A stretch of DNA of 27,068 nucleotides, from IMG/VR virus record IMGVR_UViG_3300034064_000117, positions 1-27,068 of that record. One strand, given 5' to 3'. The position numbers were made by a program, and so were the translations under genes. Below are positions 1-27,068 of this stretch, piece after piece. Source of the DNA: a virus. Numbering within the stretch: position 1 is the first letter of the stretch; every line of letters begins with the position of its first letter. The notes under the pieces are model-generated. The model did not search any database and had not been told where the DNA came from. It worked only from the letters and a program-made list of their open reading frames with translations.

Positions 1-3000
1 AGGCGCAATAGCCATGATGTTCAAAGCAGAAGAAGCCTGAACAATAAACTGGTCCGGGTTAAACATACCCAGCTTCATGTCAAAGGCAAAGGATCGTAGG
101 GCTACGTCTGGTCTAATGCTCATCTTATCGATGATATCCCAGCCCTTCTTATCAAAGACCCACTCACCAACTCCCGTCATGCGTCTATTCCAAGCCTGAG
201 CAAACTCATTCGTTTCACTCAGTCTGTTCATGATAACTCTTCTCTCTGTCTTAAGCTTGTTACCAGCCTCAGAGTTAACGATATCAGCTTCCTTCAATTG
301 CTGAATGAAAGGCTTGTTCTTGATATCATCGTAGTTAAGGATAAGCTTATTCTGGATAGCTGCGTTTAAGAAACCCTCGACAGCCTTAACAGAGTATTCT
401 CTTTCAGCAACGTAGTTTGTACCCTTAGCAAAGTCTCTTTCGATACCACGGACAGCATCGACTTGCTTAAAGTTTTTATTATCGTAGCCGTAAATAATCG
501 CATTGTTTCTAGAGCCCTTAGTGTAAAGCTCATCGTATGTCGTGAACTTACCAAGGCGATAGTTCTCAAACCTAGCGACACCCACCTCAGGTAGTGGCAT
601 ATCCTTTGTCACAATCTGGATGTCTTCAGCAGGATTAATACCATGCTTATCGATAAAGGTTTTAAGACTGTCTACATCCTCAATGCTAGGATTAAAGTTG
701 TTACTAGCCTTGATAAGACCATTCATAATATCCTGACTAATAGTCCCAGCATCAAAGTCTCGGAGACCCTTCAGCAGAGTATTGACCTCAGTACCCATCT
801 TAACGAGTTCCTGTGCTGTCCGGCCTACACCAAAGACAGTCGGTGTAAGGTTCACAGCATTGTCAGAGAGGTCTACAGTCTTCCTCTGAGAGACAAGGTA
901 ACCGTGGATATTACCTGACCCTCTAGAGCCACCAGCAATTTTAGGCACAACATCAGAGGGGAGGATAGGACGAGAAGTCTTCAGGCTACCTGTAGCATAG
1001 AGAACCTTCTTACCGTTTACCTCAGGTGCATTGTCTACGTCTACAATCTGGTAAAGATTCTTCTCCTTACCACCCTTCATAAAGTCAGATCTAGCAATGA
1101 TCTTACCTGTATTCAGATCGTAGACATACTTCTGGGCATACTCCTCAAGGCGAGGGAGAGACCCAGCAGGGAGTCTTTTCATACGGTAGAAAGTCTTGCC
1201 ATCAGCAGAGCCAACAAACTGATCGATCTTCTCACCAGTGCTTCTCTTTAGAATACGGTCAGCCTCAAGCCATCTCGCTGTCTCAGCAAGTTTGTAACTG
1301 GAGACATACCCATCGATGACTTCCTTACTAGCAGATCGACCTGTCTGGTTATAGAACTTATCTTTAAAGGTGCTGATATCATACCAGTCACCATCGAGAG
1401 GATCTTCAGTGTTCAGCTTAGAGATAACCTGATCAATGCCCTTAGCATCATCTCTAGAGATCTTCTTAAAGATGGCCTTGTGCTGATTGATAATCTCATT
1501 CTCAACAAAGCCAATCTTGTCGAGACCCCTCTTAAGGACAGTGTTCAAGTCCTTGCTAGAAGTGACTTCAGGAGAGGCGAAGATATCAAACATGGAAGAC
1601 CGAAGCTTACCAAGCTCAGTAGCTGTACTCAAACCCTTCATGTTCAAGTTTCTATCAAGCTTAACTACATAACCCTCAGGGGCAGAACCAGCAGCGTTGA
1701 GGCCATACGGTTCTACCCTACCACCCAAGTTCTTAGCAAACTTAGTAGCATTGTCTATGTCTGTAAAAGGAAGGCCATTGTCCTTACCCATTGTAATCTC
1801 AACGGTGTAATTATCAAAGCCGATATCCTTCTCGGCAATGTCGAGGACATGATACTTAGTGCTCTTCTCTAGCTCAACCTTCTTCCTAGACTTAGCAGCT
1901 TGGATAACATCTTCGCTGTACATACCTTTGTACGCATTGCGGATAGTCTCAGCGTAATCGTTAGCAACTTCATTCATCAGGGTAGGCTTCATGGTAGGAC
2001 CAAGGCCATTACTAGCTACTGAAGAAGACGAGGGGGCTGTATGCTTTGCTGTATTAATAGAGGTAGTAGGGTTGCTCAAGGCAGTATCAAGAACCTTATT
2101 AGCTGATACCTTGCCACCAGTAGCCTCTGCAACCTCAAGAGCATCAGTTGCAAGACTAAGCTTTGCTGCTGTGCCAGATGTCTTAGAGAGCTTACCTGTA
2201 AGCCCAAGAACCTTACCAACGGGTACAAGACCTAGAAGATCTACACCAAGCCAGATAGCCTCAGCTTCAGCCTTACCAGCGGTACTGATCGTAGCAAACC
2301 TAGACCAGTAATTAAGAGTGTTATCACCGAAGACACCAAGGTCTTTAGCCTCAGCAGCCATCTGTCTAGCAAGAAGCTTCTTTCTTTCTAGGCTAGGTTC
2401 CTCTAGAATAGCCTGAAACTTCTCATTACCAATCTGGGACTTACCCTTCCAATCAGAAAGGCTTGTACCTGTAGCACCGAAGACATTCTCAGCAACACCA
2501 ATTGTGCTTTCTCTAGCAATAGTACCCAAGAAAGAAGAAGCAAGACCAAGGATAGATTCATCCGGTGCAGCGGCTTCAAACTCTTCTCTAAGGACAGCAA
2601 GAGAGATAGACAGATTGTCTGTATTGGGGTCAAACTTATCAATGATGATATCTTCTAGGACATCCTTTGTGTCACCGGAAGTCAGAAGATAATCTGTATT
2701 CCTTTTGTAGACATCCATAGACATCTTAAACTCTTCAGGCGAAGCACCCTCAGCATAAGCCTTATTCATTACCGGAGTATAAGAAAAGTCTGTATTAGTA
2801 GAGAGAAGTTCCTGTTGTTTACCCGCTTCTACAAAAGACAAAGCTTCCTCTACGGTGGTGCCAACATGGTTAGCGTACCTCTCCGCAAGAGAAAGTTTAT
2901 ACTTTTCAGACTTAACAAGTTCTTTATTTACTTCTTCCTCAGAAGGGAAGAGGCTTTCTACAACCTGATATTCCTTCTCCTGACTACCGAAGATTTCATC

Positions 3001-3012
3001 AAAAAGACCCAT
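1..3012 (-). CDS. Giant internal virion protein, C-terminus off the left edge
   Basis: The frame is open from an ATG at 3012 to base 1 without a stop, giving at least 1004 residues; the protein continues beyond the window. An AAGGAAT ribosome site lies just upstream and the preceding gene stops 10 bases before. It begins MGLFDEIFGS and is highly charged and helix-rich, with a hydrophobic stretch near residues 255-275 (WLGVDLLGLVPVGKVLGL). Size and position, last after the tail tubular and small internal virion genes, match the large internal core protein of T7-like phages (T7 gp16), which is ejected to help DNA cross the envelope. I see no lytic transglycosylase signature in the visible part, unlike the N-terminus of T7 gp16, so that activity is either absent or in the missing C-terminus. 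Codon use (CTT, GGT, AGA, AAG rich) matches the rest of the late block. Confidence 0.75.
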   Translation of the reverse strand, partial: MGLFDEIFGSQEKEYQVVESLFPSEEEVNKELVKSEKYKLSLAERYANHVGTTVEEALSFVEAGKQQELLSTNTDFSYTPVMNKAYAEGASPEEFKMSMDVYKRNTDYLLTSGDTKDVLEDIIIDKFDPNTDNLSISLAVLREEFEAAAPDESILGLASSFLGTIARESTIGVAENVFGATGTSLSDWKGKSQIGNEKFQAILEEPSLERKKLLARQMAAEAKDLGVFGDNTLNYWSRFATISTAGKAEAEAIWLGVDLLGLVPVGKVLGLTGKLSKTSGTAAKLSLATDALEVAEATGGKVSANKVLDTALSNPTTSINTAKHTAPSSSSVASNGLGPTMKPTLMNEVANDYAETIRNAYKGMYSEDVIQAAKSRKKVELEKSTKYHVLDIAEKDIGFDNYTVEITMGKDNGLPFTDIDNATKFAKNLGGRVEPYGLNAAGSAPEGYVVKLDRNLNMKGLSTATELGKLRSSMFDIFASPEVTSSKDLNTVLKRGLDKIGFVENEIINQHKAIFKKISRDDAKGIDQVISKLNTEDPLDGDWYDISTFKDKFYNQTGRSASKEVIDGYVSSYKLAETARWLEADRILKRSTGEKIDQFVGSADGKTFYRMKRLPAGSLPRLEEYAQKYVYDLNTGKIIARSDFMKGGKEKNLYQIVDVDNAPEVNGKKVLYATGSLKTSRPILPSDVVPKIAGGSRGSGNIHGYLVSQRKTVDLSDNAVNLTPTVFGVGRTAQELVKMGTEVNTLLKGLRDFDAGTISQDIMNGLIKASNNFNPSIEDVDSLKTFIDKHGINPAEDIQIVTKDMPLPEVGVARFENYRLGKFTTYDELYTKGSRNNAIIYGYDNKNFKQVDAVRGIERDFAKGTNYVAEREYSVKAVEGFLNAAIQNKLILNYDDIKNKPFIQQLKEADIVNSEAGNKLKTERRVIMNRLSETNEFAQAWNRRMTGVGEWVFDKKGWDIIDKMSIRPDVALRSFAFDMKLGMFNPDQFIVQASSALNIMAIAP

Positions 3013-3022
3013 TATTTATTCC

Positions 3023-3460
3023 TTACCCAAAGCTAGGAGTCGGGAAAGCTCCAAGGATATTCTGAGCCATGCTGCCAAAGCCAGCCCACTTACTAGCATC
3101 CATCTCGTACTGAGCAGCCTTATTAAGGAACTTCTGCTGAACCTCAGCCGATCTACGTGCCGTTTGCTGGAAGCCAAGACCAGAGAGAGTCTGGCTCTGA
3201 AGACCAGAAAGACCAGTCATGAGTGAACTAGAAGAGAACTTACCCTGTCCACCACCAATCTGAGCGGAGATGTTAACAGTCTGGCCCCTAGCAATAGCAG
3301 CCTCTCTCAGCATCTTTCTTCTCTCACGGAGATCCTGCATCTTCTGCAATCTAAGTTGTTCTTGAGCAGCCTTCTGCTGCATCTCCATAGCCTTTTCCTG
3401 AGCCTTCATTGCCTTCATGCTACCAACAGCACCGACAATCCCACCAACAACACCACCCAT
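3023..3460 (-). CDS. Small internal virion protein (gp14-like)
   Basis: This 145-residue protein has a Gly/Ala-rich hydrophobic N-terminus (MGGVVGGIVGAVGSMKAM), a Lys/Gln/Glu-rich stretch at about residues 18-55 likely to be a coiled coil, then an Ala/Ser/Gly-rich tail. The same build is seen in the small internal virion or injectosome proteins of podoviruses next to the tail tubular genes. The ATG at 3460 is preferred over one at 3484 because it has a GGAAGGAAT ribosome site and follows the upstream stop (3462-3464) directly; the upstream start would overlap the neighbour. The gene sits between the acetyltransferase and the giant virion protein. The likely role is membrane-active ejection with the giant protein, inferred from composition and position. 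Confidence 0.65.
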   Translation of the reverse strand: MGGVVGGIVGAVGSMKAMKAQEKAMEMQQKAAQEQLRLQKMQDLRERRKMLREAAIARGQTVNISAQIGGGQGKFSSSSLMTGLSGLQSQTLSGLGFQQTARRSAEVQQKFLNKAAQYEMDASKWAGFGSMAQNILGAFPTPSFG

Positions 3461-3461
3461 T

Positions 3462-3914
3462 TTATAATTCCTTCCAGTATGCAATCTCTTGTTCAGAGTA
3501 ACCCATTTTATTTAAAACCTTACCCAGTTTCTCTGGGCTTAATCCTTTAAAAGAACTTATTGAAAGTGTCTTAGCACCCCTGTACTTACCCCAAGCTTCG
3601 AAGGATCTCAGCATCTCTAGTCCATACTTTCTATGTTCTTCTGAGACATAGATCGAGAGGCAATACGCTATCTTCTTTGAATGGAAGTACTGATCTGTTA
3701 GAAGTCCTAAGACATACCCAGTAATCTTACCGTCTATTAACAGTACTATTCCAGTATAGTCTTCATTAAGTAAGGCACTATCGAAGAGATCTTTAATCTT
3801 GTCTTCTTCGAACTCCTCATTAGGGAGAGCTTTACTTACAGCTTCTTTTATAAGGGGTACTAATTCTTCATAATCTTCAGGTTTACAATACCTAATAACT
3901 GGTATTACTTGCAT
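3462..3914 (-). CDS. GNAT-family N-acetyltransferase in the virion cassette
   Basis: This 150-residue protein has the GNAT fold order: an N-terminal helix pair (RYCKPEDYEELVPLIKEA), central strands with LIDGKITGYVLGL, a strand then helix at the acetyl-CoA site (LSIYVSEEHRKYGLEMLRSF), and a C-terminal GYSEQEIAYWKEL. RKYGLEM occupies the place of the family R/QxxGxG/A loop, with the second Gly replaced. Its start lies 23 bases inside the end of the tail tubular B gene, so translation is probably coupled. GNAT-like genes at this position are known in podoviruses, and they may modify virion or host proteins. Substrate unknown. The degenerate acetyl-CoA loop means it could instead be a structural GNAT derivative. 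Confidence 0.7.
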   Translation of the reverse strand: MQVIPVIRYCKPEDYEELVPLIKEAVSKALPNEEFEEDKIKDLFDSALLNEDYTGIVLLIDGKITGYVLGLLTDQYFHSKKIAYCLSIYVSEEHRKYGLEMLRSFEAWGKYRGAKTLSISSFKGLSPEKLGKVLNKMGYSEQEIAYWKEL

Positions 3915-6276
3915 CGACAGTTTCCCAACCGATAAGGTTCAGGTCTTTACCTGTCTCGCTTTCGAAGCGCATACGCAAGACTCTACCCTTACCTCTTATC
4001 TTTGTTCTAGCTACAATTGTATCATAAGGATAAGTAAAAGTCAAATCGTTTATATCTACGGTTGGGTAATTCACCATACGGTATAACTGGCTTGGAGTAC
4101 TCCAGCGAGAGCTATCAATAGAGAGATCCCACTTAACAGTAAGGAGACAGCTAGAGGGATAGTCTGCTACATACCCTTCACCAGCAGGAATAAAGTTCTC
4201 CTCTGTACGCCGCATATAACTTACGATGTACGGGACATTCTTCTTGAGCATAGCCGAACCGGAGAAGTCGTAGGCTGTCTCAGCGTAAGAGGAGTAATTA
4301 GCAGAACCCCAGTCAAGGAAATCCCTATCAGTAAAGTTAGCAACAGTTAGATATCCATTAGCCGTCCTTACGAAAAACTTCGTATCAGAGTTAACAGTAC
4401 TCGTAGATGAGATTGACTCGACAACGGTATTAGAACTAGCATCGATTACCTGATCTGCACCAACAAGAATATTATAGGCTACTTCACTAGAGCCAAGGCC
4501 AGACAGGTAGAAACCATTATAGAGGTATGGGCTAGTCCCTGTCGTATTAGAGATCTCCCAAGGGAAGAAAGCCTGAAGGTTAAGATCATAGATAAGGATC
4601 TTAGTTTTCTTGTTAGCAATTGTCTCTGTCTCACTAGAGTACATCCAGATGATACGCTTACCCAGTCTATCGAAGACAGCAGTAGCATCCTTCTTATTGT
4701 CAGAAGAAATCGCATCGTAGTAAGAACGGATGTTATCCGACATACTCGTAACGTAGGGAGTAGATTCTTTAATGGATACGGTGTAAATACCAGAGGTATC
4801 CCAGTAGACAGGAGAGTCTGCAACATTGATCAAGGTTCTCTTGCTAGAGATACCGAAGCTAGAGATCTTACTAACGTAGTACTCCGTAGCCTTAAAGACC
4901 TGATCGACACCACCGACAACCCATACACCGTTAGCAGCGAGGACATACAGGATAGAACCTGTCGTGAAGAGAGCTTGGATACTGGAAGCCTCAGGGATAA
5001 TAATGTATCCACCATCAGAGTCTACCAGACCGGGAGTATCTTCAGAGGTAGGATCTTCCTTCTGGTAGCAGATACCAAAGTCCTTCTCACTCTCAAGGGT
5101 CTTTGAGTAAAATATCTTACCACCGTTCTTACTCGAATCAAGACCAGCATACCAGACTCGACCAGCATACGGTGCAACAGAGTTGAACCTAGCAGTCTCA
5201 ACAATCGTTGTAAGATTGTTAATGCTAGAAGCAGAGGATCTATTCTGATTAAAGAAGTCCAGAATGAAGTGACCATTCGGAGCAAGGGTATTACCGTACT
5301 CAATCTTTAAGTACTGGTCGATATCCTGATCATTACTCGTATTCTTACCAGCCCACCAAGACTTGTTTCTAGGAGGGAAGTCTGCCCTTGTATTGTCCCA
5401 ATAGTCAAAGGCATTACCAGACCTACCATTATTATCTGAGTACCATCCCTGATTAAAGAGATCGTAGAGATAATTATTCGTAATTGCAGTCGGGGGAGTC
5501 TCAGGTGCTACATCTTTAATAGCTAGACCAGATGCTGCTGTATTAGTAAAGTTAGCACCAGCAAGTGTATAGGTCATAGTCGTGCTAGTCGGAGCACCAA
5601 CAAGAGTAAACGTACCGTTAAACTGGAAGATACTAGAATCAATCTCTACAGTATCACCAGCATTATAATAGTGTGGTGTATTAACTGTAACAGTAACAAG
5701 GTTACTCGTTCTAGAGATAAACGTAATATTCGAGGACATCCCAAGATATTCAAGATCTCTAATCTGGATCTTGATCTTACTTACTGTAATGTTGTCCTCG
5801 TTAGGAATGTACTCTACACGGATAGGATCGATAGCCGGGGATACAATGATTAGATACCCAGTAACAGAAGCCGTATTAATATAAGAGCTAGAGACAGAGT
5901 AGCTGTTATTAGCAGAGTAATTATTCAGATCAATGCTGAAAGACTTCTGACCAGCAGAGATAGTGTCAAGAGACTTATCGTAGAAGTAGACCATGTTGTT
6001 ATGCTGAACAACAAGGAACTCAGTACCACCGATACCCGACACGTTTGTCCAAGTCTCATTGTGGACAAGATCACCAGCGGCTACAGCAAAGGTACTGTTC
6101 TGATAGTTATCTTCGTAGGCAATGCCTCTTCTTCTACGTCTAGTCCCGTCAATAAGAAGATCAAAGTTTAGTTCGTCTGAAGAAGTATTCTCAGGATAGG
6201 TCATCACAGAGGCTTCAGTATAAAGCCCCTTAATAAAAGTATTTACAGTTTTTTGACTATACTGCTGTGGTGCCAC
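3892..6276 (-). CDS. Tail tubular protein B (nozzle, gp12-like)
   Basis: This 794-residue protein forms the end of the short tail through which DNA leaves. The family N-terminus is clear: NTFIKGLYTEASVMTYPEN (residues 12-30), then DELNFDL and RRRRRGIAYE (about 46-55), the signature that opens T7 gp12-type nozzle proteins. The rest is beta-rich with many Ser/Thr/Tyr/Asn, as expected of a beta-propeller nozzle, and the length matches the family (about 790-800). The gene follows a 111-aa protein with a 20-base overlap and overlaps the GNAT gene at its end. Its partner is tail tubular protein A, two genes upstream. Confidence 0.93.
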   Translation of the reverse strand: MAPQQYSQKTVNTFIKGLYTEASVMTYPENTSSDELNFDLLIDGTRRRRRGIAYEDNYQNSTFAVAAGDLVHNETWTNVSGIGGTEFLVVQHNNMVYFYDKSLDTISAGQKSFSIDLNNYSANNSYSVSSSYINTASVTGYLIIVSPAIDPIRVEYIPNEDNITVSKIKIQIRDLEYLGMSSNITFISRTSNLVTVTVNTPHYYNAGDTVEIDSSIFQFNGTFTLVGAPTSTTMTYTLAGANFTNTAASGLAIKDVAPETPPTAITNNYLYDLFNQGWYSDNNGRSGNAFDYWDNTRADFPPRNKSWWAGKNTSNDQDIDQYLKIEYGNTLAPNGHFILDFFNQNRSSASSINNLTTIVETARFNSVAPYAGRVWYAGLDSSKNGGKIFYSKTLESEKDFGICYQKEDPTSEDTPGLVDSDGGYIIIPEASSIQALFTTGSILYVLAANGVWVVGGVDQVFKATEYYVSKISSFGISSKRTLINVADSPVYWDTSGIYTVSIKESTPYVTSMSDNIRSYYDAISSDNKKDATAVFDRLGKRIIWMYSSETETIANKKTKILIYDLNLQAFFPWEISNTTGTSPYLYNGFYLSGLGSSEVAYNILVGADQVIDASSNTVVESISSTSTVNSDTKFFVRTANGYLTVANFTDRDFLDWGSANYSSYAETAYDFSGSAMLKKNVPYIVSYMRRTEENFIPAGEGYVADYPSSCLLTVKWDLSIDSSRWSTPSQLYRMVNYPTVDINDLTFTYPYDTIVARTKIRGKGRVLRMRFESETGKDLNLIGWETVDASNTSY

Positions 6277-6592
6277 TCTTCTTTTCCTTTAGTTTCGGAG
6301 GAGGAGCCTTTTCCTCACCGAACATCCTATCCCACTTAGCTTCCCTACTTTCAGGTGTATGAACCAACCAGTAAGTCAAATCAGCTAGGGCTGTCTTTCT
6401 ATTTGTGTAATAACCAGAGAGATGCTCAGGCATACTGCCACTCTCGGACTTAATCTTAAACATACTATAGCCATCGGTAGGCTTATAAATAGTAAACATA
6501 GACTTTCTTTTAGAGGTAGTTACATTAAGAATTGTACCCTCTTTATTCTCTTCAGTTACGATAAGGTCAGTATCGTTTTCTACCATAGTCAT
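6257..6592 (-). CDS. Small protein between tail tubular genes, unknown function
   Basis: This 111-residue protein starts MTMVENDTDLIV at an ATG at 6592 preceded by AAAGGGTGCTCA. A longer reading from 6685 would run 119 bases into the tail tubular A gene and lacks this ribosome site, so the shorter start is chosen. The protein is hydrophilic and ends in a Lys/Pro-rich tail (APPPKLKEKKSGT). It overlaps tail tubular A by 26 bases and tail tubular B by 20, typical of real genes in this block. The N-terminal strands and the central segment TDGYSMFKIKSESG do not point to a family I recognise. Its place suggests a tail assembly factor or minor tail component (inference). Confidence 0.6.
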   Translation of the reverse strand: MTMVENDTDLIVTEENKEGTILNVTTSKRKSMFTIYKPTDGYSMFKIKSESGSMPEHLSGYYTNRKTALADLTYWLVHTPESREAKWDRMFGEEKAPPPKLKEKKSGTTAV

Positions 6593-7325
6593 TGAGCACC
6601 CTTTGTTCTCCAGTCTTCCAGCGATTGTTCTTCTGGAAGTATCTGTGTTTTCTAGCAAACTGTTCTGTTTTGATGTCAGGGCCACCCTTAAACAAGGATT
6701 CAGCCCTAACCTTTACTTCAGCAAGGTAATAGGGAAAGATCGTATCATCCATGTCTGGGACAGCAGCGTCAGTCAGAGTGAATGTCGGAATCTTAATCCC
6801 TAGTACCATTGTCTTACTTGTCTGTAGCGTAGTATCTACAGAGCTTTTATAACTATCGAAGCAGAGATACCTGTCATCAAACGATGTATAATAGTCAGGC
6901 ATCTTACTGTTATCGATAGGGAGAGATATTCCTGATGTCGGATCTGTAACGATGATTATCTCGGATGAAGAGGTATCCCTCTTGACAATTCTCTGAATAA
7001 ATTCATCCGGTAAAAGATAATCGATAAGCTTGTAGTCAAGTTGCCCAGCCGTCTCAGATACATTATATCTCAACTCCTTAATCTCAGTGATGCTATCAGC
7101 ATCCATGAAGTTGGGACGAGCAGAGTTAGATAGACCAGTTACTGTCATCAACTCTGTATGTTCAGGAAGATCAACAGTAGTAATTACATCATAGTATACA
7201 CTCCTACAGACATTAGCTATTTGGGTTGCTTCTACTGTATCGGAAATGCTGTTAACCTCATCGGAGTCTAAATCATTCAGGACATCCTGAACAATCTCCA
7301 AGAGTGTCATTTTAATTGTTGCCAT
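6567..7325 (-). CDS. Tail tubular protein A (adaptor, gp11-like)
   Basis: This 252-residue protein forms the ring joining portal and nozzle. Its opening MTLLEIVQDVLNDLDSDEVN (residues 6-25), followed by SISDTVEATQIANVCRSVYYD, is the characteristic helical start of podovirus tail tubular A proteins, and later segments (FDDRYLCFDSYKSSVDTT; FPYYLAEVKVRAESLFKGG) also fit. It is slightly longer than T7 gp11. A GAGGT ribosome site lies 9 bases before the ATG. It precedes tail tubular B with one small gene between, and follows the head-fibre-like gene. Confidence 0.93.
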   Translation of the reverse strand: MATIKMTLLEIVQDVLNDLDSDEVNSISDTVEATQIANVCRSVYYDVITTVDLPEHTELMTVTGLSNSARPNFMDADSITEIKELRYNVSETAGQLDYKLIDYLLPDEFIQRIVKRDTSSSEIIIVTDPTSGISLPIDNSKMPDYYTSFDDRYLCFDSYKSSVDTTLQTSKTMVLGIKIPTFTLTDAAVPDMDDTIFPYYLAEVKVRAESLFKGGPDIKTEQFARKHRYFQKNNRWKTGEQRVLNDYGRKRY

Positions 7326-7345
7326 CTATTCGTACCTCATAGGTT

Positions 7346-7966
7346 TTATCTAGCCTTATGTACGCGGGCTGAGATTAGACCAATATTAATGATATTGGCA
7401 GTACCTGAATTAGCATCAAGATAAATTCTAGCACCATGAGACACCATATTAGATGTAACTGGGAATAGAGAAGACTCTGTAATAACCTGACCAGCACCCT
7501 TAATCAAGGATACCGTAGTTTCCCCAAGGAGTGTGCTATAAGTAGTACCGTCAGAAGAACCATAAAGAATAATGTCAAGAGAAGCTGGAGACCCAGAAAC
7601 AGAATAGATCTGAAAAGTCATTGTAATAGAATGGAGATCTCCCGCAGCAACAAACTGGAGAGTTTCAGTACTTAGGTTCATGAGACTGGAAGTCGTACCC
7701 GTAAGGGTAATCGGAATCTGAGATACAGTATCATCTGTCGTAAAGGGAAGGAGTACAGGTGAAGTGCTAACTGCTAGGGCTGTAGTCCCTACGTATGTCG
7801 TATTAGTATATTTACCCCAGCCTGTACCGGGGAATCTGTTAGCGTTAGTCCATGTACCAGAGCCACTACCATTAGCTAGATAAAGCTGGTTAGCTGAAGC
7901 CGTAGAGATACCCTTAGGCTCATGGAGGTTAGGATCTGTCAGACTTGAATGTTGTACGTTAGCCAT
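7346..7966 (-). CDS. Head-fibre/decoration-like structural protein
   Basis: This 206-residue protein opens with MANVQHSSLTDPNLHEPKG, a short N-terminal module I recognise from many phage structural proteins, often labelled head fibre, where it is thought to attach the protein to the particle. It is followed by a linker (YLANGSGSGTWTNANRF) and a beta-rich Ser/Thr/Gly domain to the C-terminus (about residues 60-200), as in a trimeric surface fibre. It is the first gene after the hairpin and promoter at 7998-8047, so it may be transcribed separately from the coat gene. A GGGGTG ribosome site precedes the ATG. A tail rather than head location is possible. Confidence 0.65.
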   Translation of the reverse strand: MANVQHSSLTDPNLHEPKGISTASANQLYLANGSGSGTWTNANRFPGTGWGKYTNTTYVGTTALAVSTSPVLLPFTTDDTVSQIPITLTGTTSSLMNLSTETLQFVAAGDLHSITMTFQIYSVSGSPASLDIILYGSSDGTTYSTLLGETTVSLIKGAGQVITESSLFPVTSNMVSHGARIYLDANSGTANIINIGLISARVHKAR

Positions 7967-7997
7967 CTATAGTTCACCCCGGAGGACCATTAGTATT

Positions 7998-8025
7998 ATT
8001 ATATCGATTCTTTCGAAGATGTCAA
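7998..8025 (-). promoter_or_regulatory. Consensus sigma70-type promoter before the tail genes
   Basis: On the minus strand, TTGACA (8025-8020) and TATAAT (8003-7998) are separated by 16 bases; both hexamers are perfect matches to the bacterial consensus. It points into the head-fibre-like and tail genes, with the expected transcript start about 25-30 bases before the ATG at 7966. It lies immediately downstream of the hairpin at 8026-8047. Confidence 0.8.
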
Positions 8026-8047
8026 GGGGGAACCCTAAGGCTCCCCC
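8026..8047 (-). terminator. GC-rich hairpin after the coat and decoration genes
   Basis: Read on the minus strand, GGGGGAGCC and GGTTCCCCC can pair around a TTAG loop: five G-C pairs, A-T, one G-T, two C-G. It begins 10 bases after the decoration gene ends. There is no long T run (only TTGACATCTT follows), so if it terminates transcription it is probably partial, or it may protect the 3' end of an abundant coat message. Its position compares with the terminator after the coat gene in T7. Confidence 0.55.
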
Positions 8048-8057
8048 AAGAGTAGCA

Positions 8058-8522
8058 TTAGAGTTCGATGTACTCGATCACGAGTCTACCACGGCCAGAC
8101 GATACAGTACCGCCAGTCGAAGTGTAAACGTAACCATTAGCAGCACCGATACCAACAGTACCGCCAGCCAGAGCACCATCGCACTTAACGACAGCAGTTG
8201 CGACAAGCGTAGCCTGTGCCACAGCAGCATCGATACCGTCAGCATCAATAACCGTGCCATCCTTCTGGGCCAGACCAATAGTCAGGGTACCCGAAGAACC
8301 ACCCATCGCAGTAATCACAATGAGTGTAGCAGACTTAATGTACGCACCAGCGGGAATGAAAGCTTCATGCCCATCAGCCGCAGCCGTAATTGCAGTAGCA
8401 AAGTCAAAGTCCACAATAAGGTTCTTTACAGCACCCAATGTAGACAGACCAGCGCCTGTCTGACCCGCTTCCGGGTTCTTAAAACGGACTTCAAGTCCGT
8501 CAGAGTTGTTCCAATCAGCCAT
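8058..8522 (-). CDS. Probable capsid decoration protein
   Basis: This 154-residue protein starts MADWNNSDGLEVRF and is Ala/Gly/Thr/Val-rich and beta-predicted (AGAYIKSATLIVITAMGGSS, SGTLTIGLAQKDG, GRGRLVIEYIEL). It follows the coat gene after 15 bases with a near-perfect AGGAGG ribosome site, so it should be made in large amounts. Small beta proteins directly behind the coat gene in podoviruses commonly decorate the capsid surface; that role is inferred from position and composition. The hairpin and promoter that follow would let coat plus decoration be expressed apart from the tail genes. Confidence 0.65.
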   Translation of the reverse strand: MADWNNSDGLEVRFKNPEAGQTGAGLSTLGAVKNLIVDFDFATAITAAADGHEAFIPAGAYIKSATLIVITAMGGSSGTLTIGLAQKDGTVIDADGIDAAVAQATLVATAVVKCDGALAGGTVGIGAANGYVYTSTGGTVSSGRGRLVIEYIEL

Positions 8523-8537
8523 ATTAATATCCTCCTA

Positions 8538-9479
8538 TTAAACCGAGGCGTTCGAAAGAACGGTAACAAGGTTCTCCGGACGATAGAGCTTGACACCATA
8601 ACGAGCGGTAGTAACAAACTCTGTACGCTGGAAGTCCTTATTGTATTCAGTATCGACCTCAGGCATCTGTCTCCAAGCACCAATGAACGGAACAACCGAA
8701 GCATCAGCAGAGAAGAACAGGTTAGCCTTGAAGCCAGCGCAGCTAACAGTCTCAAGCGTTTCCGAAGAGATTGTAGCCAGACGCTGCGAGGTATAGACAT
8801 CGAAGCCGTAGACGTTACGGACGAAGCGCATACCAGTCGCGATACCCGAAGAGACAATACCCTCGAACATCGGGTTGTTATTAATGCCGACAAGCTGAGT
8901 AGCCGTCTCAATGGTGTAAGCCACAGAGGGGTCCACAATAGCGACACGGTTATTAGCCGAGACATTCGCAAGGTTCAGCGAGAGGTTAGCACGGGCGAAG
9001 TCAGCCACGTTAATGACGTTGCTAGAACCAGTAGCGACATAACGATGCTTACCACCGTTAATCGTATTGGTATTAGCAGCCGTCTGCTGAGACTGAAGAC
9101 CAAGGATAGCCTCCTCGACATGCTCCATGATAGCCCGCTCTTGCTCGGGCACAAAGCGCGAGACAAGCTCGTTCATGTAGAACATATCCTGTTCAGCCTT
9201 CTTCGTCACGTATGTACCCGAAGAGAGGTACTCAGTGATCTGGAAGGTGAACTGACCAGTGTCGAGAGGACGGTACTTAACCGCTTCGTCTTCAGCGTAG
9301 TCATCAACGTACGCCTGACCAATCGACGGGATCTTAAACGTATCGCCGTCAGGGAACTCCTGAAGCCAGCGAACGTAGGTCTGAGCCATAAGCTCATCAC
9401 GCAGAATCTCCTTAAGCTCACGCGACCAAACTTCAGCGCGAGTAAGGAGAGAAACATTACCAGTTGTCATACCCGACAT
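8538..9479 (-). CDS. Major capsid protein (HK97-fold)
   Basis: This 313-residue protein has an N-terminal helix (VWSRELKEILRDELMAQTYV), an extended arm-like region (DTGQFTFQITEYLSSGTYVT), a spine helix rich in Glu (ELVSRFVPEQERAIMEHVEE) and the A-domain strands typical of coat proteins (RVAIVDPSVAYTI; GMRFVRNVYGFDVYTSQR). It lies between scaffold and decoration protein in standard head-gene order. The start at 9479 has AAGGAG 8 bases upstream. The sequence is somewhat richer in GC than the tail genes, as often seen for highly expressed genes. The long opposite-strand open frame here is a by-product of codon bias. Confidence 0.9.
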   Translation of the reverse strand: MSGMTTGNVSLLTRAEVWSRELKEILRDELMAQTYVRWLQEFPDGDTFKIPSIGQAYVDDYAEDEAVKYRPLDTGQFTFQITEYLSSGTYVTKKAEQDMFYMNELVSRFVPEQERAIMEHVEEAILGLQSQQTAANTNTINGGKHRYVATGSSNVINVADFARANLSLNLANVSANNRVAIVDPSVAYTIETATQLVGINNNPMFEGIVSSGIATGMRFVRNVYGFDVYTSQRLATISSETLETVSCAGFKANLFFSADASVVPFIGAWRQMPEVDTEYNKDFQRTEFVTTARYGVKLYRPENLVTVLSNASV

Positions 9480-9502
9480 ATCTGATTCTCCTTTATATTA
9501 TG

Positions 9503-10264
9503 TTAAGAGTTGTAGAAACGATCCCCTAGTCTTTCACGATCCTGAAGCATAGTGTTCTGGATCTTAGGGGAATAGTACAAACTCCGGTTCTCCTTACGCA
9601 TCTTCTGATAGTATTCGAAGGTACGGTCCTGAGAATAAGAGTTGAAGTTCTCACTACGAATTGTTGACTGGGTAGTAACACCAGTGGAAGTACTAGTCTT
9701 CTCACCCATCTTCTTAACTCCAATCAACTGAAAGAATGCTGTAGGGGATTCGGCTGCAATTTCCTTAAGCCTGTCAAGAGACATATTAAGCTCCAGACTC
9801 TTAGCCTTTAGGACATCCGCAGTCTTATCACCGTACTGCTTCTGCATCTCTTCTCCAACTACGGAGATATTCTGAGAGGCAGTCTTACTCTTTTCCTTCG
9901 CAGTAATCACTTTTTCTACAAGGGCTTCAAAGTCACTCGCGCTCTGAGTGGTGTTCTCAGTATTAGAGGAACTGGTTGTTACCGGAGGAGGCTGTTCTGC
10001 ACCAGTCTCAGAACCCTTGCTCATCTGTTCAAGGAGGTTCTTAGCATAGTCCTGCTTTGCAAGTTCTGCCCGAAGTTCGTCAAGCGTCTTAGTGATTTCA
10101 CCAATGTGCCTATCGGCTTCAAGCTTCCCCTTAGCAAGGGCTTCGATATCCTTAAACTTCTTGCCATCTCCTACCAAATGATCTACAAAAGACTCTTTTG
10201 TCTGGGTCTGCTGCGTCTCATTTGTCGTACCTTCCGTGGTCGCGGAACTAAAAATGTCGCTCAT
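9503..10264 (-). CDS. Capsid scaffolding protein
   Basis: This 253-residue acidic, helical protein has few hydrophobic residues and a Ser/Thr/Glu-rich middle. It starts MSDIFSSATTEGT, and residues 23-60 (KESFVDHLVGDGKKFKDIEA) match the opening common to podovirus scaffolds. Residues about 65-85 and 115-180 are likely coiled coil, and the C-terminus (MLQDRERLGDRFYNS) is basic, as needed to bind the inner coat surface. It lies directly upstream of the coat gene, with AGAGGT as ribosome site. It would guide procapsid assembly and then leave or be degraded. Confidence 0.87.
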   Translation of the reverse strand: MSDIFSSATTEGTTNETQQTQTKESFVDHLVGDGKKFKDIEALAKGKLEADRHIGEITKTLDELRAELAKQDYAKNLLEQMSKGSETGAEQPPPVTTSSSNTENTTQSASDFEALVEKVITAKEKSKTASQNISVVGEEMQKQYGDKTADVLKAKSLELNMSLDRLKEIAAESPTAFFQLIGVKKMGEKTSTSTGVTTQSTIRSENFNSYSQDRTFEYYQKMRKENRSLYYSPKIQNTMLQDRERLGDRFYNS

Positions 10265-10267
10265 TTG

Positions 10268-10513
10268 TTATTTTACCTCTTGGTCTAGGTGTAAGATATT
10301 AATAATTTCTGTTAAAGCCCTGTTGTAACCATTGCGGTCTGCTTGCTTATAAGCCCAACTAGGACTATCGTAATCATTAGCGATTACAATCTCTTTAATC
10401 TTGCTGTTGACAATCTGCTCAAGCTTATCTAGGACATTCTTAGCAGACTTGACTTCCTTCTTAAAACCTTCCTGTTCGTCTTTAGGAAGGTCCATAAACC
10501 AGATAGTCTTCAT
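10268..10513 (-). CDS. Small conserved phage protein between portal and scaffold
   Basis: This 81-residue hydrophilic protein is helix-rich. Its core SPSWAYKQADRNGYNRALTEI resembles a short protein often found in podovirus head clusters, but no function is established to my knowledge. It starts inside the portal stop codon (TAATG) with GAAGGAAT upstream and ends 3 bases before the scaffold start, so the three are probably translated together. The DLPKDEQEGFKKEVKSAKNV segment would form an amphipathic helix. A head-assembly accessory role is only a guess from context. Confidence 0.65.
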   Translation of the reverse strand: MKTIWFMDLPKDEQEGFKKEVKSAKNVLDKLEQIVNSKIKEIVIANDYDSPSWAYKQADRNGYNRALTEIINILHLDQEVK

Positions 10514-12261
10514 TAAATTCCTTCATCCATAGCGATTGCATTCTCTTCGTCAGCGATAAGCTGGACTTCCTGTGCAACCTTCTGTGTTTCATAATTCTCA
10601 TAGATAGAGATGTTAGAAGCAAAGAGACTCTTTTCACCAAGCTCCTCAGCCATGATCCTAGCGAACTCCTTGCCGCTAAGGTGGGCAGCAACAGACGGAT
10701 CAGAAGCCTTAAGTTGCCAAAGCTGGGAAAGGTTCTGCACTCTCTGCGCTCTCTCAGCAAAGTGCCTAGCACCCATCGGAATGATCTTACCATTTGCTGT
10801 GATATCTTCCTTCGTAATTGTCTGGAAGATCGAGACAGAAAGTTCATCATCCATAACACGGATAACATCAGAGGCATCCATGTTTCTTCTGCTTGCCTCA
10901 AGCATAGCATTCAGGATAGGCTCTACGAAGATACGCTCAAAGTGCTGTGTCTTGTTCTGGAAGATACGCGAGGCTGCATTCTGGAGAGAACTAATTTCGA
11001 ATGCTGTCTTCTCACCCGGAGTTCTGATACCCATAGCTTCTCTCGGCGCACCAGCAAGTTGCTCCATCTTGTTCTCAAGATTAGCAATCTGGTTATCAGC
11101 ATTCAATGCAGTCGGATCAGGGGCAAGGTAACCAACATCACCTTCATCTCCGAGATAGATTCTTGTTCCCGGCTGGAAGTCAAAGTCTTCAACGTCACCC
11201 TTAATCTTCAGGACAGGGAAAGCAATCTGATCGAAGACATCCGCACGAAGGTTCTCAAGGTGATCCATTCTGTACTGGAGACCGACAAGGTTGTCTAGCG
11301 GTCCCATAGCATACAAGTTATCAGGACGCTCTCTCCAGCCAACGTGGAAGATGGGAGACCTACCCAGCCAAGAAGGATTAGGCTTATCAGAGAGAACATA
11401 TGATCTATCGACAACCTTAATGATTCTATTCTTAAGGAGGGTATCCGTAAGCTTATCGTAGATATCCCCGTAGAATGTCAAGATCTCAACATAGTCGGAG
11501 TTGTAATACTCTCGGATAGAACCAAAACCATCTACGACAAAGCCATCGTTCTTATGGAGATCCGAATCGGAGTAACCCTGAATGGCATTCCTTGTGCCAA
11601 TCATCCTATCGAAGACCTTCTTCATGTAGTCTTTATTGGGGTCTTCCTCAATCATCTTTCTAGCTTCACCCATAGAAAGAAGAGAGCGAATGATCTTTGG
11701 TGTAGCCTTGAAATCAGAGGCAACAGGGTTGAAGACTAGATCATACGGCGAGATTCTGATTACTCTCGGACCAATGTACCCCGGAATAATCTCATTGTTC
11801 TCAAGCTCTGTATAGTTAGCTTCCCAGTCTACTGTAGCAAAACAATTACCGTAGTCGATGTAATCAAGGACCAGCTTGGACATGACTACTTCAAAGTCAG
11901 ACTGCTGGACCTTATTCTCCATATAGGCTTGGATTGTCTCACGCTTGATCTTAGCATTACTCGTCTTATCCGAAGCCATCCACTTCATCCACTTATTCTG
12001 TGGGAACAAAGTAGCCATATAATTAGCGTGGAGGTTATCTCTAATCTGTGTCAGCTTAGGAACTGTCGTACTATTCTTCCAAGGAAGAGAACTATTGCTA
12101 GTCGATCTTGTATCCGTAGCAAAGAGATAGTTACGAAGTTCCTTCCACTCCTCAAGCTTACCAGTACGCTGCTGATTCCAAAGACGCCACTTATCAGAGA
12201 TCTCCGTAGCGATGCTGTCGGGGCTGATAATCAGCTTCATATCGAGAGTTGTACCAACCAT
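10513..12261 (-). CDS. Portal protein (head-tail connector)
   Basis: This 582-residue protein would form the dodecameric DNA channel at the unique capsid vertex. It has the podovirus portal layout: an N-terminal helix (DKWRLWNQQRTGKLEEWKEL), then NLHANYMATLFPQNKWMKW (about residues 78-96), the wing region, and the stem segment GREYxxx-like LDNLVGLQYRMDHLENLR. A later segment, PREAMGIRTPGEKTAFEISS, resembles portal crown regions. Length is near the T7 gp8 family value (about 535) with a modest excess. It overlaps the terminase stop by one base (TAATG) and in turn overlaps the small 81-aa gene. The ribosome site is weak, so translational coupling to the terminase gene is likely. Confidence 0.92.
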   Translation of the reverse strand: MVGTTLDMKLIISPDSIATEISDKWRLWNQQRTGKLEEWKELRNYLFATDTRSTSNSSLPWKNSTTVPKLTQIRDNLHANYMATLFPQNKWMKWMASDKTSNAKIKRETIQAYMENKVQQSDFEVVMSKLVLDYIDYGNCFATVDWEANYTELENNEIIPGYIGPRVIRISPYDLVFNPVASDFKATPKIIRSLLSMGEARKMIEEDPNKDYMKKVFDRMIGTRNAIQGYSDSDLHKNDGFVVDGFGSIREYYNSDYVEILTFYGDIYDKLTDTLLKNRIIKVVDRSYVLSDKPNPSWLGRSPIFHVGWRERPDNLYAMGPLDNLVGLQYRMDHLENLRADVFDQIAFPVLKIKGDVEDFDFQPGTRIYLGDEGDVGYLAPDPTALNADNQIANLENKMEQLAGAPREAMGIRTPGEKTAFEISSLQNAASRIFQNKTQHFERIFVEPILNAMLEASRRNMDASDVIRVMDDELSVSIFQTITKEDITANGKIIPMGARHFAERAQRVQNLSQLWQLKASDPSVAAHLSGKEFARIMAEELGEKSLFASNISIYENYETQKVAQEVQLIADEENAIAMDEGI

Positions 12262-13802
12262 TAGTGAGAAACCCCGCCAAATCTTTCAGAATAAATTATG
12301 TTATTATTCGATGATCTCTTGTGCATATTAGAAGACGGCCTAACAGCAATCTCAATACAGGAAGCAAGAGCATCTTTAATGTCATCGTGAGGTGGATTGT
12401 TGCTAATCAACTCCTCTTCTAGAAGCTGACAGTTACCACCCTTATAATGGTATATACTCAGGTTATCGTACCTTGGCTCAAGGACAGCAGCCATTCGCTC
12501 TTCCTTAGAACCAGAGTGCCTCGTAGGTTTATGCTCTTCGATCTTAAGCATAAGTCCATGAGGACGGATATAACTATCCTTTAACTCTTGGACAATCGCA
12601 GCCTGAGCCGCTGTTACTTCTGCCCGAAGCTTCTTGAAATCCCACCGATTAAGGAGTTCAAGAATGTGACTAAAGTACTCAGAAATCTTATCCGTTCTGA
12701 ATCGGTCGATATCCAGAACATAAACATTATTCTCAAAGTCTACGCCAATAACGACAATTGCGGTATAGTCTGCCCTTCGTCTTAGGCTGTACGCAAAGTC
12801 TACTGCCGCAAAAACATTTAACTTACGATCCCTATAATACCATGAACCATGTGTGTTTGTCAAGTGTTCTTTTTGGAAGTACTGGAATTTATCGTAATCA
12901 ATCGGTCGGTTATCAGGATCGTTAGGGTCGTTATAATACTGGGATCTGAACTGGGTCTTATCTAAGTACTGCGCCCTCTTCTTGGCTAGGATCTGGATAT
13001 CAAAACCAAACGCCTTGCCATCGTGCCTTATCTGACGGGGCCAGAGGAACTCACCAGTACCATCACCAGCATTCTCGACAGCCCTTTCGAAAGTTTCATA
13101 GATAGGTTCTGCCCCTATGATTTCTGCGGAACTATTGTAGATGTCCTCCTCCATACTGAGGAGTTCTGAGTATAGATCCTTGGGGTGGTACCGGGTACCC
13201 ACCACCCATTCTCTAGCATTAGCGCCCTCAATAGAAGACAGAAGAGAATACTGTGACTTAACTTTATCTCTACCTTCTTGGGTATACGCATTTTCGTAGA
13301 CTACAACGTCATCAAGGACAGCAATATCGCAGTGCAAACCAGTAAGAGAAGTCGTTAGACCACCAGTAAAGATGCTGGGATCACGAACTGACTCAGCTTT
13401 TCTCTTAGGATGGTCAAGACTGATCTCAGTCATAGTCCACTTCTCTCTTTTACCCTCGTCATAGTGGACATAATCAGGCCAGTACCGCCTATGGATGTCC
13501 GAAGTAAAGATAGACTTAATAAAAGATAGCTGCTTCTGTGCTAGATTAGACGTAGCTGAGATATAAAGTACCCTCAGAGTAGGATCTCGGGTTAATTCCC
13601 AAGCCACACGGTAGGCAATCATAGCTGACTTACCATGATCTCTAGGAAGAAGAGTAAGCTGGTGTGTCTTAGCATCCTCACGGTTCCACCAACGGCAGAG
13701 TTCTTCGTGAACGGAGCCTAGCACACGCTGAGGAGCAACAAGTCTAATAAAAGTAATTAGATCCTGTTCAGCAGCCTCTCTAATGTCATCAAGGTTAGCC
13801 AT
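12261..13802 (-). CDS. terL: Terminase large subunit (packaging ATPase/nuclease)
   Basis: This 513-residue motor pumps DNA into the procapsid and cuts it. A Walker A-like loop is seen at residues 51-59 (LLPRDHGKS), Walker B at 160-165 (IAVLDD), and the RNase H-like nuclease acids are visible: D335 in FAAVDF, D345 in ADYTA and D473/D474/D477 in HDDIKDAL. The N-terminal domain opens with DLITFIRLVAPQRVLG, a pattern common in terminases of this group. It lies between the small terminase subunit and the portal, and all three are nearly contiguous. Class and packaging mode (direct repeats or headful) cannot be read from this alone. Confidence 0.95.
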   Translation of the reverse strand: MANLDDIREAAEQDLITFIRLVAPQRVLGSVHEELCRWWNREDAKTHQLTLLPRDHGKSAMIAYRVAWELTRDPTLRVLYISATSNLAQKQLSFIKSIFTSDIHRRYWPDYVHYDEGKREKWTMTEISLDHPKRKAESVRDPSIFTGGLTTSLTGLHCDIAVLDDVVVYENAYTQEGRDKVKSQYSLLSSIEGANAREWVVGTRYHPKDLYSELLSMEEDIYNSSAEIIGAEPIYETFERAVENAGDGTGEFLWPRQIRHDGKAFGFDIQILAKKRAQYLDKTQFRSQYYNDPNDPDNRPIDYDKFQYFQKEHLTNTHGSWYYRDRKLNVFAAVDFAYSLRRRADYTAIVVIGVDFENNVYVLDIDRFRTDKISEYFSHILELLNRWDFKKLRAEVTAAQAAIVQELKDSYIRPHGLMLKIEEHKPTRHSGSKEERMAAVLEPRYDNLSIYHYKGGNCQLLEEELISNNPPHDDIKDALASCIEIAVRPSSNMHKRSSNNNIIYSERFGGVSH

Positions 13803-13803
13803 G

Positions 13804-14301
13804 CTACTGTAGCTTCAAACCAATTCTCTCAGCGTCATCCTTGAAAGTCTTACTCGTCTCGACTTCCTTACGGAGTTCAGCGTTGATTTCTTCCTTACTG
13901 GGTCTACCGCGCTTACCTCCTTTATCTAAGTACTCGTTATCAGCGAGGTACTTCATAGCTTGGAAGGAAAGCTTCTCATCCTCAGTAGCAGCCTTAATAA
14001 TAGAGCGCATAGCCCTAGCCTTTAGCTTAAGGTTAAGTTCCTTCCGCCACTGGTCTACATGCTTTCTGATAATGGGAGACTCTAGGACTCTCTCCCAGTG
14101 CTTAAACGAACCAAGGGTAGTCATAGCAAAGTCGTACTCGGTTACATCCTCCATCTGGATATAAACCTTCTTCATGCTTTTATAGACAGTACCGTCAGCA
14201 CGATGATCGTCTTCTTTCAATGTCCAAGATGTCCCGAAGATTGGTCTTTCATCTGGGAGTGTAGTCTCGTAGAACAGTCCTTTGGTCTGGAATGCAGCCA
14301 T
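13804..14301 (-). CDS. terS: Probable terminase small subunit
   Basis: This 165-residue protein starts MAAFQTKGLFYETTLPD at an ATG at 14301, two bases after the upstream gene ends. A GTG start at 14340 would overlap that gene by 38 bases and has no good ribosome site. The second half is helical and basic (KHVDQWRKELNLKLKARAMR, then AMKYLADNEYLDKGGKRGRP). An RGRPSKEEI hook with a following Glu/Lys-rich tail resembles DNA-binding small terminase subunits. The position directly before the large subunit supports the call. It would recognise the packaging site and load the motor. Confidence 0.75.
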   Translation of the reverse strand: MAAFQTKGLFYETTLPDERPIFGTSWTLKEDDHRADGTVYKSMKKVYIQMEDVTEYDFAMTTLGSFKHWERVLESPIIRKHVDQWRKELNLKLKARAMRSIIKAATEDEKLSFQAMKYLADNEYLDKGGKRGRPSKEEINAELRKEVETSKTFKDDAERIGLKLQ

Positions 14302-14302
14302 A

Positions 14303-14542
14303 CTATTTACATCTCTTTCTGAAATGATCCCACTCACCACCCTGACGAATACACTTTTGGTAAGCCTTTTCTTCTTCAGGGGTCATTCGTTTACTTATGT
14401 ACTTCATAGCAAATGGGATAAAAGCAATTAATATTCTAGTTCCAAATTCAATCCAAAAGGCAGGACGCTGTGCAGCAAGATAACCCCCGGCAAACATACC
14501 GATGAGGACAAGACTTATTGCAACTATCTCCTGCCAAGACAT
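14303..14542 (-). CDS. Small membrane protein in the lysis cassette
   Basis: This 79-residue protein has two hydrophobic segments, about residues 5-24 (EIVAISLVLIGMFAGGYLAA) and 29-47 (FWIEFGTRILIAFIPFAMKY), then a charged C-terminus with two cysteines (KCIRQGGEWDHFRKRCK). The ATG overlaps the holin stop codon (TAATG). Position and topology suggest a second holin, an antiholin or a pinholin-like regulator of lysis time, but no family is certain. The MTPEEEKAYQKCI tail is a conserved-looking cytoplasmic piece I have seen in phage proteins of unknown function. Confidence 0.6.
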   Translation of the reverse strand: MSWQEIVAISLVLIGMFAGGYLAAQRPAFWIEFGTRILIAFIPFAMKYISKRMTPEEEKAYQKCIRQGGEWDHFRKRCK

Positions 14543-14712
14543 TAAGCAGTCTTATTAGGGATAGCCCAAACAAGGATGGGAGTCAGAAGACCGACAACTG
14601 TAGCGACTGTCTCCTGACTAATCGTACCCAGATTGATACCAAAGAAGAAGTTAAGCAGGAAGATGCCCGACATAATCAGAGCAACAAGAGCCTTATCCAT
14701 CGATGTAAACAT
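14542..14712 (-). CDS. Holin, 56 residues
   Basis: This very short gene starts MFTSMDKALVALIMSGIFLL at an ATG at 14712 with a strong TAGGAGAT ribosome site. Two hydrophobic segments are evident, about residues 8-26 and 32-51, separated by a turn with GINLGTISQET, and it ends AIPNKTA. The arrangement and the TPILVWAIPN end match small two-segment phage holins. It lies between the M15 endolysin and a second membrane protein, so it would open the inner membrane to release the endolysin and set lysis time. The stop overlaps the next ATG. Confidence 0.8.
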   Translation of the reverse strand: MFTSMDKALVALIMSGIFLLNFFFGINLGTISQETVATVVGLLTPILVWAIPNKTA

Positions 14713-14740
14713 TATAATCTCCTAAGTTAAACTTATGTAA

Positions 14741-15142
14741 TTACGGATACTTGTTTCTAGGTAGTTCGAAGTGAGGACCGTCTTTAAAAGATTTCCAGTC
14801 GCCACCCCAAGTAATAGGAATATTTTCCAGCTTGGCTGCTTCCTTTACTAGGATAGCCAGTCTGGCATACAAAGGCCAGTCCCATTTAATCTTACCGTTT
14901 AGTGTAACAGCAAAGTCTACAGCCTTACTGTATCCATCCTTACCGGGGATATGTCTAGAGTTCAGAGTTGTTGTAGCACCAGCCTTAAGCAGCTTCTTCT
15001 GTTCTTCTAGAGTTCTAGGACCACAGGTAATGACAAATCCAAAAGACTTGTCCTTGATAAGACGGGCAGTACGACGAACTACCTTAATAAGATCCGGGTG
15101 GACTCTTTTAAGCTTTGCTTCAGACGAAGAGTTAATAACCAT
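14741..15142 (-). CDS. Endolysin, M15-family zinc peptidase
   Basis: This 133-residue protein shows the VanY/M15 zinc peptidase pattern: H64 and D76 in SRHIPGKDGYSKAVDF, and D115 and H124 in WGGDWKSFKDGPHFEL, as in the L-Ala-D-Glu endopeptidase type known from phage T5. It would cut peptidoglycan cross-link stems at lysis. No signal peptide or membrane anchor is seen, so it depends on a holin. The ATG at 15142 lies two bases past the upstream stop with GGAG about 12 bases away; a GTG at 15181 would overlap the neighbour and lacks a ribosome site. Confidence 0.9.
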   Translation of the reverse strand: MVINSSSEAKLKRVHPDLIKVVRRTARLIKDKSFGFVITCGPRTLEEQKKLLKAGATTTLNSRHIPGKDGYSKAVDFAVTLNGKIKWDWPLYARLAILVKEAAKLENIPITWGGDWKSFKDGPHFELPRNKYP

Positions 15143-15144
15143 TC

Positions 15145-15417
15145 TTACGGTGTTCTCCAATGTATATGGGATGCTACCCACTGAAAAGCATACGGGATAG
15201 CCATACCAATAATAACGATAACACCACCGATATACGCAATCTTTTCTTTTATAGCTGTCTGGAATACCTGAAGTTCTTCTACTTCTTCTTTCAATTCAGC
15301 AATATCTTTAGCACACTGCTCAGACTGAGGCAGACTTTTAATACCATCTTTCATGTATTCTTGATTGGCTTCAATTCTAGCCAACCTCTCCGCTACCTCA
15401 ATCTGCCACTGTTCCAT
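15145..15417 (-). CDS. Coiled-coil protein with C-terminal membrane anchor
   Basis: In this 90-residue protein, residues 1-60 are highly charged and heptad-like (ERLARIEANQEYM, DIAELKEEVEELQVFQTAIK). Residues about 61-84 form one hydrophobic segment (AYIGGVIVIIGMAIPYAFQW). The build resembles XhlA-type haemolysin or other small lysis-accessory proteins found before endolysins. An inner-membrane spanin component is a less likely alternative, as those usually have the membrane segment at the N-terminus. It precedes the endolysin by two bases, so it belongs to the lysis cassette. Confidence 0.6.
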   Translation of the reverse strand: MEQWQIEVAERLARIEANQEYMKDGIKSLPQSEQCAKDIAELKEEVEELQVFQTAIKEKIAYIGGVIVIIGMAIPYAFQWVASHIHWRTP

Positions 15418-15423
15418 GCTTTA

Positions 15424-15720
15424 TTACCCAATCATCTTAATGTCGGGATTAGTACCAATCGTTGCAAGAAGAATCTGACGGCTAACATCATTTGTCTTTA
15501 CCATTTCATTCCTGAAACTCTCGACGGCGGAACCTGTCTGGCGCTGCTGCTGTGAGTTCTCGATGAGGAGAACCGGGAGCCACGTTATGGCGCAGCCCCA
15601 CTCGTCAACGTCCTTGCCAGTGTTCGGGTTCGTGCCGCGCACTTGGGTGAACCAGTTGCACTGGAGCCCCTTGCACTCACCCTTGATCAGCGGACAGAAC
15701 GTGCCGGGTTTAAGCTGCAT
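15424..15720 (-). CDS. Conserved Cys-containing phage protein, fibre-adjacent
   Basis: This 98-residue protein begins MQLKPGTFCPLIKGECKGLQ and contains cysteines at 9, 16, 21 and 43 plus EWGCAITWLPVLL and ENSQQQRQTGSAVESFRNEM. The pattern is familiar from small phage proteins of unknown function, often near fibre or lysis genes, and the cysteines may bind metal. The first two thirds (about 15520-15720) are GC-rich and the last third is not, so a composition border falls inside the conserved QRQTGSAVESFRN stretch. It lies three bases after the fibre gene. A role as a fibre assembly partner is a guess from co-transfer. Confidence 0.65.
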   Translation of the reverse strand: MQLKPGTFCPLIKGECKGLQCNWFTQVRGTNPNTGKDVDEWGCAITWLPVLLIENSQQQRQTGSAVESFRNEMVKTNDVSRQILLATIGTNPDIKMIG

Positions 15721-16180
15721 GGTCAGTTCTTCGACGCAATGATGAGGTCGACGTACTGGACGGCCATGTTGAGCGTGGTCGAGAAGGAGTGGTTGTGTGC
15801 CGTTCCGGTGAAGGAATGCGTGTGAGTTTCGCCGGAGCCTACTGAGCTTGTAAGCCCCGTGTCCGCGACAACCGTCGAGCCAGTCAGATCGTAATTGTAG
15901 TTTGTGCTATAGTTGGCGGTGTCTCGAACGTAGCTCGTATTGCTCAATGTCCCACTGCCAGTGCTGGCAACAACAAGATGCTGGTGGCCCGGAAGCTGGC
16001 CGACCGTGAGAGCAGTGCCGCCGATCGTGCCCGTAGCAGTAAAGTTGTCGACATTGCCGGAGACCGTGCGATTGGCGAAGGCAGTGCTGAAGGCGACAGA
16101 GCCGCCAGAACTTACGGCGCCGCTGACGACACGCAGGGCCTTATCGTTGTGAGTAGTGTCCTTCGTCCAACCTGTCGGTG
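15520..16180. other. GC-rich block spanning the end of the fibre gene and start of the next
   Basis: Hand counts give 36/60 GC at 15601-15660 and 39/60 at 15961-16020, against 27/60 at 15481-15540 (itself crossing the border) and 28/60 at 16441-16500. Codon choice also changes (GTC, CTC, GGC, GCC instead of GTT, CTT, GGT, GCT). The borders lie near residue 160 of the fibre protein and near residue 67 of the following protein. This is best explained by import of a fibre-tip cassette by recombination. Confidence 0.7.
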
Positions 16181-16661
16181 CCGAAGTCTGCTGAAAGAGC
16201 ATACGTGTGCCAGATGGTATAGTAGAACTCAGACTGTTTGTAACATAGGTTTGAGTAGCAAGTGTCTGCCCTTCAACAGCTAAGACACCAGCAGATACTC
16301 TAGAAATTGTTGTATCAGAGGCGTTACCAAGTTCAATATTCCCTGCCGTAACAAGACTACCAGATGAGTCCACGGATACTCTTAGAGTTCCACCAGTGCT
16401 AAAACCAATTGTATCAGCAGCAGGAAAATAGATACCCGTATTCGTATCACCTGTTACTGTAATAGAGGGTGCAGCAGCAGAACCAGCAGCATTAGAAACC
16501 TGACCAGTAAAGGTAGGCGAGGAAGAAATTTCACCTTCGACATAAGTCGCAATCTGAGCACCAGTAACCTTCTTACTGGTCCCACTCTCATTAACTTCAA
16601 ACTGCTGTGTACCGGATACCGATGCAGCGGAAGTTAGATCTGAGATTTTTATGTTAGCCAT
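15723..16661 (-). CDS. Tail fibre with His-rich tip, mosaic
   Basis: This 312-residue fibre has an N-terminal part (1-145) with MANIKISDLTSAASVSG and repeated beta segments (TGDTNTGIYFPAADTIGFS) that are common in phage fibre shafts. The tip starts at IPSGTRMLFQQTSAPTGW (148-165), a widespread motif of receptor-binding fibre ends. It holds histidine clusters GHQH (225-228), ETHTHSF (278-284) and AHNHSF (288-293) that could bind metal ions, as HxH motifs do in the T4 long tail fibre tip. The tip (from about residue 160) is GC-rich and probably imported. It would bind the host surface. It lies downstream of other fibre-related genes and upstream of the lysis cassette. Confidence 0.8.
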   Translation of the reverse strand: MANIKISDLTSAASVSGTQQFEVNESGTSKKVTGAQIATYVEGEISSSPTFTGQVSNAAGSAAAPSITVTGDTNTGIYFPAADTIGFSTGGTLRVSVDSSGSLVTAGNIELGNASDTTISRVSAGVLAVEGQTLATQTYVTNSLSSTIPSGTRMLFQQTSAPTGWTKDTTHNDKALRVVSGAVSSGGSVAFSTAFANRTVSGNVDNFTATGTIGGTALTVGQLPGHQHLVVASTGSGTLSNTSYVRDTANYSTNYNYDLTGSTVVADTGLTSSVGSGETHTHSFTGTAHNHSFSTTLNMAVQYVDLIIASKN

Positions 16662-16664
16662 AAG

Positions 16665-16964
16665 TTAGTAAATCCTCTTCCAAGCATCATTCATGAACCT
16701 GTAAATACTAATCGGTGTAACCCAGACACCTTCTTTATTAACAGAGGGAGATCCAATCTTCCAATTAGTTAGATACTTAACAAACAGTTCAGAGTTAAAT
16801 GGTATATACGTATCAGTAGCAACGAGAGAACCAGTAGCGTTATTCTCACTTATGTTTTCTGTAATTCTGGTATCACCAGACTCGGTTACTCTGGTATCTC
16901 CTGCTTCTGTTAACCTTTCAAATGGTACAAGAATAGATTCGAATTTAGCATTAAGAATTGCCAT
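16665..16964 (-). CDS. Small structural-type protein with 8-residue repeats
   Basis: This 99-residue protein carries TEAGDTRV and TESGDTRI in tandem (residues 19-34), followed by a shorter TEN. The same kind of repeat is seen in fibre-associated phage proteins. After it come an Asn/Ser-rich linker and a compact C-terminus (SIYRFMNDAWKRIY). It sits between two fibre-related genes in the adhesion cluster and is probably a virion or fibre-assembly protein, with no firm function. A weak AGAAAGA ribosome site precedes the ATG. Confidence 0.6.
   Translation of the reverse strand: MAILNAKFESILVPFERLTEAGDTRVTESGDTRITENISENNATGSLVATDTYIPFNSELFVKYLTNWKIGSPSVNKEGVWVTPISIYRFMNDAWKRIY
16863..16910 (-). 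repeat. 24-bp tandem repeat in coding sequence
   Basis: Two diverged 24-base units encode TEAGDTRV and TESGDTRI in frame, with a partial third unit (TEN) after them. Multiples of three preserve the frame, so unit number could vary between related phages. Confidence 0.65.
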
Positions 16965-16976
16965 ATTAAATCTTTC

Positions 16977-17363
16977 TTAAGCCATAGCTAAATCTATATC
17001 GTTGATAGCAAACTGGAGAGTATCTCCATCGTTAATAGTCTTACTTGCTGTTAGCGCACCATGCCAGAGAAGATTATCAGAAGAATCAAGGATACCAATA
17101 TGAGTGATTAAACCCCAGCTACCACCAGAAGCTGTAAATGAAACGGTATTCGTATTGCTCGTTGTACCACCGGGAGAACTAGCAGCAGCGAATGTTACAG
17201 ACTGGCGAGAATAGTTAAAGCCTGAGACTTCAGTACCACCACCTGAATCAGACGGGGCAGCAGTATACAATGCTACATTCCAATCAGTCGGGCGAGTAAC
17301 ACTCTCCGTTGTCATCAACCAGTCAAGGATAAGTTTCTCAGAGTAATCTGATAGTGCAGCCAT
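16977..17363 (-). CDS. Small phage tail/fibre protein
   Basis: This 128-residue protein resembles a widespread family of short phage tail proteins. It starts MAALSDYSEKLILDWLMTTE, continues RPTDWNVALYTAAPSDSGGG and YSRQSVTFAAASS, and ends with the strand pattern WGLITHIGILDSSDNLLWHG and ASKTINDGDTLQF. Members are found beside fibre genes of tailed phages, but their exact role (baseplate or fibre-base piece) is not settled. AGGATAAG precedes the ATG. Its neighbours on both sides are adhesion-cluster genes. Confidence 0.7.
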   Translation of the reverse strand: MAALSDYSEKLILDWLMTTESVTRPTDWNVALYTAAPSDSGGGTEVSGFNYSRQSVTFAAASSPGGTTSNTNTVSFTASGGSWGLITHIGILDSSDNLLWHGALTASKTINDGDTLQFAINDIDLAMA

Positions 17364-17374
17364 AATGTCTTATC

Positions 17375-17668
17375 CTATGAAGATACTTTAAACCAGACAT
17401 CTCCGTCTTCACCACCAGAAGGAGAAGCTGTACTAATAGTAACTCGATTAAACAGAGCGAAGATATCTACACCGTTAACGTACAATCCATCAGCATTCAT
17501 AATCGAATTACCATTCATGTCCAAGTCCGCATTCATGGCATTCGGAGTAGATCCATCGAGGGAGAGTGTATTCTCAAATCCATTCCTAAGATTATTAAAG
17601 TTATCATTAATGGTATCAGTTGCCTGATAGCCAGTACTAACTGTACTAATATTAGGTTTCTTAGCCAT
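17375..17668 (-). CDS. Orphan fibre-adaptor protein (fibre N-terminal module)
   Basis: This 97-residue protein is MAKKPNISTVSTGYQATDTI, then DNFNNLRNGFENTLSLDGST, PNAMNADLDMNGNSIMNADG and YVNGVDIFALFN. This is the N-terminal attachment and shaft-start module that usually opens full-length podovirus fibres, here ending after about 97 residues with an SPSGGEDGDVWFKVSS tail. It starts inside the stop of the previous gene (TAATG); a TTG start 9 bases earlier is less likely. It may be a stand-alone adaptor onto which separately encoded fibre subunits dock, or the remnant of a split fibre. Confidence 0.7.
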   Translation of the reverse strand: MAKKPNISTVSTGYQATDTINDNFNNLRNGFENTLSLDGSTPNAMNADLDMNGNSIMNADGLYVNGVDIFALFNRVTISTASPSGGEDGDVWFKVSS

Positions 17669-18129
17669 TACAACCAAACCCTCGCGCGATTGTTTACGAC
17701 AGCCGGATCAAAGAGGCAGACGCCGTTCGGACCCTCATAACCACCGGGAACACCCGGACCGGGAATAGCCGTCCAGACCATGCCGGGGATAAGAGACAGG
17801 ATATTTGTTCTCTCGAAAACAGAGAGGAGATTACCCTGTGCGTCATACTGCGGAAGGACTGTAGGCTTGCCCTCTGCATCCGGTGGTCCCATCATGAGGA
17901 GAGACACGATAGGATCAATAGCGAGGAGGTTAACGTGATGCCCTGCAACAGTAACATCCTCAGACTTAACGATTGGTCCGATCTCATCAATGATGACCCC
18001 TTCATGCGGGATCAACCTACCATCAGCATCAAGGGTAGCCAGCATTGAGCCATCAGGGAATGCTGTACTAGTCATGCCGTCGATGAAGAGTTGACGGGAG
18101 GAACACCATGCAAAGATTTCAATAGCCAT
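17668..18129 (-). CDS. Unknown protein in the adhesion cluster
   Basis: This 153-residue protein starts MAIEIFAWCSSRQLFIDGMT. It contains IIDEIGPIVKSEDVTVAGHH (about residues 46-65), LLAIDPIVSLLMMGPPDAEG and a Pro/Gly-rich end (WTAIPGPGVPGGYEGPNGVC). I do not recognise a family. It is TAATG-linked to both neighbours, which are fibre genes. The 3' end is GC-rich (38/60 at 17701-17760) relative to the virion genes, another sign of mosaic origin. A fibre chaperone or a fibre-base subunit would be plausible; neither is shown by the sequence. Confidence 0.6.
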   Translation of the reverse strand: MAIEIFAWCSSRQLFIDGMTSTAFPDGSMLATLDADGRLIPHEGVIIDEIGPIVKSEDVTVAGHHVNLLAIDPIVSLLMMGPPDAEGKPTVLPQYDAQGNLLSVFERTNILSLIPGMVWTAIPGPGVPGGYEGPNGVCLFDPAVVNNRARVWL

Positions 18130-20477
18130 TAGACAGTCCTCGCTTGCAGTTCGGTATTAGACAGACGGCGCGGGATGTAGGTGATCTGGCGAACCCATCC
18201 AGTGGTGAATGCGCCACTGTTTTGCGCAATGTTGACAAATGAACCTACAGAGTATCCGGCGACAACAGTACCAGTGGTAACACTTGTACCATTAGCCACG
18301 ACTGCACGACCAGTTGCATCATATGCGCTTGCAAACTTTGAAACAGGCCCGGTTACATCCTCAGATGTCCCAACAATAGTTACGCCATCATATGACGCTG
18401 CCGCACTTGCTCCAGATCCGATATAAGCAATTCGCTTATTCTGATCATTGTTAAGGCCAAGGATGTATACTGTTGTTGGCACTGCACCAGATACTTGCGT
18501 CTGGAAATTTACGACCCATGAACCAGCGGTTTCGCTGTATGGAAACTGGCTGGTACTTACGCTGACAACATCAGCAGCGCGGGTTACAGTAGCAGCCCCG
18601 GTCGGGATGTAGCTGGTGGCGAAGGAGGCGTTCTCTTCCGCCATGCCTCCATATACAAGTACGGATACACCAGACGCACCAGTGACGCGCGTAAGGAAAA
18701 CTGGGTTCGCCGTGACCGATGGAGCAGCACCAGCAGTGAACGTGGTAATAGCGCGATACCAACCGTTGCCGACATTATGCACAGATGAAACGGTGTTGCT
18801 ATCGCTACTTACAGTTACGCCAGTGCTTCTAACTGCGAAAATTGCCGTCCAAGACAAATCCCAGTTTACTGTGCTGTTATACTCAAGCGAAACGTCCACA
18901 TCGTAACCATCGTATTTAAAGTATCGACTAATCACATACTTTCGCCCGCCAACCGTCGTCATATTGGTTGCAGTGGGAAAATACCTCGGAGTTGTTGCAT
19001 CCGTTTTTGACACACGAACAGCACTCATGGTGCCATCGGGCGAAATTGCAGCGTTAGCCGTAGACGAAAGCCCCGTACCCATAGTAGGTGCGTTGCTGGC
19101 AAGAGCTAAATTTGTCCTCTGCTCCTCAACGAGAAGCCCCTTTGCAGCCAAAGTTGCGCCATCAAAATCCAGTCTCGGCCCGTAATACGCAGCGGCAGTC
19201 GGTGCGGCTCCGTAGTTAGGCACGTAAGGGTCAATGCTGGCGCTGTCGGAAAGCTGTGCGCCCCAGAGGTAGATGCCAGAGATGCCATCTCCTGTGTAAG
19301 ATGTTACGCTTGGAGCGTTGCAGAAATTAAGCTGCCAATATCCAGTTCCAGAAGCTGTTGCCACCGCAGTCGCAGAAATGCGATACCAGCCGTCCGCAAG
19401 CGCAACAATTGTCGCCGTACCAGTTCCACTTCTGTTGGTCACTGTGCCGCCGCCTGCCAATGAATATTCGGCAGTGTAAACAACACTGGTTGCCTGATTT
19501 ACAAGCTGAACAATTGAACGGCCAGCGGGCTTTACATATGCTGTCCAAGTGTAAGGTGTCGTGTTAATTGCATTAGCAAAAGTACGATAAATGTTATGAC
19601 CGCTAGTACCAGTATCCTCCACAAGAAGAGATGCACTAAGCAACCCATTCGGAGAAGTTGTCGCATTTGCTACAGAGCCAGACCCAATCGCTTTAATGCC
19701 AGCGAGTGTCCAGCCTGTTCCGCTTCCGTAAGACTCAGTGAACCCCAGCAAGTTCTTCGGTGTAGTCGGATAATATGTTCCAAAGCCAGCAGGCTGGGCG
19801 GGGTTCTGTACCATGCCGCCAAGGTCTGAGCGGTAGAGGTGTGCGCCCCAGATGTAGATGCCTGAACCGTTTCCGAGATACGACTCATAGCCGCCAGCAC
19901 TTGCCGTGATAACGCCCGTTTTATTAGGCGCAGAAACTGCACGTAAAAACGATACGGATGTGCCAATAGTGCATGTCACTGAGCAATAGTACCAACCGTC
20001 ACCAACGCTGGAAATGGTCGGAGTACCTACAACTGCGTAGCCCGTTCCTGAAGCCCCGCTGGTCGCCAAGGCTCCAGTTGCAAGATTAAACACTGCAACC
20101 GCATAAAGGGTGCCGCTTGAAATATCCGATACACCAAGTGTCATATAGTCAAGTGTGTTCTTCTTGGCGAAGATACGAACAACTACATCTCTTCCAGACA
20201 AGGCATATGAAGTTATGTCTTGAGCGGCGTAATGAATGTTGTTCACTGCGGTATCAAGGAGACTGTCTGCGGTATTCGTACCGTTGGGTGCGGTTGTAGC
20301 ATTGGCCGTAACGGTCGTTGCCACCTTTGACCAATTGCTGCTCTCAAACTGCTCACTCGCCAGCAGGAGGTTGTGGGGAGCCCACTTGATCTTGCCGTCG
20401 CTGTCCGTCACCGTTGCATTCGACGTTCTAGAGAACGTGATTAGGTCTGTAGCGATGCCTGTCTGTACTGTTGCCAT
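18129..20477 (-). CDS. Large fibre with three carbohydrate-binding-like modules
   Basis: This 782-residue protein is built of three similar beta-sandwich-like modules. Module 1 is about 36-215 (NLLLASEQFESSNWS, GDGWYYCSV, GIYIWGAHL), module 2 about 242-410 (NLLGFTESYGSGTGW, ADGWYRISA, GIYLWGAQL) and module 3 about 456-612 (NLALASNAPTMGTG, GNGWYRAIT, VLVYGGMAEE). The C-terminus (about 645-782) ends VRQITYIPRRLSNTELQARTV, a pattern common in LamG-like surface-binding fibre ends. It would bind host polysaccharide. There is no obvious hydrolase motif, so depolymerase activity is not claimed. Codon use differs from the core virion genes. A GAGGT ribosome site precedes the ATG. Confidence 0.78.
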   Translation of the reverse strand: MATVQTGIATDLITFSRTSNATVTDSDGKIKWAPHNLLLASEQFESSNWSKVATTVTANATTAPNGTNTADSLLDTAVNNIHYAAQDITSYALSGRDVVVRIFAKKNTLDYMTLGVSDISSGTLYAVAVFNLATGALATSGASGTGYAVVGTPTISSVGDGWYYCSVTCTIGTSVSFLRAVSAPNKTGVITASAGGYESYLGNGSGIYIWGAHLYRSDLGGMVQNPAQPAGFGTYYPTTPKNLLGFTESYGSGTGWTLAGIKAIGSGSVANATTSPNGLLSASLLVEDTGTSGHNIYRTFANAINTTPYTWTAYVKPAGRSIVQLVNQATSVVYTAEYSLAGGGTVTNRSGTGTATIVALADGWYRISATAVATASGTGYWQLNFCNAPSVTSYTGDGISGIYLWGAQLSDSASIDPYVPNYGAAPTAAAYYGPRLDFDGATLAAKGLLVEEQRTNLALASNAPTMGTGLSSTANAAISPDGTMSAVRVSKTDATTPRYFPTATNMTTVGGRKYVISRYFKYDGYDVDVSLEYNSTVNWDLSWTAIFAVRSTGVTVSSDSNTVSSVHNVGNGWYRAITTFTAGAAPSVTANPVFLTRVTGASGVSVLVYGGMAEENASFATSYIPTGAATVTRAADVVSVSTSQFPYSETAGSWVVNFQTQVSGAVPTTVYILGLNNDQNKRIAYIGSGASAAASYDGVTIVGTSEDVTGPVSKFASAYDATGRAVVANGTSVTTGTVVAGYSVGSFVNIAQNSGAFTTGWVRQITYIPRRLSNTELQARTV

Positions 20478-20482
20478 TCTTA

Positions 20483-20950
20483 TTAATACCTCAAGGAATA
20501 AGTGTTATCAGTAAAGTCTGTCGCAAAGACACTAGACTCAATTGTATTCGGTGTAAGACCAGTCAACTGTTCCGCTCCTGTAGCATTCTTAATCGTGTAG
20601 TCGTTAGTGAGGAAGTCAATGCTCATGCCAACCCAGTCATTATATAGGAGAAGTTCAGAAGAGGTTAGGAGACCAAACATATTCGTAGCACCCGTACTGG
20701 CATACAAACCAGTATAAGTCGTAAGACTGTTCTGGGTTACACCTCTTAGTGCACCACACGGATGGTATCTGCCAAGACCAGCACTATCGATGCAGACGTT
20801 AACTGATCCATCAGGTGCGTAAAGACCAGTAAAAGAAGTACCGGGAACAAGAGTAACTCGCATAGCCCCAGATGCAGCGTAAAGACCCCTGCTTACTGAG
20901 GTATCGTTTACGACTACATTAATAGCACCTGATATAGCATAGAGGGGCAT
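20483..20950 (-). CDS. GLYA-repeat structural protein, first gene of the late block
   Basis: This 155-residue protein has about five repeats of roughly 20 residues in its first half: PLYAISGAINV, GLYAASGAMRV, GLYAPDGSVNV, RYHPCGALRGV and GLYASTGATNM. The repeat is known from phage structural proteins associated with fibres, but its role is unclear; it looks like a beta-solenoid. The non-repeat C-terminus (residues 85-155) includes LLLYNDWVGMSIDFLTNDY. An AAAAGGTAG ribosome site lies before the ATG, about 155 bases downstream of the nearer tandem promoter. As first gene it should be expressed strongly. Confidence 0.7.
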   Translation of the reverse strand: MPLYAISGAINVVVNDTSVSRGLYAASGAMRVTLVPGTSFTGLYAPDGSVNVCIDSAGLGRYHPCGALRGVTQNSLTTYTGLYASTGATNMFGLLTSSELLLYNDWVGMSIDFLTNDYTIKNATGAEQLTGLTPNTIESSVFATDFTDNTYSLRY

Positions 20951-21112
20951 CGGCTACCTTTTAGTGGAGACACAAAAGAAAGATTAAGAATGGTTATACT
21001 ATTGGTTTAACTTATGGTAGAAGAAACCTTTAGAGATAACCTATAAGTATTTTATTACCAAAAGCTAGGACTAGTCTAACTAAAGCTTAATCCCCCGGTT
21101 TAACATATGGTT

Positions 21113-21141
21113 ATTATAACATATGCTGTATCGGGAGTCAA
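21113..21141 (-). promoter_or_regulatory. Late-block promoter, proximal of tandem pair
   Basis: On the minus strand, TTGACT (21141-21136), a 17-base spacer, then TATAAT (21118-21113): 11 of 12 bases match the sigma70 consensus. The expected transcript start is near 21106, giving a leader of about 155 bases before the ATG at 20950. A GGTTTAAC motif (plus-strand reading, 21097-21104) lies just past the start. Confidence 0.8.
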
Positions 21142-21144
21142 TAC

Positions 21145-21173
21145 ATTATTGGTATTCCCCCGCCTCCAGTCAA
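21145..21173 (-). promoter_or_regulatory. Late-block promoter, distal of tandem pair
   Basis: TTGACT (21173-21168), a 17-base spacer and AATAAT (21150-21145) give 10 of 12 consensus matches. It lies 32 bases upstream of the proximal promoter and points the same way; its spacer contains a GGCGGGGG run. Confidence 0.65.
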
Positions 21174-21362
21174 TAATAAATATAAATAAAAGACTAGTGT
21201 GATATTAATACCACAGTGTACATCCCTTACTTAGGGGTAGACCCGATTGCTGGGAATTTCTTCTAGAAAATTTCATGGTGTGATTAAGGGGGATAGGAGG
21301 TAGTCAAACCCCCGCCCACCCGTTTAACCCTATGCTAGGACTTTATTCCCAAGGGGAAGCCC

Positions 21363-21568
21363 TAGGAATATATTCACATGGTAGGACACTAGGAATTTAT
21401 CCCTACGGATTTCCTAGGACTACATACCTAGCATGTGACTAATAGCAGTTAGGAATCATTGTGTTGTCAAGATAATTGTTTTGAGGAATATCAATGGGTT
21501 AGACCGAAAGGGGATAGGAATAAATCTACTCCATACTCCTGGGCAATCTGTCAGAAATGTATAGGAAT
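21363..21568 (+). repeat. Dispersed TAGGAAT repeats
   Basis: TAGGAAT starts at 21363, 21390, 21450, 21515 and 21562; the last two share ATAGGAATAAA. TAGGAC occurs at 21066, 21336, 21382 and 21415 nearby. The density is far above what 7-base words should give in this length. They could be binding sites for a replication initiator, regulator or packaging enzyme. Confidence 0.6.
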
Positions 21569-21696
21569 AAACATATTCCCAGTGTAGGATCGATAGGTCA
21601 AATAATACACTACCAATTCAGTAGAGATCTAACCCTTTGATATCACAGGGAAAGAGCTATGCATTCCAGGCATACGGCTATGCACTGTTAGCACCC

Positions 21697-21724
21697 TTGA
21701 CAGGATTCTTGTACCACCTATGGT
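21697..21724 (+). promoter_or_regulatory. Rightward promoter for the first plus-strand gene
   Basis: TTGACA (21697-21702, perfect), a 16-base spacer and TATGGT (21719-21724, 4 of 6). A start near 21731 would give a leader of about 185 bases that includes the inverted repeat and the palindrome before the ATG at 21916. Confidence 0.5.
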
Positions 21725-21762
21725 GATGGCTCTACCTGCTGATTCACATTGTAAATGACTTA

Positions 21763-21829
21763 ACAACCCCAAACGGGACGGGCGCGAGCTATGCCTATAC
21801 CGTAACGGTCTGACACACCTAGGGGTTGT
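21763..21829 (+). repeat. Long-range inverted repeat in the leader
   Basis: ACAACCCC (21763-21770) and GGGGTTGT (21822-21829) are perfect complements 51 bases apart, and the space between contains a small hairpin ACCGTAACGGT. In RNA this would close a multi-helix element. Upstream, GCTATGC recurs at 21656 and 21677, and again inside at 21788. A regulatory leader is possible; no known riboswitch class is recognised. Confidence 0.4.
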
Positions 21830-21851
21830 CTAAGCTGGTCCCTCAGTTTTC

Positions 21852-21870
21852 CGTTTTCCCATGTGGGAAA
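21852..21870. repeat. Palindrome-containing 19-bp repeat, copy 1
   Basis: CGTTTTCCCATGTGGGAAA is identical to the copy at 22504-22522. Within it TTTCCCA and TGGGAAA form perfect 7-bp arms around TG (21855-21870). It lies 45 bases before the ATG of the gene at 21916. It may be an operator, an RNA hairpin or a recombination site. Confidence 0.75.
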
Positions 21871-21915
21871 CTGGGGGACTAGCTCATTAGTCCAATCAAC
21901 TGGAAAGTAAAAATT

Positions 21916-22419
21916 ATGTCTATCAACTATATCAAAGCAGCTAATGAAATCGCCAAACTCTACGTTGCTCAAGGTAATGGCCTGATCCAACTCTCAGACA
22001 AGCTGTTGCATGCTCTTAGGGAAGCTGAGAGCAACGGCACAGATGTAAACATGGTTTGGGCAAGCATCGCCCGCACGAATAACTGGAGTGACCGTGACGC
22101 TGGCCTTGACGGAAACCCGATGCCAAAGACACTGGCAAACTATCGGTCCCTCTCACGGAAGGCCATTCAGCTTGCCGTAGGCCATAACTACTCGGACCAC
22201 GCAGCATGGAAGAAAGCGATTGCCCATGCGAACAAGTTGTCTAAGTCTCAGGAAGCGGAGGAAACGCCACGTATCCCCTCAGTTGACCTAAACGAAATGG
22301 AAATGCCCTCTTACGTCGAGCACATCATTAAAAAGCGTTTGTCTATGACAGAAAAGAATATCAAAACCTTTGATAGTGTTATCATCAAAGCAATCGAAAA
22401 GTTTATGGAAGTTGCCTAA
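21916..22419 (+). CDS. Monocistronic first gene of the plus block, candidate regulator
   Basis: This 167-residue protein starts MSINYIKAANEIAKLYVAQG and is helical throughout: LSDKLLHALREAESNGTDVN, then NWSDRD, TLANYRSLSRKAIQLAVGHN, and a linker before KKRLSMTEKNIKTFDSVIIK. I recognise no family. Arg/Lys-rich helices in the middle are compatible with DNA binding but no clear helix-turn-helix is seen. It has its own promoter region, GGAAAG ribosome site and strong terminator, and identical palindromes lie before and behind it. It is GC-richer than its neighbours (34/60 at 22081-22140 against 26/60 at 23101-23160). This setting suggests an autoregulated control protein or a recently gained gene. 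Confidence 0.75.
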   Translation: MSINYIKAANEIAKLYVAQGNGLIQLSDKLLHALREAESNGTDVNMVWASIARTNNWSDRDAGLDGNPMPKTLANYRSLSRKAIQLAVGHNYSDHAAWKKAIAHANKLSKSQEAEETPRIPSVDLNEMEMPSYVEHIIKKRLSMTEKNIKTFDSVIIKAIEKFMEVA

Positions 22420-22444
22420 CTCACGTAGTAAGTAGAAACACCAA

Positions 22445-22474
22445 GGGGTCATCCGAAAGGATGGCCTCTTTTTT
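22445..22474 (+). terminator. Rho-independent terminator
   Basis: GGGGTCATCC and GGATGGCCTC pair over 10 positions (two G-T pairs) around a GAAA tetraloop, followed by six T. It ends the transcript of the gene at 21916-22419, 25 bases after its stop. Confidence 0.92.
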
Positions 22475-22491
22475 CGTGCCTAATTCTAGAA

Positions 22492-22497
22492 TATAAT
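22492..22497 (+). promoter_or_regulatory. Possible -10 element for the small-gene operon
   Basis: A perfect TATAAT lies between the terminator and the second palindrome. The -35 position holds only a T run, so alone it would be weak or need an activator. A start near 22504 would coincide with the palindrome, as for a repressor site. Confidence 0.4.
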
Positions 22498-22503
22498 CCT
22501 ACT

Positions 22504-22522
22504 CGTTTTCCCATGTGGGAAA
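22504..22522. repeat. Palindrome-containing 19-bp repeat, copy 2
   Basis: It is identical over 19 bases to 21852-21870 and carries the same TTTCCCA/TGGGAAA arms (22507-22522). It lies just downstream of the TATAAT and upstream of a nine-T tract (22533-22541) and the small-gene operon. Confidence 0.75.
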
Positions 22523-22579
22523 TCAGTTCTTCTTTTTTTTTAATTGTCTAGAAGGTAGCTAAGGTAAAGAGGTGTCCAA

Positions 22580-22666
22580 ATGGAAATGTTTCTAACGGCT
22601 GGTATGTATGTCTTGATGGTGGCAATCGTAACGCTGCTTTATCTAGAAGGTAGGAAAGGAATCTAA
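22580..22666 (+). CDS. 28-residue membrane peptide
   Basis: A tiny gene reading MEMFLTAGMYVLMVAIVTLL then YLEGRKGI. It starts at an ATG 5 bases after AAAGAGGTG, a strong ribosome site, and stops one base before the next ATG. Residues 4-21 are a single hydrophobic segment followed by a basic end, so it should insert in the inner membrane. It is first in the small-gene operon. Function unknown; small phage membrane peptides often modulate host envelope enzymes, but nothing here shows that. Confidence 0.6.
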   Translation: MEMFLTAGMYVLMVAIVTLLYLEGRKGI

Positions 22667-22667
22667 C

Positions 22668-23036
22668 ATGCAAACGCTAGAGCTTAGGCTTACTCATGTA
22701 TACGCTGATACGTGGAGGAATGAGGACGAGTGGAAAGCTATTGGTGAGTACGAGATACTGTCTACCCAGAAATGGAGAGAGATCACGGATGATGATGACT
22801 TCGATGCAACGGAACCTCTTAAGCATATCTATGAGGTAGTCGTTATCCCAAATGGGGCAGGACGTTGTGCTGATATTGATCAGGCTTTAATAGATAAGTT
22901 CTCTCATTCGGGTTGTCATCATGAGTATGATTGCTGTGGGTGTAGGTCTTTCTCAGCACAGAAGCCTGAGTACTTGTACACACAAGAAGGTAGGTGGCAC
23001 TATCGCGTTACTGTCAACTCTTATAGGAACTACTAA
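22668..23036 (+). CDS. Cys/His-cluster protein, unknown function
   Basis: This 122-residue protein starts MQTLELRLTHVYADTWRNED and has an acidic stretch (DDDDFD, 41-46). Near residues 83-92 it has the cluster CHHEYDCCGC, and C67 also lies in reach. A CRSFSA segment follows and the end is WHYRVTVNSYRNY. The cluster could bind zinc. I do not recognise an established family. The preceding AAAGGA gives a ribosome site, and it is followed one base later by another Cys-motif protein. It may be a host-takeover factor by position. Confidence 0.65.
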   Translation: MQTLELRLTHVYADTWRNEDEWKAIGEYEILSTQKWREITDDDDFDATEPLKHIYEVVVIPNGAGRCADIDQALIDKFSHSGCHHEYDCCGCRSFSAQKPEYLYTQEGRWHYRVTVNSYRNY

Positions 23037-23037
23037 C

Positions 23038-23391
23038 ATGGCAAAGTATCCGGGTTATTTCTCAGATGAGGATGGTGAGTTTGTACAACTACCATATAAG
23101 TGGGAGATATGTTCTCAATGTCAGGGTAATGGTAGGTCTTCTGCTTACCTTGGTTCTTTCACTTGGGATGAACTCAACGAACAAGGCGATGAGTTTATAG
23201 AAGACTATTTTGCTGGTGATTATGACAGGGTGTGTGAGTGCTGCGAAGGTAGTGGTAAGATAGTAGTACCGGATCATAAAAAAATGACGGAGGAACAGGA
23301 GAAGAAGTATCTAGAATATATGCAAGCTGAGATAGAATATGAATCAGAACGTAGAGCAGAGATGCGCTACTTCTATGGTCCTAATCGCTAA
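23038..23391 (+). CDS. Zinc-knuckle protein with two DnaJ-like CxxCxGxG motifs
   Basis: This 117-residue protein has CSQCQGNG at residues 25-32 and CECCEGSG (C66, C69) at 66-73. These are the paired CxxCxGxG motifs that form one zinc site in the DnaJ central domain, here without J-domain or substrate domain. Between them is an acidic stretch (FTWDELNEQGDEFIEDYFAG), and the C-terminus is a charged helix (MTEEQEKKYLEYMQAEIEYE). The ATG at 23038 directly follows the previous gene; a reading from 22921 would lie over it. It could bind host protein or nucleic acid. Confidence 0.72.
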   Translation: MAKYPGYFSDEDGEFVQLPYKWEICSQCQGNGRSSAYLGSFTWDELNEQGDEFIEDYFAGDYDRVCECCEGSGKIVVPDHKKMTEEQEKKYLEYMQAEIEYESERRAEMRYFYGPNR

Positions 23392-23416
23392 CATATTGAA
23401 ACAGAAGGGTAATATC

Positions 23417-23593
23417 ATGACTAGGAATAAGTACGTCTACGTAATCATGGCTCACAACACTCAACATAAGTCTACTTACATCTCACGTATCTGTTCTAAC
23501 AAGAAGAAGGCGGAGCATGAATCTCAGTACATCCAAGATATCATGAAGGGTGAGCCTATCGTTTACTGGACTAGCAGGGAGAGGGTATCGTAA
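23417..23593 (+). CDS. Small unknown protein
   Basis: This 58-residue protein starts MTRNKYVYVIMAHNTQHKST with GAAGGG before the ATG. The fold appears to be two strands then a helix (NKKKAEHESQYIQDIM), and it ends in GEPIVYWTSRERVS. The stop overlaps the next ATG (TAATG). An upstream in-frame ATG at 23339 lies inside the previous gene and is not used. No family recognised. Confidence 0.6.
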   Translation: MTRNKYVYVIMAHNTQHKSTYISRICSNKKKAEHESQYIQDIMKGEPIVYWTSRERVS

Positions 23594-23802
23594 TGACTAT
23601 GATTGTCTATTATAAGTCCAAGAAGGATCTAAAAGAACAGGTAGGTAAGCCTCTTAAATATGTAGAGACTAGCCTGTTTGGGCCTGAGTACAGGCAGGAT
23701 GGTATGCTTACCGTTGCTAACCGTCCTCATATTACAGGCATGGGCAGGGAGTTCTTCGCCAATGTCTACATGGAAAATGGTATCATCAAGAAGGTGACAT
23801 GA
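23593..23802 (+). CDS. Small conserved phage protein
   Basis: This 69-residue protein is MTMIVYYKSKKDLKEQVGKP, then YVETSLFGPEYRQDGML, NRPHITGMGREFFANVYMEN and GIIKKVT. I recall similar short proteins from phage early regions, with conserved KSKKDLK, SLFGPEY and NRPHITG, but no known function. It starts in the previous stop (TAATG) and overlaps the next gene by four bases (ATGA). Confidence 0.65.
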   Translation: MTMIVYYKSKKDLKEQVGKPLKYVETSLFGPEYRQDGMLTVANRPHITGMGREFFANVYMENGIIKKVT

Positions 23803-24008
23803 TGCAGCTAGTAGCCATCAAGAACATGAATGATCCTTACGGACAGGGTTATGCTGACTGTAAGGAAGGTAAGCAGTTCTATCCTCACTACTGGGTATCA
23901 TTCGAGAAGAATGTATCAGAGTTATGCCACGGTACAGCTATGTCTAACTATGATCGTGGTCAGTACACACTTGGTTGGGATGCAGCAATTATGGGAGATG
24001 GACTATGA
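23799..24008 (+). CDS. Small unknown protein, aromatic-rich
   Basis: This 69-residue protein starts MMQLVAIKNMNDPYGQGYAD. It has two GYADCKEG/GWDAA-like segments (YGQGYADCKEGKQ near 14-26 and YTLGWDAAIMGDG near 56-68), suggesting a repeated short fold. The start overlaps the previous stop, with a second ATG three bases on, and the end overlaps the next start as ATGA. No function recognised. Confidence 0.55.
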   Translation: MMQLVAIKNMNDPYGQGYADCKEGKQFYPHYWVSFEKNVSELCHGTAMSNYDRGQYTLGWDAAIMGDGL

Positions 24009-24295
24009 GTGACTCGTTTATCCGGTACAGTAAGAGCAGGGGTGAGGCGACTTCCTATGTGGGAAGCGATGCCACTACACTCTATCGTGTCAACATGATC
24101 AAGGTTAGCATCAAGCTATGGATGAAGACTGGTATGATGCCAACTAGAGGGGTCACAATTAGTAAGTTACTCAAGATGGCAGAGCAATACACTGGTAGGA
24201 AGTATAAGAAGTCTGAGGCTGCTTATGCAGTAGAGGATCTGCACAACTGGGTTACGACTATGATATCAGCACTACCAATCGAGGAGGTTGATTAA
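24005..24295 (+). CDS. Small unknown protein, helical
   Basis: This 96-residue protein starts MSDSFIRYSKSRGEATSYVG. The ATG at 24005 overlaps the previous TGA; an ATG at 23975 would lie inside the neighbour. The basic helical middle (VSIKLWMKTGMMPTRGVTIS, then KLLKMAEQYTGRKYKKSEAA) suggests nucleic-acid or protein binding, and the C-terminus is AVEDLHNWVTTMISALPIEE. An imperfect copy of the palindrome lies in its 5' end (24051-24066, 13 of 16 bases). It is TAATG-linked to the next gene. Confidence 0.6.
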   Translation: MSDSFIRYSKSRGEATSYVGSDATTLYRVNMIKVSIKLWMKTGMMPTRGVTISKLLKMAEQYTGRKYKKSEAAYAVEDLHNWVTTMISALPIEEVD

Positions 24296-24537
24296 TGTAT
24301 CACGTATATGGCTATGACTTGGATAGTGGTGAGACTTGTCTCTTGCACTCACTCTGGACTGAGAGGGAGGCTATTGACTGGGCTAAGAAGTATACCTTCC
24401 GTGATATGGGAGGATGGGATAAGATCTGTGTCCAGTATGAAACAGAAGTAGACGTTGATGTAACTGAGGAAGTCATTGTCTGGTCTATCTATGAAGAGCC
24501 AATGGGTTGGTCTGACAATGCAAAGGAGGAGTTCTAA
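24295..24537 (+). CDS. Small acidic unknown protein
   Basis: This 80-residue acidic protein is MYHVYGYDLDSGETCLLHSL, then EREAIDWAKKYTFRDMGGWD and VDVDVTEEVIVWSIYEEP. It looks like a single alpha/beta fold and shares an opening and a helix with Ala/Trp (WTEREAIDWAK) with the following protein's style (YHAKFHDQTPARAYAENLK), so the two may be related paralogues, weakly. GAGGAGG is upstream and TAATG joins both sides. Function not known. Confidence 0.6.
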   Translation: MYHVYGYDLDSGETCLLHSLWTEREAIDWAKKYTFRDMGGWDKICVQYETEVDVDVTEEVIVWSIYEEPMGWSDNAKEEF

Positions 24538-24722
24538 TGTACTACGTAATCAGGAAGGGTGAACAAGATCTCACCTATTATCATGCTAAGTTTCATGATC
24601 AAACACCAGCAAGAGCCTATGCTGAGAACCTCAAGGCATACCTTGGGCATAACTACGATGTGATTAAGGTAGAGACTGTCTGGACTACGCAAACATTAGA
24701 TGAAGCCATGAGAGGAAAGTAA
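24537..24722 (+). CDS. Small unknown protein
   Basis: This 61-residue protein is MYYVIRKGEQDLTYYHAKFH, then ARAYAENLKAYLGHNYDVIK and VETVWTTQTLDEAMRGK. It is a strand-helix-strand-helix pattern like its upstream neighbour. AAGGAGGAG gives a very strong ribosome site across the TAATG junction. It ends one base before the GP88-like gene. Confidence 0.6.
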   Translation: MYYVIRKGEQDLTYYHAKFHDQTPARAYAENLKAYLGHNYDVIKVETVWTTQTLDEAMRGK

Positions 24723-24723
24723 C

Positions 24724-25380
24724 ATGCCTGTCCTATTAAGTAAAGCTAGTAAGATGCCGGGTAAATCTTGGTCTCTCCAAGCAGGGGATACTTGTCCCGG
24801 TTCAATCAATCCCATTACCAAAGAAGTCATTGAGGTATGCGCTGATTGCTATGCCAAGACAGGCTTCTACCGTATGGAGAATGTCAAGGCACCGCGCTTG
24901 CATAACAGGAAGGATTGGAAGCGTACTGATTGGGCTGATGATATGGTAGCAGCACTCGACAACGAGCGTTGGTTTCGCTGGTTCGATAGCGGTGATGTAT
25001 ATACCGCTGCACTAGCACAGAAGATCCATGAAGTAGCAAGGCGTACACCGTGGTGCAACCACTGGATTCCTAGTAAGTCTTATAACATACCCAAGATTAG
25101 GTATTGGTTGGATAGGTTGAAGGAACTACCGAATGTATCCGTTCGGTTCTCCTCACCTAGTACTAACGGTGTGTATACCAGTGAGCATGGCTCTGTCGTA
25201 GTACAATCGGTTACAGATACAATCTCTAATGGAAAGATGTGCGATGCTTATACTCGCGGTGGTAAGTGTGGTCCTTGCCGTGCATGTTGGGATAGTTCTA
25301 TTAATCTTATAGTGTATCCGTTGCATACACCTAAGAAGAAGATTAATCTCACGGTGAATCGTGTCAAGAAGGTGGCATAA
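24724..25380 (+). CDS. GP88-family cysteine-rich phage protein
   Basis: This 218-residue protein fits a phage family known after mycobacteriophage gene product 88. Landmarks are C24 in DTCPGS, C39/C42 in CADCYAKTGFY, RLHNRKDW (58-65), RWFDSGDVYT (85-94), W-I-P (114-116), VRFSSPS (140-146) and a C-terminal group C173, C182, C185, C188 (CDAYTRGGKCGPCRACW). The function of the family is not established. The cysteines suggest a metal or iron-sulfur site; a CxxxCxxC radical-SAM loop is not visible. It sits between small unknown genes and an HTH gene, three bases before the latter. It is the largest and most conserved-looking gene of the plus block. Confidence 0.78.
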   Translation: MPVLLSKASKMPGKSWSLQAGDTCPGSINPITKEVIEVCADCYAKTGFYRMENVKAPRLHNRKDWKRTDWADDMVAALDNERWFRWFDSGDVYTAALAQKIHEVARRTPWCNHWIPSKSYNIPKIRYWLDRLKELPNVSVRFSSPSTNGVYTSEHGSVVVQSVTDTISNGKMCDAYTRGGKCGPCRACWDSSINLIVYPLHTPKKKINLTVNRVKKVA

Positions 25381-25382
25381 GT

Positions 25383-25688
25383 ATGGCTAAGGTAAACCAC
25401 AGTCAAGAAACTATTGATATAATCTGCACCCTTCGCAAGCAAGGGTTGTCATGTGAGAAGATCAGTAAGCATACTGGTCTGACGAAGAACGTAGTCCTTG
25501 CCCTCGTCTATAAACACTACCTTAAAATCGACAGGCACGTACGCTACAGCCGCAAGGATGACCATGATGGTAGGGATGTACCCTATACAGACAAACGCCC
25601 GTCAGTGCCCTTCGTTAAGGGTTTAAAGCATACTCGCTATTACGTAGTACATATCGCAGATAAGGAGATCGACAATGCTGTTCGTTAA
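25383..25688 (+). CDS. Helix-turn-helix DNA-binding protein
   Basis: This 101-residue protein has an N-terminal HTH-like segment at about residues 7-47: ETIDIICTLRKQGLSCEKIS then KHTGLTKNVVLALVYKHY, with the GLSCEKISKHTGLTKN turn typical of resolvase- or sigma-region-4-like HTH. The rest is basic (HVRYSRKDDHDGRDV). It would bind DNA as a small regulator. It follows the GP88-like gene by three bases and overlaps the next start by 14 bases. Its target could be the repeated palindromes or GGTTTAAC motifs, but this is only a suggestion. Confidence 0.6.
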   Translation: MAKVNHSQETIDIICTLRKQGLSCEKISKHTGLTKNVVLALVYKHYLKIDRHVRYSRKDDHDGRDVPYTDKRPSVPFVKGLKHTRYYVVHIADKEIDNAVR

Positions 25689-25860
25689 CCTGCCTAAGGA
25701 AGACTGGGATCTTGTCATTGAGGCTATCGACTACCGCCTGTACTGCATGGATCAGGAGAACCACTTCTTCCTTGAGGAACCGGGGTCACCCTATCATGAA
25801 CTGATAGAAATCAGGGATTATATTTTATCCTTTACAACTCCGAAAGAATCGATAGAATAA
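25675..25860 (+). CDS. Small acidic unknown protein
   Basis: This 61-residue acidic protein is MLFVNLPKEDWDLVIEAIDY, then RLYCMDQENHFFLEEPGSPY and HELIEIRDYILSF. A perfect AAGGAG lies six bases before the ATG, supporting the 14-base overlap with the HTH gene. It is mostly helical. No function recognised. It is the last gene before a gap with two hairpins. Confidence 0.6.
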   Translation: MLFVNLPKEDWDLVIEAIDYRLYCMDQENHFFLEEPGSPYHELIEIRDYILSFTTPKESIE

Positions 25861-25866
25861 GGTTAC

Positions 25867-25912
25867 TTACCTACGGGGTGAACTATACCCATAGGTAAAC
25901 CATATTGGTTTA
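25867..25912 (+). promoter_or_regulatory. Two adjacent hairpins between operon segments
   Basis: The first has TTACCTA (25867-25873) pairing with TAGGTAA (25892-25898), with GGGT/ACCC inside. The second is the palindrome TAAACCATATTGGTTTA (25896-25912), overlapping the first. TATTGGTTTAAC (25903-25914) is also present at 21000-21011. There is no T run, so plain termination is unlikely; RNA processing, a promoter element or a protein site are possible. Confidence 0.5.
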
Positions 25913-25931
25913 ACATGAGGAGTACAGTACC

Positions 25932-26129
25932 ATGAAGGTAGCGATATTTATCCTAGCTATTCTAACTAATGAAGGGGAACTACAACTGCATAGCAAGGAA
26001 CTATCAGAGTGTCCTGAGAAGGCAGCAATAACAGAGACACTAGACAAGAAGAAGGAAGCAGGTGAGTTCATAGAGTGGAATGCTATCTGTCTCCACCCAC
26101 AGGTTGACGCTAAGGTAGAAGGTGAGTAA
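25932..26129 (+). CDS. Small protein with hydrophobic N-terminus, possibly exported
   Basis: This 65-residue protein starts MKVAIFILAILTNEGELQLH, with residues 3-11 hydrophobic but too short for a typical membrane span, and cysteines at 27 and 53. It resembles short exported phage proteins with one disulfide, but a signal cleavage site is not clear. GAGGAG lies 9 bases before the ATG. It opens the segment behind the paired hairpins. Confidence 0.55.
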   Translation: MKVAIFILAILTNEGELQLHSKELSECPEKAAITETLDKKKEAGEFIEWNAICLHPQVDAKVEGE

Positions 26130-26183
26130 AATTATGAACATAAAGGTGGGTGATGAATGAAATTGTGAACACGAGGAAGCACG

Positions 26184-26342
26184 ATGACTGATGAACAAGC
26201 TATCGAAGCAGTAAAGAAACGACGAAGGAAACTATTACTCTCTGTCTTAGAGGTATCCCTTGGGGATCTTGTACAGATGGATGGTATAGAGAAGGTAAAG
26301 AAATATCTAAATGAATTTGAACGTCAACTAACGGAGTACTAA
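26184..26342 (+). CDS. 52-residue basic helical protein
   Basis: MTDEQAIEAVKKRRRKLLLS, then VLEVSLGDLVQMDGIEKVKK and YLNEFERQLTEY. The ATG follows GAGGAAG by seven bases and the stop is two bases before the lipoprotein gene. A KKRRRK patch sits in an otherwise helical, amphipathic sequence, as for a small nucleic-acid- or protein-binding factor. Function unknown. Confidence 0.6.
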   Translation: MTDEQAIEAVKKRRRKLLLSVLEVSLGDLVQMDGIEKVKKYLNEFERQLTEY

Positions 26343-26344
26343 AC

Positions 26345-26809
26345 ATGATGAAGAAGATTATTCTACTCAGTGCATCCTTGCTTGTACTCGCTGCATGTAC
26401 TGGTGCTGATAGGCCCGCCTGTTGGAAGGCTAACACTAAGAGTGCTAACATTTGTAACTCATCGAATGGTGGTGGGTTCTCTATCAGTAAGCCCGACATC
26501 AAAGGTAAGATTGGTAAGCGTGATAAGAACAATGATGTAACTACTCCTGCTACACCTGATCAGGAAACAGATACTCCTGCCGCACCTGATACTGGTAACG
26601 AGGATACCCCTACGCCTGATACTAATGATAATACAAACGAGAATGATAATCCCTCTCCTTCTGAGGATAACAACACACCACCTGACACTACTGATAATAC
26701 CTCGCCCCCTGAAGAAGATACCAATCCTGTAAGCCCTCCTACTCAGAGCAACAGCAATGATATCGAAGGCTTTGATCCGTCCGGTGGACTGTATGGTCCC
26801 GGTACATAA
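26345..26809 (+). CDS. Predicted lipoprotein with Pro/Thr/Asp-rich tail
   Basis: This 154-residue protein has a lipoprotein signal peptide: MMKKIILLSASLLVLAAC, with lipobox LAAC and C18 as the lipid-carrying residue. T19 at the +2 position (not Asp) favours outer-membrane delivery. C26 and C37 may form a disulfide. Residues about 65-140 are a low-complexity chain of Pro, Thr, Asp, Asn and Glu (TPAAPDTGNEDTPTPDTND), probably unfolded. Phage lipoproteins made early often block superinfection by masking receptors (T5 Llp is the known example); that role here is inference from type and position. It begins two bases after the 52-aa gene. Confidence 0.72.
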   Translation: MMKKIILLSASLLVLAACTGADRPACWKANTKSANICNSSNGGGFSISKPDIKGKIGKRDKNNDVTTPATPDQETDTPAAPDTGNEDTPTPDTNDNTNENDNPSPSEDNNTPPDTTDNTSPPEEDTNPVSPPTQSNSNDIEGFDPSGGLYGPGT

Positions 26810-26825
26810 TAAAGGAGTTAAGAGA

Positions 26826-26996
26826 ATGAGACTCATGGTAGATCCTCCCGATGGATGGAGGTATGCATTCCCCAAGGTATGCCCTGAGGAACATAAGCAT
26901 AGAATCCTTGACTGGATTGTAGAAGTAGGGTATCCCAAAGCAGAGGTAGAGAAGCTTGGTAAGCATTTCTATGTCAGGTGTTGGGAGATAGTTTAG
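26826..26996 (+). CDS. Small unknown protein
   Basis: This 56-residue protein is MRLMVDPPDGWRYAFPKVCP, then HRILDWIVEVGYPKAEVEKL and GKHFYVRCWEIV. AAGGAG lies about 10 bases before the ATG. An in-frame ATG at 26757 falls inside the lipoprotein gene and is not preferred. It is Trp/Pro-rich at the start with a compact helical middle. No function recognised. Confidence 0.6.
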   Translation: MRLMVDPPDGWRYAFPKVCPEEHKHRILDWIVEVGYPKAEVEKLGKHFYVRCWEIV

Positions 26997-27020
26997 TTTA
27001 CCCTATCGGGAAAGAACAAC

Positions 27021-27068
27021 ATGAGATGCTACATTTGCAATAAGGATTGTCCCGATGGGGAAATTCAG
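27021..27068 (+). CDS. Start of a Cys-containing gene, runs off the right edge
   Basis: Sixteen codons are visible, MRCYICNKDCPDGEIQ, after GGGAAAGAACAAC. Cysteines at 3, 6 and 10 suggest a small zinc-binding protein like others in this block. Only the first part lies in the window. Confidence 0.45.
   Translation, partial: MRCYICNKDCPDGEIQ

Follow-up and report, generated by a model that had tools for sequence, protein, structure and literature searches.

Probable import of a tail-fibre tip across a gene boundary in an SIO1/Cobavirus-like phage, with a four-cysteine neighbour as its putative partner

Why does a GC-rich stretch of phage DNA begin inside a tail fibre gene and end inside the next gene? 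The locus lies in the window, that is, the whole 27,068-nucleotide virus record analysed here, which stems from a water-dwelling phage. Its terminase shares 74-76% identity with those of Lentibacter phage ICBM1, Celeribacter phage P12053L and roseophage SIO1, and by its sequence the phage is a member of the SIO1/Cobavirus-like group. The genomes of this group have a variable region beyond the terminase that encodes tail fibres (PMC6775973). The order of transcription on the minus strand is a 782-aa tail protein, several small proteins, the 312-aa fibre, a 98-aa neighbour, a holin-like protein and an endolysin (Table 1). We consider it probable that a cassette of about 0.7 kb was imported into this phage by recombination from a GC-rich phage, and that the neighbour serves the fibre tip as a dedicated partner. 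An import across the gene boundary had already been proposed in a preliminary description of the sequence, and composition, trees and donor matches support it.

Table 1. Coordinates of the fibre-neighbour locus and of a comparable gene in sibling phages (window positions unless a locus is named).
Feature	Position	Strand	Remarks
Tail fibre gene, 312 aa	15723..16661	-	residues 1-153 are the resident N-terminal half
Fibre tip, residues 154-312	15726..16202	-	HxH at 226-228, 280-282, 289-291
Neighbour gene, 98 aa	15424..15720	-	Cys 9, 16, 21, 43; codons 1-70 imported, 71-98 resident
Upstream flank, 99-aa protein	16665..16964	-	resident; 91-99% aa identity to closest siblings
Downstream flank, holin-like protein	15145..15417	-	resident; phrog_689 holin, E 3e-5; 97-99% aa identity to closest siblings
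Imported segment (outer limits), tip and neighbour codons 1-70	15496..16203	-	from GC segment, donor matches and crossover intervals
Upstream crossover interval	16198..16203	-	ATGCT, codons R153-M154-L155
Downstream crossover interval	about 15496..15511	-	AATGAAATGGTAAAG, neighbour codons 71-75 (N-E-M-V-K)
65-aa fibre-assembly-like protein in the neighbour's slot	L156:2189-2383; also L090:1380-1577		near-identical sibling phages

The maximum-likelihood single GC segment between 14.5 and 17.3 kb spans positions 15522-16183, with a GC content of 0.592 inside and 0.415 outside (log-likelihood gain 32), and no other 640-bp stretch of the window is as rich in GC (0.591 versus at most 0.530 anywhere else). 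Composition changes sharply at both borders. GC at third codon positions (GC3) jumps from 0.25 to 0.70 after codon 153 of the fibre gene and falls from 0.81 in codons 1-70 of the neighbour to 0.36 in codons 71-98, each time at the permutation floor of the change-point test (p=0.002). Among 12 other genes used as controls, only tail782 showed a GC3 change-point, a weak one (p=0.02). The switch in GC and codon choice had been placed beforehand near fibre residue 160 and neighbour residue 67, which is off by a few codons at most. Higher GC (0.51) also marks a second block, at 17668-20477, which holds a 153-aa protein and the 782-aa tail protein. The 153-aa protein is 74-83% identical in amino acids, and at most 76% in DNA, to its counterparts in the GC-rich phages L012, L015, L019 and L020, and the block suggests an older exchange of further tail genes with the same GC-rich group.

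Siblings whose terminases are 97-100% identical to that of the window have the same flanks and, in most cases, the same N-terminal half of the fibre; their islands differ. DNA identity between the window and its closest siblings is mostly 0.9-1.0 outside the island and drops to 0.13-0.6 in the tip's middle part; the flanks reach 92-97% and the N-terminal half of the fibre, which matches the tail fiber proteins phrog_18345/28766, 90-92% (16200-16661). Some siblings (L085:8001-9020, L007:3953-5020) have in this half an additional repeat (IELGHASDTT...VIAVEG), about 35-40 residues long, a duplication that the window lacks. The best matches of the island itself come from phages with a GC content of 0.55-0.63. 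It is 81.5% identical in DNA to L013/L088 over 676 nt and 80.9% to L020 over 680 nt, and reaches 94% with L011 over 304 nt and 93% with L019 over 302 nt; over the whole island, no sampled donor exceeds 82% identity. Within the DNA compared, the matches of L011, L013 and L020 to the window are confined to 15467-16217, and the N-terminal halves of the donor fibres differ from that of the window.

Trees of 15 sequences were built separately for the tip, for neighbour codons 1-66 and for neighbour codons 70-98. The window groups with the donors in the tip tree, where grouping with the siblings is rejected (p-AU 2e-8), and again in the tree of neighbour codons 1-66 (p-AU 4e-4 for the sibling grouping), and returns to the siblings in the tree of neighbour codons 70-98 (support 91/100). 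Separate segment phylogenies had been proposed in the preliminary description, with one phylogeny for all segments as the outcome speaking against an exchange. Since the segments lack a common phylogeny, this objection falls. The same trees reject the idea that strong selection altered the sequence and codon use of the tip in place. Receptor-binding tips do evolve fast and the middle of this tip is hypervariable, but an equally sharp GC3 shift (0.81 vs 0.36) lies inside the conserved neighbour, whose imported part is 92-94% identical in DNA to other phages, and we give next to no credence to change in place.

Both crossovers can be confined to short intervals. Upstream, the siblings are identical to the window as far as ATGCT and donor L008 is identical to it from ATGCTC on, which puts the exchange at the R-M-L codons directly before FQQTSAPTGW. 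Downstream, donor L011 follows the window through the 15 nt of AATGAAATGGTAAAG, at the end of QRQTGSAVESFRN, and all siblings follow it from the start of the same stretch. The exact sequence common to window, sampled donors and siblings is thus a short microhomology of 5 nt upstream and 15 nt downstream. Conservation around these points was assessed as mean DNA identity across 172 fibre-neighbour pairs, taken from pairs less than 60% alike. The upstream border stretch IPSGTRMLFQQTSAPTGWTKDTTH has a mean identity of 0.61-0.68, compared with at most 0.28 upstream of the border, and the downstream stretch LIENSQQQ..SFRNEMVK has 0.64-0.67, compared with 0.28-0.38 beyond it, while values of 0.06-0.35 are found in the middle of the tip. 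The earlier proposal that the borders lie in conserved stretches thus extends to the family as a whole; the position it gave them had to be corrected, both crossovers being located at the edges of the stretches it named. Border conservation follows the protein, and third positions add little. Hence, the conserved stretches would be useful recombination arms, probably by accident of protein constraint. We propose that the exchange ran through two short stretches conserved in the protein, one where the tip begins (RMLFQQTSAPTGW) and one in the neighbour, its SFRNEMVK helix, and that a changed receptor specificity would be its outcome.

Exchange at this locus is not confined to the window phage. 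Sibling L082 combines an L025-like tip with the resident neighbour and the tip has moved alone; sibling L085 begins its tip with an L025-like part, continues with a different middle, and has taken its neighbour from an L008-like phage. These two mosaics therefore place a third border at the conserved end of the fibre (MAVKYIDLIIAS). One sibling (L089/L156) carries an unrelated tip, and the slot of the neighbour holds a 65-aa protein matching phrog_4628 'tail fiber assembly' (E 2e-8); L162 has a different tip without a partner gene. Tip and neighbour can, to judge from such mosaics, move jointly or apart, and they would be movable in either way because they lie head to tail between conserved arms. 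The suggestion that the two travel together therefore holds for the window phage and not for L082, where the tip moved alone, or for L085, where it was mainly the neighbour.

The sibling mosaics also bear on whether the window is a chimeric metagenome assembly, in which reads from two phages were fused where their sequences are conserved and the mosaic exists only in the contig. Both junctions lie within conserved sequence, and exact searches for either junction, with the window's own record left out, found no second contig, so that a single contig carries the mosaic of the window. However, a chimera would need two false joins within 0.7 kb of each other, both leading back to one and the same backbone, the exact stretches shared with donors (5 and 15 nt) are shorter than usual assembly words, and the L082 and L085 mosaics, which have the same borders, were each assembled identically from two separate metagenomes. 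We therefore regard a chimeric assembly as improbable and recombination between phages as the better account of the island.

What was imported can be described from the tip itself. Three HxH motifs are present in the window tip, and alignment A2 has two HxH blocks that are fully or almost fully invariant. In T4 gp37, iron is held by HxH pairs (Bartual 2010, cited in PMC11705849). A profile of the tip matches solved tail fibres (9qgo, E 2e-9; 9nxk, E 4e-6), and no chain named T4 gp37 was among its matches to solved structures; a query with the whole fibre gave chance matches only and was set aside for the tip profile. The Pfam family Gp10_C is touched weakly by 19 of 50 tip members. At some loci (L251, L252, L072, L378, L380), a single neighbour gene is preceded by a tandem array of two or three short HxH tip genes (about 160-180 aa each), which looks as though alternative tips had one common partner.

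The neighbour belongs to a family with 563 matches in one viral scan, in which four cysteines are 99-100% conserved, suggesting a putative metal site. No match to it was found in Pfam, PHROGs, NCBIfam, the PDB or plasmids, and a search by locus tag found no literature on the member from P-SSM2. The family appears to be undescribed, and the exchange of fibre tips itself is a known kind of event. Pairing with the tip is close to universal. For 203 distinct neighbour genes with enough upstream DNA, a PxGW+HxH fibre directly precedes the neighbour in 183; for each of the remaining 20, an HxH fibre lies no more than about 2.7 kb away, being upstream and on the same strand for 19 and, for Synechococcus phage S-B43 (L235), downstream and on the opposite strand. 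Counted in reverse, from loci fetched by the fibre, the neighbour accompanies 45 of 45 HxH tips. An independent set of bacterial genomes gave an HxH fibre at 31 of 33 prophage loci, among them loci in Phyllobacterium, Mesorhizobium, Oceanisphaera, Nitratidesulfovibrio and Paraburkholderia. The pair also occurs in isolates: in the Prochlorococcus myovirus P-SSM2 the neighbour is gene 029, which follows a 'tail fiber-like' gene, and in roseophage CRP-361 it is gp40, where the tip is part of the large unannotated gene that precedes it. Genes for 2OG-Fe(II) oxygenases, which are common in marine phages, adjoin the pair in 36 of 114 loci with enough flank (e.g., L072:5681-6277, L062:5969-6490, L233, L234).

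At the level of sequence the fit is less strict. Across the family, the neighbour sequence tracks the tip sequence at short range only, and allele-specific fit is therefore loose; the pairing is one between gene families, with sequence versions loosely matched beyond close relatives. The neighbour family falls into two subfamilies. A general breakpoint inside the neighbour, considered on account of a family-wide distance correlation of 0.13 between its two parts, was discarded, as the drop vanishes within each subfamily.

The idea, raised before, that tip and neighbour also act together is favoured by this near-universal pairing. From the pairing we infer for the neighbour the role of a partner dedicated to metal-binding tips, either an assembly cap or a metal-handling protein. 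It would most likely help the HxH tip, which is probably loaded with metal, to fold, trimerise or take up metal through the four-cysteine site, perhaps staying on as a cap. A simpler possibility, to which we assign a considerable if less than even chance, is that the neighbour is the tip's ordinary fibre-assembly chaperone, like T4 gp38, Mu Tfa or V22 gp27, and has no metal role. It is encoded directly downstream of the fibre, and in sibling L156 a phrog_4628 fibre-assembly protein occupies the same slot. However, the neighbour matches no chaperone family profile (Pfam, PHROG, NCBIfam, PDB), and four invariant cysteines are not reported for such chaperones in the literature cited here. Moreover, a Phage_tail_APC-like protein is encoded within 2.5 kb of the neighbour in 39 of 114 loci and adjoins it in CRP-361 and P-SSM2, so that equating the neighbour with the usual fibre chaperone would be too simple. 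A role in lysis or another function, with a position beside the fibre by chance, is very improbable: although the neighbour precedes a holin-like gene and an endolysin in the window, the genes on this side vary between phages and the HxH fibre is present in nearly all of about 240 virus and prophage loci. Taking the dedicated partner further, the neighbour might found a new family, as yet without a name and spread worldwide, of four-cysteine metal proteins (iron-sulfur or zinc) that load or protect HxH tips, the iron-bearing tip and its partner forming a receptor-binding unit exchangeable across several phage families; we hold this wider reading to be rather unlikely.

Several known systems resemble parts of this picture. 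The distantly related Alteromonas phages A5, V22 and P24 have in common host-recognition modules of a fibre and its cognate chaperone (PMC10579305, PMC7289586). As at our locus, the partner follows directly after the fibre and both are exchanged between unrelated phages. However, these phages share whole modules, with DUF4376-like chaperones of 195-240 aa that resemble intramolecular chaperones, whereas at our locus the crossovers lie inside both genes and what moved was just the tip and part of a 98-aa four-cysteine protein. Metaviromic islands of marine phages likewise distinguish near-identical genomes by a short receptor-recognition island, sometimes a single domain (PMC3909814). While those islands were found by read recruitment, the donor group, the crossover intervals, the repeated exchange at fixed borders and a partner family are resolved here. 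Repeated HxH motifs, predicted to bind metal in the window tip, are shared with the iron-binding tips of T4 gp37 (Bartual 2010, cited in PMC11705849), V22 gp23 (PMC10579305) and Alteromonas phage R22Y (PMC11705849), for which, in the literature cited here, a constant four-cysteine partner such as the neighbour is not described. Finally, domain-shuffled phage receptor-binding proteins also combine a conserved anchor half with an exchangeable distal half (PMC10684548), but the unit exchanged here extends into the next gene.

The locus thus catches receptor-tip exchange in wild phages at near base-pair resolution. As fixed borders are reused, unrelated phages can supply tips to the conserved N-terminal half of the fibre. 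In cyanophages, roseophages and prophages of cultured bacteria, a major class of fibre tips has at its side a small cysteine protein that current family libraries lack. If this protein handles metal, genetics would offer a test of the proposal that iron is carried by phage fibres.

Follow-up and report, generated by a model that had tools for sequence, protein, structure and literature searches.

The early region of the phage genome considered here raises the question of why a single small gene should be bracketed by two identical, palindrome-containing repeats. The window (the whole stretch of DNA analysed, 27,068 bases) is an IMG/VR virus contig, IMGVR_UViG_3300034064_000117; its terminase is 74% identical to that of Lentibacter phage ICBM1 (Zobellviridae, Cobavirinae), and the phage is a Zobellviridae/Cobavirinae-like podovirus. 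Its structural genes run leftward, starting at 20950, and a divergent gap of approximately 965 bp (20951-21915) separates them from the bracketed gene, R167, which is the first rightward gene of the window and is followed by a rightward cluster of small genes. Early regulation in Zobellviridae/cobaviruses appears to be little studied: promoters go unmentioned in the cobavirus genome paper (PMC6775973), and a literature search for early promoters of cobaviruses returned nothing useful. The features of the locus are as follows.

21113-21141, minus strand: promoter directed leftward, TTGACT-17-TATAAT with a TG ahead of the -10, strong in the promoter scan; counterparts at L052 993-964 and L064 3433-3405; the structural genes are probably transcribed from it.
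21697-21724, plus strand: P1, sigma70-like promoter TTGACA-16-TATGGT (10 of 12 matches in the scan), predicted start at about 21731.
21833-21884, plus strand: predicted leader hairpin of 22 pairs with an 8-nt loop, enclosing the upstream palindrome (RNA fold -35.5 kcal/mol, z -7.6).
21852-21870, no strand assigned: upstream palindrome, putative operator, core 21855-21870 TTTCCCA-TG-TGGGAAA; also in L035, L036 (one degenerate arm), L038, L052 and L064.
21916-22419, plus strand: R167, early protein of 167 aa, putative palindrome-binding regulator.
22443-22476, plus strand: intrinsic terminator of R167, a 12-pair stem and T run; equivalents in L052 and L064.
22492-22497, plus strand: TATAAT hexamer.
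22504-22522, no strand assigned: downstream palindrome, putative operator, core 22507-22522; downstream of R167 in every lineage.
22533-22541, plus strand: T tract directly past the downstream palindrome, shared by most lineages in the alignment.
24051-24066, no strand assigned: in-gene copy CTTCCTATGTGGGAAG, possible third site, an exact match to the family motif TTCCYAYRTRGGAA.

The two 19-bp copies of CGTTTTCCCATGTGGGAAA were confirmed to lie exactly at 21852-21870 and 22504-22522, where a sequence-only reading of this DNA had placed them, and they constitute the sole exact repeat of at least 15 bp within the window. Order-1 Markov shuffles of the window produced a mean of 0.12 repeated 16-mers (maximum of 4 in one shuffle) and, with up to three mismatches allowed, the 16-mer matched five places in the window versus 0.21 expected. 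Palindromes with 7-bp arms are commonplace (10 in the window vs 8.7 in shuffles); the non-random part is the exact repetition flanking one gene, not palindromy itself. The description of a single bracketed gene with its own ribosome site and strong terminator was also upheld (gene at 21916-22419, ribosome site GGAAAG, terminator at 22443-22470). The claim that this gene is GC-richer than its neighbours was not: R167 has a GC content of 47.0% against 44.8% for the window, and 24% of equal-sized stretches are as rich or richer.

Searches of IMG/VR with the palindrome, R167 and the neighbouring genes recovered R167 homologues from eight other contigs, all metagenomic and representing only about six lineages, with identities of 52-100% (L035, 100%; L036/L037, 99%; L038/L039, 95%; L017, 63%, its contig starting inside the gene; L052, 54%; L064, 52%). 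The gene has the same position and orientation in all of these relatives. The linkage of gene and repeats held throughout: in every R167 contig that shows both flanks, the gene has one site upstream and another downstream, at a spacing of 647-676 bp, with the upstream site of L036 (TTCCCACGTGGGAT) counted by allowing one mismatch. The flanking half-sites are all TTCCCA/TGGGAA in the window group and TTCCTA/TAGGAA in four of four of L052 and three of four of L064, so that the half-sites at both ends of R167 have changed in parallel. The palindrome invariably has a pyrimidine-purine step at its centre, with A..T on the outside and no fixed orientation (TG, CA, CG); this A-YR-T centre would fit a flexible DNA dyad, and in an RNA hairpin the A-T could not pair. 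With one mismatch allowed, the family motif TTCCYA-YR-TRGGAA occurs two to four times per R167 lineage, always near R167, with three occurrences in the whole window; contig G005 (46,964 bp) has exactly two sites. Among the 84 IMG/VR contigs retrieved by exact palindrome searches, site pairs less than 1.5 kb apart were confined to contigs encoding R167; the remaining 26 or so contigs with the exact 16-mer had no paired sites and were unlinked to R167, a number estimated to be about chance level. The palindrome is absent from the Cobavirinae references ICBM1, P12053L and CRP-5, and R167 is absent from the Cobavirinae reference genomes.

The imperfect copy earlier reported inside a gene at 24051-24066 does exist, fits the family motif exactly, and may represent a third site. 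It is present in the window, L035, L036, L052 and L064 and lost in L038 and L017; its right half (TGGG or TAGG) tracks the site class, and a conserved peptide, TSYVG, partly accounts for it. As a separate observation, two paralogous early genes of L017 contain perfect in-gene palindromes at 1099 and 1735 (SHVGKPL), where relatives encode other residues.

A natural exchange of the locus is preserved in L064 and G011. The two contigs are 99.9% identical over L064 1-3739 and 99.8% identical over 5971-10327, and the mismatches in this right-hand part all fall towards its left end, none beyond about 6063; the exchanged block of about 2.3 kb has junctions at approximately 3739 and 6063 of L064. All three L064 sites, including one within the TSYVG-coding gene, lie inside the block. 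R167 is absent from G011, no TTCCYANNTRGGAA occurs across its 43 kb, and its TSYVG-coding gene has the TSYVGR peptide intact with the palindrome gone. The slot of R167 as first early gene is occupied in G011 by a phrog_1448 protein (L133, encoded on the minus strand from about position 47 and running down over the start of the contig), a swap partner at this position. R167 and its sites have been swapped as a module, apparently by homologous recombination; as gene and sites are linked, the swap reveals a co-inherited module and says nothing on the identity of the binder. The loss of the module from G011 might also be expected if the gene were a mobile cassette and the direct repeats the scars of its insertion, the second of two readings offered from the sequence alone. 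However, the gene shows ordinary GC and no sign of a mobile element, is placed and oriented alike in every relative, and was exchanged at junctions that do not coincide with the flanking palindromes, while the parallel change of both sites argues against a cassette and against chance repeats alike. What survives of the cassette idea is the swapping of the module; as insertion scars or chance repeats, the palindromes are largely refuted and hardly credible.

R167 is under strong purifying selection: in comparisons with the window, dN/dS is about 0.02-0.04. A basic character marks both the conserved core of the protein, W-S-I-A-x-T-N-x-W-x-D-R-D-A-G-L...P-M-P-K-T-L-A-N-Y-R-S, and residues 44-114, for which the calculated pI is 10.0. 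Structure prediction of the 167-aa protein, as suggested by the sequence-only reading, gave an all-helical model of moderate confidence (pLDDT ~75), in which no known DNA-binding fold was recognised. No matching family or fold was found in Pfam, PHROGs, PDB sequences or a PDB fold search (the fold matches being noise), and family searches gave no HTH match. That these searches recognised neither an HTH nor any other DNA-binding family, and gave no confident structural match in the PDB, counts against a DNA-binding regulator. Searches by tblastn gave no match below E 7 among annotated phages and none among bacterial genomes. A viral-structure search with R167 led to ORF59 of Pseudomonas phage PPpW-3, and profile comparison (hhalign) of R167 with the ORF59 family (92.9% probability, E 3.7e-7, 148 columns) supports remote homology to this uncharacterised family. 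Members include MR5 gp06 and others, and the ORF59-like gene of the Krylovirinae phages MR5 and pphageB21 is found close to the left end of the genome. Further tblastn searches, with PPpW-3 ORF59 against plasmids and with its family against bacterial genomes, returned nothing useful. No flanking repeated palindromes were found around the ORF59-like genes of Pseudomonas phages, a point against an R167 regulator with cognate sites, and hence the palindromic sites belong to the R167 branch. A likeness to ParB/parS was considered and rejected: a remote homologue matched a ParB PHROG at only E 0.15, and comparison with a ParB-like protein of a phage gave no genuine alignment. Within R167, position 53 is R in proteins associated with TTCCCA-type sites and S or A in those of the TTCCTA type; as R53 is one of 21 class-correlated positions, all confounded by phylogeny, its role as a specificity residue is hypothetical.

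The explanation proposed, with somewhat more belief than doubt, is that R167 is an early autoregulator exchanged as a unit with its cognate operators. This retains the other of the two original readings, since gene and sites are kept and lost together down to about 52% identity and the half-sites change in parallel; binding by R167 itself is the conditional part. R167 is most likely a DNA-binding protein of an undescribed family. Probably as a dimer, it would bind the palindrome TTCCYA-YR-TRGGAA on DNA, with the two flanking sites serving as its cognate operators, often joined by a third within the early operon. Once bound, R167 would shut off or block its own leader and gene together with the following early genes, and the outcome would be a brief burst of early expression. 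Gene and sites constitute one module swapped by recombination, as in lambdoid immunity regions.

The organization of the leader bears on how such repression might occur. P1 has a counterpart in L052 (TTGACA-16-TATGTT) with the same 16-nt spacing, and its TTGACA is kept in L035 and L038. Simple occlusion of the promoter is unlikely because the upstream palindrome does not cover P1 but follows it at a distance of about 130 nt. The second copy had been proposed to sit at the start point of the TATAAT at 22492-22497, an argument weakened by the lack of a matching -35 in the scan and by the absence of the hexamer from L017, L052 and L064. With the upstream site so far past P1 and no conserved promoter at the second site, the preferred mode of repression would be a roadblock, both within the leader and where the next unit begins.

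The same leader hairpin was found in L036, L038, L052 and L064 (z of -5.7 to -7.2 against shuffles). Across the five sequences, its outer stem has two double (compensatory) changes in addition to wobble changes, and the largely different outer stem of L064 has 13 of 15 positions paired. As the upstream site is also contained within this covarying hairpin, control at the level of RNA is the main rival of a DNA autoregulator: R167 would bind the leader hairpin and a small hairpin past the terminator in the transcript, and either block its own translation or antiterminate into the early operon by an N-like logic. The strong terminator after R167 is consistent with antitermination, as is the finding of no plus-strand sigma70-like promoter from R167 to 25446, although the consensus scanned was of the E. 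coli type, which alphaproteobacterial promoters may escape. In four of the five folded leaders, however, just one arm of the palindrome takes part in the predicted fold and no separate palindrome hairpin forms, so that palindrome and hairpin look like a duplex-DNA dyad and an RNA structure superimposed on each other. Moreover, the downstream palindrome is without the outer stem and folds weakly as RNA, and the conserved central A-YR-T dyad, free in its orientation, suits duplex DNA. Action through RNA is considered unlikely. A search of Rfam with the leader returned only a chance-level match to mir-3204 (E 0.72).

Another protein might bind the palindromes, either one from the host or the 101-aa HTH protein that the phage encodes at 25383-25688, which has regulator-like matches where R167 has none. 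The HTH protein is a poor candidate because its gene region is identical in L064 and G011, yet only L064 has sites. A host factor would leave unexplained both the confinement of the sites to the flanks of R167 and the parallel change in site class along the R167 tree, and binding by either protein is regarded as improbable. The palindromes could instead mark sites of cutting or replication if the divergent gap represented the fused ends of a cobavirus genome. Direct terminal repeats and T7-like packaging have been reported for cobaviruses (PMC6775973) and, by synteny, the 172-bp terminal repeats of ICBM1 fall in this gap. Nonetheless, ICBM1, P12053L and CRP-5 do not have such a palindrome, G011 is near genome size with overlapping ends yet lacks the sites, and sites occur within genes too, all of which renders a genome-end signal very improbable. 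The contig ends of G005 overlap by 3.1 kb at 97% and those of G011 (43,231 bp) by 199 bp with one mismatch; because of these overlaps, both look near-complete, with genomes of about 43-44 kb.

In lambdoid phages, the immunity region carries cI/rex between OL and OR, exists in heterologous classes, and is exchanged as a block. The autoregulator envisaged for R167 resembles this arrangement in the palindrome shared by the two flanks of the gene, the specificity classes and the block exchange. It differs in the single bracketed gene, the lack of any HTH found in R167, and an upstream site in a transcribed leader hairpin well past the promoter. Lambdoid operators overlap the promoters they control; as to such overlap here, the upstream site follows P1 by about 130 nt and the TATAAT near the downstream site is not conserved. 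The R167 phages also differ in having no detectable tyrosine integrase: PF00589 was not found in G000, G005, G011 or G012, of which all but G005 and G011 are fragments, and for this reason a role for R167 as a lysogeny repressor is unlikely. The stoperators of Cluster A mycobacteriophages are asymmetric 13-mers, bound by monomers and numbering more than 20 per genome (PMC9283540); like these, the R167 sites lie away from promoters, some in the path of transcription, but they are palindromes, two to four in number and restricted to the early region. The anti-CRISPR-associated (Aca) autorepressors, described as HTH proteins (PMC8434428, PMC9410906), share with R167 the character, putative in its case, of a small early phage regulator with inverted-repeat operators beside its own gene, whereas R167 matches no HTH family and sits alone between its own leader and terminator.

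A broader proposal is speculative and clearly less likely than not: R167 and the PPpW-3 ORF59 family may be new non-HTH, sequence-specific phage regulators, and phages without a tyrosine integrase may carry an exchangeable, immunity-like early region in which protein and operator specificities (the TTCCCA and TTCCTA classes) co-evolve. Such regulators would perhaps act on leader RNA as well as on DNA and hold back superinfecting relatives that belong to their own class. If R167 is a regulator, it would offer a first functional lead for a protein family shared with Pseudomonas phages, including the T7-like Krylovirinae. The locus supplies a candidate regulator together with its sites, which fall into two specificity classes, and a pair of phages between which the gene was naturally exchanged, so that binding, specificity and function are directly testable.

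Two further observations concern the divergent gap. Multiple imperfect copies of a CCTAGGAATWTATYCC-like motif lie between 21330 and 21570, and also occur in L052; these are possibly the sites of another regulator. A long-range inverted repeat, ATATCAATGGGTTAGA at 21487-21504 and TCTAACCCTTTGATAT at 21626-21643, is kept with base changes in L026, which suggests more RNA structure in the gap.
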